This document shows positions 1 through 64,000 of a stretch of 64,000 nt of DNA, one piece after another. The translations under genes were made by a program, and so were the position numbers. Origin of the DNA: Luteococcus japonicus (GTDB taxonomy: Bacteria > Actinomycetota > Actinomycetes > Propionibacteriales > Propionibacteriaceae); assembly GCF_003752415.1 (NCBI RefSeq), contig NZ_RKHG01000001.1, positions 3,388,850 to 3,452,849 on the forward strand. The letters run 5' to 3'. Within the stretch, counting starts at the first letter, position 1. Every line of letters starts with the position of its first letter. A model generated the notes under the pieces. It saw only the letters and a program-made list of their open reading frames with translations. It did not search any database and was not told the DNA's origin.

Positions 1-203
1 GTCTGGTACTCGGAGCCGTCGCCCTTGACCATGTTCATCCGGAAGGTGTCGCCCACGTGCTTGAGGCGCTCACCCTTGTCGGTGGAGACCACGCCGCCCG
101 ACGGGTCGGTCTCATGGTGGCGCGCCGGGTTGCTGAGCAGGTCGAAGATGTCCTTCGGCGCGGCATTGATCTCGCGGCTTGCGGTGGTCCTGGTTTCGGT
201 CAT
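1..203 (-). CDS. SRPBCC family protein (5' part only)
   Basis: Only the first 67 residues lie in the window; the rest runs off the left edge. The start is the ATG ending at 203. The visible part begins MTETRTTASREINAAPKDIF, and the pattern of a short beta strand followed by INAAPKDIFDLLSNPARH is the usual opening of the START/SRPBCC (polyketide cyclase, AHSA1-like) fold, where the first helix starts with 'AP..vFd.l.dp'. These proteins bind hydrophobic ligands in a helix-grip pocket; the ligand cannot be named from the N-terminus. It is transcribed divergently from the MFS gene on its right. The family call is by pattern only. Confidence 0.6.
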   Translation of the reverse strand, partial: MTETRTTASREINAAPKDIFDLLSNPARHHETDPSGGVVSTDKGERLKHVGDTFRMNMVKGDGSEYQ

Positions 204-336
204 GACACCACGCAACCACGGGCAAGCGGCCAGATCAAGCGATTCCGCGGCCCGCGTACAAGCCCGGCAAGCCTGGCTTCTCCCCGGGCATGACCGCGGC
301 CCGGCAGCCGTTCACGAAACGGACGCCGACTGCCGC

Positions 337-342
337 TAGCGT
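337..342 (+). promoter_or_regulatory. -10 element, leaderless start of MFS gene
   Basis: TAGCGT lies 7 nt before the GTG at 350 with no Shine-Dalgarno sequence. A transcript starting at the GTG would be leaderless. Confidence 0.4.
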
Positions 343-349
343 GCCACCT

Positions 350-1678
350 GTGACCACTCCTTCTCCGGCCGCCGCCAGCCTCGCCCCCGGGGGCCTGGCC
401 CTCGACGAGTCATCCGCTCCCCGCAAGGTCGTCGCGGCCTGGAGCGCCTACGACTTCGGGGGCAATGCCTTCAACACGGTGATGCTGAGCTTCGTCTACT
501 CCGTCTACGTCACGGGCACCGTCGCGGCCGACAAGGCCCACGGGCAGGTGGTCTGGTCGAACTTCCAGACCGCCGCAGGCCTGGTGCTGGCCCTGCTGGC
601 CCCGCTGATGGGTGCCTGGGCGGACCGGGTGCGGCGCCGCCGGCTGATGTTGGCGGTCTCGACGCTGGTGACCGTCTCCGCGATGGCGGCCTGCTTCTTC
701 GTCCGGCCGGAGAATTCCTACCTGTACCTGGGCGCCGGACTGCTGGCCTTCGCGAGTGTCACGCAGGACATTGCCGGGGTCTTCTACAACGGGATGCTGC
801 CGCACGTGTCCACCCCGAAGACCGTCGGACGGATCTCCGGCACGGCCTGGGCGCTCGGCTACTTGGGTGGCGTGGTCTGCCTGGTGCTGGCGCTGTTCGG
901 CTTCATCCTCAAGGGCGGCATGCTGGGCCTGCCCACCGATGACGCCTTCAATGTGCGCTGCGTGGCCCTGCTGTGTGCGGTCTTCATGCTGGCCTTCAGC
1001 CTGCCCATCATGCTGATGGGGCCCGACGGGGAACCGCGCGAGGGTGAGCCCTTCCGCATCGGCGCTGCCTATCGGGACATCGCCCGACGCCTCGCCGGGA
1101 TGTGGTGGCACGAACGGGGCCTGCTGCACTTCCTGGTCTCGGCCGCCATCTACCGAGACGGGCTCAACGCCGTCTTCGCCTTCGCCGGGGTGATCGCCGC
1201 CACCGCCTACGGGTTCAGCAAGGAGGAGGTCATCTACTTCGGGTTGGCCGCCAGCGTCTCCGCCGCCCTGGGCACCTGGCTCTTCGGTCGTCTCGACGAC
1301 AGGCTGGGGCCGAGGCCGGTGATCCTGGCCAGCCTGTCCGCCATCGTCGCATTGGGGTTGGGCATCGTCGTCGCCAACCGGGCAAGCGTCTTCTGGGTGG
1401 GCGGCATCCTGATCAGCTTCCTGGTGGGGCCGGTGCAGTCGGCCAGCCGTACCCTGCTCACCCGGATCATCCCGGCGGGGGAGGAGAACGAGACCTTCGG
1501 GCTCTACGCCACGGTTGGCCGGGTGGTGAGCTTCATCGCCCCCGCCCTGATCGGGGCCTTCACCGCGGCCTTCGGGGTCCGGTGGGGAATCATGGGGATC
1601 GTGGTCACCCTGATGTTGGGCCTGGCGGCGTTCTGGCCGCTGCGGATCGACGGGGTCACCCACCGCCAGGCCCGCTGA
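350..1678 (+). CDS. MFS transporter, UMF1/Atg22-like
   Basis: A 442-residue inner-membrane carrier with about 12 hydrophobic segments. The N-terminal signature AAWSAYDFGGNAFNTVM matches the 'W.lYDfanSaf' opening of the UMF1/Atg22 branch of the major facilitator superfamily, and the loop ADRVRRRRLML after the second helix is the usual MFS cytoplasmic motif. The substrate is unknown; Atg22 relatives export amino acids, but that should not be carried over without evidence. I chose the GTG at 350 because it follows a TAGCGT hexamer; an upstream ATG at 290 and a GTG at 341 are in the same frame and cannot be excluded. It stands alone, divergent from the SRPBCC gene and convergent with the carbonic anhydrase gene. 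Confidence 0.8.
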   Translation: MTTPSPAAASLAPGGLALDESSAPRKVVAAWSAYDFGGNAFNTVMLSFVYSVYVTGTVAADKAHGQVVWSNFQTAAGLVLALLAPLMGAWADRVRRRRLMLAVSTLVTVSAMAACFFVRPENSYLYLGAGLLAFASVTQDIAGVFYNGMLPHVSTPKTVGRISGTAWALGYLGGVVCLVLALFGFILKGGMLGLPTDDAFNVRCVALLCAVFMLAFSLPIMLMGPDGEPREGEPFRIGAAYRDIARRLAGMWWHERGLLHFLVSAAIYRDGLNAVFAFAGVIAATAYGFSKEEVIYFGLAASVSAALGTWLFGRLDDRLGPRPVILASLSAIVALGLGIVVANRASVFWVGGILISFLVGPVQSASRTLLTRIIPAGEENETFGLYATVGRVVSFIAPALIGAFTAAFGVRWGIMGIVVTLMLGLAAFWPLRIDGVTHRQAR

Positions 1679-1681
1679 GCG

Positions 1682-2176
1682 TCAGTAGACGTGGGCGAGC
1701 TTGCCGGAGTCCACGTCGTAGATGAAGCCGCCGATCTTCGTGCGGGGCTTGATCGCTGGGTGCGTCTTGAGCAGGTGCACGTCGAAGTCCAGCGTGCGGT
1801 CCTGGTCCGGGTTGGCCCCGAAGGTCATACCGCGCAGGTCCATCTTGCTGGACTCGATGATCTTGTCCGCCACCTCGGCATCGGTGCCGGAAGCCATCGC
1901 ACACCGGGTGTGCTGCACCACCATGATGCGGTTCACGTTGAGCAGGTGGGATCCCACGATGCAGCCGGTGAGCACGTCCGGGGTCACCCGACCGCCGGGG
2001 CTGCGCAGGATCTTGGCGTCCCCCAGCTTCAGGCCGAGCATGCCCAGTGGTTCGATGCGCGAGTCCATGCAGGTGATGACGAGCACGCCGGCCTTGGCGA
2101 TGCCGTCGAACCCGCCGTCGGAGAAGGTCTCGGCGTAGAGGTCATTTGCTTCCAGGAGGTCGTTGAAGTCACCCAT
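1682..2176 (-). CDS. Beta-class carbonic anhydrase
   Basis: Predicted to interconvert CO2 and bicarbonate in the cytoplasm. Zinc ligands are visible: the CMDSRIEP block (Cys plus the Asp/Arg pair) and, about 53 residues later, HTRCAM (His-x-x-Cys). The 164-residue length matches the short actinobacterial beta-CA such as Rv1284. The start at 2176 (MGDFNDLLEANDLYAE) is preferred over an in-frame ATG at 2218 because it follows TAGGTT by 7 nt and gives the family length. It is convergent with the MFS gene, three bases apart. Confidence 0.9.
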   Translation of the reverse strand: MGDFNDLLEANDLYAETFSDGGFDGIAKAGVLVITCMDSRIEPLGMLGLKLGDAKILRSPGGRVTPDVLTGCIVGSHLLNVNRIMVVQHTRCAMASGTDAEVADKIIESSKMDLRGMTFGANPDQDRTLDFDVHLLKTHPAIKPRTKIGGFIYDVDSGKLAHVY

Positions 2177-2183
2177 GGAGGGA

Positions 2184-2189
2184 AACCTA
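2184..2189 (-). promoter_or_regulatory. -10 element, leaderless carbonic anhydrase start
   Basis: TAGGTT on the minus strand, then 7 nt (tccctcc) and the ATG at 2176; there is no purine-rich ribosome binding site. Confidence 0.45.
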
Positions 2190-2242
2190 CCGCGCGACGA
2201 GGCGTGCCGGACAGTCATCTCGCCCCGTCCGGCACGGCTCGG

Positions 2243-4810
2243 TCAGATCAGGGTGTCCTGACCGTCCTGGTCGTGCGCGTCGCCGCTGCTTGCGGACTCG
2301 GCCAGCTCGTCCTGGCGTTCGTCGGCCTGCTCCGCCGCAGCATCCGCACTGACCCGCAGCCCGAGCGTGCGGGTCGAGACCGCGGCGATGGGCTGCAGGG
2401 TCGGCGTGCCGGACCCGTCGCGACGGCCCGTGGCAGGCGGCAGGTCGATGGCGGCCCCGCTGCCGGCGGCGGCGACGGCCGGATCGGGTCCCACCCAACC
2501 CAGCACCAGCGCATCCTCTCCCCGCAGGAAGCGGTGGCAGCGCACGCCGCCGGTCGCACGGCCCTTGGCAGGGTATTCGTCGAAGCTGGTGACCTTCACC
2601 GAGCCCACCTCGGTGCCGGGAATCGCGTCGGAGGAACCGGAGACCGTCACGACCACCGCGTCGTGGGTCGGGGTCGCGCCGAACCAGATGGCCTTGGCGT
2701 CCTTGCCCAGCTTGATGCCCGCCACGCCACCGCCGGAGCGGCCCTGCGGACGCACCAGCGAGGCGGGGAAGTGCAGCATCTGCGCATCGGAGGCGACGAA
2801 GACCAGGTGGTGCGAGGCGTCGGTGAGTTCCACCGCACCCACCAGCTCGTCCTTGTCGTCCAGCCGGATGACCTCCCACGAGTCCTTGTTCAGCACCTCG
2901 GGATTGACGCGCTTGACCACGCCATTTCGCGTGCCCAGCGCCAGGCCAAGGGAGTCCTCACGCAGGCTGGTGAGCCCGATCGGCTTCTCGCCCTTCTGGA
3001 AGGCGTAGAGCTCGCCGGCCCGCGATCCCCCCTTCAGGTTGGGAGAGGAGGCGGTGGGCACGACGGTGGGCAGTTCGATGGCGCGCGCCTTGATCAGGCG
3101 GCCATGGTTCGTGATCACCCCGAAGTCGGCATGGCTGGTGGTGCGGATGGCGCTGATGATCACGTCGTGCTGGGCCCGGCCGCCGCCGATGCTGATCTCG
3201 TCGGCCGTGTCCATCCGGGCCATCAGCCCGGCGGAACCCATCATCACCCAGCAGGGCTCGTCGGGGACCTCCAGCGGGGTGGCGCTGGAACTGGTGACCT
3301 CACCGGAGGAGGCCAGCAGCACGGTGCGCCGGGGATCTCCGTAGGTCTTCGCGACGGCGACCAGCTCGGAGCTGACCAGGTCGCTGAGCACCTCGTGGTT
3401 CTCGATGATCTCGGTGAGGGCCTTGATGGTCTCGTTGAGCTCGTCGCGTTCCTTCTCCAGTTCGATGACGCTGAACCTGGTCAGGCGGCGCAGCGGGATG
3501 TCCAGGATGTCATTGGCCTGCACCTCGGTCAGCTCGAAGGCATCCATCAGGCGCTCGCGGGCCTGCCCGGCGTCGTCGGAGCTGCGGATGATGGCGATCA
3601 CGTCGTCGATGTCGACGATGGCCAGCAGGCGGCCCTCGACGATGTGCAGACGGTCGGTGGCCTTGCCCAGCCGGAACTGGGTGCGGCGCAGGGTCACGTC
3701 GAAGCGATGGGCCAGGTAGACCTCCATCAGCTCCTTGAGGCCCAGGGTCCGCGGCTGGCCTTCGACCAGAGCGACATTGTTGATGCCGAAGGAGTCCTCC
3801 AGCTTGGTGCTCTTGTAGAGCTGCTGCAGGATTGCCTCGGGATTGATGCCGTTCTTGACCTCGATCACCAGACGGGTGTGGTTGTTGATGTCGGACAGGT
3901 CCTTGATGTCCGCGATGCCGGTGAGCTTCTTGTTCTGCACAAGGGTCTTCACCTGCTCGATGATCTTCTCCGGGCCCACCGCATAGGGAAGCTCGGTGAC
4001 CACGATGCCCTTGCGGCGCGGGGTGACCTGTTCGATGCGGGCGGTAGCGCGGATCTTGAAGGTGCCGCGGCCCGTGGCATAGGCATCGGCGATGCCGTCC
4101 AGGCCAATGATCTTGCCGCCGGTGGGAAGATCCGGGCCGGGGATGAAGCGCATCAGCTCCGGCAGGTTCGCATCGGGGTGCTTGATCAGGTGGCGCAGGC
4201 CCTGCACCACCTCGGCCAGGTTGTGCGGTGGCATGTTGGTGGCCATGCCGACGGCGATGCCGGTGGCACCGTTGACCAGCAGGTTGGGGAAGGCCGACGG
4301 CAGCACGGAGGGCTCGTCCTGCTTGCCGTCGTAGTTGGGCTTGAAGTCGACGGTGTCCTCGTCGAGGCCGCCGGTCATCGCCAGTGCGGAGGGCGCCATC
4401 CGGCACTCGGTGTAACGCATGGCGGCCGGTCCGGCGTCGAGGGAGCCGAAGTTGCCGTGCCCGTCCACCAGCGGCAGGCGCATGGACCAGGACTGGGCGG
4501 TGCGCACCAGGGCGTCATAGATGGCGGTGTCACCGTGGGGGTGCAGCTTGCCCATCACCTCGCCGACGACGCGGGCGGACTTCACGTGGGACTTGTCCGG
4601 GCGGATGCCCATGTCGTCCATCGAGTAGAGGATGCGGCGCTGCACCGGCTTGAGGCCGTCGCGGGCATCGGGCAGTGCACGGGCGTAGATCACCGAGTAG
4701 GCGTATTCCAGGAAGCTGGACTCCATCTCGCTGGAGACGTCGACGTCGATGATGCGCTCGGTGAAGTCCTCATCGGATTCGTCGGTGGGACGGTTCTTCC
4801 TGGCGGCCAA
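2243..4810 (-). CDS. Type IIA DNA topoisomerase subunit A (ParC/GyrA-like)
   Basis: The breakage-reunion subunit of a type II topoisomerase, about 855 residues. Features in order: winged-helix entry [16 protein letters not shown], the [17 protein letters not shown] block, the catalytic tyrosine in [10 protein letters not shown], the tower and coiled-coil region, then C-terminal beta-pinwheel repeats. A degenerate GyrA-box-like stretch ([13 protein letters not shown]) is present rather than a canonical QRRGGKG box, which favours a topoisomerase IV-type or second actinobacterial A subunit; no B subunit gene is in the window. The outer start is a TTG at 4828, but AAGGAG sits 9 nt before a second in-frame TTG at 4810, so I use 4810. 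The acidic tail ([10 protein letters not shown] onward) is not conserved. Confidence 0.88.
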
Positions 4811-4853
4811 GGCGGGGTGCTCCTTCAATCAACGGACCCCACATTGTCTCCGA

Positions 4854-5924
4854 TCAGGGGGTGGGCGGCGAATCAGGCTCGCCGGAGCCATCCAGGACGG
4901 CCTTCAGCTTGGGCCACAGGGCATCGCCGTCGGGGGCGCGGACCTCCGGCGCCTTGTCCGGGCTCCACGTCACATGGTCGTCGTCGGCGAGCACCGTGGT
5001 GGAGCCGTGGGCCAGCACCTGTTCGGTCATGGACAGCTCGCGGATGGCGATGGCGCGCACCCGGTCCGGCTGCAGCTCGGCGAACTCTGCGTAGAGACCG
5101 GGATCGTGCTGGCCGTCGTCGCCCACCAGTACCCACTTGACCTTGGGGAAGTCCCGCGCGAGTTCCCGCAGGGACTGGCGTTTGTGGTCCGGGCCGCTGC
5201 GGAACCAGCCGGTATTCGTCGGGCCCCAGTCGGTCAGCAGCATGGCGCCCTCGGGGAAGCCATGACGGTGCAGGAAGCGGCTCAGGAAGGCGTGGGTGTT
5301 CCAGGAGCCCGTCGAGACGTAGATCACCGGGGCACCGGGGTGTTCCGACAACAGCTGCTGGTACATCCTGGCCATGCCGGGCACGGCCCTGCGTCCTTCC
5401 TCGGTGACGACGAAGGAGTTCCAGGCCGCGATGAACAGGCGGGGCAGGGAGGTGGAGATCACGGTGTCGTCCAGGTCACTGACAAGGCCAAAGGTCTCCT
5501 CGGCGGAGAAGACCTGGATCGGCACCTGCTTGGTCCGGCCGCCGGAGATGACCACTTCCGCCTGGTGCAGACCCGGCTGCAGGCCCTCGGTCCGCAGACG
5601 CACGTCCACATAGCCGCCGCGGTCCGCGCGTACCTCGACGCTGGAGCCCTTGAGCTTGACGGTCACTTCTGCGCGCGGCACCGGGGCTGCGACGAAATTG
5701 CGCCAGCCACGCTGGCTGAGGAAGGAGTCGGCCGCCATGCCCAGGTGGGTCTGGGGCTCCGCAGGGCGCAGCACGATCCGGGCCAGAACCCGGACATGGT
5801 CCGTGGTTCCGTATCCGATGAAGGGAATCACGCTGGGCCGCCAGTGCGCGTCCTCCAGCCGCGCATTCACGCGTCGCATCACGATTTCCTCCGCGCGGGC
5901 GCCGATGAAGGGTCTGGTCGACAT
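4854..5924 (-). CDS. App1-type phosphatase (DUF2183)
   Basis: A 356-residue cytoplasmic protein with the HAD-like active site LVSDLDDTVISTSLPRL (DxDxT, about residue 167), the signature of the App1 phosphatidate phosphatase catalytic domain. The conserved downstream blocks YVSTGSWN, TDWGPTNTGWFRSG and the acidic VLVGDDGQHDP follow in the expected order. The N-terminal 150 residues form a beta-rich accessory domain. Yeast App1 dephosphorylates phosphatidate; the bacterial substrate is not established. The gene has a TACAGT hexamer 7 nt ahead of the ATG and is divergent from the DUF5998 gene. Confidence 0.85.
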   Translation of the reverse strand: MSTRPFIGARAEEIVMRRVNARLEDAHWRPSVIPFIGYGTTDHVRVLARIVLRPAEPQTHLGMAADSFLSQRGWRNFVAAPVPRAEVTVKLKGSSVEVRADRGGYVDVRLRTEGLQPGLHQAEVVISGGRTKQVPIQVFSAEETFGLVSDLDDTVISTSLPRLFIAAWNSFVVTEEGRRAVPGMARMYQQLLSEHPGAPVIYVSTGSWNTHAFLSRFLHRHGFPEGAMLLTDWGPTNTGWFRSGPDHKRQSLRELARDFPKVKWVLVGDDGQHDPGLYAEFAELQPDRVRAIAIRELSMTEQVLAHGSTTVLADDDHVTWSPDKAPEVRAPDGDALWPKLKAVLDGSGEPDSPPTP

Positions 5925-5931
5925 GCGACCG

Positions 5932-5937
5932 ACTGTA
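5932..5937 (-). promoter_or_regulatory. -10 element, leaderless App1 start
   Basis: Minus-strand TACAGT followed by 7 nt (cggtcgc) and the ATG at 5924, without a Shine-Dalgarno sequence. Confidence 0.45.
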
Positions 5938-5958
5938 CCGACATGGGACCATGGTCGG

Positions 5959-6552
5959 GTGAACCCGACCGCGATGCTGCCCTCCGACCTGCGACAAGAG
6001 ATCGATGCCTGTGGCTATTTCCCACAGTTCATCGAGGACTCGGTGGCACTGGCCCTGGGTGACGAGCAGGTCACCAGCCACCTGGTGCACCACGAGGCCA
6101 GCTTCGCCAATGACGAGATCTCCCGTCATGTCACCGTGATCGTCGTGACCGGGACGCGTCTGCTGGTGGTCCACACCGACGACGGCCCGGCGGTCGACGC
6201 CCTGGGCCGGCCCAGCCCTGCGGGGCGCGCGATCACCTCCTGTGAGACGATCCCACTGGCCAACCTGAAGCAGGTGTCCTTGTCCCGGGCGGTGTCGAAC
6301 CCGCAGGACTTCGGCGCGCCCGGTTCCGAGGTGGTGGAGACCTGGTTGACGCTGGGCTGGGGAACGATGCGCCGGATGGACCTGGAGCCGGCTGCCTGCC
6401 CGGACCCCACCTGTGAGGCGGACCACGGCTACACCGGCACGGTGGTCGGGGACGACATCACGATCCGGATGAGCGCCGCCGCGGACGGGGCTGACAAGGT
6501 GGGGCGCCTGGTCGCCTTCGCCACGGGTCTCCAGCGCCTGCTGGGGAAGTGA
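5959..6552 (+). CDS. DUF5998 family protein
   Basis: A 197-residue protein of unknown function restricted to actinobacteria. It shows the conserved opening LPSDLRQEIDACGYFP, a central HVTVIVVTGTRLLVVHTDD strand pair and the near-invariant tail block CPDPTCEADHGYTG. The start is the GTG at 5959; ATG at 5974 is an alternative. It is followed 13 nt later by an alkaline-phosphatase-fold gene, then thymidine kinase and a rhodanese. This order is one I recall from other actinobacteria, and the tight packing suggests one transcript. The context does not define its biochemical role. Confidence 0.8.
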   Translation: MNPTAMLPSDLRQEIDACGYFPQFIEDSVALALGDEQVTSHLVHHEASFANDEISRHVTVIVVTGTRLLVVHTDDGPAVDALGRPSPAGRAITSCETIPLANLKQVSLSRAVSNPQDFGAPGSEVVETWLTLGWGTMRRMDLEPAACPDPTCEADHGYTGTVVGDDITIRMSAAADGADKVGRLVAFATGLQRLLGK

Positions 6553-6565
6553 CCGGCACCACACC

Positions 6566-7723
6566 ATGAGGCTGCCCGACGAATTCGTCCTGCCCCGGCA
6601 CGGACACTCCACCCTCAGTGACCTGCTGCCCGCCATCGGCGCCCATCTGGGCGTTACCGGCTGTCTGGACGACGCGCTGGGCCTGCCGTCGACGAGTCGT
6701 TATGTGGTGCTGCTGGTCGACGGCCTGGGTCACCACCTGCTGCGCGGCAGCCTGCGCCACGCCGGCTACTTCAGCGAACTCTTCGGCGACACGATGACGC
6801 TCACCAGCGGCGTCCCGTCCACCACGGCCACCTCACTGACCTGTCTGGGCACCGGGCTCGAACCCGGCCAACACGGGATGGCCGGTTACTCCTTCCTTGA
6901 TCCCACCGGAAGTCACGCCATGAATGCGTTGACCTGGGAGGGCGGACCCCCGGACCCGGTGGCCTTCCAGCCACGCCAGACGATGTTCGAACGGGCGGCT
7001 GCGGCCGGAGTTGAGGTCAGCGCCGTGGGCCCCGCCCGCTTCGAGACCTCCGGCCTGACCACGGCGGCCCTGCGCGGCCCCGACTTCAGGGCGGCCGACG
7101 AGAGCGCCCACGCAGACCGGATCGAGGTGGCCGTCGAGGCCAGCCGTCTGGGCGAGCGCAGTCTGGTCTACGTCTACGAACGCAGCCTGGACCACACGGG
7201 TCACGGCAAGGGCGTGGCCTCGCGGCAGTGGCTGGAGACCCTCGGTGCGGTGGACAGTTTCGCGTCCGAGCTGCGCGAGGCCCTGGATGACGAGGTCTGC
7301 CTGTTGGTCACCGGTGACCACGGCATGCTGGACGTCCCCCCGGAGCGTCACGTGCTGGTGGAGGACCACCCCGCGCTGCTTCGTGGCGTGGAGCTCTTCG
7401 CCGGAGAGGGACGCCTGAGGCAGTTGTGGGTGGCCGATGCCGGGGGTCCTGGGCCGGAACGGGTGGCTCGGCGCTGGGCCCTCGAACTTGGCGAGCGCGC
7501 ACACGTCGTCACCCGCGACGAGGCGGTGGCCGACGGCTGGTTCGGGCGGGTGGATGACCGGGTACGCAGCCGCTTCGGTGACGTGCTGGTGGCTATGCGT
7601 CAGGACTGGGCCGTGATGTCGCGAGCCCTGGAACGTGAGCTCTCCTTGGTGGGCCAGCACGGCTCGCTGACGGAGCAGGAGATGATGGTGCCCTTGCTGG
7701 TGGACCACCCGGCAAGCTGGTGA
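6566..7723 (+). CDS. Alkaline-phosphatase-fold phosphodiesterase/pyrophosphatase
   Basis: A 385-residue member of the alkaline phosphatase superfamily close to nucleotide pyrophosphatase/phosphodiesterases. Metal and nucleophile sites are readable: VVLLVDGLGHHLL (first metal-binding Asp), SGVPSTTATSL (Thr/Ser nucleophile), YVYERSLDHTGHGKG (metal Asp/His) and LVTGDHGMLDVP (paired Asp-His). There is no signal peptide, so it should act in the cytoplasm. The substrate is unknown. It lies between the DUF5998 gene and thymidine kinase; its stop codon is 14 nt before the thymidine kinase start. Confidence 0.85.
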   Translation: MRLPDEFVLPRHGHSTLSDLLPAIGAHLGVTGCLDDALGLPSTSRYVVLLVDGLGHHLLRGSLRHAGYFSELFGDTMTLTSGVPSTTATSLTCLGTGLEPGQHGMAGYSFLDPTGSHAMNALTWEGGPPDPVAFQPRQTMFERAAAAGVEVSAVGPARFETSGLTTAALRGPDFRAADESAHADRIEVAVEASRLGERSLVYVYERSLDHTGHGKGVASRQWLETLGAVDSFASELREALDDEVCLLVTGDHGMLDVPPERHVLVEDHPALLRGVELFAGEGRLRQLWVADAGGPGPERVARRWALELGERAHVVTRDEAVADGWFGRVDDRVRSRFGDVLVAMRQDWAVMSRALERELSLVGQHGSLTEQEMMVPLLVDHPASW

Positions 7724-7737
7724 GAGGAAGGCGAACG

Positions 7738-8403
7738 GTGGCGGATCTGGTCTTCTTCACGGGACCCATGGACTGCGGCAAGTCCACCCTGGCGCTGCAG
7801 ATGGACTACACCCAGAGCAGTCATGAACGGGTGGGTCAGTTGTTCACCCGCTTCGACCGTGCTGGCGCGGCGGTGATCACCAGCCGCATCGGGCTCTCCC
7901 AACCGGCCATCGAGGCCGGTGACGACTTCGACTTCTGGGAGCACGTCGTCGGGCACCTCACCTCCGGTGGCCGTCTGGACTACCTCATCTGTGACGAGAC
8001 GCAGTTCTTCGTGCCGGACCAGATCGACCAGCTGGCCCGGATCGTAGACGACCTGGGCATCGACGTCTTCGCCTTCGGCATCCTCAGTGACTTCAGGACC
8101 GAGATGTTCCCGGGATCCAGGCGCCTGGTGGAATTGGCCGATCGTGTCGAACAGCTGCAGGTGCAGCCGCTGTGCTGGTGCGGCGCCCGGGCCACCCACA
8201 ATGCCCGCACCATCAATGGTGTGATGGTCGTGGAGGGCAGTCAGGTCGTCGTCGGTGACGTCGCCGGCTCCCACACCGATGACGTGCCCACCGTGCGCTA
8301 CGAGGTGCTGTGCCGCAAGCACCACCGCCAGCAGCTCACCAAGGCCCGTTCCGGGCAGGAGCTGCATCCGGACCAGTTGCCCTTCGAGAACCAGGAGAAG
8401 TGA
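7738..8403 (+). CDS. tdk: Thymidine kinase (type II)
   Basis: Phosphorylates thymidine to dTMP in the salvage pathway. About 221 residues with the P-loop FFTGPMDCGKST at residue 5, the DETQFF Walker-B/lasso block, FGILSDFR, and the zinc-binding cysteines in LCWCGARATHNAR and CRKHH. The GTG at 7738 is chosen because GAGGAAGG lies 6 nt upstream; a GTG at 7720 overlapping the previous gene is less likely. It overlaps the next gene by one base (TGATG). Confidence 0.93.
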   Translation: MADLVFFTGPMDCGKSTLALQMDYTQSSHERVGQLFTRFDRAGAAVITSRIGLSQPAIEAGDDFDFWEHVVGHLTSGGRLDYLICDETQFFVPDQIDQLARIVDDLGIDVFAFGILSDFRTEMFPGSRRLVELADRVEQLQVQPLCWCGARATHNARTINGVMVVEGSQVVVGDVAGSHTDDVPTVRYEVLCRKHHRQQLTKARSGQELHPDQLPFENQEK

Positions 8404-9242
8404 TGGAGCCTCTCGTCAGCGCGGAGGAACTGGCCGGCCTGTTGGCCCAGCCGGGAAGCCTCGTGGTCATCGACGTCGGATACCAACTGGGCCAGCCGGG
8501 CTGGGGACGTGAGCAGTACCTGGCCGGCCACATTCCCGGCGCCCACTTCGTCGACGTCGAGACCGAGCTGTCGTCGCACCGCAGCGACGGGACCGGTGGA
8601 CGTCACCCGCTACCGGAGCCAGAGGACTTCCAGCGCGTCATGCGCCGCTGCGGGGTGGACGCGGACTCGACGGTGGTGGTCGTCGACCAGGAAACGATGC
8701 TGTCGGCCGGCCGGTTGTGGTGGCTGCTACGCCATCACGGGCACGGCGCGGTCCGGGCCCTCAACGGGGGGATGCGCGCCTGGACCGGGGCCGGGGGAGT
8801 GGTGAGCACCGTCGAGCCCGAGGCAGCCAGCGGCGACTTCAAGGCCAACCCCGGAGGGCTGCCGACGGTGGACGCAGAGCAGATCCCCGCGCTGCTCGCG
8901 GCGGGAGGTCGCCTGGTGGACGTGCGCGCCGCCGAGCGCTTCCGCGGTGACAGTGAGCCGATAGATCCCGTTGCCGGGCACATTCCCGGTGCCACCAATC
9001 TGCCCGCCTCGCAGCTGATGGCCCCCGACGGTGGTTTCCTGCCCGTCCAGGTGCTTCGTGAGCGGCTGGACGGGCTGCGCCCCGGTGACGCCGTGAGCTG
9101 TGGTTCGGGGCTGACGGCCAGTCAGGTGCTGCTGGCTGCGGATGCCGCCGGTCTTGCCGATGTGGCGCTGTACCCGGGATCGTGGTCCGACTGGATCACC
9201 GATCACAGTCGACCCGTGGCGACGGCGAGTCGGGCGACCTGA
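8403..9242 (+). CDS. Sulfurtransferase (two rhodanese domains)
   Basis: A 279-residue thiosulfate/3-mercaptopyruvate sulfurtransferase. Two rhodanese repeats are visible: an inactive N-terminal copy ([31 protein letters not shown]) and a C-terminal copy with the active-site loop [11 protein letters not shown], whose CGSG-T form is that of mercaptopyruvate sulfurtransferases. The start ATG overlaps the thymidine kinase stop, so the two are translationally coupled. It ends the four-gene cluster before aceE. Confidence 0.88.
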
Positions 9243-9373
9243 CAGACTGGAGCCCGAGAGCACCCCACGGCTTTATGCAAGGCCACCACTGTGACAAAAG
9301 TGCCACGCCGGTGGAAGATGGAGGTGGCGTCCGCCCGAGGTGTTGGATGCCACGTGACGAGAAAGGACACAGC
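9243..9373 (+). promoter_or_regulatory. aceE upstream region
   Basis: 131 bp without a gene. It contains TGTGACAAAAGTGCCAC (9289-9305), which has one good TGTGA half-site and a poor second half, so a CRP/GlxR-like site is only a weak possibility. GAAAGGA sits just before the aceE GTG as a ribosome binding site. Confidence 0.3.
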
Positions 9374-12139
9374 GTGATTCCACGCGAGGAACCCGGCCCC
9401 ATCATCAACGGCCTGCCGACCAACCTGCCGGATGCAGATCCGCAGGAGACCTCCGAGTGGCTCGAGTCCCTCGACGGCATCATCGACGCCGAGGGCCGCA
9501 ACCGCGCCCGCTACGTCATGCTCAAGCTGCTGGAGCGCGCCCGCGAGCGCCAGATCGGCGTCCCGTCGCTGACCAGCACCGACTACGTCAACACCATTCC
9601 GGCCGAGACCGAACCCGCCTACCCCGGCGACGAGGACCTCGAGCGCGGCTACCGTCGCCTGCTGCGCTGGAATGCCGCCATGACGGTGCACCGCGCCCAG
9701 CGTCCCGGCGTCGGCGTCGGTGGCCACATTGCCTCCTATGCCTCCGCGGCCACCCTCTACGAGGTGGGCCTCAACCACTTCTGGCGTGGCCAGGACCACC
9801 CCGGTGGCGGCGACCAGATCTTCTTCCAGGGTCACGCCAGCCCCGGCATGTACGCGCGCGCCTTCCTCGAGGGTCGCCTGTCCGAGACGGACCTGGACGG
9901 CTTCCGCCAGGAGAAGAGCCACATCGTCGACGGCCAGATCCGTGCGCTGCCGTCCTACCCGCACCCGCGCCAGCTGCCCAACTTCTGGCAGTTCCCGACG
10001 GTGTCCATGGGCCTGGGCCCGATGAATGCCATCCACCAGGCGCAGTTCAACCGCTACCTGCACAACCGCGGCATCAAGGACACCTCGCAGCAGCGCGTGT
10101 GGGCCTTCCTCGGCGACGGAGAGATGGACGAGCCCGAGTCGCGCGGCATGCTGCAGCTGGCCGCCAATGAGAACCTCGACAACCTGACCTTCGTCGTCAA
10201 CTGCAACCTGCAGCGCCTCGACGGCCCGGTGCGTGGCAATGGCAAGATCATCCAGGAGCTGGAGGCGCAGTTCCGTGGCGCCGGCTGGAATGTGATCAAG
10301 GTGATCTGGGGTCGTGGCTGGGATCCGCTGCTGGCCAGTGACACCGAGGGTGCGCTGGTGAACCTGATGAATGCCACCCCCGATGGTGACTACCAGACCT
10401 TCAAGGCCAATGACGGCGCCTACGTGCGCGAGCACTTCTTCAACCGTGATCCGCGCACCGCGGCGATGGTGGCGGACTGGAGCGACGAGGAGGTCTGGAA
10501 CCTCAAGCGCGGCGGTCACGACTACCAGAAGGTCTACGCAGCCTACAAGAGCGCCACCGAGTTCACCGGTGCTCCCACCGTGATCCTGGCCCAGACCATC
10601 AAGGGCTACTTCCTGGGCACCCACTTCGCGGGCCGCAATGCGACCCACCAGATGAAGAAGATGGCGCTGGACGACCTCAAGGGCTTCCGCGACCGTCTGC
10701 AGATGCCGATCACCGACGCCCAGCTGGAGGAGAACCCCTACCAGCCGCCGTACATCAACCCGGGTCCGGAGGATCCGCGGATCAAGTACATGATGGAGCG
10801 TCGCCGCGAGCTGGGTGGCTTCATCCCCGAGCGTCGGCACAGCCCCAAACAGGCCCTGGCGCTTCCGGAGGAGAAGGCCTACGCCGGTGTGAAGAAGGGT
10901 TCGGGCAACCAGCAGATCGCCACCACGATGGCCTTCGTGCGCCTGCTCAAGGACCTGATGCGGGACAAGGCCTTCGCGCCGCACGTCGTCCCGATCATCC
11001 CCGACGAGGCCCGCACCTTCGGCATGGACTCGTTCTTCCCGACGATCAAGATCTACAACCCGAACGGGCAGAACTACACGCCGGTGGACCACGAGCTGAT
11101 GCTCAGCTACCGCGAGGCCACCAATGGCCAGATCCTGCACATGGGCATCAACGAGGCCGGTTCGATGGCGGCCTTCACCGCGGCCGCCACGTCCTACTCC
11201 ACCCACGGCGTGCCGATGGTTCCGATCTACATCTTCTACTCGATGTTCGGATTCCAGCGCACCGGTGACTCCATGTGGGCCGCCGCCGACCAGCTCGGCC
11301 GCGGCTTCCTGATCGGCGCCACTGCCGGCCGCACCACCCTGACCGGCGAGGGTACCCAGCACATGGACGGCCACAGCCCGCTGCTGGCCGCCACCAATAC
11401 GGCAGTCAAGTCCTATGACCCCGCCTATGCCTACGAGATTGCGCACATCGTCAAGCGCGGTCTGGAGGAGATGTACGGCGAGGACCCGAAGGACGTCATC
11501 TACTACCTGACGGTCTACAACGAGCCCATCGTGATGCCCAAGGAGCCGGAGGGCATTGACACCGAGGGCATCGTGAAGGGCATGTACCTGCTCAAGGAGG
11601 GCAGCTTCGAGGGCGTCGGCCAGGACGCACGCCGTGCACAGCTGCTCTCCTCGGGTGTCGGTGTGGCGTGGGCGCTGGAGGCCCAGGAGCTTCTGAAGCG
11701 GGACTTCGGTGTCGTTGCCGACGTGTGGAGCGTCACCAGCTGGGGCGAGCTGCGTCACGACGGCCTGGCGTGCGACGAGCACAACTTCCTCCACCCCACC
11801 GAGGAGAAGCGGGTGCCCTACGTCACCCAGTGCCTGGAGGGACGTCCCGGCCCGGTGGTCGCGGTCAGCGACTACATGCGCCAGGTGCAGGACCAGATCG
11901 TCAACTGGGTGCCGGGTGACTTCGTCAGCCTGGGTGCCGACGGATTCGGTTTCTCCGACACCCGCCAGGCAGCCCGTCGCTTCTTCCACATCGACGGACC
12001 GTCGATGGTCGTGCGGACCCTGCAGCAGCTGGCCGCGCGGGGCGAGGTGCCCGCAGAGTGGCCGCTGCAGGCAGCCGAGAAGTACAACCTGCTCGACGTG
12101 AATGCCGGAACCTCCGGCAATGCGGGTGGCGACGCCTGA
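9374..12139 (+). CDS. aceE: Pyruvate dehydrogenase E1 component, homodimeric type
   Basis: Decarboxylates pyruvate with thiamine diphosphate and passes the acetyl group to E2 lipoamide. 921 residues, normal for AceE. Readable blocks are [20 protein letters not shown], the thiamine diphosphate motif [12 protein letters not shown] through [20 protein letters not shown], and the transketolase-like central domain [13 protein letters not shown] and [15 protein letters not shown]. The start is the GTG at 9374, with GAAAGGA 7 nt upstream. No E2 or E3 gene is nearby, as usual in actinobacteria where aceE stands apart. The DUF3052 gene follows. Confidence 0.97.
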
Positions 12140-12178
12140 CCTGAGTCGTGCTCCCCGAGCTTGTTCCGGGGGGATGGT

Positions 12179-12206
12179 GCCCGTTCCTCCGCGTGGAGGA
12201 GCGGGC
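12179..12206 (+). terminator. Hairpin after aceE
   Basis: A 12-bp stem (GCCCGTTCCTCC and GGAGGAGCGGGC, one G-T pair) with a GCGT loop, 40 bp past the aceE stop. There is no U-run, so termination is plausible but unproved. A smaller CCCC/GGGG hairpin precedes it at 12153-12171. Confidence 0.5.
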
Positions 12207-12315
12207 ATCGTCGCATTCTTGGCGGGGCCCACTACCACCTGCACCGGGTGATCTGGCAGGCTTGTGCCCATTGGACGTGCTGGGAATGGGTCCCGGCCAA
12301 GCAGGAAAGTGGGAA

Positions 12316-12747
12316 TTGACGGTGGTGACCGCGGCGCAGCCGGGGAGCGATGCCAAGCGCATCGCACAGATGGGGCTCAGCGAGGGCATGGTCGTGCAGG
12401 AGATCGGCTGGGACAGCGATGTAGACGAGGACCTGCGCAATGACGTGATGGATGCCATCGACGCGGACCTGGTCGAGGAGGCCCTCGAAGCCGTCGACAT
12501 GGTTCTGCTGTGGTGGCGGGAGGACGACGGCGACGTCGTCGACGGGTTGGTGGATTCGCTGACCGACCTGGCCAGCGGTGGCATCATCTGGCTGCTCACC
12601 CCGAAGGTGGGACGCGAGGGCTACATCGACCCCGCCGACATTGCCGAGGGGGCGAAGACGGCCGGGCTTGCCCTGAGCAGCCCCGCGAACCTGTCGCAGG
12701 ACTGGCAGGGCCACAAGTTCGTCCGCCCCAAGGGCGGCAAGAAGTAA
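12316..12747 (+). CDS. DUF3052 family protein
   Basis: A small acidic cytoplasmic protein, about 143 residues, of an actinobacterial family without assigned function. Family blocks are MGLSEGMVVQEIGWDSDVDE, VLLWWREDDGDVVDGLVD and GGIIWLLTPKVGREGYI. Genes of this family often sit beside aceE, as here. The start is uncertain: TTG at 12316 has AGGAAAG 6 nt upstream; GTG codons at 12322 and 12325 in the same frame are alternatives. It is convergent with the ABC exporter gene. Confidence 0.85.
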   Translation: MTVVTAAQPGSDAKRIAQMGLSEGMVVQEIGWDSDVDEDLRNDVMDAIDADLVEEALEAVDMVLLWWREDDGDVVDGLVDSLTDLASGGIIWLLTPKVGREGYIDPADIAEGAKTAGLALSSPANLSQDWQGHKFVRPKGGKK

Positions 12748-12751
12748 CGGC

Positions 12752-14587
12752 TCACGCCGTGATGTCGAACTCCTTGAGCTTCTTGCGGTCCCGCTTGCTG
12801 CCGGCCGCCTGGAGCGCGAGGAGTTCGGCGTAGATGCCGCCGGACCGCGCCAACTCCTCCGGGGTGCCGATCTCGTCGACACGGCCCTTGCGCAGCGTGA
12901 CGATCCGGTCCACTGAGGCGATGGTGCTCAGCCGGTGCGCGATGATCACGCTGGTCCGGCCGTGCATCAGCCGGTCCAGCCCCTCCTGCACCAGGCGTTC
13001 GCTCTTGGAGTCCAGGGCGCTGGTCGCCTCGTCGAGCACCAGGATCGGGGCATCTTTCAGCATGGCCCGGGCCACGGCGATGCGCTGTTTCTGTCCGCCG
13101 GACAGCTTGAGGCCGCGCTCACCGATCAGGGTGTCGTAGCCCTCGTCGAAGCCCATGATGAAGTCGTGGGCATTGGCCTCCACGGCCGCAGCACGGATCT
13201 GCTCGTCGGTGGCCTGCGGGTTGGCGTAGGCGATGTTCTCGCGGATGGTGCCGCTGAACAGGCTCGCGTCCTGGAAGACGACGCCCACACTGCCGCGCAG
13301 CAGTTCGGTGGGGGTCTCGGTGATGGAATTGCCCGCCACACGCACCTGCCCATGGTCCAGCGGGTACAGGCCCAGCAGCAGGCTGACCAGGGTGGTCTTG
13401 CCGCCACCGGACTCTCCGACGAAGGCAACCCGCTCGCCCTGGGCGATGGCGAAGCTCACGTCGTGCAGCACCTCGTGGCCGTCCTCATAGCCGAAGCTTG
13501 CCTCCCGGAACTCGATCATCGGCTCGCCGTCGCCCAGCGGTCGCGGCTCGGCAACCACCGGAGCGGCCAGGGCCTCGCGCTCCTGCTCCTCGGCCATCAC
13601 CGCGAAGTAGTCGCGGCTACCGGCGATGGCGCGCTGGGCGGTGTCCACCAGGTAGCTCATCATCATGGCGGGCTGCTTGGCGAGGCTGACCAGCTGGATC
13701 AGCAGCACCATCACGCCCACCGTGAAGGCGCCCTGCATGGTGCGCACGAAGATCAGGGCGTGGATCCCGAAGAAGATCACGTTCATGGCCCCACGGCGGG
13801 CGGCATCCATCGCGTGCCAGTAGCGCGACTGCTGCCTGGTGAGACCCACCGTGGCGTCGTAGTGCTGGCCGAAGCTGAGCAGTTCCCGCTTCTCCTGCAC
13901 GAAGGACTTCACGACGCGGATCTGGCCGATCACCTCGGCGAAGCGGCCACCGGCGATGTCGACGTGGGTGTTCTTCTCCGCCTCCAGCTTCTGCCACTTC
14001 TTGCTGGTCAGGGTGGTCAGCCACATGTAGGTGGGGAAGATGACCAGCAACAGCAGGGAGATCCAGGGCGAGTACCAGGCAGTGATCACCAGAGAGGCGG
14101 CCAGGGTCAGCAGCATCGGGAAGAAGTTGTTGCTGAAGCTCTGCAGGAACTGGGTGGTCTCGGTGATGGAGCGCTGCAGACGGCTGATGATGGTGCCGGT
14201 CAGGGCAGTGTCGTAGTAGCGCTGGGGGAGGGTGAGCAGCTTGCGGAAGTAGCGTTGGCTGAGCCGGGCGCGCAGCCGGGCGGCCATCACGTCACCCAGG
14301 TAGCCGCCGATGTTGCTGATCACCGTGTTGGCCAGGTCCGCCGCCAGAAGTGCGACGGCCAGCCAGATCACCACGCCGATGCCGCGGCTGTTGCCCTGGA
14401 GACTGCCGACGACCTCGTCGGTGGCCGCCTTGATGATGAAGGGCGTGAGCAGCCCGGTGACGGCGGTCAGCACCGAGCAGACGATGATGCCGGTGTAGAA
14501 CCAGCGCAGCTCCTTCACTGCGGCGAGGATCTGGACGAGACTGCGCACAACTGGCTCCTGGGGTGGGGGCGGGCGTCGCCGGGGCAT
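12752..14587 (-). CDS. ABC exporter, fused permease and ATPase
   Basis: 611 residues: a six-helix transmembrane domain (residues about 30-325) followed by a nucleotide-binding domain with Walker A GESGGGKTT, Q-loop VFQDASLFSG, signature LSGGQKQR, Walker B ILVLDEATSALD and switch His in IIAHRLS. It would work as a homodimeric lipid, peptide or drug exporter of the MsbA/LmrA type; the cargo is unknown. A TAGACT hexamer lies upstream on the minus strand (14602-14607), giving a short leader. It is divergent from the nitrilase operon. Confidence 0.92.
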   Translation of the reverse strand: MPRRRPPPPQEPVVRSLVQILAAVKELRWFYTGIIVCSVLTAVTGLLTPFIIKAATDEVVGSLQGNSRGIGVVIWLAVALLAADLANTVISNIGGYLGDVMAARLRARLSQRYFRKLLTLPQRYYDTALTGTIISRLQRSITETTQFLQSFSNNFFPMLLTLAASLVITAWYSPWISLLLLVIFPTYMWLTTLTSKKWQKLEAEKNTHVDIAGGRFAEVIGQIRVVKSFVQEKRELLSFGQHYDATVGLTRQQSRYWHAMDAARRGAMNVIFFGIHALIFVRTMQGAFTVGVMVLLIQLVSLAKQPAMMMSYLVDTAQRAIAGSRDYFAVMAEEQEREALAAPVVAEPRPLGDGEPMIEFREASFGYEDGHEVLHDVSFAIAQGERVAFVGESGGGKTTLVSLLLGLYPLDHGQVRVAGNSITETPTELLRGSVGVVFQDASLFSGTIRENIAYANPQATDEQIRAAAVEANAHDFIMGFDEGYDTLIGERGLKLSGGQKQRIAVARAMLKDAPILVLDEATSALDSKSERLVQEGLDRLMHGRTSVIIAHRLSTIASVDRIVTLRKGRVDEIGTPEELARSGGIYAELLALQAAGSKRDRKKLKEFDITA

Positions 14588-14651
14588 TTCAACGACAGAT
14601 CAGTCTACGCCCACGTTACGATGGGCGCCCGACGGCAGAAGGGACTCCGCC

Positions 14652-14864
14652 ATGGCACGGGCACGAGAGCTGGACCGCAACGCACGCTGGGTGAACATCG
14701 GGATGATCTTTGCGATGGCGTGCACCATCGCCAGCCAGGCCTTGCAATTGAAGGGTGGGGTCACTTCGGTCTGGCCCCGCGTCGCCCTCATCGCGGCCTG
14801 CGCCGTCGTGCTGGTTGTCTTCGCCGTGCGGCTCCTTCGGGCAAGGAGAAATGACTATGTCTGA
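14652..14864 (+). CDS. Small two-helix membrane protein
   Basis: 70 residues with two predicted membrane helices (about residues 14-32 and 42-62) and basic ends. No family is recognised. It is the first gene of an operon: its last 8 bases overlap the start of the nitrilase gene, so the two are probably translated together. A TACGAT hexamer about 35 bp upstream could be its -10 box. Confidence 0.6.
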   Translation: MARARELDRNARWVNIGMIFAMACTIASQALQLKGGVTSVWPRVALIAACAVVLVVFAVRLLRARRNDYV

Positions 14865-15648
14865 GACCCTCACCGTCGCACTGGCCCAGATCAGGGCTGG
14901 CAAGGATCCCGGCCAGAACCTGGAGCTGGTGCGCGAGCACACGGCCCGGGCCGCGGGGCTGGGGGCCCAGCTGGTGGTCTTCCCGGAGGCGACGATGGTG
15001 CGCTTCGGGCCGGACCCCCGCGAGGCGGCCGAGCAGTGGTCCGATCGCTGGCTCGCCGCGCTGCCGGAGATTGCCCGGGAGCACGGCGTCGTGCTCATGG
15101 TGGGGATCTTCGTGCCCAGCGCCGACGGCCGGGTCCGCAACCGCGTCGTGGTCACCGACGGCAGCGGCGTGGACGCCCACTATGACAAGGTGCACCTGTT
15201 CGACGCGATGGGCACTCGGGAGTCCGCACACACCGAGGCCGGGAACGGCTATGTCGTCGTCGACGCCCTGGGGACCCGGATTGGGCTGGCCACCTGTTAC
15301 GACGTGCGCTTCGCGGAGCAGTTCGCGGCACTGGGACGGGAGGGGGCGGAGCTGGTCTGCCTGCCCACGGCCTGGGCCGACGGCCCGCGCAAGGCCGAGC
15401 AGTGGAATCTGTTGGTGCGTGCCCGCGCCATGGACGCCCAGGCCTGGGTGCTGGGGTGTGACCAGGCCTTCGACCCCGACGCCAGGCTGAGCTTCGGGGT
15501 GGGGCGCTCACTGGTGTCGGGGCCGCTCGGTGAGGTCATCGCCGAGGCCGGTGCCGACGAGGATGTCCTCGTCGCGCAGATCGATCTGGACGAGGTGCGC
15601 CGCGTCCGGCGCGATGTCCCCGTCCTGTCTGGCAAGGAGATGGCATGA
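14857..15648 (+). CDS. Carbon-nitrogen hydrolase (nitrilase family, amidase-like)
   Basis: 263 residues with the full nitrilase catalytic set: Glu in VFPEATMVRFG, Lys in DKVHLFDAMGTRE, and Cys in GLATCYDVRFAEQ. It resembles the omega-amidase/Nit1 branch that hydrolyses amide metabolites such as deaminated glutathione; the substrate is not fixed by sequence. ATG at 14857 is preferred over 14851 because AAGGAG is 8 nt upstream. It overlaps the genes on both sides. Confidence 0.88.
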   Translation: MSETLTVALAQIRAGKDPGQNLELVREHTARAAGLGAQLVVFPEATMVRFGPDPREAAEQWSDRWLAALPEIAREHGVVLMVGIFVPSADGRVRNRVVVTDGSGVDAHYDKVHLFDAMGTRESAHTEAGNGYVVVDALGTRIGLATCYDVRFAEQFAALGREGAELVCLPTAWADGPRKAEQWNLLVRARAMDAQAWVLGCDQAFDPDARLSFGVGRSLVSGPLGEVIAEAGADEDVLVAQIDLDEVRRVRRDVPVLSGKEMA

Positions 15649-16274
15649 GGCTCACCACGGTCGAGTCGCCCGAGACCCGCGACCACTTCGGCCCCAATCC
15701 GTGGGCGCCGGGCGAACGTCGCCTGACCTTCCACCTGACCCTGCAGGCGTCGCCAGAGGTCTACGACGCCGCGCTGCGCGTGCAGGACGTCCTGGAAGGG
15801 CAGGAGCACGTCCGTCCGGTGCCGCGGGCCTGGTTGCACCTGACCATGTCGAGCCTGGGCCGCGAGGACGCGGTGGACCGCGTGGACCTGGCCGATGTGG
15901 CGGACAGGGTCTTCGACCAGTGGCCTCGGTTCGCGGGTGAGCGCATCGTCTACGAGCAGCTGCTCATCGCCGACGAGTCCGTGATGCTCATGGCCCGCGA
16001 TGACCAGTGGCTGCAGGACCTCGCCGAGGTGCAGCGACGCGCGGTGGACGGCCTGCTGGGCGAACGGCCGTGGCGACGTCTGCAGCCGCACACCTCGCTG
16101 GCCTACCTCAACGGTCCGGTTCCGGTTGCCGGCCTGGCCGAGCGGCTCGCCCCGGCGGCCGCCAGCCTTCCGGAGGTCATCGCGGGGCCGCCCGTGCTCA
16201 CGCTGATGTCGCTGTCGCGTGAGACGGGTGACTACACCTGGCAGGTGCTGCGCGACGAGGGGCCGGTGGGCTGA
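15645..16274 (+). CDS. 2'-5' RNA ligase/2H phosphoesterase family protein
   Basis: 209 residues with two H-x-T/S-x motifs typical of 2H phosphoesterases: HLTM in WLHLTMSSLG (about residue 66) and HTSL in LQPHTSLAYLNG (about residue 147). Such enzymes act on cyclic or 2',5'-linked nucleotides. It starts with ATGA overlapping the nitrilase stop and ends the operon. The pairing of these two activities is not explained by known pathways. Confidence 0.8.
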   Translation: MRLTTVESPETRDHFGPNPWAPGERRLTFHLTLQASPEVYDAALRVQDVLEGQEHVRPVPRAWLHLTMSSLGREDAVDRVDLADVADRVFDQWPRFAGERIVYEQLLIADESVMLMARDDQWLQDLAEVQRRAVDGLLGERPWRRLQPHTSLAYLNGPVPVAGLAERLAPAAASLPEVIAGPPVLTLMSLSRETGDYTWQVLRDEGPVG

Positions 16275-16277
16275 GGC

Positions 16278-17063
16278 TCAGCGCTTCGTCGGGGCCGCCG
16301 CGGGTGTGGGGCCCTTGGTGGCAGGATCTGCATCGGGTGCCAGTTCGGTGGGCACCACGACGAGCTCCTTGTCCCACCGGGGATCGCTGAGCAGCGCAGC
16401 CACCTGCTGCTGCGTCAGCAGATGTCCCGGCCGAGTGACCTTGTGCTCGAGGGCACCCTGCTGGCCGAACCAGATGACGCGCTGGTCGGGGCGTTGCAGG
16501 TAGCTCCACATGCCCTGCCCCGCCTTCTCCGTGTCGATCGAGGTGGCCATCGTGGCCGCGCCGACCTTGGTTGTGACGCACCCCGCCTGGCGGCAGCTGG
16601 CTGCCGAATAGGGATGCCAGCGCACGTCATCCATGCCAATCGCTGCCCACGATGTGCCCTTGACGTCGGTCACCTCCATGCTGAGCGCCTGGATCTCCTG
16701 GGAGTAGGTGTACTTGATCGACTTGCCGGGCAGATGGCTGGCGACGATGGCCTTCATGCCGGGTGTGGCGGGGATCGGCCGCCCCGGATCGGGGACGCTG
16801 GCTGGCAACGGGGTCTGACTCGTGACGGGCAGCGGGCTGGGCTGCGCGGCCACGTCGACCTGCTCCCGCGGGATGGCCGACCAGCCCAGGCCCACCGTCG
16901 CGACGGCGGCAGCCGTGATTCCGGCGCCTGCGACGAGGCGACGTCGCTGCACGGTGCGCCGGCCAGTGGCCAGGGCACCGGTGACAAGTTCGTCCTCGAA
17001 CCAGAGGGGGGAGTCGAGGTGGTCGGCAAGGGCGGACAGGATGGGGTCCTTGTGCGTGTTCAT
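16278..17063 (-). CDS. Membrane-anchored anti-sigma-like protein
   Basis: 261 residues: a 45-residue cytoplasmic N-terminus, one membrane helix (about residues 52-72, LVAGAGITAAAVATVGLGW), a Pro/Ser-rich spacer, then an extracytoplasmic domain with one Cys pair (CRQAGC). No named family is recognised in the outer domain. The ATG at 17063 has GAAGGA 6 nt upstream and starts 16 bp after the sigma-factor gene ends. The position and topology match a transmembrane regulator of the adjacent ECF sigma factor; that role is inferred. Confidence 0.65.
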   Translation of the reverse strand: MNTHKDPILSALADHLDSPLWFEDELVTGALATGRRTVQRRRLVAGAGITAAAVATVGLGWSAIPREQVDVAAQPSPLPVTSQTPLPASVPDPGRPIPATPGMKAIVASHLPGKSIKYTYSQEIQALSMEVTDVKGTSWAAIGMDDVRWHPYSAASCRQAGCVTTKVGAATMATSIDTEKAGQGMWSYLQRPDQRVIWFGQQGALEHKVTRPGHLLTQQQVAALLSDPRWDKELVVVPTELAPDADPATKGPTPAAAPTKR

Positions 17064-17079
17064 GGTGTGTCCTTCGACG

Positions 17080-17565
17080 TCAGGGGATGGTGGTGAGGGC
17101 GGGGCTGGTGCGCAGGCTGGCCAGGGCACGGCTGGACGTGGTGCGAACCCAACCTTCGGAACGGCCGAACATGCCTGCCACCTGCTTTACCGGTAGGTCA
17201 TCGATGTAGCGAGCCACCACGAGCGCCCGCAGATCGGGTTCGAGTTGGACCAGGGCCCGTGCCAGGTCGAGTCGCAGCTCCGTGTCATCGACGGGGCCGC
17301 CGGCCTCGGGCAGCGCTTCACTGGGAAGTTCGCCGGATGACCGTCGCCGAGAGTGGTCAATCGCCAGCCGGTAGAGGATCGTGAACGCGTAACCGCGCGG
17401 ATTGTCCTGTGTGCGTACCCGTCGGAAGTTGACGTACAGCTTGGTCAGGGTCTCCTGCGTGAGGTCCTCGGCGAGCTGTGGGTTGCGGGTGATCAGCAGG
17501 GCCCGTCTGTACAGGCCGGCGGCGATCTGTCCTGCCAGCTCGCAGAATTCCGCGTCGCGGTTCAT
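17080..17565 (-). CDS. ECF-type RNA polymerase sigma factor
   Basis: 161 residues with sigma region 2 (LAEDLTQETLTKLYVNF then NPRGYAFTILYRLAIDHSRRR) and region 4 (VQLEPDLRALVVARYIDD, VKQVAGMFGRSEGWVRTTSS), and no region 1 or 3. It resembles the actinobacterial SigE-like family of ECF factors. The ATG at 17565 has AAGGAGG 5 nt upstream. It is cotranscribed with the membrane protein downstream, the usual sigma/anti-sigma layout. The signal and regulon are unknown. Confidence 0.9.
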   Translation of the reverse strand: MNRDAEFCELAGQIAAGLYRRALLITRNPQLAEDLTQETLTKLYVNFRRVRTQDNPRGYAFTILYRLAIDHSRRRSSGELPSEALPEAGGPVDDTELRLDLARALVQLEPDLRALVVARYIDDLPVKQVAGMFGRSEGWVRTTSSRALASLRTSPALTTIP

Positions 17566-17655
17566 GCGCACCTCCTTTGCCATCATGTCCGTGTGTGCCC
17601 TGTACTACGCACGGGCCGCCGGATTCGTCACAGATCGGTTTGCAAGACTGGGGAC

Positions 17656-18651
17656 ATGACCGGATACCTCGCTTCCCCCGACCGCTATGACCAGATGCCC
17701 TACCGCGGCTGTGGGAAGTGGGGCCTCAAGCTGCCCGTGCTGAGCCTGGGCCTGTGGCACAACTTCGGTGACCTGACGACGGGCGATACCCAGCGTGCCA
17801 TCGTGCGTCGCGCCTTCGACGCCGGCATCACCCACATCGACCTGGCCAACAACTACGGCCCGCCCTATGGCCAGGCCGAGCTGAACTTCGGCCGGCTCTT
17901 CGCCGATGACCTCAAGCCCTACCGCGACGAGCTCATCATCTCCACCAAGGCCGGCTACGACATGTGGCCCGGCCCCTACGGCCAGGGCGGCGGCACCCGC
18001 AAGTACCTGCTGGCCAGCCTGGACCAGTCGCTGGAGCGGATGGGCCTGGACTACGTCGACATCTTCTACAGCCACCGCTTCGACGCGGACACGCCGCTGG
18101 AGGAGACGATGATGGCCCTGGACCAGGCGGTCCGCAGCGGCAAGGCCCTCTATGTCGGCATCTCCTCCTACAGCCCGGAGCAGACGGCCCAGGCCAACAC
18201 GATCGCCCGGGAGCTGGGTACCCCGCTGCTGATCCACCAGCCCAGGTACTCCATGCTCGACCGTTGGGTGGAGGACGGCCTGGTCGATGAGTGCGAGCAG
18301 CAGGGGATGGGCATCATCGCCTTCAGCGCAATGAATCAGGGCATCCTCACCGATCGTTACCTGGACGGCATCCCGGCGGACTCGCGGGCGGCACGGGTGG
18401 ACAAGCTCGCCGGCCAGCTGGACCGGGCCACGCTGGACAAGGTCCGAGGCCTGGACGAGATGGCCAAGGAACGTGGCCAGAAGTTGGCCCAGATGGCCCT
18501 TGCCTGGGTGCTGCGTGACGAGCGGGTCACCTCGACGCTGGTCAGCGCCAGCTCCCTGGCCCAGCTGGAGGACAACCTCAAGACCCTGGACAACCTGGCC
18601 TTCGAGGACGCAGAACTGGCCAGGGTCGACGAGATCCTGGCCAGTTCATAG
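17656..18651 (+). CDS. Aldo/keto reductase, L-glyceraldehyde-3-phosphate reductase type
   Basis: 331-residue TIM-barrel NADPH oxidoreductase of the YghZ/AKR14 group. Blocks include THIDLANNYGPPYGQAE (catalytic Asp/Tyr region), IISTKAGYDMWPGPYG (catalytic Lys), DIFYSHRFD (catalytic His) and the cofactor end VSASSLAQLEDN. The longer insert after the Lys block and the GPYG sequence are typical of YghZ, which reduces L-glyceraldehyde 3-phosphate and other aldehydes. An AAGACT hexamer 6 nt before the ATG may be its -10 box. Divergent from the sigma-factor gene. Confidence 0.88.
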   Translation: MTGYLASPDRYDQMPYRGCGKWGLKLPVLSLGLWHNFGDLTTGDTQRAIVRRAFDAGITHIDLANNYGPPYGQAELNFGRLFADDLKPYRDELIISTKAGYDMWPGPYGQGGGTRKYLLASLDQSLERMGLDYVDIFYSHRFDADTPLEETMMALDQAVRSGKALYVGISSYSPEQTAQANTIARELGTPLLIHQPRYSMLDRWVEDGLVDECEQQGMGIIAFSAMNQGILTDRYLDGIPADSRAARVDKLAGQLDRATLDKVRGLDEMAKERGQKLAQMALAWVLRDERVTSTLVSASSLAQLEDNLKTLDNLAFEDAELARVDEILASS

Positions 18652-18652
18652 G

Positions 18653-18674
18653 CAAGGGGGACGACCCCCCTTGA
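18653..18674 (+). terminator. Weak G/C hairpin after aldo/keto reductase
   Basis: CAAGGGGG and CCCCCTTG arms around an ACGA loop, with one bulged C, just after the stop codon. It may serve both convergent genes. Confidence 0.4.
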
Positions 18675-18736
18675 ACCCCCGGGCACTCGCGCGCACCGCC
18701 GCTCGCAGGCTCGCGGCTGCGCTCGTGTGAGGAACC

Positions 18737-20716
18737 TCAGCCGCCGACGTGCAGCTGGGGCCGCCAGCGTTCCTCGGGCTGGGTACGACGGATGATCTCG
18801 TGCACCAGCGGGGGAGTATCCCCCTCTCCGGTGACCAGGAAGCGCAGTGCGCTCTGCACCGGCCCCTTCTCCGACCACTCGAAGTAGCAGTGCGGCGGCT
18901 CATTGGTGCGTGAGTTCACGTCCAGCAGGACGGCGGCCAGCACATTGGGCACCGCCGTGCCCTTGGCCCGCAGGATCCTGTGCCGGCCCACGACGGAGGA
19001 GGTCACCTCAACCGGTGCCTCGAAGTCCGATGCGTCGGAGATGACGGCCTCCAGGAAGAGGGTGGCGGACTCGTTGGGGATGTGGTTGTCCAGACGAACC
19101 TCGAGGGCCTTGTAGTTGTACTCGTCCTCGTCGCCGCTCTCCCGCTTGTTGGCGATGAAGCGCACCGGGCACGGCTTGGCCTGGGCCTGGGCGATCGCGT
19201 CGTCGAGCATGGCGCGGGCGCCTTCGTCCCAGATCACGGCGTTGACGCGCAGTTCAAGACTGCGATTGGTGCGGGACCAGATGGAGACCACCATGATGGC
19301 CGCCACGAACATCAGCGAGATCCACAGCCCACCGGGGTGGGTCAGCACGTTCTGGACGAAGGTGTAGATGAAGATGGCGCTGATCAGGCTGAAGTAGCAG
19401 CCCGGCAGCCAGTGCTTGCGTCGCAGTTCGGTGAGGGCGACGGCCACGGCAGCAGAAGTCATCAGGGCCAGCACACCGGTGGCGTAGGCCGCGGCCTGGT
19501 CGTCGACGCTGGCCTTGAAGATGATCGTGACGACGGCGGCGATTCCCCAGATCACCACGACCAGGGGGCGCACGGCCTTGGCCCAGTCGGGGGCCATGCC
19601 GAAGCGGGGCAGGTAGCGGGGCACCACGTTGAGCAGACCGGCCATCGCCGAGGCGCCCGCGAACCACAGGATCAGGATGGTGGAGACGTCATAGGCGGTG
19701 CCGAAGCCCTCGCCGAGGAATTCGTGCGCGAGGTAGGCCAGGGCACGGCCATTGGCCTCGCCTCCGGGCTGGAACTCGGCGGGCGGGATCAGCAGGGTGG
19801 TGGCCAGCGAGGAGCCGATCAGCAGGACGCTCATCATGAGTGCGGCGGTGGCCAGGAGCTTCTTCGCATTGCGGATCCGGCCGGCGGGGTTGCCGCGGGT
19901 GTCCGTGGCGTCCCCCTTGACCTGCGGCATGACGAGCACGCCCGTCTCGAAGCCGGACAGGCCCAGCGCCAGGGCGGGGAAGACGAGCATGGCCGCGCCG
20001 AAGACGCCCAGCCAGTTGCCGTTCTGCGCGACGGCGTGCTCACTCCACTGCGAGATCAGCGATGCGTGGCGGAAGACCTCCATCAGGCCGCGGACGATCA
20101 CGACGATCGACAGGCCCAGGTAGGCCACCACCAGCACGACGGCGACGCCGATCGCCTCGCTGAAGCCCTTGAGGAAGACCGCGGCAAGCAGGGTGAGCAA
20201 CAGCAGGGTGATGATCACCTGCTTGCCCTCCAGCGACTCCTTCAGCAGGGGGTTCTCCACCATGTGTGCCGTGGCATCGGCTGCCGACAGGGTCATGGTG
20301 AAGATGAATCCGGTGGCGATGAAGCCGATCAGTCCCAGCACCAGCATCTTGCTGGGCCAGTAGCTGAGCAGTTTGGCCAACATGGACAGCGAGCCGTCGC
20401 CATTGGGGCTCTCCTTGGCGACGCGGCGGTACATGGGGAGCGCCCCGAAGAGCGTGATGAGCACCAGGACCAGGGTCGCGACGGGAGCGAGGATGCCGGC
20501 CGAGACGGCGGCGATGCCGGGCTGGTAGCCCAGGGTGGAGAAGTAGTCGACGCCCGTGAGGCACATCACGGCGTACCACGGCTTCACATGGTGTTGGCTG
20601 ACGGCCTCGTCGGGATTCTCGTAGGGGCCCTGGGCGTCGGTCTCGTCCCGCTCGAGGAACCATCGGCTGAAGCGCGACTGCGTCTTGTGCGCACGCGCAC
20701 CAGTTGCTGAACTCAC
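18737..20716 (-). CDS. APC superfamily permease with C-terminal cytoplasmic domain
   Basis: About 659 residues: a short cytoplasmic start, about 12 membrane helices beginning at [20 protein letters not shown] (the '[10 protein letters not shown]' opening of a large APC-type permease group), and a soluble C-terminal part of about 170 residues (from [15 protein letters not shown]). It probably imports amino acids or a related solute; the group also resembles K+ uptake carriers, so the substrate is open. The GTG at 20716 is preferred because it follows TACCCT by 6 nt; an ATG at 20755 is in the same frame. Confidence 0.78.
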
Positions 20717-20722
20717 TGCACA

Positions 20723-20728
20723 AGGGTA
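20723..20728 (-). promoter_or_regulatory. -10 element, leaderless permease start
   Basis: Minus-strand TACCCT, then 6 nt (tgtgca) and the GTG at 20716. Confidence 0.4.
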
Positions 20729-20796
20729 GGGCCAGCGCATCGGCTGGGATGACACGGCCCTTGGGCTTCTTCTGGGCCTCTCAGCGAGGGCGGTTG

Positions 20797-20870
20797 TGGG
20801 CGCAGAGGGACTCGAACCCCCGACATCTTCCTTGTAAGGGAAGCGCTCTAACCAACTGAGCTATGCGCCC
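20797..20870 (-). tRNA. tRNA-Val (UAC)
   Basis: A 74-nt cloverleaf on the minus strand. The acceptor stem is GGGCGCA/TGCGCCC, the D arm AGTTGGTTA, and the anticodon arm CTTCC-CTTACAA-GGAAG with anticodon TAC. The T arm is GGGGG-TTCGAGT-CCCTC with one G-U pair, and the discriminator is A. CCA is not encoded (CAACCG follows). It stands alone between the permease and yqeY-like genes. Confidence 0.95.
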
Positions 20871-20921
20871 GGGTGCTGCGGACCATTGTGGCAGGCCGCA
20901 GCGGCAGTGCAAGCCAAGGAC

Positions 20922-21386
20922 TCAGGACAGGGCGGTCTTGACCATGCCGGAGATGGTCTTGCCGTCGGAGCGTCCCTCGGTACGTGCGGTGACGGCCTTG
21001 ATGATCTGTCCCATCTGTCGCATGGTCGGCTTCTCGCCGTCGGTGCTGGCGGCGGCCACCTCCTCGTCGACCAGGGCCTGCACCTCGTCCGTCGTGAGCG
21101 GCGTGGGCAGGTACTTGGCGAGGAAGTCGGCCTCGGAGGCCTCCTTGGTGGCCAGGTCCTCGCGGCCCCCGGCTCGGTATGCCTCGGCGGAGTCCTTGCG
21201 CTTGTTGACCTCCTTGGTGACCACGGTGGTCTCCTCGGCGTCGGTCAGCTCGCGTGCGACGTTGCCGGCCACCTCCTCGGTGTGGATGGCGGCCAGTGCC
21301 ATGCGAATGTTGCTCTTCGCGGCATCGTCCTTGGCCTTCATGGCGGTCACCAGATCGGTCTTCAGCTGGTCCTTCAGGGCTCCCAC
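20922..21386 (-). CDS. GatB/YqeY domain-containing protein
   Basis: 154 residues homologous to YqeY, the tRNA-binding tail domain found in GatB. Blocks: [41 protein letters not shown] and [19 protein letters not shown]. It may bind tRNA or assist the amidotransferase; the exact role is unknown. The GTG at 21386 is preferred since AAAGGA is 6 nt upstream; an ATG at 21392 would leave no spacing. Divergent from prfB. Confidence 0.9.
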
Positions 21387-21443
21387 GAGCATTCCTTTCG
21401 TCTGTCAGTCACAGTCTTTCATGTTCCGGCACGGACAAGGAGG

Positions 21444-21449
21444 TAGACT
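21444..21449 (+). promoter_or_regulatory. -10 element, leaderless prfB start
   Basis: TAGACT 8 nt before the prfB GTG. The AAGGAGG just upstream is 14 nt from the GTG, too far to be the ribosome binding site, so a leaderless start explains the layout better. Confidence 0.45.
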
Positions 21450-21457
21450 CCGGCGAC

Positions 21458-22570
21458 GTGGCTCTTCCTGATCTTTCCGACACCCTCACGACCCTCGAGA
21501 CTTCACTGAAGTCGATCGAGGCGGTCATCGACCCCGACGCCAAGAAGGCCGAGATCCGGGACCTGGAGGAGCAGGTGGGCGCGCCCGACCTGTGGGATGA
21601 CCAGGCCAATGCGCAGCGGGTCACCTCCCGCCTCTCCAGGCTGCAGGCCGACGTGGAGCGCGTCGAGGACCTGCGCACCCGTCTGGACGACGTCCAGTTG
21701 ATGCTTGAGATGGCTGCCGAGGAGTCCGACGCCGAGGCGGCGACGGAGGCGCAGTCCGAGCTGGCCAAGCTCAAGACGGACATCGAGGCGCTGGAGGTCC
21801 GGACCCTGCTCTCCGGCGAGTACGACGAGCGCGACGCGGTCGTCACCATCCGCGCCGGTGCCGGCGGTGTCGACGCCGCAGACTTCGCCGAGATGCTGCT
21901 GCGGATGTACACCCGATGGGCCGAGCGACACGGCTATGCCGTGACGCTGATGGACACGTCCTATGCGGAGGAGGCGGGCCTCAAGTCCTGCACCTTCGAG
22001 GTGAGCGCCCCCTTCGCCTACGGCACGCTGAGCGTGGAGAGCGGCACCCACCGTCTGGTGCGGATCAGCCCCTTCGACAACCAGGGCCGTCGCCAGACCT
22101 CCTTTGCCGCCGTGGAGGTGATCCCGCTGATCGAGGACACCGACCACATCGACATCCCCGAGTCCGAGATCCGCGTCGACGTCTTCCGCTCCAGCGGTCC
22201 CGGTGGTCAGTCGGTCAACACCACCGACTCGGCGGTGCGCCTGACGCACATCCCCACCGGTGTCGTGGTCTCGATGCAGAACGAGAAGTCCCAGATCCAG
22301 AACCGTGCCGCCGCGATGCGCGTCCTGCAGTCCCGTCTGCTGCTGCTCAAGCAGCACGAGGAGGAGGCCAAGAAGAAGGAACTGGCCGGTGATGTGAAGG
22401 CCAGCTGGGGAGACCAGATGCGCTCCTATGTCCTCAACCCGTACCAGATGGTCAAGGACCTGCGCACGAACTTCGAGGTGGGCAATCCTGAGGCGGTCTT
22501 CGACGGAGAGATCGACGGCTTCATCGATGCCGGCATTCGCTGGCGCATGAAGGATCCCGACGAGATCTGA
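21458..22570 (+). CDS. prfB: Peptide chain release factor 2
   Basis: Reads UGA and UAA stop codons and triggers peptide release. 370 residues: N-terminal helices, the stop-codon reading tripeptide SPF in [17 protein letters not shown], and the catalytic GGQ in [14 protein letters not shown]. Unlike many bacterial prfB genes it has no in-frame UGA near codon 25, so there is no programmed frameshift. Translation starts at GTG 21458. The ftsE gene follows after 148 bp. Confidence 0.97.
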
Positions 22571-22654
22571 GGACATGCCCCGATCGGGTATGACGAGCGG
22601 TTGAACTTCTGCCGCCCGAGGTGTGTCACGCCGCTCGTCGTCGCGATCGACCCC

Positions 22655-22688
22655 TAGACTCCTTTGCGGCCGTCCTGAGAATTCTCAG
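22655..22688 (+). promoter_or_regulatory. ftsE upstream region: TAGACT box and 14-bp palindrome
   Basis: TAGACT (22655-22660) is a candidate -10 box. The perfect palindrome CTGAGAATTCTCAG (22675-22688) lies just downstream, 30 bp before the ftsE GTG, where a bound protein would block transcription. A looser inverted repeat GACGAGCGG/CCGCTCGTC spans about 22590-22640. The regulator is unknown. Confidence 0.35.
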
Positions 22689-22718
22689 ACCTTCCCCAAG
22701 ACGCGGCCGAGGACAATC

Positions 22719-23405
22719 GTGATCACCTTCGATGACGTCACCAAGATCTACGACGGCCAGAGCAAGCCAGCCCTGCGCAATGTCAACGTCCAGATCGACA
22801 AGGGCGAGTTCGTCTTTCTCGTGGGCCAGTCCGGCTCCGGCAAGTCCACCTTCATGCGCCTGGTGCTGCGCGAGTACCGTCCCACCACCGGAACGATCCA
22901 CGTGGCGGGCAAGGACCTCGGGCGGCTGCGCAGCTGGAAGGTCCCGGCACTGCGGCGCCAGATCGGCACCGTCTTCCAGGACTTCCGGCTCCTGCCCGGC
23001 AAGAATGTGCACGAGAACGTCGCCTTCGCACTGCAGGTCATCGGCAAGCCGAATGCGGAGATCAAGCAGCTCGTCCCCGAGACCCTGGAGATGGTGGGCC
23101 TGACCGGCAAGGGGCATCGCCTGCCGGAGGAGCTGTCCGGTGGTGAGCAGCAGCGCGTCGCCATTGCCCGCGCCTTCGTCAACCGGCCACAGATCCTGAT
23201 CGCCGACGAGCCCACGGGCAACCTGGACCCCACCACCAGCGTCGGGATCATGAAGCTCCTGGACCGGATCAACAAGACCGGCACCACCGTGATCATGGCC
23301 ACCCATGACTCCACCATCGTCGACCAGATGCGTCGCCGTGTGATCGAGCTCGACGCCGGCAATGTCGTCCGAGACCAGACCAAGGGTGTCTACGGCACCG
23401 CGTGA
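22719..23405 (+). CDS. ftsE: Cell division ATP-binding protein FtsE
   Basis: 228-residue ABC ATPase that partners FtsX at the division septum and drives peptidoglycan hydrolases. Walker [11 protein letters not shown]-loop VFQDFRLL, signature LSGGEQQR, Walker [13 protein letters not shown], switch His in MATHDS. The GTG at 22719 has GAGGA 5 nt upstream. It is followed 31 bp later by ftsX. Confidence 0.96.
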
Positions 23406-23436
23406 GCGGCCCCGGACACCTGGAAGGAAGAAGTCA

Positions 23437-24339
23437 ATGCGTCACACATTCCGCGAGACCTGGTCCGGCCTTCGCCGCAACCTGTCCATGACCATCGCCG
23501 TGATCGTCACCATGTGGGTCAGCCTCAGCCTCTTCGGGGCCGGCCTGATGACCATGCAGCAGGTGGACCTGATCAAGGGCAAGTGGTACGACAAGATCGA
23601 GATCAGCGTCTTCATGTGCGTGAAGGACTCCAAGGGCGGGATGTGTGAGCCCGGCAAGGACATCACGCAGGCCCAGCGCGACGTGGTCAAGCAGCGCCTG
23701 GAGGCCAACCCGGAGGTGGCCACCGTCTTCTACGAGAGCAAGCAGGAGGCCTATCAGGAGTTCAAGAAGACCTTCTCGGACTCGCCGATCGTGGAGTCCC
23801 TGACCGTGGACCAGATGCAGGACTCCTTCCGGATCAAGCTGAAGGACCCCGCTCAGTATGCCGGGGTGGTGGACGAGGCCAAGGTCCTGCCCGGCGTACA
23901 GAATGTCCAGGACCTGCACACGGTGCTGGACCCGCTGTTCAGCTGGCTCAATGCCCTGAAGTGGGCGACGATCGGGATGAGCGTGCTGCTGCTGTTGGCT
24001 GCGGCACTGCAGATCGGCAACACCATCCGGATGGCTGCCTTCAGCCGACGTCGCGAGCTGGGCATCATGCGGCTGGTCGGTGCCTCGAACGCCTACATCA
24101 TGCTGCCCTTCCTTTTGGAGAGCCTGGTGGCGGGCGTGATCGGGGCCTCCCTGGCGTGCGGAACGCTGGCCTTCGGCTACTGGTCCATCATCGTCAAGAA
24201 CGCTGAAGTCTCCATCAAGGCTTTACGTTGGATCACGTGGCACCACGCGGGACTGGCCATGGTTGGGGTTGCACTAGTTGGGATCGCGCTGTCTATCATT
24301 CCCACGCTGTTCGCAACTAGGAAATACCTGAGAGTCTGA
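23437..24339 (+). CDS. ftsX: Cell division protein FtsX
   Basis: 300-residue membrane partner of FtsE: one N-terminal helix (about residues 22-44), an extracellular domain (residues about 50-165) with a Cys pair at MCVKDSKGGMC, then three C-terminal helices with the conserved cytoplasmic SRRRELGIMRLVGAS motif between helices 2 and 3. The extracellular loop would contact the M23 peptidase encoded next. GGAAGGAAG precedes the ATG. Confidence 0.95.
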   Translation: MRHTFRETWSGLRRNLSMTIAVIVTMWVSLSLFGAGLMTMQQVDLIKGKWYDKIEISVFMCVKDSKGGMCEPGKDITQAQRDVVKQRLEANPEVATVFYESKQEAYQEFKKTFSDSPIVESLTVDQMQDSFRIKLKDPAQYAGVVDEAKVLPGVQNVQDLHTVLDPLFSWLNALKWATIGMSVLLLLAAALQIGNTIRMAAFSRRRELGIMRLVGASNAYIMLPFLLESLVAGVIGASLACGTLAFGYWSIIVKNAEVSIKALRWITWHHAGLAMVGVALVGIALSIIPTLFATRKYLRV

Positions 24340-24381
24340 GTGCCTTCGCATTCAGCAACGGGTGTTGGAAGAGGTAGACGC

Positions 24382-25881
24382 GTGATCATCGACACCAAGG
24401 ACGGCGCTCCGGGCGCTCTCATGCCGGGCGCTCGTCGTGCCCCGCGTCTTGCCATGGCCGCGGTGACGGTCCTCGCGCTCGGTCTGGGGGGCACCCCTGC
24501 GGCCCATGCCGACGACCTCACTGACAAGCGCGACCGGATCAACGCCCAACTGGCGGACACCCGGGCCAATGTCGACGAGTTCTCCAGCGAGCTCAACAAG
24601 GCGGCCAGCCAACTGCAGGCCTCCGAGGCCAAGCTCTCCCAGGCACGCACGGCCCTCGCCGCCGCGCAGCAGCAGCGCACCGCCGCGCAGGCCGAGGACA
24701 CCCGGTTGGCCGCCGCCTTGCAGGAGGCCCGCAAGAAGCTTGCGCAGGCCAAGCAGGCCGTTGCCGACAACCAGAAGCGCGTCGACGCCGAGGCCCGGCT
24801 CATCGGTGCCAGCGTCCGCGAGACGCACCAGCAGAACACCGAGCTGATGGGCATCGCCGCCTTCGTCACCGATGTGAAGACCGGCGACGTCAACGAGTCG
24901 ATGCAGTGGTCCTCCACCATCTTCAATGCCACCCAGGCCCAGATGGACCGCCTCCAGTCGCTCCAGATGCAGCTCGAGGCCGCCAAGCAGGCCCAGACCA
25001 AGGCAGAGCAGGAGGTGGCCTCGCAGCGTGAGGCCGCCGCGAACCAGCTGGCCACCACCCGTGCCGCGGAGTCCGAGGCGGACCGGGCAGCTGCCTCGGT
25101 CGCCAGCCTGTTCAGCGCGAATGCAAGCGCCAAGGCCTCCGCCGAGGACAAGGTGGCCGCCGAGAAGCAGCGCGAGGCAGACCTGGCGGGGGAGTCGAGC
25201 GCCGTCCAGCAGCGCATCGCCGCCCGCATTGCCGCGCAGAAGGCCGCGGCCGCCAAGGCAGCCGCCGAGGCCCGTGCCCGTCAGGCCGCCGCGGAACGCG
25301 CCCGTATTGCCGCGCAGCGTGCCGCACGCGAGGCCGCCGAGGCCGCCAGCCGTCGTCAGGCCGATGCCGCGGCCAAGCAGCGCGCCGCCGATCGAGCCCA
25401 GGCCAGTGCGCGTCGGGCCGCCACGGCCGCCCGGGTCGAGGCCCCGGCGGCAGAGAGTGTCTCCAGCCCCGCAGTGTCCTCCGGTGGCAATGGCTTCATC
25501 TCGCCGGTCAGCGGGCCGCTGACCTCGCCCTATGGCATGCGGCTGCACCCGGTGCTGCACTACTGGAAGCTGCACGACGGCATGGACTTCGGCGCTGGTT
25601 GTGGCGCTCCCATCCGGGCACCCCAGTCCGGTGTCGTCACCGAGGCCCACTACAACGCTGGCTATGGCAACCGCCTGCTGATCGACCATGGCAGTGTCGG
25701 TGGCAGCTACGTCACCACCGCCTACAACCACGCGACGCACTATGTGGTCGGGGTGGGGGAGCACGTCAGTCAGGGCGAGGTGATCGGTTACGTCGGAACC
25801 ACGGGTTACTCGACGGGCTGTCACCTGCACCTGATGGTCTGGCGCAATGGGCAGATGGTGAACCCGGCAACCATCTTCTGA
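24382..25881 (+). CDS. Secreted M23 (LytM) peptidoglycan endopeptidase with coiled coil
   Basis: 499 residues: a signal peptide (hydrophobic core AMAAVTVLALGLGG, cleavage near AHA-DD), a long Ala/Gln/Glu-rich coiled coil (about residues 45-345) and a C-terminal LytM domain. Zinc ligands are intact: His and Asp in KLHDGMDFG and the HLH of CHLHLMVW. It is therefore predicted to cut peptide cross-links itself, unlike EnvC, which is a degenerate activator. Lying 42 bp behind ftsEX, it is the likely hydrolase they control through the coiled coil. The GTG at 24382 has GAGG 7 nt upstream; a GTG at 24340 is less likely. Confidence 0.88.
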   Translation: MIIDTKDGAPGALMPGARRAPRLAMAAVTVLALGLGGTPAAHADDLTDKRDRINAQLADTRANVDEFSSELNKAASQLQASEAKLSQARTALAAAQQQRTAAQAEDTRLAAALQEARKKLAQAKQAVADNQKRVDAEARLIGASVRETHQQNTELMGIAAFVTDVKTGDVNESMQWSSTIFNATQAQMDRLQSLQMQLEAAKQAQTKAEQEVASQREAAANQLATTRAAESEADRAAASVASLFSANASAKASAEDKVAAEKQREADLAGESSAVQQRIAARIAAQKAAAAKAAAEARARQAAAERARIAAQRAAREAAEAASRRQADAAAKQRAADRAQASARRAATAARVEAPAAESVSSPAVSSGGNGFISPVSGPLTSPYGMRLHPVLHYWKLHDGMDFGAGCGAPIRAPQSGVVTEAHYNAGYGNRLLIDHGSVGGSYVTTAYNHATHYVVGVGEHVSQGEVIGYVGTTGYSTGCHLHLMVWRNGQMVNPATIF

Positions 25882-26000
25882 GCCAGCCGGCAAGAATTCG
25901 ATCGATCCCGTACTGCCCTGCGAGCTAGGGTGGTGCGGGATCGGCCCTATTCTGGGTTGTCAGGACGCACCCAAGTCAGAACTCACCCAGGAGGGACCCC

Positions 26001-26477
26001 GTGCCACGCGAGAAGGGCCGAAAGCTGGTCGCGCAGAACAAGAAGGCGCGGCACAACTACCAGATCGGGCACACGCTCGAGGCGGGCATGGTGCTCACCG
26101 GAACCGAGGTCAAGAGCCTGCGCAATGGCCGATGCTCCTTGGTGGACGCCTTCGCCACCATCGACGACGGCGAGGTCTGGTTGCGCAATGCCAACATTCC
26201 CGAGTACGCCTTCGGCACCTGGCGGAACCACGCCGCCACCCGCACGCGAAAGCTGCTGCTGAACCGTCGTGAGATCGACAAGCTGGAGCGCGAACTGGGT
26301 GATTCGGGGCGCACCCTGGTGCCGCTGAGCGTCTACTTCAGTGATGGCTACGCCAAGGTGGAGATTGCGGTCGGCACGGGCAAGAAGGACTGGGACAAGC
26401 GCCAGACCATTCGTGAGCGTGACATGAACCGTGAGACCCAGCGTGAGCTCGCCGAGCGAAACAAGCGACGCCGATGA
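26001..26477 (+). CDS. smpB: SsrA-binding protein SmpB
   Basis: Binds tmRNA and brings it to stalled ribosomes. 158 residues with the diagnostic blocks [34 protein letters not shown], and the basic C-terminal tail [16 protein letters not shown] that enters the mRNA channel. AGGAGGG lies 5 nt before the GTG start. It overlaps the next gene by 4 nt (ATGA). Its RNA partner ssrA is 3 kb downstream. Confidence 0.97.
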
Positions 26478-28297
26478 CCGGCCGGATGAAGGCCGGGCTG
26501 CTCGGCCTGATGGCGCTTCTGCTGGGCGTGCTGGGCGCATCCGCACCCTCTGCCGCCTGGGCGGCCGGAGACACGGTGGACTCCTGGAAGATCAACTACA
26601 CCGTCAAGGCCGACGGGACCGTCCACGCCAAGGAGACCCTGGTCTACCGTTTCGGCACCTCCGGACGGCAGGGGATCGCCCGCTCCTTCGTCACGCGAGA
26701 GGCCTTCGACGAGCACTCCGACGCCGTCTACGAGGTCAAGAACTTCAGCGTCACGGCAAGCGACGGGGCCTCGGGTCAGGTGACCCCGCAGTACCAGGAG
26801 GACGGACGCGACGAGTTCCTCTCGATGAGGATCGGCACCCAGGGGCGCTACATCCAGACGCGGACCGTTACCTACACCCTGGAATACGACGTGAAGGGTG
26901 CGATGCGCACCTCCGGGGACTACGACGAGTTCTACTGGGATGCCCTCAGCGGCGAGACCCCTCTGGTGCGGGACATCGACGTGACCGTCACCGTGCCGGG
27001 CGGGGTCAAGGGCGTGCGGTGCTATTCCGGGCCGGCCCAGACCAAGAACCCGTGCACCAGCATGCGGGTCAACGCCCAACGTGGCGAGTACCATCAGGAC
27101 GCCAAGCAGGCCGGTGACGTGCTGAGCATCGGCGCCAAGATCGCGGCGGGGCAGGTCAGCGACAATGCGCCGCACCTGGTGACCCGTGCCGACGCCGAGA
27201 CCATTGCCATGCAGCGTACGGCGATGGGAGCCGGCGTCGTGAGCCTGGTGCTGTCGCCGCTGCTCGGCCTGCTCTACTACCGACGCCGGGGGCGTGACCT
27301 GCGCTACGTCGGCCTTCCGCCCGGCGTGGTGCCCGGGCCGGGGGAGAAGGGCACCCAGAAGCCCACCGGACCGATTGAGATCCCCGTCGCCTTCTCCCCG
27401 CCACGGATCAGCGTTGCTGAGGCTGGGTTGTTGGTGGACGGTGTGATCGACACCAAGGAGACCACCGCCACCCTGGTGGACCTCGCGGTGCGCGGCGCGG
27501 TGAAGATCGCCAACGACGACGGCTCGACGCGAGTCGCCCTGGTGGACGCGTCGGTTGCCACCGCTCCGCATGAGCAGGTCCTGCTGCAACGTCTGTTCGC
27601 GGGCCGCAGTGGTGAGGTCGAATTGTCCGGCCGCGGCGACATGTACCGAGCCCACACGGCGCTGGTCACCAGTGTGCGCAACCAGCTGGCCTCGGCGAGG
27701 GTCTTCACCTCGCTGCCGTCGGCGGCCACCACGGGATTCGGATGTTCCGGTGTGCTGCTGATGGGTTTCGTCGCCTACTTCTTCTTCGGAGCGTCCTCTG
27801 GGTTGTTGTGGCTGGCCGTGCCGCTCATCCCCATTGCGCTGACCTATATGGTCCTGCGCAAGAAGATGCGTCGGGGACGACGCACCGGTTACGGCCGGGC
27901 GCTGACCGACCAGGTGGAGGGCTTCCGCACCTACATCGCGACGGCCGAGGCCGACCAGCTGAAGTTCGAGGAGGGCGAGGACATCTTCTCGCGCTACCTG
28001 CCGTGGGCGATCCTGTTCGGCCTGGCCGATCGGTGGGCCGACGTGTGCGCGGAGCTGGTGCGAATGGGGCGCCTGAGCGCCGAGCCGCCGATGTGGTACT
28101 ACGGGCCCTACGACCACTGGAACTTCTACGTCTTCAACAATTCCCTGAACACCATTGACCACGCCGCGGCGCCCGAGGTCACGGTGCCCTCCTCCTTCGG
28201 CACCAGCGGCTCGGGCTTCGGTGGTGGCTCCTCCTTCGGTGGCGGGGGAGGCTTCTCCGGCGGTGGTGGCGGTGGTGGCGGCGTCGGCAGCTGGTGA
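26474..28297 (+). CDS. DUF2207 membrane protein with Gly-rich tail
   Basis: 607 residues: signal peptide ([20 protein letters not shown]), an extracytoplasmic DUF2207 domain (about residues 35-230) with [15 protein letters not shown], one helix near residue 250, a cytoplasmic domain, a pair of helices near residues 420-455, another cytoplasmic stretch ending [12 protein letters not shown], and a C-terminal tail of Gly/Ser repeats ([11 protein letters not shown]). The architecture is that of the DUF2207 family, whose function is unknown. Its start overlaps smpB. Confidence 0.88.
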
Positions 28298-28317
28298 CAT
28301 GTGGCAGGCTTGCTGTC

Positions 28318-28686
28318 ATGACTGAAAAGCCTGAGATCGACTTCCCCGAGGGCCCGGCGCCCACCGACCTTGAGATCACCGACATCGTCGTGGGCGACGG
28401 CCCCGAGGCCACGGCCGGCATGGCCGTGGCCGTGCACTATGTGGGCGTTGCCTACTCCACCGGCGAGGAGTTCGACTCCAGCTACGGCCGTGGACCGCTG
28501 CAGTTCAAGCTCGGCTCCGGCATGGTCATCGAGGGCTGGGACACGGGCATCCAGGGCATGAAGGTGGGTGGCCGCCGCAAGCTCGTGATCCCCGCCCACC
28601 TCGCCTACGGCGACCGTGGCGCCGGCGGCGTCATCGCCCCCGGAGAGACCCTGATCTTCGTCTGCGACCTGCTCGCCGTCCGCTGA
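28318..28686 (+). CDS. FKBP-type peptidyl-prolyl isomerase
   Basis: 122-residue cytoplasmic prolyl isomerase. The single FKBP domain is complete: VAVHYVGVAYSTGEEFDSSY, GPLQFKLGSGMVIEGWD (active-site Val-Ile-Trp), GRRKLVIPAHLAYGDRGAGG and ETLIFVCDLL. The ATG at 28318 follows a CAGGCT hexamer by 7 nt and has no ribosome binding site, so the mRNA may be leaderless. Confidence 0.93.
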   Translation: MTEKPEIDFPEGPAPTDLEITDIVVGDGPEATAGMAVAVHYVGVAYSTGEEFDSSYGRGPLQFKLGSGMVIEGWDTGIQGMKVGGRRKLVIPAHLAYGDRGAGGVIAPGETLIFVCDLLAVR

Positions 28687-28751
28687 CAACCCGGGCCGGC
28701 TCAGGGCTGGCCCCGATGGTGTGGGGGCGGTGGGCGAGCAAGAATCGTTGC

Positions 28752-29402
28752 ATGTCCACCGTCACCACGCCCGCGCGAAAGCTGTCCACCATGCCCTCGC
28801 CCTTCGAGCACCCGTCGCTGGGCCTTCCGGTCACCGACGAGCAGAAGGACCGTGCCGTCGACTACCTGCAGCAGGCCTATGCCGAGGGTCGTCTGACGAT
28901 CTATGAATTCGAGGACCGCGTCCAGACGGTCCTCGAGGCGAGCACCCGTCGTGAGATGAACCGTGCCTTCACCGGTCTGGCCACCATTCCCATGGGTGCC
29001 TCGCTCCTGCCGCGCCGCCGCCCGGCCGGCGTGCCCGGCCCGATGGGACGCGCCGGTGCGACGATCGCCCACGTGAGCGGCCTCGGCAGCTTCTTCGTCG
29101 GGCCCGCCGTCTGCTACGCCTTGGCCCCGCACGAGAGCTATGCCCGACGCGAGGCCGCCAAGGCCTTCAACTTCCAGCTGGTGGCCCTGCTGTTGATGGC
29201 CATCACCGGTGTGCTGACCGAGGGATTCCTGGGGGGAACGCTCAGCGGCATCCTGGGCGTCACATGGCTGGTGCTCACGGTGGCGGGGATCGCCCATGCC
29301 GCCTCGGGCGACGACTGGCGCAATCCGGTGACCCGCGTCATCCCGCTGCGCCCGCTCGACGAGGGGCGCCCCGGGCGTCGCCCCCGCGAACTGGGCCGCT
29401 GA
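28752..29402 (+). CDS. DUF1707 protein with DUF4870-like membrane domain
   Basis: 216 residues. The N-terminal DUF1707 domain (LPVTDEQKDRAVDYLQQA, GRLTIYEFEDRVQTVLEA) is an actinobacterial helical module. The C-terminal half holds about three membrane helices in a DUF4870-like arrangement (ESYARREAAKAFNFQ then two helices). The function is unknown; DUF1707 is often fused to membrane segments. It ends 90 bp before ssrA. Confidence 0.8.
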   Translation: MSTVTTPARKLSTMPSPFEHPSLGLPVTDEQKDRAVDYLQQAYAEGRLTIYEFEDRVQTVLEASTRREMNRAFTGLATIPMGASLLPRRRPAGVPGPMGRAGATIAHVSGLGSFFVGPAVCYALAPHESYARREAAKAFNFQLVALLLMAITGVLTEGFLGGTLSGILGVTWLVLTVAGIAHAASGDDWRNPVTRVIPLRPLDEGRPGRRPRELGR

Positions 29403-29459
29403 CTCGGGAATATTCACTGGCGCTGGAGGCGTTGGACGAGTAACCTCGAATGAACCGGG

Positions 29460-29486
29460 TTGTTGGTGCATCCCGGGCAGTACAAC
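29460..29486 (+). promoter_or_regulatory. Candidate ssrA promoter
   Basis: TTGTTG and TACAAC hexamers 15 nt apart, the second ending 6 nt before the first base of tmRNA. The spacing is short, so this is tentative. Confidence 0.35.
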
Positions 29487-29492
29487 TCAACA

Positions 29493-29862
29493 GGGGGTGA
29501 CTGGTTTCGACTTGGGACGGTAGTTCCAGGAGAAGCGGGCCGTGAATCCAGGGTCAACACGTTAATGTTCCCCGGAAACCTATAACTGCCGACACCAATC
29601 GCGCAGACTTCGCTCTCGCTGCCTGAGCAGTGACCGAAGGGTCAGTCCGGACGTAGCCTTCCGTCCGGTTCCTGGCCTCATCATGAAGGCTTGCTGATCA
29701 ACCCGCGTGGCAGGGGTTGATCGGGACTTTACTGCTACTGGGCCTGTCCACGACGTGCTGTAGAGAGCGTGGGGGCCGAGAAAAGCATCAACCACAGCTG
29801 CGCCCGGAGAATGCCTGGTTCGCCTCTTGAGGACGCGGGTTCAATTCCCGCCACCTCCACCA
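29493..29862 (+). ncRNA. ssrA: tmRNA (ssrA)
   Basis: A 370-nt transfer-messenger RNA. The 5' end GGGGGTGACTGGTTTCGAC and the 3' end TTCAATTCCCGCCACCTCC pair as a tRNA-Ala-like acceptor stem (GGGGGTG with CACCTCC), and CCA is encoded. The tag frame starts at GCC 29588 and ends at TGA 29624-29626, giving ADTNRADFALAA. It rescues stalled ribosomes with SmpB and marks products for proteolysis. Confidence 0.98.
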
Positions 29863-29874
29863 CACCCTGTTTGG

Positions 29875-29908
29875 CAAGGCCGGGGCTGCTTCTGCAGCCC
29901 CGGCCTTG
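29875..29908 (+). terminator. ssrA terminator
   Basis: A perfect 15-bp GC-rich stem around a 4-nt TTCT loop (arms CAAGGCCGGGGCTGC and GCAGCCCCGGCCTTG), followed by a short T-rich TTGTGT tail. It starts 12 nt after the tmRNA CCA end. Confidence 0.85.
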
Positions 29909-30076
29909 TTGTGTCCCTGGGGTCAAGTCGGGTGGCTGGGCCTCACCCCGGTCTGGTGGACGAGATCGGCGGCTTCATCGAGCGACTTCGTCGGGGGTGA
30001 TCCGGCGGGTGGAACAGATCCCGCATCCTCGAATCTCCCCCCGTGCGTGAACCTTGCCGCTTGACAGCTTGCCCCC

Positions 30077-30446
30077 ATGACTCCACCGATGAAGCTGGCG
30101 TTCCGGAAGGCTGCCTGGACGGGGCTGCTGGCGATGGCGGTCCTTTCCGGGATCGCGGTGGTGCTCGACAGCAAGAAAGTAGCTGTTGGGAGCCGTGGGG
30201 CTGTAGCTGGGTACCGGTTACACGATCGCCTTTCTGGTCAACCAGGTCGGGACGCTGGTGCTCGAGCACCACCTTGCCGAGGGGCTCGTGCCCGGGCTGA
30301 TCGTAGTTGCCCTGATGGTGCTGGCCGTGGTGGTCGTCGCGCGACGAAGCCATCTCCGGATGGCCGCCGCGTACGCGCTCACGACACAGCGACACCCGAG
30401 TAGGAGGACGTCATGGCGACCATCATTGTCACCGTGACCCTCGTCG
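30077..30446 (+). pseudogene. Broken membrane protein, FeoB C-terminus-like
   Basis: Frame 1 gives a start and one membrane helix (LAFRKAAWTGLLAMAVLSG). After about 30180 coding sense moves to another frame with an internal TAG: LLGAVGL, stop, then LGTGYTIAFLVNQVGTLVLE and a second helix VPGLIVVALMVLAVVVV. The GYTIAFLVNQVGTL stretch resembles the last helices of the ferrous iron transporter FeoB, and the next two genes are Feo-type, which supports the call. It lacks the G-domain and most helices, so it cannot transport iron. The FeoB assignment is by pattern only. Confidence 0.42.
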
Positions 30447-30610
30447 TGATTGTCTCCTGGGCAGTCCGGCACCTCTGGAGGTCGAGGCAATCGGGCCCAG
30501 CCTGCGTCGGCTGCCCGTTGGCCGTCGCCTGTCCCAGCCAGGGGCCACCTGTCAGGGTGCTGTTCAGGAGACCAGCCGACCTTGTTGGGCATGCCCATGG
30601 TGAGGGGTGA
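30413..30610 (+). CDS. FeoB-associated Cys-rich membrane peptide
   Basis: 65 residues: one N-terminal helix (IIVTVTLVVIVSWAV), a basic stretch, then a Cys cluster CVGCPLAVAC, the layout of the small Cys-rich proteins encoded next to feoB. AGGAGG lies 5 nt before the ATG, the best ribosome binding site in this stretch. The last 25 residues look non-conserved. It may be an orphan since the preceding feoB-like gene is broken. Confidence 0.5.
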   Translation: MATIIVTVTLVVIVSWAVRHLWRSRQSGPACVGCPLAVACPSQGPPVRVLFRRPADLVGHAHGEG

Positions 30611-30613
30611 GCG

Positions 30614-30868
30614 GTGATGAGGCTGGAAGAGCCGGTGGATCTTCTGGATGGGCAGCCGGGAACCAGCTACGTCATCGAGCGCATCGTCACGAGCGATACC
30701 GCGATGGATGCCTTCCTGCTTCGCCTGGGCGCCTACCCCGGGGAACGGATCACGCTGGTCTCCAAGAAGCGCAGGGCGTGCATCGTCGTCGTCAAGAACC
30801 CGCGGTACAGCCTGGGCGCGAACCTGGCCAGAGCAGTGTTCGTCCGCCCCCTGTCGGTGGCTGGCTGA
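30614..30868 (+). CDS. feoA: FeoA domain protein
   Basis: 84 residues forming a FeoA SH3-like domain: GTSYVIERIV, the core FLLRLGAYPGERITLVSKK, and NPRYSLGANLARAVFV, matching the 'LG..pGe.i.l......v.v.......l....A..i.v' pattern. FeoA stimulates Fe(II) uptake by FeoB. It is uninterrupted and starts GTG ATG with GAGGGG upstream, 3 nt after the Cys-rich gene. No intact feoB is in the window. Confidence 0.7.
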   Translation: MMRLEEPVDLLDGQPGTSYVIERIVTSDTAMDAFLLRLGAYPGERITLVSKKRRACIVVVKNPRYSLGANLARAVFVRPLSVAG

Positions 30869-31089
30869 GCCTGGGTTTCCGTGATCACTGCGCCCATGTC
30901 CTGACCGCGCAGCTCCGGCAGGGCGTCGAGTGTCTGGCGCAGGGTGGCGGCGAGTTCCTTGGCCTGAGTGCGACCGGTTGCCTGTCGGCCACCATCTCGC
31001 GCATCCCCTCCGCCGAGACCGGGCCCAGACCATGGGCGTGATCCGACGGAGGAAGTCCAGTCGTTGCGCCGTCGTGCAAGACTGGCGGC
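30869..31089. other. Gap with possible decayed coding sequence
   Basis: 221 bp between feoA and yqgE. On the minus strand a coding-like stretch (AKELAATLRQTLDALPELRG) lies next to a different frame reading SAEGMREMVADRQ; together they look like a frameshifted remnant of an unrecognised gene. No full gene can be supported. Confidence 0.25.
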
Positions 31090-31656
31090 GTGAGAATGCC
31101 GAACCGTCCGCGGGCTGGGGAGCTCCTGGTGGCGCCCGCCGGCATGGGCGAGGGCTACTGGGAGCAGTGCGTGATCCTCCTGCTGGACTGCGATGATTCC
31201 GGCTCCCTGGGAGTCCTGCTCAACCGCCTCGCGGAGACCGACCTGGACGACGTCCTGCCACAGTGGCGAGACCAGGTGTGCCCGCCGCAGGTGCTCTTCG
31301 AAGGTGGCCCCATCTCTCCCAACGGGGCGGTCTGCGTCGCGAAACTGGCTCATCCGGCCGAGGAGCCGCCGGGTTGGCGGCGGGTCTGTGGAGACCTCGG
31401 CCTGCTGCACCTGGACACGCCGGTGGAGATCATCGCGCAGACCTATTCGGACCTTCGGATCTTCGCCGGTTACGCGGGCTGGGATGCGGGGCAGTTGGAG
31501 AGTGAACTGGTCCGCGGAGACTGGCACCGGGTGCCGTGCCGTGACGAGGACGTCTTCGGGGCTGATCCGGAGGGGCTGTGGCGCCGCGTGCTGCGACGGC
31601 AGGGCGGGGAACTGGCGTGGTTCTCCACCTGGGTTGAAGATCCGCAGATGAACTGA
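31090..31656 (+). CDS. YqgE/AlgH family protein
   Basis: 188 residues of the UPF0301 family: GELLVAPAGMGEGYWEQCVI at the N-terminus, LGVLLNR, VLFEGGPISPNG and RIFAGYAGWDAGQLESEL are the family blocks. The function is unclear; it was linked to alginate regulation in Pseudomonas. The GTG at 31090 follows AAGACT by 6 nt. It lies 69 bp before mtrA. Confidence 0.92.
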   Translation: MRMPNRPRAGELLVAPAGMGEGYWEQCVILLLDCDDSGSLGVLLNRLAETDLDDVLPQWRDQVCPPQVLFEGGPISPNGAVCVAKLAHPAEEPPGWRRVCGDLGLLHLDTPVEIIAQTYSDLRIFAGYAGWDAGQLESELVRGDWHRVPCRDEDVFGADPEGLWRRVLRRQGGELAWFSTWVEDPQMN

Positions 31657-31725
31657 GGCTGGGCGAGGGTCGCGCCACAGCGGGCCGTTACGATTGCGCT
31701 CAATCAAGATCGTCTGGAGGGGTCG

Positions 31726-32448
31726 ATGGGTGAGACGAAGGCAGCCAGCCGCATCCTGGTGATCGACGACGATGCGGCGCTGGCAGAGATGCTCCAGCTG
31801 GTGCTTCGCCAGGAAGGTTTCGAACCCTCCTGGTGCGGACATGGGGACAAGGCGCTGGCCGCCTTCCGTGAACAGCGCCCGGACCTGGTGTTGCTGGACC
31901 TGATGCTGCCCGGCCGCGACGGGATCGAGATCTGCCGGGACATCCGGGCCGAGTCGGGCGTTCCCATCGTGATGCTCACCGCCAAGAGCGACACCATGGA
32001 TGTCGTCGTCGGCCTGGAGGCGGGGGCCGACGACTATGTGAGCAAACCCTTCAAGGCCAAGGAACTCATCGCGAGGATCCGCACCCGGCTGCGCCGCACG
32101 CCCGTCGACGAGTCCGGCGGTGACGTCCTGCGGATCGGCGACCTTGCCATCAGTCTGTCCGGTCACCAGGTGCGTCGGGGAGAGGAGAGCATCGCCCTCA
32201 CCCCGCTGGAATTCGACCTCCTCCTGGCGCTGGCCCGCAAGCCCCACCAGGTCTTCAGTCGTGAGGCCCTGCTGCAGGAGGTGTGGGGCTACCGTGACGC
32301 GGCCGACACTCGACTCGTCAACGTGCACGTGCAACGCCTGCGCGCCAAGATCGAGCGCGACCCGGAACGGCCGGAGATCGTGGTGACGGTGCGTGGCGCC
32401 GGGTACCGCGCAGGGGAAGCCAGCAGCGCACGCGAGCCGGGCCGTTGA
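31726..32448 (+). CDS. mtrA: Two-component response regulator MtrA
   Basis: 240 residues, OmpR/PhoB family. The receiver domain has the acidic pair in ILVIDDDAAL, the phospho-acceptor Asp in VLLDLMLPGRDG, Thr in VMLTAKS and Lys in YVSKPFKAKEL; the winged-helix domain has LTPLEFDLLLALA and DTRLVNVHVQRLRAKIE. The near-identity of these blocks to mycobacterial MtrA and the mtrB-lpqB context fix the name. It controls cell wall and division genes in actinobacteria. GGAGGGG is 4 nt before the ATG; mtrB overlaps its stop. Confidence 0.96.
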   Translation: MGETKAASRILVIDDDAALAEMLQLVLRQEGFEPSWCGHGDKALAAFREQRPDLVLLDLMLPGRDGIEICRDIRAESGVPIVMLTAKSDTMDVVVGLEAGADDYVSKPFKAKELIARIRTRLRRTPVDESGGDVLRIGDLAISLSGHQVRRGEESIALTPLEFDLLLALARKPHQVFSREALLQEVWGYRDAADTRLVNVHVQRLRAKIERDPERPEIVVTVRGAGYRAGEASSAREPGR

Positions 32449-33992
32449 CCACAGGCCAGCCAGCCCCACTGTCGAGGAACCTGTCCCGGTTGTGGTGGTC
32501 CTCCTTGCCCCTGCGGGTGATCGCGCTCACCGTGGCCGGATCGGTGCTGGTGCTCCTGCTGGGCGGCTTGCTGCTGATGCGCCAGGCCTCCAGCGGCGTG
32601 CTGGCCGGCAAACGGACGTCGGCGGTGGCGGAGGCCTCGACGGCCCTGGAGCGGATGCAGGTGCAGCTGCGTTCCAGCGACATGAGGAGCACGTCGGTCT
32701 ACGAGAGGCTCAACAAGCTTGCCGACGAGGCGGGAGCCCAGCCGAGCCAGTACCGGGTGGTCATCCAGGGGCCCGTCTCGCGTTTCGTGTCCCCGGGGAT
32801 CTCCGAGGAAAGCGTGCCGGATTCCCTGGTGCAGGAGGTGGCCAGGGGCGACGGCATGTACGTGACGCCCACCACGGTGGTGTGGGCCCAGATTCCGCGC
32901 CGCGAGGAGCCGGGGCTCGCCATCGGCGCGATGCTGCAGGCACCGTCGGGGCAGGAGGGTTATCCCATCTACTTCATCTTCCCCGAATCGCACGAGGCCC
33001 AGACCCTGTCCGTGCTGCGCCGGGCCATCGCCTCCACCAGCGTGGTCCTGCTGCTTGCACTGGGCGGTATCGCCTGGCTGGTCTCCCGCGAGGTGATGGG
33101 CCCCGTCCGCGAGGCGTCGATTGCGGCCTCGAAGATCGCCTCGGGAGACTTCGAGGAGCGCATGCGGGTGCGGGGAACCGATGACCTGGCGAGTCTGGCG
33201 ACGTCGATGAATGACATGGCGGCGGAACTGTCGCACCAGATCGGCCAGCTGGAGGACCTGTCGCGGGTCCAGCAGCGCTTCGTCTCCGATGTCTCCCACG
33301 AATTGCGCACGCCGTTGACGACGGTGCGGATGGCTGCCGACCTCCTCCACGAGGGGCGCTACGAGATGGATCCCTTCGCCGCGCGGTCCACGGAGTTGAT
33401 GCAGGAGGAGCTCGACCGCTTCGAGGCGATGCTCGCGGACCTGCTGGAGATCAGCCGTTTCGACGCCGGTGCGGCGGTGCTGTCACTGGCCGAGCACGAC
33501 CTGGTCCCGGTGGTGCGCCGGGAGATGGAGGCCCAGCAGGCCTTCGCGGAGCGGCTGGGGTGTCGGCTGGAGCTGCACGGCATCGACAGCGCGGTGGCGA
33601 TGATGGATGACCGTCGGATCACCCGGATCCTGCGTAACCTGTTGACCAATGCGATCGAGCACGGCGAACGGCAGCCGATCATCGTCACGGTGGGGGCCGA
33701 CGAGCAGTCCGTCGCCGTGACGGTGCGGGACCATGGCATCGGCTTCGCGCCTCACCTGGCGGACCAGGTCTTCCTGCGCTTCTGGCGTGCGGATCCGAGC
33801 CGGACCCGCGCCGTCGGTGGCACTGGCCTGGGACTGGCCATCTCCCTCGAGGATGCGAACCTGCACCGGGGCTGGCTCCGGGCCTGGGGCCGGCCGCACC
33901 GGGGGGCCCAGTTCCTGCTGGTGCTCCCGCGCGACGAGAAGGTGACCCTCACGGACAGCCCGCTGCCACTCGTGCCCCGGGAGCGGTCATGA
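32445..33992 (+). CDS. mtrB: Two-component sensor histidine kinase MtrB
   Basis: 515 residues: helix 1 (about residues 22-44), an extracellular sensor region, helix 2 (about 188-208), HAMP (REVMGPVREASIAASKIASG), the phospho-acceptor His in VSDVSHELRTPLTTVRM, and ATPase boxes N (RNLLTNAIEHGE), G1 (VRDHGIGFA) and G2 (GGTGLGLAIS). It starts at a TTG that overlaps the mtrA stop, and its end overlaps lpqB by ATGA, so three genes form a coupled operon. Confidence 0.95.
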   Translation: MTTGQPAPLSRNLSRLWWSSLPLRVIALTVAGSVLVLLLGGLLLMRQASSGVLAGKRTSAVAEASTALERMQVQLRSSDMRSTSVYERLNKLADEAGAQPSQYRVVIQGPVSRFVSPGISEESVPDSLVQEVARGDGMYVTPTTVVWAQIPRREEPGLAIGAMLQAPSGQEGYPIYFIFPESHEAQTLSVLRRAIASTSVVLLLALGGIAWLVSREVMGPVREASIAASKIASGDFEERMRVRGTDDLASLATSMNDMAAELSHQIGQLEDLSRVQQRFVSDVSHELRTPLTTVRMAADLLHEGRYEMDPFAARSTELMQEELDRFEAMLADLLEISRFDAGAAVLSLAEHDLVPVVRREMEAQQAFAERLGCRLELHGIDSAVAMMDDRRITRILRNLLTNAIEHGERQPIIVTVGADEQSVAVTVRDHGIGFAPHLADQVFLRFWRADPSRTRAVGGTGLGLAISLEDANLHRGWLRAWGRPHRGAQFLLVLPRDEKVTLTDSPLPLVPRERS

Positions 33993-35722
33993 GCCTCCGC
34001 CGAGCCGTCGCGTGCCTGCTTGCCCTGCTGCTGGCAGGGTGCAGCACCACGGTGCCCAGCACCGGCCCCGTGGAGAAGGTTGCGCCCGCTGCGCAGGGCC
34101 GCGTCGAGCGTGGTGTCCGGGTGCAGCCAGCGCCTCCACAGGAGGACGTCGCGCCGGACGTCGTGCTCGCCGGATTCTTGGACGCCATGGCCTCCTTGGA
34201 ACCGGGCTTCGGCGTGGCTCGCCAGTACCTGACACCGAAGGCGGCGCGATCCTGGGACCCCCACGCCGGCGTGATCGTCTACGACGGGGACACCCGCAGC
34301 AGCCTGCCGGGGTCCACCACCGCCGGTCTGCAGGCACGGGTCGTCGGCACGCTGGATGCCCAAGGCCACTACACGGCCTCCACCGGGCGGCTGATCCGGC
34401 AGAACTTCACCATGCATCAGGTGGACGGCCAGTGGCGGATCAGCAATCCACCCTCGGGGTTGCTGGTCAGCCAGTACACCCTGCTCAACCGCTTCACTCC
34501 CGCCCAGGTCTGGTTCCAGGGGCTCGATGCCCACACGCTGGTGCCGGAACGCGTGTGGCTGGCGAGCAGCCCGGCGAGCCCGCTGGAGGCGGTACAGGCG
34601 CTCCTGGACGGACCGTCGCGGTGGTTGGAGGTCAGCGTGACGACGGCCTTCCCGGCCGGTACACGCCTCACGGTCGATGCCGTGACGGTGACCGGTGGTG
34701 TGGCGGAGGTCCCATTGGACGGCCGGATCGCCGCGCTTCCAGACGCCCAGCGCAGCCAGCTGGTGTCGCAGGTGGGCACCACGCTGAAGGCCTTCCCGGA
34801 CATTCGGGCCGTGCGGATCCTGTGCGACGGGCAGCCGTGGCATGCCCCCGGGCAGACCGCGAGCGGTGAGGTGCCACTCGATGCACTTCCCGGCATGCCC
34901 AGCATTCCGCTGGAGGGCGATGAACAACCCTTTGCCGTCGTCGGGAATGCCGTCGGGCGCCTCGATGACCAGGGTGCCTTCTCCCCGCTGGGCGGCCGGC
35001 TGGGGCGCAACCAGTGGGGCGACCGGCCGGGGGAGTTGGCCGTCTCCACGACGGCCGGGGTGGTGGCACTGGTCAACCACGGCCGTACCCGGCTCGTGAC
35101 CAGCCGGCTGGGGCAGGACGAGGTCAGTCCGCGGCTGACCGGTACCGGTTTGGCATCACCCGTGGTGACGGCCACCGGGGTGGTGTGGGCCGTTGTCGAT
35201 GCCGACGGGGAAGTGGCGCTGCGGAGGGCTTCCGGCACGCAGAACCTGGCTCCGGTGCGGGTGCCCAGTCTCAAGGGCAGCCGGATCCTGCAGGTGGCGG
35301 TCGCCCCGGACCAGACGCGGATGGCGGTCGTCCTGCGTCGGGGTGGACGCTCCGAACTGGCCCTGCTGCGCATCCACGGCGGGGTCGTCGACGGATTGCG
35401 CCGGATCCCGCTGGAGGTCTCACAGCTGTCCCTCGAGGAGGTCGTCGATGCGGCCTGGACCGGGCCGGAACAGCTGATGGTGCTGGCAGCCCAGCATCCC
35501 GGGGCACGGCCCAGCGCCTTCCTGATCAGCGCGGACGCCTCGCAGGTGGATCCGGTGGGGCCCGCGGGGGAGCTCGATCTCGTGCAGGTCACCGCCCGCG
35601 CCCAGCAGCGCGGTGCGCCGGTGCTGCTGCGGGCCAGTTCCGGTGAGGTCCTGCGCCATGTGTCCGCATGGCGGTGGCACATCCTGCCGCACCGGGTGCG
35701 GTCCCTGGCCGTGCCCTCCTGA
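33989..35722 (+). CDS. lpqB: Lipoprotein LpqB (MtrAB accessory)
   Basis: 577 residues with a lipoprotein signal (CLLALLLAGCSTT, lipobox LAGC, lipid-modified Cys at residue 19), a GerMN domain in the middle (EAVQALLDGPSRWLEVSV and nearby) and a C-terminal beta-propeller-like LpqB domain. In mycobacteria LpqB contacts the extracellular domain of MtrB and influences its kinase activity. It is the third gene of the operon. Confidence 0.94.
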   Translation: MSLRRAVACLLALLLAGCSTTVPSTGPVEKVAPAAQGRVERGVRVQPAPPQEDVAPDVVLAGFLDAMASLEPGFGVARQYLTPKAARSWDPHAGVIVYDGDTRSSLPGSTTAGLQARVVGTLDAQGHYTASTGRLIRQNFTMHQVDGQWRISNPPSGLLVSQYTLLNRFTPAQVWFQGLDAHTLVPERVWLASSPASPLEAVQALLDGPSRWLEVSVTTAFPAGTRLTVDAVTVTGGVAEVPLDGRIAALPDAQRSQLVSQVGTTLKAFPDIRAVRILCDGQPWHAPGQTASGEVPLDALPGMPSIPLEGDEQPFAVVGNAVGRLDDQGAFSPLGGRLGRNQWGDRPGELAVSTTAGVVALVNHGRTRLVTSRLGQDEVSPRLTGTGLASPVVTATGVVWAVVDADGEVALRRASGTQNLAPVRVPSLKGSRILQVAVAPDQTRMAVVLRRGGRSELALLRIHGGVVDGLRRIPLEVSQLSLEEVVDAAWTGPEQLMVLAAQHPGARPSAFLISADASQVDPVGPAGELDLVQVTARAQQRGAPVLLRASSGEVLRHVSAWRWHILPHRVRSLAVPS

Positions 35723-35725
35723 GGC

Positions 35726-35763
35726 TTGTCCACAGTTCGGTGACGGCCGAGGACTTGTCCACA
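35726..35763 (+). promoter_or_regulatory. Two direct DnaA boxes
   Basis: TTGTCCACA occurs at 35726-35734 and again at 35755-35763, same strand, 29 bp apart, in the gap between lpqB and comF. This is the actinobacterial form of the DnaA box. Two boxes do not make an origin; they could titrate DnaA or regulate the comF-like gene. Confidence 0.4.
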
Positions 35764-35814
35764 GGTCCTGCTTGGGCGCTTGCGTCGCGGGTGGACGGGA
35801 GACACGCTGAGGCC

Positions 35815-36567
35815 ATGCTCGACGAGATGGCCGACCTCTTGCTGGGGGCCCAGTGCCCCGGCTGCGGAGCGCCCTCGTGGCGGTTGTGCGAGGACTGTCG
35901 CCGCGTCGTGTCGCGCCCGGCACGGCCCCTGGACGACGCGGTGGCGCTGGGACCGCTCCTCTCTGGCCGAGCCGCGTGTGCGGGCGACTGGGATGGTCCG
36001 GTGCGCCAGCTGGTGACCGCCTTCAAGGACCGGGGGAGTTGGGGGCTGCGTCGGGTCCTTGGAGGACAGCTGGCATTGGCCGTGCGCTGGGTGCTGGACG
36101 GGGTGCTGCAGGACGGATGTCTGGAGGGGACTCGGCAGGTGGTGCTGGTGCCGGTGCCCTCGAGCCCCAAGGCGGTGCGAACCCGAGGCTTCGACCACTC
36201 GCGTGTCCTGGCCGACACGGCTGCTCGTCTGCTCCGGGAAGGTGACACCGGCGGCCTGCGGGTGGAAGTTGCCAGGCCGCTGAGACGGGTCCGAGCTGTG
36301 GCAGACCAGTCCGGTCTGGGGCGCGCCGAGCGGCTTCGCAACCAGCACCGCACCATGCGGGCGGCGCCACCGGCAGGCTGTCGCCGCGCCGTGGTCATCG
36401 ACGACGTGTGCACCACCGGCGCCAGTCTTTCCGAGGCGGCCCGGGCCTTGACCGAGGCGGGATGGACCGTGCTGGGAGCGGCCGTCGTCGCCCATCCCTC
36501 GCATCCCGTGGGCCGGAGGGAAGATCCGTTGAAGGTATTTCTCCCAGATCCCTTGAAAGGGGTCTGA
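35815..36567 (+). CDS. ComF family phosphoribosyltransferase-like protein
   Basis: 250 residues: an N-terminal zinc finger with CPGCGAPSWRLCEDC, then a phosphoribosyltransferase fold with the PRPP-binding loop VVIDDVCTTGASLSEAARAL and the conserved VPVPSSPKAVRTRGFDHSRV. ComF is needed for DNA uptake in competent bacteria; in actinobacteria its role is unproved. The start ATG is 92 bp past lpqB, after the DnaA boxes. Confidence 0.9.
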   Translation: MLDEMADLLLGAQCPGCGAPSWRLCEDCRRVVSRPARPLDDAVALGPLLSGRAACAGDWDGPVRQLVTAFKDRGSWGLRRVLGGQLALAVRWVLDGVLQDGCLEGTRQVVLVPVPSSPKAVRTRGFDHSRVLADTAARLLREGDTGGLRVEVARPLRRVRAVADQSGLGRAERLRNQHRTMRAAPPAGCRRAVVIDDVCTTGASLSEAARALTEAGWTVLGAAVVAHPSHPVGRREDPLKVFLPDPLKGV

Positions 36568-36588
36568 CAGGGGGTAACGTTTCGGTAT

Positions 36589-36643
36589 GGCACGACATGC
36601 AGGTTCTTGGGAGTCGCTTCCGGGGGGCCTTGTGGGTCGTGCC
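36589..36643 (+). promoter_or_regulatory. Inverted repeat upstream of hpf
   Basis: Perfect 8-bp arms GGCACGAC (36589-36596) and GTCGTGCC (36636-36643) in the 133-bp gap before hpf. The arms could form an operator pair or an RNA stem; no regulator is known. Confidence 0.3.
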
Positions 36644-36700
36644 GTGTTCATTGCCGCGGCCTTCGGTTCCCCGAGGGTCACCTGATCGAGGAGGATCACC

Positions 36701-37297
36701 ATGGACATCGTCGTCACCGGACGTCACTGCACCGTCAGCGATGACGTGCGCGAGCGGGTCATCGAGCGTCTGGCCACCATCGAGAAGCTCAAGGATCGCG
36801 TGATCCGGGCCGAGGTCGAGTTCACGGCCGAGGAGTCCAAGGGGAATCCCGACGACAACATGCTGTGTGAGATCACGCTGCGGAGCAAGGGTCCCGTCAT
36901 TCGCGGGCAGGGACACGCGGAGGACAAGATGCTTGCCTTCGAGGGTGCGATGGACAAGCTCAAGATCCAGCTGCGCAAGGCGAGCGATCGTCGCAAGAAC
37001 CACCGCGGTCTGCGCGCGCACCAGGTCATCACCGAGCTGGCTCCCGAGCCCGTGGTCGAGGACGACACACCGGTGACGAAGAATCTCGCCGGCCTGCAGG
37101 TGACGGGAGATGGCCCGCTGGCGGTGCGCGAGAAGGAGTTCACCTCGGCACCGCTCACGCTCGCCCAGGCACTGGACGAGATGGAGCTGGTGGGGCACGA
37201 CTTCTTCCTGTTCGTCGACGCGGACAGCAACAAGCCGAGCGTGGTCTACCGCCGCAAGGGCTATGACTACGGCGTCATCCACCTGACGCAGGCCTGA
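36701..37297 (+). CDS. hpf: Ribosome hibernation promoting factor (long form)
   Basis: 198 residues: an N-terminal ribosome-binding domain (MDIVVTGRHCTVSDDVRERV, VEVEFTAEES-like block RAEVEFTAEESKGNPDD, EDKMLAFEGAMDKL) and a C-terminal dimerisation domain (about residues 135-195, ALDEMELVGHDFFLFVDADS, VVYRRKGYDYGVIHL). The two-domain form lets one protein pair 70S ribosomes into 100S dimers. GAGGAGG is 6 nt before the ATG. Confidence 0.96.
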   Translation: MDIVVTGRHCTVSDDVRERVIERLATIEKLKDRVIRAEVEFTAEESKGNPDDNMLCEITLRSKGPVIRGQGHAEDKMLAFEGAMDKLKIQLRKASDRRKNHRGLRAHQVITELAPEPVVEDDTPVTKNLAGLQVTGDGPLAVREKEFTSAPLTLAQALDEMELVGHDFFLFVDADSNKPSVVYRRKGYDYGVIHLTQA

Positions 37298-37304
37298 GCA
37301 AACG

Positions 37305-37346
37305 ACGAGGCCCGCATCCCCGAGTGATCGGGGATGCGGGCCTCGT
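37305..37346 (+). terminator. Bidirectional terminator after hpf
   Basis: A perfect 18-bp stem with a 6-nt loop (arms 37305-37322 and 37329-37346; left arm ACGAGGCCCGCATCCCCG), between the convergent hpf and glutamine amidotransferase genes. Confidence 0.85.
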
Positions 37347-37370
37347 GCGCGTCTGTCTCGTGGGTGCCTG

Positions 37371-38069
37371 TCAGGCGTTGCCCAACACCTCGGTGATGAA
37401 GCCCTGGGCGATGCTGCGGCAGGCGGGCTCGGTGCGATCGTTTCCGGCACGCATCCGGTCCAGCATGGTGGTGGCCTTCGTGCGGTGTTCCTTGGTCCAC
37501 CAGTACTGCATCAGTTCCGGCGAGGCCTCGGGGTGGAATTGCACGCCGACGGCCGATCCGAGCCGGAAGGCCTGATTCGGGTAGGTCTGGCTGCGGGCAA
37601 GCTCGATGGCACCTTCGGGCAGTTCGGTCACGGCGTCGTGGTGGCTCATCGGCACCGGCGCCCCGCTGGCCGCGATTGCGCCCAGGACCGGGTCCTCCTC
37701 GGCGCCGGGCAACCACTCCAGGGTGACGGGGCCGTCCTCGGGGCCACGTTCGTCGGCGACGCTGACCTGCCCGCCCAGTGCCTCGGCCAACAGCTGGTGG
37801 CCAAGGCAGATTCCCAGGATCGGCAGGTCGATGGCATGGGCATCGGCAATGAGGTCCTTCACCTCGCCGATCCAGCGGATGTCGTCGTGGACGCCCATCC
37901 GGCCACCGAGCACCACGAGGCCGTCGCCGATGGTCTCCAGGTTGGGGACGTCCTTGGTTGCGAGGTCGATGATGGTCAGGCGCAGGCCTTCGCGCAGCCA
38001 CGCGTCGAAGCGCTCCAGGGGAACGTCGGCTTCGGGCTGCAGGACGGTGATGCGGGGTTTCTTGGCCAT
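37371..38069 (-). CDS. Class I glutamine amidotransferase
   Basis: 232 residues with the GATase1 triad: nucleophile Cys in LGICLGHQLLAEALGG and His/Glu in VGVQFHPEASPE. It is a stand-alone GMP-synthase-like amidotransferase of the YfeJ/gamma-glutamyl type; the acceptor is unknown. The ATG follows TAGGCT by 7 nt without a ribosome binding site. Confidence 0.9.
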   Translation of the reverse strand: MAKKPRITVLQPEADVPLERFDAWLREGLRLTIIDLATKDVPNLETIGDGLVVLGGRMGVHDDIRWIGEVKDLIADAHAIDLPILGICLGHQLLAEALGGQVSVADERGPEDGPVTLEWLPGAEEDPVLGAIAASGAPVPMSHHDAVTELPEGAIELARSQTYPNQAFRLGSAVGVQFHPEASPELMQYWWTKEHRTKATTMLDRMRAGNDRTEPACRSIAQGFITEVLGNA

Positions 38070-38076
38070 GGCGACG

Positions 38077-38082
38077 AGCCTA
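38077..38082 (-). promoter_or_regulatory. -10 element, leaderless amidotransferase start
   Basis: Minus-strand TAGGCT, 7 nt (cgtcgcc), then ATG at 38069. Its TAG is also the stop codon of the broken acetyltransferase upstream. Confidence 0.45.
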
Positions 38083-38600
38083 CGGCAGTGCCGCGGGTGA
38101 GAGGACAGCCTTGACCTTGGGGTCGAGTTCGCAGCCGTTGGCTCGGAAGATCGAGATCATCGCCAGGTTCTCGGTGGCTGTGGAGCCGACATCCCTGGAT
38201 GCCCCACGCTTCTTGGGCTCGCTGAGACCAAACCGATGGATCTGGCCTCCCAGCCCCTCGCCTCGACGATCGGGGACCACCGCAAGGTAGAACAGGGTTC
38301 CCGTGGTCGGTTCGTCCGGAAAGACCTGGGGAAGGACTACTCCGAAGTCACCGAGGTCATCAGCGATGGCGAACCAGTGCTGGGGGTTGAACAGCTTCCC
38401 CGCTGCGAGAACCAGTTCGTGAAGGTCATCGAGAACGGCTTCGTCGGTGGACGTGTCGTAGGTTCACCATCACTTGCGAGCACCATGAGGCGGCTGAGGG
38501 CCTCTTCTCCGCGATCCTCCAGAGATGTGACGAGCCATCCGGTGGGTCTTGGTGCAGAGTCGGTGAGGTTCTGCCGGACCACGATCTTGGAGGCTGTCAT
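38080..38600 (-). pseudogene. Frameshifted GNAT-type acetyltransferase
   Basis: The first frame starts MTASKIVVRQNLTDSA and runs about 45 residues to LMVLASDGE near 38465. Coding sense continues in another frame: STDEAVLDDLHELVL, HWFAIADDLGDFGVVLP, TGTLFYLAVVPDRRGEGLGG and ENLAMISIFRANGCEL, down to a TAG at 38080-38082. The R-G-E-G-L-G acetyl-CoA loop followed by the N-x-x-A-x-x-x-F block is the GNAT signature. One single-base indel accounts for the break. The substrate is unknown. Confidence 0.6.
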
Positions 38601-38617
38601 GCGCTGATCTTGGGGCA

Positions 38618-38806
38618 CTCACCCGCACCGTCCACCGGGCCAAGACCCACGGCGGCTGGCAACTCCACCAACCCCTACCCGGCATCTACCTGTGGCAATC
38701 ACCCCTCGGATACCGCTACCTCGTCACACCCAGCCGAACCCTCGACCTCGGAAGACCAGACACACCCAGACACCTGACCGTGCCGCCGCTGGCCTCGGTA
38801 GCCTGA
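38618..38806 (+). pseudogene. C-terminal remnant of a DUF222/HNH endonuclease
   Basis: A 62-codon reading frame without start codon: HRAKTHGGWQLHQPLPGIYL then SPLGYRYLVTPSRTLDLG. This is the conserved end of the DUF222-HNH endonuclease family, multicopy in many actinobacteria. The rest of the gene, including the HNH centre, is absent, so it is a deletion scar. Confidence 0.6.
38799..38804 (+). promoter_or_regulatory. -10 element, leaderless Nudix start
   Basis: TAGCCT, 6 nt (gacgtc), then ATG at 38811. Confidence 0.45.
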
Positions 38807-38810
38807 CGTC

Positions 38811-39260
38811 ATGACCCCGCTCGACTACACCGGCTACGACACCCGGCTGACCGGTTACGCCCTGGTCCGTGACGAGCACGGCCGCATCCTGCTCAGCCGG
38901 TGGGTGGAGGGGCACAAGCCCACTTGGACCTGCCCGGGTGGTGGTATCGAGTTCGGAGAGCAGGTCGTCGACGGCATCCGGCGCGAACTCCGCGAGGAGA
39001 CCGGCTGCATCGTGGAGGTCGGCCGGCTGCTGGACGTACGAACCTTCGAGATCCCCGCGGAGCAAAGAATCCGCCACGCCAAAAGGCCCATGCGCGCCAT
39101 TCAGGTCTTCCACACCGCCGCGGTCACCGGGGGAGAGCTGAGGTTCGAGACCGACGGCAGCAGTGACATGGCCGGCTGGTTCGCCCCCGACGAGATCCGG
39201 CAGATGCCACACGTCAGCACGGTTGACCACCTGCTGGCCCTGGCGGGCCTCGATGCGTGA
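38811..39260 (+). CDS. Nudix hydrolase
   Basis: 149 residues with a complete Nudix box, GIEFGEQVVDGIRRELREET (G-x5-E-x7-RE-x-x-EE), preceded by WTCPGGG. It would cleave a nucleoside diphosphate derivative or related compound; the substrate is not predictable. Its last 8 bases overlap the start of the YcaQ-like gene. A TAGCCT hexamer sits 6 nt before the ATG. Confidence 0.92.
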   Translation: MTPLDYTGYDTRLTGYALVRDEHGRILLSRWVEGHKPTWTCPGGGIEFGEQVVDGIRRELREETGCIVEVGRLLDVRTFEIPAEQRIRHAKRPMRAIQVFHTAAVTGGELRFETDGSSDMAGWFAPDEIRQMPHVSTVDHLLALAGLDA

Positions 39261-40467
39261 ACTCACCTTGCCCCAGGCTCGTCGGATTGTCCTGGCGGCG
39301 CAGGGATTCGGCCGGCCGCGGCCCCAGCGCCCCATCACGATGCGCGACGTCCAGGGACAGATCGACCGGCTGGCCCAGTTCCAGATCGACAGCATCAATG
39401 TCCTGGCCCGGGCCCACCAGTTTCCCCTGTTCAGCCGGCTCGGACCCTACGACGTCGAACTGCTCACCCGGGCCAGCGGCCGTGCCCCACGTCGCCTGTT
39501 CGAGTACTGGGGACACGCCGCCAGCCTGGTCGACGTCAACCTGCAACCAGCACTGCGCTTCCGGATGGCCCGGGCCCGGGGCGAGGCGTGGGGTGGTATC
39601 CGACGCGTCCAGGCCGAACACCCCGAACTGGTCGACTTCGTACGTCAGGAAGTGGCGTGTCGGGGCCCGATCACCGCACGTCAGATCGAGTTCGACGAGC
39701 AGCCTGACCGCACCCACTGGGGCTGGAACTGGTCGGCCACCAAGACCGCCCTGGAATGGCTCTTCTGGAATGGTGAGATCACAGCGGCCGGCCGCAATCC
39801 GGCCTTCGAACGTCGCTATGACCTGCCGGAAGGAGTCCTGCCACAGTCGGTGGCCCAGGCAGCGACACCCACAGACGAGCAGGCGCACGTCATCCTCGTC
39901 CGGCGCGCGGCCCGGGCGCTGGGCGTGGCCAGCGAGAAGTGCCTGGCCGACTACTTCCGTCTCAGCCGAGCCGAGACCAAGCAGGCGGTCGCCACCCTGG
40001 CCGCCCGAGCTGAGTTGGAGGAAGTCGAGGTGGCCGGCTGGCCGGTCCGAACGTGGCTGTGGACGGGTGACGGCCAGCCCCGCATTCCGCGCCGCATCGG
40101 TGCCCGGTCCCTGATCAGCCCCTTCGACCCCCTCATCTTCGAACGATCCCGCGCCCTGGCACTCTTCGACCTCGACTACCGCATCGAGATCTACGTCCCC
40201 GAGGCGCAGCGCCGCCACGGCTACTACGTCCATCCCTTCCTGCTGGGGGAAGAGTTCGCTGCCCGCGTCGACCTCAAGGCGGACCGCGCCGCAGGGGTGC
40301 TGCGCGTCAAGGCCGCCTGGCTCGAACCGGGCGCCGCGCGGCCACCGCAGGAGGTGGCGGTGGAACTGCGCGCCGAACTGGGGGAACTGGCCCGCTGGCT
40401 GGACCTTGCGCAGATCGAGGTGGAGCCGCGGGGCGACCTTGCCGGAGAGCTTGCCGCCACCCCCTAG
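39253..40467 (+). CDS. YcaQ-like winged-helix DNA glycosylase
   Basis: 404 residues of the HTH_42/YcaQ family, which in E. coli unhooks DNA interstrand cross-links. The catalytic Q-x-D motif is visible in LAQFQIDSINVLARAHQ, with the following SRLGPYD and FEYWGHAASLVDV, and a C-terminal region ISPFDPLIFERSRALALFD. The ATG overlaps the Nudix gene, so a repair/sanitation operon is plausible (inference). Confidence 0.87.
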   Translation: MRELTLPQARRIVLAAQGFGRPRPQRPITMRDVQGQIDRLAQFQIDSINVLARAHQFPLFSRLGPYDVELLTRASGRAPRRLFEYWGHAASLVDVNLQPALRFRMARARGEAWGGIRRVQAEHPELVDFVRQEVACRGPITARQIEFDEQPDRTHWGWNWSATKTALEWLFWNGEITAAGRNPAFERRYDLPEGVLPQSVAQAATPTDEQAHVILVRRAARALGVASEKCLADYFRLSRAETKQAVATLAARAELEEVEVAGWPVRTWLWTGDGQPRIPRRIGARSLISPFDPLIFERSRALALFDLDYRIEIYVPEAQRRHGYYVHPFLLGEEFAARVDLKADRAAGVLRVKAAWLEPGAARPPQEVAVELRAELGELARWLDLAQIEVEPRGDLAGELAATP

Positions 40468-40536
40468 GATGGGTTGGGTCTGACGACTAACAGGGCGTGT
40501 GAGCGCGCCACGAGCACCGACGAAGGATTCGACCAC

Positions 40537-43284
<2,748 letters not shown>

Positions 43285-43297
43285 TCCATCAGGGACA

Positions 43298-43801
43298 TCA
43301 CGCCACAGCACTCCCCACGGCCGGTGGGCTGATCACGTCGAAGACGGTGACCAGCCACCGGCCGTAGGCATGTTCGAGGCGGAGCAGGACGGCGAAGACC
43401 CGGCCCGCCTGACGCAGCTGAACACTGCCCTCCACCGCGCGCGTCGCCACCCGGCAGGCGTGCACGGACGCCAGCTGTGCACCGGACCAGTCGTGCTGCC
43501 GGCTCCAGGCCAGCAGCAGCAGGTGGCTCTGGTCATCCATCCACTGCTCGAGCTGGGACGGGGAGCGGCGGTGCTGGAGGACCTCCACCATGCCCCGCGC
43601 CATGGCCCCCACCAGCTGCCTGGCCTGTTCGTTGCCGTCGCTGCCGCCGATCGTGGCCGGATCTCGGGGGTGTGGCTCGTCGGGCCCCGCCAGCCATGGC
43701 AGCTGCCCCTGCAGCGTGTCGGGGGCCGGCGCCAGGGGAAGATCGGGGGCCACCAGACGCACCGGGAGGCCGTGGAGGCTGAATGCAACGGGTCTGTCCA
43801 T
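43298..43801 (-). CDS. Rv3235 family protein
   Basis: 167 residues of unknown function. The C-terminal half (ARQLVGAMARGMVEVLQHRR, SVHACRVATRAVEGSVQL, FAVLLRLEHAYGRWLVTVFD) matches the actinobacterial family named after Rv3235, which lies by secA in relatives. It is convergent with secA and divergent from the DUF6912 gene. The Pro-rich N-terminus is not conserved. Confidence 0.75.
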   Translation of the reverse strand: MDRPVAFSLHGLPVRLVAPDLPLAPAPDTLQGQLPWLAGPDEPHPRDPATIGGSDGNEQARQLVGAMARGMVEVLQHRRSPSQLEQWMDDQSHLLLLAWSRQHDWSGAQLASVHACRVATRAVEGSVQLRQAGRVFAVLLRLEHAYGRWLVTVFDVISPPAVGSAVA

Positions 43802-43854
43802 GGCTCACAAGCCTCGGGCCCACAGGTCCGGCCGCCAAGAGGTGACGCGAAATC

Positions 43855-43863
43855 TGTGGACAA
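43855..43863 (-). promoter_or_regulatory. Single DnaA box
   Basis: TGTGGACAA, the complement of TTGTCCACA, in the 76-bp divergent gap between the Rv3235-like and DUF6912 genes. It overlaps the region just upstream of the TACTGT hexamer. Confidence 0.35.
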
Positions 43864-43864
43864 C

Positions 43865-43870
43865 TACTGT
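43865..43870 (+). promoter_or_regulatory. -10 element, leaderless DUF6912 start
   Basis: TACTGT, 7 nt (gggcgcc), then ATG at 43878. Confidence 0.45.
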
Positions 43871-43877
43871 GGGCGCC

Positions 43878-44360
43878 ATGAGTGGTGTTCTGGTCTTCGT
43901 CCCCTGCAGCCCCGAGCGGGCTCTCGCCCTGAGCGACGGCGAGTCCTTCGCCAGCTGCCAGGCCTTCGCCGTCACCCCCTCACTGCTGCGCGCCCTCGAC
44001 CTCACCCCGGCCGATGACGAGGACGCCGAGTACGGGTGCATGCTGCTCGCATCGGTCTGGGGGCTGGCCCAGTACGGGACCCGTCTGGTGCTGGTGGCCG
44101 AGGTGCCACAGGGGCAGGTCGGCGAGGGCGACGACGCGGACAATGGCGGGGTTCGGGTGAGCGGCCTGCGGCTGGGTCACCTGCAGAGCTTCTTCACCGA
44201 CGAGGCCGGCCAGAGCCTGGTGGCCGAGGCCTCCCGCGCCGTGGAAGGCCTGGGCCTCGACGAGGCGTGGGAGACCGACGAGGTGCAGCAGCTGATGCGC
44301 GGCACCAGCCTCCTGTGGCATTCGGTGGAAGAGCTGGCCCGTCTCGGGAAGGATGTCTGA
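43878..44360 (+). CDS. DUF6912-like protein
   Basis: 160 residues. The opening SGVLVFVPCSPERALALSDG and the central block CQAFAVTPSLLRAL followed by DDEDAEYGCMLLASVWGL match my memory of the actinobacterial DUF6912 family; no function is known. No membrane segments or catalytic motifs are seen. Its stop is only 1 nt before the ku ATG at 44362, so it may be cotranslated with ku. Confidence 0.6.
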   Translation: MSGVLVFVPCSPERALALSDGESFASCQAFAVTPSLLRALDLTPADDEDAEYGCMLLASVWGLAQYGTRLVLVAEVPQGQVGEGDDADNGGVRVSGLRLGHLQSFFTDEAGQSLVAEASRAVEGLGLDEAWETDEVQQLMRGTSLLWHSVEELARLGKDV

Positions 44361-44361
44361 C

Positions 44362-45207
44362 ATGCCTCGTTCACTCTGGAAGGGCGCGATCTCCTTCGGC
44401 CTGATCACGATTCCCGTCAAGCTCTACGGTGCCACGGAGGAGAAGGACATCTCCTTCAAACAGGTGCATCCCGCCGACGGCGGCAAGATCAAGTACAAGC
44501 GTGTCTGCGAGAAGTGCGGCGAGGAAGTGCCCTATGCCGAGATCGGCAAGGGCTACGAGGCACCCGACGGCCGGATGGCGGTGCTGAGCAAGGAGGATCT
44601 CGACTCGCTGCCGCTGAGCTCCGCCAAGAGCGTGGACGTCGTGCAGTTCGTCGACGAGGACGAGATCGACCCCACCTATTTCGAGAAGACCTATGTGGTG
44701 GAGGCCGAGGGACCCGGCGCCAAACCCTACGTGCTGCTGCGGGATGCCCTGGTCAAGACGGGCAAGTCCGCCGTGGTGAAGGTGGCGCTGCGCAGCCGGG
44801 AGTCCTTGGCGCTGGTTCGCCCGTCCGGCAAGGTCTTGCTGATGCACACCATGCTGTGGCCTGACGAGGTGCGCGACAATGATTTCGCCGCCCCGGACGG
44901 TGACATCAAGGCCAGCGACGCCGAGGTGGCGATGGCGGAGATGTTCATCACCCAGATGGAGGGCACCTTCAACCCCGGTGACTTCTCCGACTCCTACCGG
45001 GAGGCGCTGGATGCCGTCGTGCAGGCCAAGCTCTCCGGTGTCGCGGTGGAGGAGAAGGCCGAGCAGCCTTCCAGCGGTGGTGGCGAGGTGGTTGACCTGG
45101 TGGCCGCGCTGAAGGCCTCGGTGGAGGCTGCCAAGGCCAAGCGTGCCGCGGCCGCCGGCCAGGGCACGGATGACAAGGACGACGAGAAGAAGAAGGCGGC
45201 AAGCTGA
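44362..45207 (+). CDS. ku: Non-homologous end-joining protein Ku
   Basis: 281 residues: the bacterial Ku core (SLWKGAISFGLITIPVKLYG, the Cys pair CEKCGEEVPY, EDEIDPTYFEKTYV, LLRDALVKTGKSAVVKVALR, LLMHTMLWPDEVR) plus a Lys/Ala-rich C-terminal tail that binds DNA. It forms a ring on broken DNA ends and recruits LigD. The ATG at 44362 is preferred over 44353 because GAAGGA is at proper spacing. A LigD-type polymerase gene lies 18 kb away but is broken. Confidence 0.96.
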   Translation: MPRSLWKGAISFGLITIPVKLYGATEEKDISFKQVHPADGGKIKYKRVCEKCGEEVPYAEIGKGYEAPDGRMAVLSKEDLDSLPLSSAKSVDVVQFVDEDEIDPTYFEKTYVVEAEGPGAKPYVLLRDALVKTGKSAVVKVALRSRESLALVRPSGKVLLMHTMLWPDEVRDNDFAAPDGDIKASDAEVAMAEMFITQMEGTFNPGDFSDSYREALDAVVQAKLSGVAVEEKAEQPSSGGGEVVDLVAALKASVEAAKAKRAAAAGQGTDDKDDEKKKAAS

Positions 45208-45416
45208 TGGTTTCCCGAATGCACTTCGAGGACGAGGACGAGGCCGTGAAGGCAGCCGAGGCGATTGACGCCGCCGGTCATGAGGTGGCCCTGATCAAGG
45301 AGCGCTTCGCCGGGGAGGACGACGACGAGGCCATCGACTTCGTCGTCGCCACTCCCGCGGAGCCGGATGTCCTGCGCCCCGTGGTGGGCGAGGACACCTT
45401 CATCGAGACCGACTAG
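45207..45416 (+). CDS. Small acidic protein of unknown function
   Basis: 69 residues, strongly acidic (FAGEDDDEAID), without membrane segment or known motif. The ATG overlaps the ku stop by one base (TGATG), so it may be the last gene of the ku transcript. Its TAG stop overlaps the TAG of the opposite-strand DUF2505 gene in the palindrome CTAG. The product is not recognised. Confidence 0.5.
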   Translation: MVSRMHFEDEDEAVKAAEAIDAAGHEVALIKERFAGEDDDEAIDFVVATPAEPDVLRPVVGEDTFIETD

Positions 45417-45889
45417 CCCCGCGCGGCCAGCCAGTCGTCGCCGACGGCCTGCTGGGTGTCGATGGCGTCCTTGACATGTGGCGCGGCCTGCTGCTCGATC
45501 TTCTTGCCCATCAAGGGAATGTTGACCTTGAGGTCACCGGAGTAGTCGACGACGGTGCCCTGGCCGCCGGGGTACATCCGTGCGCTCCCGTTCATGGTCA
45601 CGGGCATGCCCGGAACCTCCACGACCAGGCTGCCCTCGCGGGAACCATCCTGCGCCGGGTCTCCCCAGGTGACGGTCTGGCGGAGGTTCAGGGCGGAGCC
45701 GACGAAGCGGGCGATCTCCTGCGGCGCGGGCAAGGCCATCTCGACGCGGGTGGTGGGACCGGCGATGTCGATGGAATGGCTGGTTGCCTCGGAGCGTCCG
45801 ACCAGTTCGGTCAGCCAGCCCCTGTCGGTCATCATCAGGTGGACGGTCTTGGGATCGGCGGCGAATTCCAGCCGTGACGTGATCTGCAT
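45413..45889 (-). CDS. DUF2505 domain protein
   Basis: 158 residues of a helix-grip (SRPBCC-related) family: MQITSRLEFAADPKTVHLMM at the start, RVEMALPAPQEIARFVGSAL, then the regular strand pattern and VKDAIDTQQAVGDDWLA. DUF2505 proteins have no known role; lipid or small-molecule binding is a guess. The ATG at 45889 is 6 nt after AAGAAT. Confidence 0.82.
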   Translation of the reverse strand: MQITSRLEFAADPKTVHLMMTDRGWLTELVGRSEATSHSIDIAGPTTRVEMALPAPQEIARFVGSALNLRQTVTWGDPAQDGSREGSLVVEVPGMPVTMNGSARMYPGGQGTVVDYSGDLKVNIPLMGKKIEQQAAPHVKDAIDTQQAVGDDWLAARG

Positions 45890-46067
45890 GAACCCATTCT
45901 TGCGGGTCAGGAGGCAATTCCCCGCGCATTTCGCGGCTACCGAACAAATTGGTGCGCCATGACCACTGACTTTTGTCGGTAGCGATGGATAGGGTGGAAG
46001 TTGATGGCCATGGAGCCGTCGAATCGCGATTGACAAGGGATGTCAGTCTTCACGCCGCACGGGAGAG
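45890..46067 (+). promoter_or_regulatory. Divergent gap before glutamate dehydrogenase
   Basis: 178 bp. TAGGGT near 45990 could be a -10 box for the dehydrogenase, giving a leader of about 70 nt. GGGAGAG precedes its start. I see no riboswitch-like structure. Confidence 0.25.
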
Positions 46068-49000
46068 ATGATGCTGACACCGATGTCACGCACCGATGTC
46101 GTCCACGAGCTCGGCGATGTCCTGCAGTCGCGGCTGCCGGGCATGCCGAACGGTCGCCTGCAGGAGATGGTCGAGCTGTGGCTGTCCCACGTGCGTGACG
46201 AGGACCTTGCGGCCATGGATCGCGAGGTCCTCACCGGCCTGATGCAGGGCCAGCTCGACTTGGGCAGGAGGCGCGCTGACGGACAGGACCTCGTGCGAGT
46301 GGAGGCCGCCGTCGCGGCGGGCCGTCCAGCCCTCGTCCAGGTGGTCACGCAGGACCGCCCCTTCGTCGTCGACACCATCGCCATGGCCCTGACCGGTGCC
46401 GGGTGGAGCATCGCCGAACTCCTGCACCCGCAGTTCCACGTCGCCCGGGACGGTGACGGGAGGCTGGTGCAGGCCGGCCAGACTGCCCTGCAGGAGAACC
46501 GGCACGAGTCCTGGGTGGGAATCCTCGCGAACCCTCCGCTGGGCGGGGACGTGGAGCAGCTGTCCCGCCAGTTGGAGCACGAGATCCGCACCAGCCTGCA
46601 GGACCTGGCGCTGGCCGTCGAGGACTTCGACGCCATGCGCAGGCTGATGCGTCGTGTGGCCGATGACCTGCCGCGACGCACCACTCCCTACCCGTCCGAG
46701 GAGATGGCCGTCACCGCCGAGCTGCTGCGCTACCTCGCCGACGACCGATTCACCTTCCTGGGCTACCGCGAGTACGACTATGCCGACGGCGGGGCCGTGC
46801 CGGTACCCGGGTCTGGCCTGGGGATCCTGCGGGGCCACGACGAGCCGGACACCTTCAACGCGATGCCCGCGCACGATCCGGCGCTGTTGTTGGCCATCAC
46901 CAAGGACCAGCGTCGTTCCCGGGTGCAGCGTCCGGTCCTGATGGACTACCTGGCGGTCCGCCGCTTCGACGAATCGGGCCGGGCCGTGGGGGAGCAGCGC
47001 TTCCTGGGCCTTTTCGGCCACCGGGTCTTCACCGAGAGCGTGCACACGATTCCCGTGCTGCGGGACAAGATCGAACAGATCCTCGACGAGGTGCACTACG
47101 AGCCAGGTGGGCATGGAGCCCGGGCCATCTGGGCCGTCGCCGACGCTTTTCCGCGGGAGGAACTCTTCCACGCCACAGCCGCCGAGCTGGAGCCCGTGGT
47201 GCACGAGATCTCCCAGCTCAAGGAACGCCGACAGGTCCGGCTCTTCCTGCGCCCCAGTCCGTGGCCGGGCCGTCTGACCGCCCTGGTCTACTTCCCGCGC
47301 GATCGATACAACACCGACGTGCGCCTGCGGATGGAACGAGTACTGCTGAAGGCGACGGGGGCCCAGTCCATCGAGTACCAGGCGCAGGTCACCCAGTCCG
47401 TGCTGGCGCGGCTCTACTTCGCCCTGGTGCTGCCCGACGAGGCGCCGGCGGATCTCGATGCGGCGGCCATCGAGGAAGAACTGACCGCGGCGACCCGGGA
47501 CTGGGAGGACGAATTCGTGGACCTCGCCCGGGAGCTGTCCAGCGAGGAACGCGGGGTGAGCTTCCCGGATGCCTACAAGGAGGACTCCACGGCGCGCCAG
47601 GCCATCGCGGACCTCCGGGCCCTGAACGAGATCTCCGGCAGCGAGGGCATGCGCTTCGCCGTCTATGCGCCCGATGACGAGGCCGATCCTTCCGATCTGC
47701 GACTGAAGGTGATGCGCGTCGGGGCCGTGATGCAGCTGCAGGATGTCATGCCGCACCTGACCAGCCTCGCGGTGCGGGTCCTGGATGAACGACCCTATGA
47801 ACTGGAACTGCGCGGCCAGCAGGCGATGGTCTACGACTTCGGCCTGTCACTCCCCGGCGGCCTGCAGGACTGGGACATGGCGGCCCGAAGGCGGCTCACC
47901 GAGGCCTTCGAAGCCTCCTGGCAGGGGCAGACCGGGGTGGATCCCCTCAACGGCCTGGTCAGCGAGGCCGGCATGGGATGGCGCCAGGTGATGGTCCTGC
48001 GAGCCATCGGGCGCTACCTCCAGCAGCTCGGCAGCGCCTACTCGCAGGCCTGGATCGCCCAGACCCTGCGGGCCAACCAGACCGCCGCCCGGCACCTGGT
48101 GGAGCTCTTCGAGGCACGCTTCGACCCCGACCGGCAGCAGGGCCGCGACGAGGAGGTGGAGCGCCTCAACGAACAGCTGCAGGCCGACCTCGACGAGGTC
48201 TCCTCCCTGGACCAGGACCGGATCCTGCGCCAGTACGTCGCCGTGGTCAACGCCATCGTGCGCACCAATTTCTTCGCCGCCGACGCGCCGGCCTTCGCCA
48301 TCAAGCTGCTGCCCACCGCGCTGGATTTCGCACCCCAACCGCGCCCGGCCTTCGAGATCTTCGTCCACTCGCCCCGGGTCGAGGGTGTCCACCTTCGCTT
48401 CGGATCCGTGGCCCGCGGCGGGCTGCGCTGGTCGGACCGGCCGGAGGACTTCCGCACCGAGGTGCTCGGGCTGGTCAAGGCCCAGATGGTGAAGAACACC
48501 GTGATCGTTCCCGTCGGCGCCAAGGGCGGCTTCTTCGCCCGACAGCTGCCGAACCCGGCTACCGACCGTGCCGCCTGGCTGGAGGAGGGCCAGGCCAGCT
48601 ACCGGCTGTTCATCTCCAGCCTGCTGAGCCTCACCGACAACATCGTCGACGGCCAGGTGGTACCGCCGCCGCGGGTGGTGCGCCACGATGCGGACGACCC
48701 CTACCTCGTTGTCGCGGCGGACAAGGGCACCGCCACCTTCAGCGACATCGCCAATGGCATCGCCATCGAGCGGGACTTCTGGCTGGGCGATGCCTTCGCC
48801 TCCGGCGGCTCGGTGGGCTACGACCACAAGGCTATGGGCATCACCGCGCGCGGTGCCTGGGAATCAGTGAAGCACCACTTCCGCGAACTCGGAGTCGACT
48901 GCCAGGGCGAGGACTTCACCTGCGTCGGCATCGGAGACATGGCTGGCGACGTCTTCGGCAACGGCATGATGCTGTCCGAACACACCCGCCTGGTGGCCGC

Positions 49001-50810
49001 CTTCAACCACCTGCACATCTTCCTCGACCCCAATCCCGACGCCGTCACAAGCCATGCCGAACGCGTCCGGTTGTTCAACCTGCCCCGCTCCACCTGGGCG
49101 GACTACGACGCGTCGCTGGTCAGTGAGGGGGGTGGTGTCCACTCCCGGCAGGCCAAGTCGATCGAGATCACCCCGCAGGTCCGCGAGGCCCTGGGACTCG
49201 ATGCCGAGACCAGCCACTTGACCCCCACGGAACTGATCAGGGCGATCCTGTGTGCGCCGGTCGACCTGCTGTGGAATGGCGGCATCGGTACCTACGTCAA
49301 GGCGGGGCAGGAGACGCACCAGGACGTGGGGGACAAGGCCAATGACGCGGTGCGGGTGAACGGTGCCCAGGTCCGTGCCCGGATTGCGGGGGAGGGAGGC
49401 AATCTGGGCTGGACGCAGCTCGGCCGCATCGAGTACGCCCGGGCGGGTGGCCGGATCAACACCGACTTCATCGACAACTCGGCCGGGGTCGACACCTCGG
49501 ACCACGAGGTCAACATCAAGATCCTGCTGGACGGGGAGGTCTCGGCCGGCCGGCTCTCCCAGCAGGACCGAGATGCCCTGCTGCCGCAGATGACCGACGA
49601 CGTCGCCGCGCTGGTCTTGCGCCACAACGTGGACCAGAACCTGGCCCTGTCCAATGCACGCGCCCATGCCGTCGAGATGGCCGGGGTGCACGAGGACTGG
49701 ATGAGGCAGCTCGAGGCCTCCGGCTACCTGGACCGTGCCGTCGAGTACATGCCCAGCAGCGCCGCGATGGCGCAGCGGATCACCGAGGGCAACGGGCTGA
49801 CCAGTCCGGAGCTGGCCACCCTGCTGGCGTGGAGCAAGATCTGGTTGGCAGACCAGATCCTCGACTCCGACCTGCCCGATGACCCCTACGTGGCGGACCG
49901 TCTGGTGCACTACTTCCCGCCCTTGCTGCGCGAGCGTTACCGGGACCGGATGCCGCAGCACCGCCTGCACCGGGAGATCATCACCACGGTGGCGGTCAAC
50001 CGCTTCGTCAATTCCCAGGGCATGACGGCATGCCACCGGTTGTCGACGGAGACCGGAGCTGCGCCCGCACAGGTGATGCGTGCCCAGCTCGCGGCACGCA
50101 GCATCTTCGACGCCGGGCGGGTGGAGTCCAACACCCGGCGGGCGGCGCTGGATGCCGCGCTCCAGACGGACCTGCGGGTCCGGTTGCGCACGCTGGTGGA
50201 ATACGGGGCTCGCTGGCTGCTGCACCGCCACCCCGAGCAGATCGATGTCCAGGCCACCATCGACCGCTACCACGACGGTGTCCAGGAGCTGTTCGGCCAG
50301 TTGCCGTCTCTGCTGTCCGCCAGGGCCCGCGAGGTCTACGACATGGCCCTGCAGCAGGCACTGGCACTGGGCGTGGACGAGGACCTGGCCCCGGTGGCCG
50401 TCGGGGCGGACTGGGCGCACCTGTTGCTCAGCTGCGTGGAGATCTCCCAGGAACAGGGACGGCCGCTGGACGAGGTGGCCCAGACCTTCTTCGAACTGGC
50501 CGAGCGGTTGGGGCTGGACCGCATGTTGGAACGCGTCGAGAACCTGCCCCGGACCAACAGGTGGGACAACATGGCGCGTTCCGCGATCCGCGACGACCTC
50601 CTGTCCGTCCAGACGCAGCTGGCCGCCCAGGTGGTCGCCCATGGCGCAGGACAAGGCGATGCGGCCCAGATCGTGGACGCCTGGTGGCAGGCAACACCCG
50701 GGGTGGACCAGCGTGCGAGCACCCTGTCCGCGATCCTCGACAGCGATACGGACCTCGCACGGATGTCCGTCGGGCTGCGAACCGTGCGCTCCCTCATGGC
50801 GAAGGCCTGA
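46068..50810 (+). CDS. gdh: NAD-specific glutamate dehydrogenase, 180-kDa class
   Basis: Oxidatively deaminates glutamate to 2-oxoglutarate. 1580 residues, the size of the L_180 class. The N-terminal half holds ACT-like regulatory domains (QDRPFVVDTIAMALTGAGWS and later VPVLRDKIEQIL-type segments). The catalytic domain is in the second half, with FGSVARGGLRWSDRPEDFRT, the catalytic-Lys region KAQMVKNTVIVPVGAKGG and nucleotide-binding block GIGDMAGDVFGNGM. C-terminal LATLLAWSKIWLADQI and later helices are as in the family. It starts ATG ATG after GGGAGAG. The PHP gene follows after 15 bp. Confidence 0.95.
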   Translation: MMLTPMSRTDVVHELGDVLQSRLPGMPNGRLQEMVELWLSHVRDEDLAAMDREVLTGLMQGQLDLGRRRADGQDLVRVEAAVAAGRPALVQVVTQDRPFVVDTIAMALTGAGWSIAELLHPQFHVARDGDGRLVQAGQTALQENRHESWVGILANPPLGGDVEQLSRQLEHEIRTSLQDLALAVEDFDAMRRLMRRVADDLPRRTTPYPSEEMAVTAELLRYLADDRFTFLGYREYDYADGGAVPVPGSGLGILRGHDEPDTFNAMPAHDPALLLAITKDQRRSRVQRPVLMDYLAVRRFDESGRAVGEQRFLGLFGHRVFTESVHTIPVLRDKIEQILDEVHYEPGGHGARAIWAVADAFPREELFHATAAELEPVVHEISQLKERRQVRLFLRPSPWPGRLTALVYFPRDRYNTDVRLRMERVLLKATGAQSIEYQAQVTQSVLARLYFALVLPDEAPADLDAAAIEEELTAATRDWEDEFVDLARELSSEERGVSFPDAYKEDSTARQAIADLRALNEISGSEGMRFAVYAPDDEADPSDLRLKVMRVGAVMQLQDVMPHLTSLAVRVLDERPYELELRGQQAMVYDFGLSLPGGLQDWDMAARRRLTEAFEASWQGQTGVDPLNGLVSEAGMGWRQVMVLRAIGRYLQQLGSAYSQAWIAQTLRANQTAARHLVELFEARFDPDRQQGRDEEVERLNEQLQADLDEVSSLDQDRILRQYVAVVNAIVRTNFFAADAPAFAIKLLPTALDFAPQPRPAFEIFVHSPRVEGVHLRFGSVARGGLRWSDRPEDFRTEVLGLVKAQMVKNTVIVPVGAKGGFFARQLPNPATDRAAWLEEGQASYRLFISSLLSLTDNIVDGQVVPPPRVVRHDADDPYLVVAADKGTATFSDIANGIAIERDFWLGDAFASGGSVGYDHKAMGITARGAWESVKHHFRELGVDCQGEDFTCVGIGDMAGDVFGNGMMLSEHTRLVAAFNHLHIFLDPNPDAVTSHAERVRLFNLPRSTWADYDASLVSEGGGVHSRQAKSIEITPQVREALGLDAETSHLTPTELIRAILCAPVDLLWNGGIGTYVKAGQETHQDVGDKANDAVRVNGAQVRARIAGEGGNLGWTQLGRIEYARAGGRINTDFIDNSAGVDTSDHEVNIKILLDGEVSAGRLSQQDRDALLPQMTDDVAALVLRHNVDQNLALSNARAHAVEMAGVHEDWMRQLEASGYLDRAVEYMPSSAAMAQRITEGNGLTSPELATLLAWSKIWLADQILDSDLPDDPYVADRLVHYFPPLLRERYRDRMPQHRLHREIITTVAVNRFVNSQGMTACHRLSTETGAAPAQVMRAQLAARSIFDAGRVESNTRRAALDAALQTDLRVRLRTLVEYGARWLLHRHPEQIDVQATIDRYHDGVQELFGQLPSLLSARAREVYDMALQQALALGVDEDLAPVAVGADWAHLLLSCVEISQEQGRPLDEVAQTFFELAERLGLDRMLERVENLPRTNRWDNMARSAIRDDLLSVQTQLAAQVVAHGAGQGDAAQIVDAWWQATPGVDQRASTLSAILDSDTDLARMSVGLRTVRSLMAKA

Positions 50811-50825
50811 GGGGTCAGGCATGAT

Positions 50826-51683
50826 ATGACCATGCGGATCGATCTCCACACCCATTCGGTAGTCTCCGACGGCACCGACACGCCCACCCGCCTGGTCCTC
50901 AAGGCGATGGAGGTGGGGTTGGACGTGATTGCACTCACGGACCACGACACCTTCGACGGAATTCCCGAGGCCATCGAGGCCGGCAAGCGCATCGGCGTGA
51001 AGGTCATGTGCGGTATCGAGATGTCCACCCAGCTCGACGGACACTCGGTGCACCTGCTCGGCTACGGCTGCGACCCCTTCCATCGTCCGCTGGTGCAGGA
51101 ACTCGCCAAGATCCGGGTGGCCCGCACGGGGCGCCTGAAGGCCTTCGCGGAGCGGATGACCGAACTGGACATGCCGCTGGGCGTGGACGACATCATCGCC
51201 GCCGCCGGCGCATCGCCCTCGATCGGCCGTCCGCACGTCGCGGACGCGCTGGTGGCCAAGGGCTACGTCGGGCACCGCGACGAGGCATTCGACAAGTGGC
51301 TGCGTGAGGACAAGCCCGGCTACGTGCCGCGCTATGCCTGCGAGCTGTCCGCTGCCATCGACCTGATCCACGCCGCCAAGGGCATCGCGATCCTTGCCCA
51401 CCCGTGGGGTCGCGGCAATGAGTCCGTGCTGACCGCCGAGGTGATCGAGCGTCTGACCACCGAGAAGGGTCTGGACGGCATCGAGGTCAACCACCCCGAC
51501 CACGACGAGCGTGCGCGTGAGCTGCTCTTCGCCCTGGGCGGCCGCCTCGGACTGATCCGCACCGGCAGCTCGGACTACCACGGTCTCGGCAAGCGCAACA
51601 ACCCGCTGGGCGGCGAGAACACCCGGGACACCGCCTACCGCGAGATGCTGCGTCGCATCCGCCTGCGCGGCGGCATCGTCTGA
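50826..51683 (+). CDS. PHP domain phosphoesterase (RNase AM/YciV type)
   Basis: 285 residues with metal-binding motifs of the PHP fold: RIDLHTHSVVSDGTDTP, ALTDHDTFDGI, CGIEMSTQLDGHSVHLLGY, SIGRPHVADALV, AILAHPWGRG and TGSSDYHGLGK. Relatives remove 3'-phosphates from nucleoside 3',5'-bisphosphates and trim RNA 5' ends. It is probably cotranscribed with the dehydrogenase. Followed by the trpS leader. Confidence 0.9.
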   Translation: MTMRIDLHTHSVVSDGTDTPTRLVLKAMEVGLDVIALTDHDTFDGIPEAIEAGKRIGVKVMCGIEMSTQLDGHSVHLLGYGCDPFHRPLVQELAKIRVARTGRLKAFAERMTELDMPLGVDDIIAAAGASPSIGRPHVADALVAKGYVGHRDEAFDKWLREDKPGYVPRYACELSAAIDLIHAAKGIAILAHPWGRGNESVLTAEVIERLTTEKGLDGIEVNHPDHDERARELLFALGGRLGLIRTGSSDYHGLGKRNNPLGGENTRDTAYREMLRRIRLRGGIV

Positions 51684-51700
51684 GCGCGCAGCAGGCCTGT

Positions 51701-51706
51701 TAGGCT
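51701..51706 (+). promoter_or_regulatory. -10 element of trpS leader transcript
   Basis: TAGGCT ends 6 nt before the ATG at 51713, so transcription should start at or next to the leader-peptide start codon. Confidence 0.5.
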
Positions 51707-51712
51707 GGCCCC

Positions 51713-51766
51713 ATGATGACCACGACATGCTGGTGGCCGCCCCTCGGCGGCCAACGGAAGCAGTGA
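51713..51766 (+). CDS. trpS leader peptide with tandem Trp codons
   Basis: A 17-codon frame, MMTTTCWWPPLGGQRKQ, with two adjacent Trp codons (TGGTGG, 51731-51736), starting leaderless behind TAGGCT and ending at TGA 51764-51766. In Trp shortage a ribosome would stall at the WW pair. It lies 113 bp before trpS, which fits a transcription-attenuation leader. ATG at 51716 is an equivalent start. Confidence 0.8.
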   Translation: MMTTTCWWPPLGGQRKQ

Positions 51767-51822
51767 TCATCCACAAGATCATGTGACACCACCCAAGGGT
51801 CGCCGAGATTCGGCGGCCCTTG
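51734..51822 (+). promoter_or_regulatory. trpS attenuator (alternative hairpins)
   Basis: Segment 1 (TGGCCGCC, 51734-51741) pairs with segment 2 (GGCGGCCA, 51746-51753). Segment 2 in the form CTCGGCGGCC (51743-51752) can instead pair with segment 3 (GGTCGCCGAG, 51798-51807). Segment 3 otherwise forms the terminator stem with segment 4. The tandem Trp codons overlap segment 1, so stalling there frees segment 2 to form the antiterminator. All four segments are visible in the sequence; the mechanism is inferred. Confidence 0.75.
51794..51822 (+). terminator. trpS attenuator terminator
   Basis: 13-bp stem CAAGGGTCGCCGA / TCGGCGGCCCTTG with one G-U pair and a 3-nt loop. The following bases (TGTGCGTCTTG) are only weakly T-rich. 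Confidence 0.65.
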
Positions 51823-51882
51823 TGTGCGTCTTGACGACGTGCGGTCCGTCGGGTTCCCGGCGACGCGAATCGAGAGGAAATG

Positions 51883-53001
51883 ATGAGCGAGAACACCACG
51901 GCCGAGGTCGTCGAGGAGCAGATCAGCGAAGAGATCAGCGACGCGTCGCTGAAGCACTCCCTGGAGCGCAGCCGCCAGATCGAGGCGGACATTGCCAGCA
52001 ATCCCGGCAGGTACCGCATCCTCACCGGTGACCGACCGACCGGAAAGCTGCACATCGGCCACTACTTCGGCTCGTTGAGCAACCGCGTGCGCCTGCAGAA
52101 CCTGGGGGTGGAGACGATGCTCGTCGTCGCCGACTACCAGGTCATCTACGACCGCGACGGCGTGGGAAGCCTGCAGGAGAATGTGCTCAACGGCATGGCC
52201 GACTACCTGGCCTGCGGCATCGACCCCGAGCGCTCCACCATCTTCACCCACTCGTCGGTCACGGCCCTGAACCAGCTGCTGCTGCCCTTCCTGAGCCTGG
52301 TCACGGTGCCCGAACTGCACCGCAACCCGACGGTCAAGGACGAGATGGCCAACAACCCGAACCGTCCGATGAGTGGCCTGATGCTGACCTTCCCGGTGCA
52401 CCAGGCCGCGGACATCCTGTTCTGCAAGGCGAACCTTGTCCCCGTCGGCAAGGACCAACTGCCCCACATCGAGATCACCCGCGTCATCGCCCGTCGCTTC
52501 GACGAGCGCTACGGGCGAGTTGACGCCAAGACCCCCGTCTTTCCGCAGGCCGACGCCCTGATGAGCCCAGCCCCCGCCATCCTGGGCCTCGACGGCACCA
52601 AGATGAGCAAGTCCAAGGGCAACACCATTGAGATCGGGATGACCGCCGACGAGACGGCCAAGCTGATCAAGCGCGCCAAGACGGACTCGGAGCGTCACAT
52701 CAGCTATGACCCGGTCAACCGTCCCGAGGTCAGCAACCTGGTGCTGCTCGCGGCACTGGCCACCGGCGGGGACCCGGTGCAGATCGCCGACGAGCTGGGC
52801 GATTCCGGCGGTGGCGGCCTGAAGAAGCTGGTCACCGAGGCCATCAACGAGCACTTTGCGTCCATCCGTGCCCGTCGCGCCGAACTGGCGGCCAATCCGG
52901 ACCACCTGCGCGAGGTGCTGCGCGCGGGCAATGACAAGGCGAACGCGATCGCGGAGCAGACCCTCGACGAGGTCCGCTCCGCGATGGAGATGAAGTACTG
53001 A
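51883..53001 (+). CDS. trpS: Tryptophanyl-tRNA synthetase
   Basis: Charges tRNA-Trp. 372 residues, class Ic synthetase: HIGH-like KLHIGHYFGSL, ADYQVIYDRD, NNPNRPMSGLMLTFPVHQAA, PVGKDQLPHIEITR, and the KMSKS loop GTKMSKSKGNTI. It carries an N-terminal extension of about 45 residues ahead of the catalytic domain. GAGAGGA supports the ATG at 51883 (51880 is in frame). Expression is probably set by the upstream attenuator. Confidence 0.97.
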   Translation: MSENTTAEVVEEQISEEISDASLKHSLERSRQIEADIASNPGRYRILTGDRPTGKLHIGHYFGSLSNRVRLQNLGVETMLVVADYQVIYDRDGVGSLQENVLNGMADYLACGIDPERSTIFTHSSVTALNQLLLPFLSLVTVPELHRNPTVKDEMANNPNRPMSGLMLTFPVHQAADILFCKANLVPVGKDQLPHIEITRVIARRFDERYGRVDAKTPVFPQADALMSPAPAILGLDGTKMSKSKGNTIEIGMTADETAKLIKRAKTDSERHISYDPVNRPEVSNLVLLAALATGGDPVQIADELGDSGGGGLKKLVTEAINEHFASIRARRAELAANPDHLREVLRAGNDKANAIAEQTLDEVRSAMEMKY

Positions 53002-53008
53002 GCTGCGC

Positions 53009-53104
53009 TCACTCCTGCGAGCGGTTCTCCTGCCGCGACTGCGGAGCAAGGTAGCGCCACGGCGTGACGTCAGGCTGCAGCGGCATCGGGACGTGGATGA
53101 CCGT
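53009..53104 (-). pseudogene. Unidentified gene end fragment
   Basis: On the minus strand a coding-like stretch with strong GC third positions reads [20 protein letters not shown] and ends QENRSQE at a stop at 53009-53011. It has no start and is cut off where the monooxygenase remnant begins. The family is not recognised. Confidence 0.3.
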
Positions 53105-53966
53105 CGGGATGTCCCGGCCGCTGGCCTGCCGATCCAGGCCCGCAGCGTCGAGACCTTCCAGGTCTTCGGCTTCGCGCGCAGCATGGGCGTCGAGCGCACC
53201 ATCCGCGCCCGGTACGTGGTCGGTGGCGACGGTGCGCACTCCAAGGTGCGCAAAGCCATCGGCGCGCAGCACACCGGTGGCGCCAGCAAGCATGCCTGGG
53301 GGTGATGGCCATACTGGCCAATACCGACTTCCCGGACTGGAACACCACGTGGATCATCCAGTCCAACCAGGGCTCCATCCTGCACATCCGCGCGAGGGCG
53401 GCTTCCTGGTGCGGGTCTACGTCGACCTGGGTCAGGTGCCCGAGGACGACAACGGGAACATCCGCAAGACGCCTGTCGAGGAGATCATCCGTCGCGGCAA
53501 TGCGATCTTCGCGCCGTACTCCTTCGATGTGTTGGAGGTCTGCCGGTGGAGCGTCTACGAGATGGGCATCGCGTCACAGATCGCTTCGACGACATCCCCG
53601 TCGAGGAGGCCGGGCAGCGGATGCCGCACGTCTTCATCGCCGGCGACGCCTGCCACACCACTCCGCCAAAGCCGGCCAGGGGATGAACGTCTCCATGCAG
53701 GACGGCTTCAACCTGGCCTCGAAGCTGGCCCAGGTGCTACGCGGCCTGTCCGACGAGAGCCTGCTGACCACCTACACCTCCGAGCGGCAGGAGATCGCCC
53801 AGGACCTGATCGACTTCGACCGGGAGTGGTTTACAAGCCGTCGCGGATCATCGGCACCGACGAGCACCAGGATCTCGCCGCGGGGTGGACGATTGGCAAG
53901 CGGCTCAAGTCCTCACCCGTGATGCGGTTGAGCGACGCCAACGAGGTGGAGCTGCCGGACCAGCTC
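53075..53966 (+). pseudogene. Broken FAD monooxygenase (phenol 2-monooxygenase-like)
   Basis: Fragments in shifting frames give, in order, [31 protein letters not shown] (FAD-binding Asp-Gly block), [48 protein letters not shown] then [18 protein letters not shown], and [16 protein letters not shown]. There are single-base losses near 53300, 53390, 53573 and 53655, an internal deletion joining FQVFGFA to the GDG block, and a missing thioredoxin-like C-terminus. An aromatic ring hydroxylase once stood here. It is convergent with the ALDH gene. Confidence 0.75.
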
Positions 53967-55430
53967 TCAGAGGGGGTTGGGAAGTGCCACGTAGATGGTC
54001 TCCAGGAATTCCTCCAGTCCCTCGTGCGAACCCTCGCGGCCCAGGCCTGCCTGCTTGACCCCACCGAAAGGCGCCGCGGCATTGCTCATCACGCCCACAT
54101 TGGCGCCGATCATGCCCACCTCCAGAAGCTCGGCCATCCGCAGGATGCGGGAGGTGTCGCGGGTGAAGACGTAGCCCGCCAGACCGACCGCCGCCCGGTT
54201 GGCCAGCTCCAGGGCCTCCTCCTCTGTGGTGAAGGTGGTGATGGGGGCAACGGGGCCGAAGATCTCCTGCCCCAGGATGTCGGCGTCGTGACTGACGCCG
54301 GTGAGCACGGTGGGGGAGAGGAAATTGCCCGGGCCCTCGACGGCCTTGCCGCCGGTCAGCACAGTGGCGCCCTGCTCCACCGCCTTGCCCACCAGGTCGA
54401 GGATCTCGTCGCGGGCCTTGCCAGTGATGACAGGGCCAATGTCGGTGCTCTCGGACATGCCGTCGCCCACGCTCAGTGTCGCGAAGCGATCCGCCAGACG
54501 ACGGGAGAAGTCCTCGGCCACCGACTCGTGCACGATGAAGCGGTTGGCCGCGGTGCAGGCCTCCCCCATGTTGCGCAGCTTGGCGGCCGTCGCGCCCTCG
54601 ACGGCGGCGTCCAGGTCTGCATCCTCGAAGACCAGGAAGGGGGCATTGCCGCCCAGTTCCATCGAGGTACGCAGCACGCCGTCGGCCGCTTGCTCCAGGA
54701 GCTGCTTGCCCACGCCGGTGGACCCAGTGAAGGACAGCTTGCGCAGCCGCTCGTCGGCCAGGATCGCGTCGGTGACGTCGTGCTTCTCACTGGTGATGAC
54801 GTTGACCACGCCCGCGGGCAGTCCGGCGTCGGCGAGCACCTTGGCGAACAACAGTGAGGTGAGTGGGGTCAGGGAGGCGGGGCGCAGCACCACGGTGCAG
54901 CCGGCGGCCAGTGCCGGGCCCACCTTGCGGGTGGCCATGGCCAGCGGGAAGTTCCACGGGGTGATCAGCAGGCAGGGGCCGACGGGGCGCTTGGCCACCA
55001 GGTGGCGGGCCGTGCCCTCGGGGGAGATGCCGTAGCGGCCGTGGATCCGCACCGCCTCCTCGCTGAACCAGCGCAGGAATTCGGCGCCATAGGTCACCTC
55101 GCCGCGGGCCTCTGCCAGCGGCTTGCCCATCTCCAGGGTCATCAACCGGGCGAAGTCATCGGTGCGCTCGATCACCAGGTCGAAGGCGCGGCGCAGGATC
55201 TCGGAACGCTCGCGCGCGGGCGTGGCGGCCCAGGTCCGGGAAGCGTCGCAGGCGGCGTCCATCGCGGCCTTGCCATCCTCGACGTTGGCATCGGCAATCT
55301 CGCAGAGCACCTCACCCGTTGCAGGGTTCTCGACGGCCAGGGTGCCCCGACTCCCGGGGCGCCACGAGCCGTTGATGAACAGTCCGGTCTCAAGGTCTTC
55401 GGGAAGGCTCGGGTGGGTGGTGGTCGACAT
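53967..55430 (-). CDS. Succinate-semialdehyde-type dehydrogenase (NAD(P)+)
   Basis: 487 residues, intact. Aldehyde dehydrogenase blocks: KRPVGPCLLITPWNFPLAMA, SFTGSTGVGKQLLEQAADG, the general-base Glu in SMELGGNAPFLVFEDAD, the catalytic Cys in RNMGEACTAANRFIVHE, EIFGPVAPI and PFGGVKQAGLGREG. The pattern is closest to GabD-type succinate-semialdehyde dehydrogenases. In an aromatic or amine pathway it would oxidise a semialdehyde product; the exact substrate is inferred. Its upstream gap holds a palindrome likely used by the nearby GntR regulator. Confidence 0.88.
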   Translation of the reverse strand: MSTTTHPSLPEDLETGLFINGSWRPGSRGTLAVENPATGEVLCEIADANVEDGKAAMDAACDASRTWAATPARERSEILRRAFDLVIERTDDFARLMTLEMGKPLAEARGEVTYGAEFLRWFSEEAVRIHGRYGISPEGTARHLVAKRPVGPCLLITPWNFPLAMATRKVGPALAAGCTVVLRPASLTPLTSLLFAKVLADAGLPAGVVNVITSEKHDVTDAILADERLRKLSFTGSTGVGKQLLEQAADGVLRTSMELGGNAPFLVFEDADLDAAVEGATAAKLRNMGEACTAANRFIVHESVAEDFSRRLADRFATLSVGDGMSESTDIGPVITGKARDEILDLVGKAVEQGATVLTGGKAVEGPGNFLSPTVLTGVSHDADILGQEIFGPVAPITTFTTEEEALELANRAAVGLAGYVFTRDTSRILRMAELLEVGMIGANVGVMSNAAAPFGGVKQAGLGREGSHEGLEEFLETIYVALPNPL

Positions 55431-55493
55431 CGTTGGGACACCTCCGGGGGATTTGGATCTACGCGTTCGCTTTCACGATAGACCGTTGCATTA

Positions 55494-55511
55494 GTATACG
55501 AAATCGTATGC
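55494..55511. promoter_or_regulatory. Palindromic operator (GntR/FadR-type candidate)
   Basis: ATACGAAATCGTAT (55496-55509) is a perfect palindrome around AA, extended to GTATACGAAATCGTATGC with one mismatch. It lies midway between the divergent ALDH and FAH/MFS genes. GntR FCD regulators bind short A/T-rich palindromes of this kind, and one is encoded 1.3 kb away. Confidence 0.55.
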
Positions 55512-55586
55512 GATCCATGGCACGAGGCAAGGCCCCATTGCTCGCACGTCCGCAGGGTCGCGGACACGTCATAGGGAGACACCCTG

Positions 55587-56735
55587 TTGAACGGCGTCGA
55601 GAGTCAGACCGGGCATCCGGTCGGCAAGATCATCGCCGTCCACCTCAACTACCGTTTGCGCTGCGACGAGCGAGGCCGGACACCCAGCGAGGCGTGCTAC
55701 TTCATGAAGCCCACCAGCTCCCTTGCCGCCAGCGCCGAGGTGGAGCGCCCCGAGGGCTTCGAGCTGCTCGACTACTTCATCTACGCCAATGCCGCGGCGC
55801 TGATCTTCGGCCCGCATTTCTTCAAGGCCGTGCCAGAGAGCATGCAGCTCATCCTGAGTTTTGCCACCGTGGGCATCTCCTTCCTCTTCCGCCCGTTCGG
55901 TGCGGCGGTTGCGGGGCACTACGGGGACCGTCTCGGCCGCAAGGCGATGCTCGTGCTCACCCTGATGCTGATGGGCGGCGCCACAACACTGATCGGCCTG
56001 CTGCCCACCGCCAATGCGATCGGCATCTGGGCCCCGATCCTGCTGATCGTGCTGCGCATCGTGCAGGGCTTCAGCGCCGCCGGCGAGTGGGGCGGTGCTG
56101 CCCTGATGGCCGTCGAGCACACACCGTCCGAAAAGCGCGGCCGGTTCGGCGCCTTCCCCCAGATCGGTGGTCCCGTCGGCATGCTGATGTCCACCGGCTT
56201 CCTGGCGATGCTCTCGGTGCTGCTCACCGAGCAGCAGTTCCAGGCCTGGGGCTGGCGCGTGCCCTTCCTCTTCTCGGTCGTGCTGATCGGCATCGGCATG
56301 TGGATCCGAATGGGCGCCACCGAGTCTCCCGTCTTCCAGGAGCTCACCGAGCACCCCCGAAGAGGTGAATATGCCGCTCGGCCAGGTCTTCAAGCACAGC
56401 TCCAAGGAGGTGCTGCAGAGCGCCGGTGACTTCATCGGCAACAATGCCGCGGGCTACATGCTGGTGGGTGGCTTCATCATCGCCTACACCACACAGGTGC
56501 TGGGCATGCCCAAGCAGGAGGTCCTCAACGTCGTGACCCTGTCGGCCGTCAGCTGGGGTTTCTTCACCTGGATGGGTGGCGTGCTGTCCGACAAGTCACC
56601 AAGTACCACAGCACCCGTCCCGTGGCCTACTACCTGATCGGCGTGACACTGCTCGCCCTGCTGGCCATCTTCACCACCAAGGACCGAACCGGCCTGCGCC
56701 TGGACAAGGACGCGCCGGACATGCCGCAGCTCTGA
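55587..56735 (+). pseudogene. Fumarylacetoacetase-family/MHS-transporter chimera, frameshifted
   Basis: The TTG start (AGGGAG 8 nt upstream) opens with VGKIIAVHLNYRLRCDERGR and YFMKPTSSLAAS, the start of a fumarylacetoacetate hydrolase (HpaG-like) protein. After ERPEGFELL it runs in frame into DYFIYANAAALIFGP, the first helix of an MHS-type MFS carrier, then GHYGDRLGRKAMLV and GFSAAGEWGGAALMAVEHTP. A base gain near 56355 and a loss near 56595 shift the frame, and the region after SDK is short by several helices before LIGVTLLALLAIFTTKDRT. It cannot make either protein. Confidence 0.75.
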
Positions 56736-56790
56736 GCGTGCGGCGCCGTTATCCTCGTCCACAGCAGATGGTCAAACCTGGAGGTGCCCC

Positions 56791-57444
56791 GTGGGGGAGT
56801 CGAAGTCCGAGCTGGTCTACCGTGACCTGCGCGAACGGATCATGCACGCCGACTTCTCCGCGGGGCATCGCCTCGTGCTGGCCCGGCTGGCCGAGCACTA
56901 CCAGGTCAGCCCCGTGCCCGTGCGTGAGGCGCTGCGACGTCTGGAGGCCGAAGGCCTGGTCCGCTACACCCTGAACATCGGCGCCGAGGTCGTCGGCGTC
57001 AATGCGGCCGACTACACCGAGACCATGCAGGTGCTGGCCCAGCTGGAGGGCCTGGCCACCGCGCTGGCCGCACAGGTGATGGACGAGCAGACCCTGGAGC
57101 GCGCCCGGGAGATCAACGAACGGATGCGCGAGCTTCGTTCCAGCGGCTTCGATCCCGTGCAGTTCACCTCACTGAACCACGAATTCCACGTCGTGCTGTG
57201 CAGCGTCTGCCCCAACCACCACCTGCTGGACCTGTTGGGACGTGAATGGGAGCGGATGGCGCAGATCCGCAGCTCCACCTTCAGCCATGTCCCGGATCGC
57301 TCCCGGACATCGGTGGAGGAGCACGACCAGCTGCTCGAACTGATCGGTGGTCAGGCGCCGCAAGCCATGATCGAGGAGCTGGCACGACGCCACAAGCTGG
57401 GCACCCTGCGGCAGTTCCTGGACTCGGAGGGCTCCAGGTCCTGA
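56791..57444 (+). CDS. GntR-family transcriptional regulator (FCD type)
   Basis: 217 residues, intact. N-terminal winged helix (VYRDLRERIMHADFSAGHRL, EHYQVSPVPVREALRRLEAE) and C-terminal FCD ligand domain with metal-site residues in LNHEFHVVLC and EEHDQLLELI. FCD proteins sense small carboxylic acids and usually repress adjacent catabolic genes. It likely acts at the palindrome at 55494-55511. GGAGG is 6 nt before the GTG. Confidence 0.9.
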   Translation: MGESKSELVYRDLRERIMHADFSAGHRLVLARLAEHYQVSPVPVREALRRLEAEGLVRYTLNIGAEVVGVNAADYTETMQVLAQLEGLATALAAQVMDEQTLERAREINERMRELRSSGFDPVQFTSLNHEFHVVLCSVCPNHHLLDLLGREWERMAQIRSSTFSHVPDRSRTSVEEHDQLLELIGGQAPQAMIEELARRHKLGTLRQFLDSEGSRS

Positions 57445-57823
57445 TCTCCGGTGGCATGGGCCCGCCAGCGTGGGCCGAGCCAAGGGTGCGCCCGCTGGTG
57501 GCCAACATCGACAACGACAACGCCCTGGTCCAGAAGGAGCAGTTCGGGCCCGCGCTGCCGATCGTGCCCTACACCGATCTGGAGCAGGCCATCGAGTGGG
57601 CCAATGACTCCGAGGTGGGCCTGGGATCGTCGGTGTGGAGCAGCGACCCGGAGCGTGCCCTGCAGGTCGCCGACCGCCTGGTGGCCGGCACCACGTGGAT
57701 CAACAAGCACGGTGCCATCGATCCGCGGGTTCCCTTCGGCGGCGTGAAGCAGTCCGGCTTCGGGCTGGAGTTCGGCGTCGAGGGCCTCAAGGAGATGGGT
57801 CTGCCCAAGGTGGTCAGCCACTG
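57445..57823 (+). pseudogene. Aldehyde dehydrogenase C-terminal stub
   Basis: Without a start of its own, this frame picks up at the GntR stop and gives about 125 residues of an ALDH C-terminus: VANIDNDNALVQKEQFGPAL, EWANDSEVGLGSSVWSSDPE, AGTTWINKHGAIDPRVPFGG. Catalytic Glu and Cys are missing. It differs from the intact ALDH at 53.9 kb, so it is a second, deleted enzyme. Confidence 0.7.
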
Positions 57824-57874
57824 ACCTTCACACGCTCCCCGACCCTCACACGCTCCCCGGGCCTGTCGAGGGAC

Positions 57875-58619
57875 TCACCCGTCGCCCCGGCCACGTCGTC
57901 GCAGGGCTGCTGCGGGTGATTCCGTGTGGGCGGCCTTGAAGGTGAGGGAGAAGTGGGCGGCGTCGGTGAATCCCGAGCGGGCGCCGATCACGGCCACCGG
58001 TGTGTACCGCTGCGCGGGGTCGACGAGGTCCTGGTGGCAGCGCTCCAGGCGGCGGGAGCGCACATAGGCGGAGACGGTCATGCCCTGTTCGAGGAAGACA
58101 TTGTGCAGGCGCCGGGTGGAGATGAAGTTCGCGGTGGCGATCGAGCTGGGGGACAGGCCGGGACTGCCCAGATGCTCGTCGATGTGGTCGCGAATCTGCT
58201 GAAGCAGGGCCCAGTGGGGTGAGGCGGCCGTCCTGGTCACGTCGAGCTCATTGGTCAGCAGGGTCTGCAGCAGGTCGACGGTATTGTGCACCAGCCGGGT
58301 GCCCGCGGGGCCGGACAGGTCGTCGAGGCCCGCGACGAGCTGGCTGAGGAAGGGCGAGACGATCCGCCCCAGCCCGGCATCGCCTCCCAACCGCACGACG
58401 GTCATCTGCTCCAGCAGTCCGTAGGGGATGCCGAAACGGGAGTGCGGCGCACGGTCTGCGCCGTGGCGCGCACCGTGGAGAAGGAACCCCGGCCACGGTG
58501 CGTGAGGCGAGCTTGCCGCGGAAGTCGTCCGGGCTGGGGCTGGTGACCTCAAGCGGCACGAAGGAGGCGTCGACGGCAGCGCGGAAGGCGGTCAGGTGCA
58601 GCGCCTGTCCGTCCACCAT
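57875..58619 (-). pseudogene. AraC-family regulator with internal deletion
   Basis: From 58619 one frame gives LTAFRAAVDASFVPLEVTSP and DDFRGKLASRTVAGV, the start of an AraC-binding-like sensory domain. The rest is in another frame: FGIPYGLLEQMTVVRLGGDA, IVSPFLSQLVAGLDDL and the AraC helix-turn-helix (SPSSIATANFISTRRLHNVF, SGFTDAAHFSLTFKAAH). About 100 residues of the sensory domain are missing at the junction. The DNA-binding half alone is readable. Confidence 0.65.
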
Positions 58620-58636
58620 CGCGCCTCCTTCGTGGC

Positions 58637-60255
58637 TCAGGCCTCGGGCGTGCTCTCCGGCGCGGTCGATCCCTTGCCGCGGTTGCGGCGGCGGCGGCGC
58701 GGCTTGTGCTCGCCCTGTTCCTCTGACTTCGGGGCCTCGGCGGGGGCAGAAGCGGTCTGCTCGCTGCCCTCGGCCACCGGCTCACCATTCTTCAGGCGGC
58801 GACGGCTGCGCTGCGGACGGTCCTTGCGGGGCTCGCGGGAATGCTCGACGCCTTCGTCCTCGCTGGACTTCTCCCTGCCTCGGCCACGGCCTGCGTCCCG
58901 TCCACCGCGGCCACCGCCACGACGGTCGTCGTCGCGCTTGGGGCGGTCCTTGGGCTGGGCACCTGCGAGCTTGCCCTTGGTGCCCTCCGGGATGTCCAGA
59001 TCCGTGTACAGGTGTGCGGAGGTGGAGTAGGTCTCCACCGGGTCGTCGAAGCTCAGCTCCAGGGCCTTGTTGATCGTCTTCCAGCGCACGATGTCCGCCC
59101 AGTCGACCAGGGTGATGGCAATGCCCTTGTGCCCGGCGCGGCCGGTGCGGCCGATCCGGTGCACATAGGTCTTGGCATCCTCCGGGCACTCGTGGTTGAT
59201 CACGTGGCTGACACCCGTCACGTCGATGCCGCGGGCGGCGACGTCGGTGGCCACCAGCACCTTGACCTCACCGGCGCGGAAGCGCTTGAGGGCCTTCTCC
59301 CGCATGGCCTGGTTCAGGTCGCCGTGGATGCTGGCCGCGTTGAAGCCGCGATCCTCGAGCTCGTCGGACAGCCGCTGCGCGGCACGCTTGGTCTTGCAGA
59401 AGACCATCACCTTGTCCACGTCACTGGCCTGCAGGACGCGGGCGATGATCTCCGGCTTGTCCAGGTTGTGGGCCTGGTAGACGAACTGGGTGGTGTCCGG
59501 CACGGTCGCCTGGGCATCGTGGCCCTCTGCGCGGACATTGATCGGCTGGTGCATGTGGGCACGGGCCAGCCCGATGATGGCGCTCGGCATGGTGGCGGAG
59601 AACATCAGCATCTGACGGTCGGTCGGGGCCATGGCGATCAGGCGCTCGACGTCGGGCAGGAAGCCCAGGTCCAGCATCTCGTCGGCCTCGTCCAGCACCA
59701 GCATGCGCAGCCAGGACAGGTCCAGGGTGCCGCGCTCGGCGAGGTCCTTCAGACGGCCCGGAGTGCCGACGACCACGTCGACACCCTCGGTGAGGGCATC
59801 CACCTGGGCGTCGTAGCCGACGCCGCCGTAGACGGTCAGGACGCGGGCCTTTCGGATGGTGGAGGCCACCTGCAGGTCCTTGGAGACCTGCAGCGCCAGC
59901 TCACGGGTGGGGCACATCACCAGGGCCTGCGGCTTGCCCGGGGCATCTCCAGGTCCTCGTAGCCCTCGTCGCCCTCCAGGATGGTGCGCTGCAGGATGGA
60001 GATGCCGAAGGCCAGCGTCTTGCCGGTTCCGGTGCGGGCCTGGCCCATCAGGTCGGTGCCCATCACCGCGATCGGGATGGCCAGCGTCTGGATGGGGAAA
60101 GGATGGGTGATTCCCTGGGTCTCCAGCGCCTGCTGGATCTCCGGGACGACGCCCAGATCATCCCAGCTGGTCTGCACATCCGGTTCGGGGGTGGTTACGT
60201 TGTCGCCCACCAGGCCATCGACGCGCTCGGCGTCCACGTTCATGTTCTCTGTCAC
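58637..60255 (-). pseudogene. DEAD-box RNA helicase (RhlE-like), one frameshift
   Basis: The first frame (GTG at 60255) gives TSWDDLGVVPEIQQALETQG, Q-motif FPIQTLAIP and Walker A GQARTGTGKT, and ends after DLEMPRASR. The second gives CPTRELALQVS, VLDEADEMLDLGF, MLMFSATMPS, FCKTKRAAQRLSDELED, VATDVAARGIDV and HRIGRTGRAG, then a basic C-terminal tail. Restoring one G near 59945 joins them into about 540 residues without any loss. Either a sequence error or a very recent mutation. It remodels RNA in ribosome assembly or decay. Confidence 0.85.
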
Positions 60256-60497
60256 GGTCCAAGACTCTCTCGTCGCCGATCGTCAGACCGGCCAGAACTT
60301 CTGCAGGTGGCCACATCCGGCGGTGCCCAGAGGGGTCCGGGCACCAGGCGCGGGGCTCGACCTGCGGTCGCACGGGAACGTGCGACCCCTCAAGGCTACC
60401 CTCTTGGCGGTCCCGGCGTCCGGATCCGGCCTTGCCACGGCCCGTCATCGGGGGCAACACACCCGCTTCCACGCCGGGAAGAGGTGCCGCGGCGCAC

Positions 60498-60503
60498 TAC
60501 GCT
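60498..60503 (+). promoter_or_regulatory. -10 element, leaderless ferritin-like gene start
   Basis: TACGCT, 7 nt (tgctgcc), then GTG at 60511. Confidence 0.45.
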
Positions 60504-60510
60504 TGCTGCC

Positions 60511-61194
60511 GTGAGCAAGAACACCTCCGGCGCTGGACGCCCCGTGGAACCCACCTCCCAGATCGAGCTGCTGGGGCTGGTGGCGTATGGCTCGCTCGCG
60601 GCCTTCGAGCGCACCGCGCAGGCCTCTGCGGCCGCCACCAGCATCGACGACAAGCTGGTGCTGGCGCGCATCGCGGCGCAGCGCTTCACCCACCTGGGGC
60701 GGTTGGAGACCGAGCTGGCCCGTCGGGGCAGCACTCTCAAGGCAGCGATGGAAGCCTTCGTCGCACCGATCGACTCCTTCAACCAGCACACCGAGCCACG
60801 CACCTGGGGTGAGGTCCTGGTGAAGCTGTGCATCATCGGAGGGCTCGTGCAGGACTTCGCCGACGAGATCTCTGGGCACCTGGACGCGGGCCTGCGTGAG
60901 ATCCTCACCGGCTCCATCGACGACGGGGAACTGGCCTCCGAGCCGGGCCAGATGCTGGCCAGGGCACTCCAGGAGGATCCAGAGCAGCAGGGTCGGCTGG
61001 CGCTCTTCGGCCGCCGGATGCTGGGGGAGGCGCTCAGCCAGGCGCAGCGCGTCGCGGCAGCCCGCGCGGACCTCACGGGCTTGCTCACCGGACTGGGACA
61101 GGACGGGGGCGACGACCTGGCCGCAATCAGTCACCTGATGTCACGGTTGGCCGCCGCCCACGCCACTCGGATGGAGTCGCTGGGGCTCGCCTGA
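60511..61194 (+). CDS. Ferritin-like fold protein
   Basis: 227 residues, all helical: LVAYGSLAAFERTAQASAAA, LARIAAQRFTHLGRLETELA and later helices. The spacing of Glu (AFER) and of Glu in GRLETEL suggests a ferritin-like four-helix bundle, in a family that lies between rhlE-type helicase and DUF3107 genes in other actinobacteria. It has been compared with MiaE-type di-iron hydroxylases, but the substrate is unknown. The gene is intact. Confidence 0.7.
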   Translation: MSKNTSGAGRPVEPTSQIELLGLVAYGSLAAFERTAQASAAATSIDDKLVLARIAAQRFTHLGRLETELARRGSTLKAAMEAFVAPIDSFNQHTEPRTWGEVLVKLCIIGGLVQDFADEISGHLDAGLREILTGSIDDGELASEPGQMLARALQEDPEQQGRLALFGRRMLGEALSQAQRVAAARADLTGLLTGLGQDGGDDLAAISHLMSRLAAAHATRMESLGLA

Positions 61195-61195
61195 T

Positions 61196-61420
61196 TCAGG
61201 CCGCGCCGAAGCCCACGGGCCGGCTGTGCTCCTGACCCAGGTCCACGTAGCCAATCTGCTGTGAGGGCACGAGGACACGGCGACCCTTGGCATCGGTCAG
61301 TCGCAGGACACCACCCTCGGCCAGAGCGGAGCGCAGGGACTGTTCGACCTCGTCGGCCGAGGCCTCAGTGTCGATGTTGATCTCGCGCGGGACGTTGTTG
61401 ACACCAATCTTGATTTCCAC
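61196..61420 (-). CDS. DUF3107 family protein
   Basis: 74 residues, GTG start: EIKIGVNNVPREINIDTEAS, GGVLRLTDAKGRRVLVPSQQ, IGYVDLGQE. This is the small ATP-binding-annotated DUF3107 family (Rv3208A-like), universal in actinobacteria and of unknown role. The GTG is 6 nt after TAGGTT. Confidence 0.92.
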   Translation of the reverse strand: MEIKIGVNNVPREINIDTEASADEVEQSLRSALAEGGVLRLTDAKGRRVLVPSQQIGYVDLGQEHSRPVGFGAA

Positions 61421-61426
61421 GGCCCC

Positions 61427-61432
61427 AACCTA
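61427..61432 (-). promoter_or_regulatory. -10 element, leaderless DUF3107 start
   Basis: Minus-strand TAGGTT, 6 nt (ggggcc), then GTG at 61420. Its TAG is also the PP2C stop codon. Confidence 0.4.
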
Positions 61433-62289
61433 CCCGACGCGCAAGAGGGCGACGGTGATGTTGTCCCGGCCGCCCTGCTCATTGGCCCAGGCCACCAGCA
61501 TGGCGGCGCTCTCGGCCGCGTCGTGCTCGCACTCGTCGACGATGCGGTGCACGAGGCTGGTCATGTCCTCCGGGGCGGAGCGGTAGTTCCACAGCCCGTC
61601 GCTGCAGACCAGCAGCCACCCCGGGCCGGGCACGTCCAGCGCCGCGACCCTGGGGTCACGTCCTGGCTGTCGGGGCCCAGCCAGCGGGTGATGGCGTGGG
61701 CCTGGAAGCTGCGCTCGGCGTCCTCCCGGCTCATCCCCAGATCGATCCTGGCCTGCGCCAGGGAGTCGTCGACACTGAGGATGTGGCAGGAGGCGTCGTC
61801 GCCGATCCAGTAGGCGCGGCAGTCGCCGACATTGCCGACGCTCACCCGGCCCTCGTTCAGGACTGCGCAAATCAGGGTGCAGGAGCCGGGTGTCGGGCCG
61901 GGGCCGGTGCTGGCGAGCACTGCGTCATTGGCGGCGATGAAGGCATCTGTCAGTGTGGCCTGCACCTGCTCGGCGGAGGCATCGGGCATCGTGCGCAGCA
62001 TGGCGATCAGGGTGGAGCTGGCCACTTCCGCGGCGATGGCCGCCGACTCCTCGGAGCCCAGCGAGGTGGACACGCCATCGCTGATCACCAGAACGGCCAA
62101 CCGGCCCTGGGTGGTCTCTCGGCCGCCCAGCGCCAGGGCATCCTGATTGGTCTCGTGCCGGCGGCCGACGTCGCTGCAGCCGGCCAGCCAGGGCAGCGGC
62201 GCCAAGGTGTAGTGGTCACGCGCCGTCTCGCCGACGGCCACATGGGACAGCCCGGACGCCGTCTCGGACCCCCGATCCTGGTCAGTCAT
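61430..62289 (-). pseudogene. PP2C-type protein phosphatase, one frameshift
   Basis: The first frame (ATG 62289) has GCSDVGRRHETNQDALAL, VLVISDGVSTSLGSEESA, NVGDCRAYWIGDD and AITRWLGPDSQDV. The second gives VAALDVPGPGWLLVCSDGLW and the last metal motif GRDNITVALL. A one-base indel near 61668 separates them; otherwise all Mn/Mg-binding Asp residues are present. It would dephosphorylate Ser/Thr sites; no kinase gene is in the window. Confidence 0.82.
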
Positions 62290-62344
62290 GGAAGGAAGTC
62301 CACCATGAGCGGGGGTGATTGTGCCAGTCGGGGGCCCGGGCCTG

Positions 62345-63306
62345 TCAACCGAGCGTGGGAAGGGGAGCGGCGCATGCCGGATCCAGCAACTCGTGCCAGA
62401 GGTCACCGTGCTCTTCGACGCGCTGCAGGACCTGACCCGCGGTGAAGCTGAGCGTGTCGCGCTCGCCGACCGCGGCGACCTCGTCCCAGGACAGTGGCGT
62501 GGAGACCGATTCGAAGGGCCTCGCCCGCAACGAGTAGGGCGCGATGGTGTTGCGTGCTGCCTGGTTCTGAAGGTAGTCCGACGAAGATGCGCTCGGCGCG
62601 TCGTTCCTTGGCCATCACGGCCACGAAGATCTCCGGGTACTGGGAGGCCAGGCGCTGGGCGAAGGCGCGCGCCTGCTCGACGACCAGCTGCCAGCCGTGG
62701 GCTCGATGGGGGCGAAGACCTGCAGCCCCTTGTTGCCGGAGGTCTTCACGAATGGATCAGGCCGAGCCCGGCGAGTTCGGTGGCCACCAGCATGGCGGCC
62801 CGGCACGAGCCGGCCATCGTGATCCCCGGGCCCGGATCCAGGTCCACCACCAGGCGGTCGCTACGGACCAGGTCAGGAGCTTCCAGGCTGATCGGAGCGT
62901 CGGCACTGGCACAGGCACCGGTCAGGGTGTCGATCCGCCACTGGGGGGTGTGCAGTTCCAGGGCCGCCAGGTTGGCCAGCCAGACCAGGGTGGCCGGGGA
63001 GTCGGCCAGCGGGTAGTCGATGGGGACCGACGAGGCATCGACCCGCTGGCGCACCACCCACTCCGGCGTGGCCCCGGGCAGGTTCTTCTCGTAGAAGGAG
63101 TCGCCGTCGGCCCCCTCGGGAAAGCGCCTGCGGGTGATGCAGCGGCCCTCGAGATGGGCAAGCATGACAGGAGCAATCCGCACGTAGTAGTCGATCACCT
63201 CGGCCTTGGTGAAGCCCGTGGCGAACAGCGGCTTGTCCAGGTTCGTCAGGCCCAGTGGACGCCCCTCCACTTGGGTGGTGACGCTGTTGGCCTCGGGCAT
63301 GGACAT
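62345..63306 (-). pseudogene. LigD-type NHEJ polymerase domain, three indels
   Basis: An AEP-type polymerase of about 315 residues without ligase or nuclease domains. Frame pieces: VEGRPLGLTNLDKPLFATGF, DYYVRIAPVMLAHLEGR, the catalytic DxD in LVVDLDPGPG, then FVKTSGNKGLQVFAPIEP, AVMAKERRAERIFV, and RARPFESVSTPLSWDEVAAV. A lost T near 62747, a lost C near 62702 and a gained G near 62577 split it; restoring them gives a continuous protein. With Ku it would fill and prime broken ends. Confidence 0.78.
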
Positions 63307-63350
63307 GGGGCGCCCATGATGCCAGCAGAAGAGTCGGTGACGCCAAAGTG

Positions 63351-63374
63351 GCCCCGGGAGTCACCTCCCGGGGC
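63351..63374 (+). terminator. Hairpin between ligD and csp genes
   Basis: Perfect 10-bp stem GCCCCGGGAG / CTCCCGGGGC with a TCAC loop; a second perfect hairpin, AGGGTCA-TCCT-TGACCCT-like, follows at 63383-63400. They probably end the cold-shock transcript. Confidence 0.6.
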
Positions 63375-63400
63375 ACTGTGGCAGGGTCATCCTTGACCCT

Positions 63401-63440
63401 CTGGCATGTGTTGTCAATCGCCTGGCATGTGTGTCAATCG
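63401..63440 (+). repeat. Tandem repeat over the csp gene end
   Basis: CTGGCATGTGTTGTCAATCG (63401-63420) is repeated at 63422-63440 with one T fewer. The second copy contains the csp stop codon and the first copy an equivalent TCA, so it is a duplicated 3' end. Confidence 0.6.
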
Positions 63441-63635
63441 CGCGGACGTGATCCGCTTGCTGGCCCTCGGCCCTGGACGACGTCGAACTCGACTGCCTGG
63501 CCCTCATCGAGCGAACGGAAGCCCGAGCTCTCGATGGCGCTGTAGTGGACGAAGAACGTCCTCGTTGCCGCCATCGACGGCCGATGAAGCCAAAACCCTT
63601 TTCGGCATTGAACCACTTGACGGTTCCGTTGCCAT
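63434..63635 (-). pseudogene. Cold-shock protein (CspA family), three indels
   Basis: The ATG at 63635 (AGGAAG 6 nt upstream) should open a protein of about 67 residues. Pieces in three frames give [15 protein letters not shown] (RNP1), DGGNEDV, and [20 protein letters not shown] (RNP2 onward). One base is missing near 63627 and one extra C occurs near 63574 and near 63547. Csp proteins are RNA chaperones normally kept intact, so a sequence error is likely. Confidence 0.75.
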
Positions 63636-63795
63636 GACCAACTTCCTAATTGCATTTTGCTTGCGAGCAACCGCACCTCACGGCCTCGTGAAGACCACCC
63701 TGTCACAGACGCGGCTCATGCAAAACCCTCCCAAAGTGTGTTGGATGGATTGGCTTCGTGGTGCTCCGCAGGTTTTGTCAGTGCCATCTGGTTGC

Positions 63796-64000
63796 ATGGT
63801 CGACGTGGCAGAGCGACGCTTCACCCTCACCCCGGCACTGCGCCCGAAGGAGCGCCCCGTCGAGCTCGACGAGGCCCAGCTTCGCGTGGTCACGCACCGC
63901 GGCACGCCCGGCCAGGGAACGCGTTGCTGGTGGCCGGCGGACCCGGCACCGGCAAGACGACGACCCTGGTTGAGTCGGTCGCGGCTCGCGCCAGCGACCA
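63796..64000 (+). CDS. UvrD/AdnA-like helicase, 5' part, one indel
   Basis: The gene runs off the right edge. The start VDVAERRFTLTPALRP leads to LDEAQLRVVTHRGTPGQG; after a one-base indel near 63922 the frame continues ALLVAGGPGTGKTTTLVESV, a superfamily 1 Walker A. The position beyond DUF3107 and the long N-terminal arm suggest the actinobacterial AdnA subunit of the AdnAB end-resection motor, but only about 65 residues are visible. Confidence 0.6.
   Translation, partial: MVDVAERRFTLTPALRPKERPVELDEAQLRVVTHRGTPGQGTRCWWPADPAPARRRPWLSRSRLAPAT

Follow-up and report, generated by a model that had tools for sequence, protein, structure and literature searches.

The window analysed here, a stretch of 64,000 nucleotides from Luteococcus japonicus, contains trpS, the gene for tryptophan--tRNA ligase (TrpRS), together with a short leader in which a -10-like box, a small reading frame bearing two adjacent Trp codons, and four segments with alternative pairing partners follow one another (Table 1). 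The identity of the downstream gene was upheld by a TIGR00233 match of 223 bits (cut-off 177) and by an additional match to PF00579, and the frame behind the TAGGCT box, when read directly, lies exactly where the original prediction had placed it. For trpS, the Shine-Dalgarno GAGAGGA favours the second ATG over the one at 51880, so that 51883 is the probable start.

Table 1. Features of the trpS leader and its borders, in window coordinates
Feature	Coordinates	Strand	Remark
PHP-domain gene, stop codon	51681-51683	+	gene ends upstream of the leader
-10-like box TAGGCT	51701-51706	+	read directly; followed by GGCCCC, then the leader ATG
Leader peptide frame MMTTTCWWPPLGGQRKQ with stop, 17 codons	51713-51766	+	predicted to be leaderless (no 5' UTR)
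Leader start codon ATG	51713-51715	+	read directly
Tandem Trp codons TGG TGG	51731-51736	+	predicted sensor; read directly
Segment 1	51734-51741	+	overlaps second Trp codon; 1:2 hairpin, -17.0 kcal/mol
Segment 2	51743-51753	+	pairs with 1 or 3 (folding energies, shuffle test)
Leader stop codon TGA	51764-51766	+	read directly
3:4 hairpin	51794-51822	+	predicted terminator, -23.7 kcal/mol; followed by TGTGCGTCT
Segment 3	51798-51807	+	pairs with 2 or 4 (folding energies, shuffle test)
Segment 4	51811-51821	+	folding energies
trpS Shine-Dalgarno GAGAGGA	51872-51878	+	better fit to the ATG at 51883 than to that at 51880
trpS, tryptophan--tRNA ligase	51880-53001	+	start probably 51883

Directly upstream of trpS, at 50826-51683, lies a PHP-domain phosphoesterase gene whose product shows its best NCBIfam likeness, below the cut-offs, to 3',5'-nucleoside bisphosphate phosphatase and RNase RNM; the E. 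coli relative (trpH/rnm) neighbours the trp operon. Right behind trpS (53064-53960) are pieces of a phenol-hydroxylase-like FAD monooxygenase, and because PF01494 and PF07976 fall in separate frames, these pieces likely represent a pseudogene or sequencing errors. A search of the genome found the window trpS as the only intact TrpRS gene once an apparent assembly duplicate had been set aside: window positions 52199-64000 match C1:13763-25561 in this assembly at 100% and then at 99.5% identity, and C1:11000-13760 is identical to C1:128962-131722. Since C1:11000-25561 is made up of two stretches that occur (near-)identically elsewhere, we rejected a paralogue as the explanation of the trpS piece at C1:13723 and regard that piece as a false partial copy; the start of C1 is most likely a chimeric assembly fault, with a true recent duplication still conceivable.

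The TAGGCT box ends 6 nt before the leader ATG; no good -35 element lies near it, and a promoter scan returned no full sigma-70 consensus promoter. Among 59 leaders collected for comparison, the distance from box to start codon was 6 nt in 33 and 7 nt in 26, and because most of these leaders had been gathered with a distance filter of 5-8 nt (one listing also took frames with two adjacent Trp codons, hereafter WW, with no filter), the sharp fact is that distances of 5 and 8 nt are absent among the 59. WW occurs in 54/59 leaders and a single or split Trp in 5/59, and 58/59 have no Shine-Dalgarno-like motif upstream of the leader start, the motif being present in one. The spacing of 6-7 nt between -10 box and start codon, together with the lack of a Shine-Dalgarno, points, as far as sequence can tell, to a peptide translated from the very 5' end of a leaderless message. 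Throughout the window, five short frames follow a TANNNT box by 5-8 nt (five on the + strand, none on the - strand), of which the trpS leader is the one with WW; there is no second boxed WW frame anywhere in the 64 kb.

As had been claimed for this leader, its segments pair in two competing ways, 2:3 against 3:4, with a 1:2 hairpin overlapping the reading frame. The 3:4 hairpin consists of 13 pairs around a loop of 3, the 2:3 pairing of 10 pairs including one G-U (-22.1 kcal/mol), and the 1:2 pairing of 8 pairs; according to the folding model the three would be mutually exclusive, with segment 1 overlapping the Trp codons. The complementarity exceeds that of shuffled sequence by several measures: the fold of the leader RNA beats 200/200 dinucleotide shuffles (z -6.5), the region of segment 2 complements segment 3 at z -4.36 (p 0.002, 400 shuffles), and when the first 24 bases were held fixed and the remainder was shuffled, 0/300 shuffles matched the energy of 3:4, 0/300 that of 2:3, and 0/300 reached -15 kcal/mol in both.

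The arrangement recurs upstream of trpS in relatives, for which we used three overlapping sets of loci, several named species recurring in the sets from genome searches: the best 80 of 369 named TrpRS loci (mostly Actinomycetota, with two Treponema); 49 loci from 147 genomes of the family, 29 returned by the search and 20 picked mainly for more genera; and 39 of 40 class-wide orthologues of the window TrpRS at 55-65% identity, one locus (L159, 217 bases) having been dropped. A strict scan that did not require Trp codons searched the 420 bases upstream for a -10-like box followed at 6-7 nt by an ATG or GTG frame of 8-30 codons. Such a frame was found in 14/80 of the best 80 of 369 named loci (13 with Trp, 11 with WW), in 19/49 family loci (19 with Trp, 15 with WW) and in 35/39 class loci (35 with Trp, 34 with WW), and in the same 420 bases of the reverse strand at 167 loci (L093 left out) the scan returned 4 frames, none with Trp. 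At L093, where the contig ends early, the whole stretch was scanned and no leader was found. A looser scan picked up single-Trp frames upstream of L196 and L200, at a distance of some 390-415 nt; the strict scan drops both. No Trp frame was present in 67/80 named (best 80 of 369), 30/49 family and 4/39 class loci.

To compare stems, the best compact hairpin behind each leader was taken, and the stretch from the Trp codons to the hairpin was set against the hairpin's 5' arm and against its own dinucleotide shuffles; compact hairpins were used, the lowest-energy choice of up to 44 nt having often swallowed segment 2 or the ribosome-binding site. Across 39 representatives of the 59 leaders, 22/39 reached p<0.05 with a mean z of -2.08 (the window, as above, -4.36); since the rows are kin, a combined p is no probability. 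The 17/39 that missed p<0.05 include 7/8 rows of Propionibacterium, Acidipropionibacterium and Cutibacterium, and with those eight rows omitted, 21/31 reached p<0.05 (mean z -2.33); in the Cutibacterium rows the hairpin selected was the one covering the ribosome-binding site, and the preceding one was passed over. Relatives that keep trpS with neither the WW frame nor the alternating stems had been named in advance as counting against an attenuator, and the many loci lacking a Trp frame do so, whereas the leaders that are present keep both their Trp codons and their spacing. Because of that conservation, and because 22/39 have switchable stems beyond shuffles, loss is the better reading of the relatives that lack the leader. 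An Acidipropionibacterium (L022/L115) keeps a TAGAGT box with the leader absent, and another relative (L101) keeps a TATGAT box and an ATG with no Trp codon; from their sequences, these are apparent natural losses.

A different architecture is seen in Cutibacterium (L012, L013, L021, L024, L043, L099 and L124, and also L027), where the Trp leader is followed by a chain of segments, GGCCGCC/GGCGGC and then CCTCGTCGC/GCGGCGAGG, the latter lying over the Shine-Dalgarno and having no T run; GGCGGCG can alternatively pair with CGTCGCC. In the last of these hairpins 9 inner pairs are kept in 7/7 aligned loci (L027 is outside the alignment), and a change on both sides occurs in only 1/36 pairs of that alignment. 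A relay ending in the release of the ribosome-binding site is thus possible in this group. As for the biosynthetic genes, no boxed frame with two Trp codons was found at the sole trpE match above the family cut-off in the window genome (L134); at a lesser trpE-like locus (L135), a loosely matching T[AG]NNNT box precedes one WW frame some 1.1 kb upstream of the match.

The class contains two TrpRS lineages, the other one being about 35% identical to the TrpRS of the window. Each of the leader-bearing family genomes (19/19) has a single TrpRS match. In a further search for both copies in 17 genomes, 16 had two, and when both copies were read the leader preceded exactly one in 14/16, neither in 2/16 and both in 0/16. 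Thirteen genomes have one copy per lineage: in 12 of them the window-type copy has the leader, in none does the other copy, and G212 lacks it on both. Three more have two copies that both belong to the other lineage; a leader precedes one copy in two of these genomes and neither copy in G191. Two leader-bearing loci, L190 and L206 (genomes G294 and G404), belong to this other lineage, their TrpRS being split from that of the window by a branch with SH-aLRT 100, and carry on one of two copies the leaders MTTRTCFLQWWAA and MTTRTCTQLWWAA, which are close to the published TrpL2 of Streptomyces lividans. On a tree of 133 proteins (a quick search, with several long branches), 12 changes account for the distribution of the leader label, of which well-supported branches force at least 9; shuffled labels need 33.7. 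The leader-bearing rows sit at the base of the window lineage, which argues that the leader likely has an old origin followed by repeated loss. A fuller history, which we put forward tentatively and hold to be somewhat doubtful as a whole, is that the leaderless Trp attenuator is an old shared control of one TrpRS lineage that was moved to, or re-invented on, the second lineage in Streptomyces, was kept where the first lineage became the sole TrpRS of the cell (Propionibacteriaceae, Cutibacterium), was repeatedly lost with its promoter left behind, and was rebuilt in Cutibacterium as a relay of six segments whose end point is the ribosome-binding site, not a terminator.

With frame, box at leaderless distance and alternating stems all present, and recurring upstream of trpS in many relatives, the original prediction of a leaderless Trp attenuator in front of trpS is well supported by the sequence comparisons. 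In our assessment the leader is quite probably a ribosome-mediated transcription attenuator that would raise TrpRS synthesis when charged tRNA-Trp is scarce, with translation of the peptide predicted to begin at the very 5' end of the message. Transcription would start at or beside the A of the ATG at 51713. With charged tRNA-Trp plentiful, or with the leader left untranslated, either 1:2 would form or the ribosome at the stop codon would cover most of segment 2, so that 3:4 could form and most transcripts would be expected to end near 51823-51835. A point against this step is that segment 2 ends 10 nt upstream of the leader stop codon, which lets a ribosome there cover it only partly. When charged tRNA-Trp is scarce, the ribosome would stall on TGG TGG and cover segment 1, allowing 2 to pair with 3 before segment 4 is made, which would pre-empt 3:4 and let RNA polymerase read through into trpS. 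In folds of the full leader with a stalled ribosome, 3:4 is still more stable than 2:3 (-39.3 vs -33.1 kcal/mol), and because it outweighs 2:3 at equilibrium, antitermination must be kinetic, with 2:3 forming first. No other intact TrpRS gene having been found in the genome, the circuit would act homeostatically, with trpS responding to the Trp-tRNA that its enzyme makes.

The output side is where the case is weakest. Of the claimed 3:4 terminator, the hairpin is there and a proper T run is lacking: there are only 4 T among the 9 bases that follow, and a terminator scan of the leader returned no terminator-like site, so that an intrinsic terminator here might be inefficient or depend on other factors. 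These same features, along with tails of 0-3 T in 9 in many relatives' rows and the lack of a uridine-rich sequence in S. lividans trpL2 (in excerpts of PMC8079986), would suit a version in which the Trp-stalling leader is kept and Rho or a NusG-aided pause, instead of an intrinsic terminator, makes the decision. An idle ribosome would then leave untranslated RNA for Rho, and a stalled one would alter the fold. Rho, however, needs no fit of the kind seen between segment 2 and an arm of the 13-pair 3:4 stem, which goes beyond shuffles, and in some relatives (L138, L142 and L146) T makes up 5-6 of the 9 bases after the hairpin; we consider this version unlikely, though with a small yet appreciable chance. 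If the stems gated the ribosome-binding site of trpS and not transcription, the attenuation would be translational, as the conserved inner pairs over the Cutibacterium Shine-Dalgarno might suggest, and GAGAGGA in the window is itself partly paired; yet 57 nt lie between the end of the 3:4 hairpin (51822) and the trpS start codon, and the mean unpaired probability of GAGAGGA hardly shifts among the three ribosome states (0.35 with no ribosome, 0.42 with one stalled at the Trp codons and 0.41 with one at the stop), which makes this reading improbable. Since pairing is nearly equal in all three states, the modelled output of the window attenuator is most likely transcription. A ribosome-binding site left unpaired in every fold was considered as well and ruled out, the site being partly paired to about the same extent in each state.

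A more sceptical view is that there is no regulation at all, and that an ordinary promoter is followed by a GC-rich intergenic hairpin in which TGG TGG happens to occur. Short WW frames with no box are indeed not rare in the window (36/1216, both strands, nested starts counted apart), and many relatives are without the leader. Against this, no boxed WW frame appeared when 20 single strands of 64 kb were simulated with a first-order Markov model (mean 4.55 boxed short frames per strand), nor on 167 reverse strands; no shuffle in 300 reproduced the stems; and the layout recurs across families despite differing sequence, all of which leaves coincidence very improbable. A T-box or another RNA binding tRNA or an amino acid might also be imagined before trpS, given the T-boxes predicted before ileS in Actinobacteria (in excerpts of PMC1262725), but no cis-regulatory Rfam family reaches its gathering score in the window, and the region 51680-51900 yields only seven weak Rfam matches at E up to 10, none of them a T-box; we find such an RNA scarcely credible here. 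Likewise, no Rfam leader of amino-acid operons reached its gathering score, the window matches being a tmRNA and one tRNA only. A sub-threshold likeness to the atpB RNA family at 51794-51896 (24.7 bits, gathering score 37.4, E 0.00084 in a search of 221 bases) is probably a chance effect of the GC-rich hairpin. The attenuator reading remains the one we prefer.

Vecchione and Sello, in a paper of 2010, reportedly placed an auxiliary trpRS gene under ribosome-mediated transcriptional attenuation, a gene that we take to be S. coelicolor trpRS1. By its title that mechanism is alike, although the gene is auxiliary and antibiotic-resistant, whereas the window holds the sole intact TrpRS gene of its genome. 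TrpRS1 is described as indolmycin-resistant in excerpts of PMC9437257. Among attenuators identified through RNA-seq in S. lividans TK24 is a leaderless TrpL2 (MMTRTCTQLWRAA) before trpS (excerpts of PMC8079986), which resembles the window in being a short leaderless Trp leader with two hairpins and, as mentioned above, no uridine-enriched sequence; it differs in having one Trp codon, where the window leader has two. The Streptomyces trpL2/trpRS1 locus would not be orthologous to that of the window: through the near-identical leader MTTRTCTQLWWAA of L206, found in two-TrpRS genomes, it is assigned to the other TrpRS lineage, an assignment made by likeness of leader peptides, whereas the window gene is the only intact one found in its genome.

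An attenuator of S. avermitilis trpS2 was predicted as early as 2005, along with trp attenuators in Corynebacterium and Streptomyces (excerpts of PMC1262725). Like the window leader, these have repeated UGG codons and antiterminator and terminator hairpins, and their gGCC-rGCy-GGCC triples resemble window segments 2-3-4; in contrast, the terminators of the trp operons have poly-U tracts, and the window hairpin is T-poor. The same excerpts make no mention of Propionibacteriaceae trpS or of leaderless starts. The leaderless cysteine attenuators of mycobacteria (Canestrari 2020, as described in excerpts of PMC9031893) are similar to the window in that a short leaderless frame controls downstream genes through sensing codons, but they respond to cysteine, not tryptophan, and those excerpts mention no terminator. 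No account of trpS attenuation in Propionibacteriaceae was found in the literature searched, which covered few subscription papers; two works of the Lyubetsky group (2010 and 2015), devoted by their titles to Actinobacteria and aminoacyl-tRNA operons, may include one. The kind of switch is therefore not new, as the leaderless layout is in print for Streptomyces trpS (excerpts of PMC8079986); what the present analysis adds is its occurrence in a member of the Propionibacteriaceae, the predicted control of a TrpRS gene with no second intact copy found in the genome, and the pattern across the class.

For annotation, we suggest the rule that the leader marks the regulated copy where a genome has two TrpRS genes, as it stands before exactly one in 14/16 such genomes. 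If the proposed mechanism is true, the leader would offer a compact natural read-out of Trp-tRNA charging and a clean system for studying how leaderless translation keeps pace with RNA polymerase, and it would provide a case of U-poor hairpins that may yet be regulatory. An essential, single-copy tRNA synthetase in this actinobacterial group would then be set by feedback that senses its own product, through a ribosome that starts at the first base of the message.
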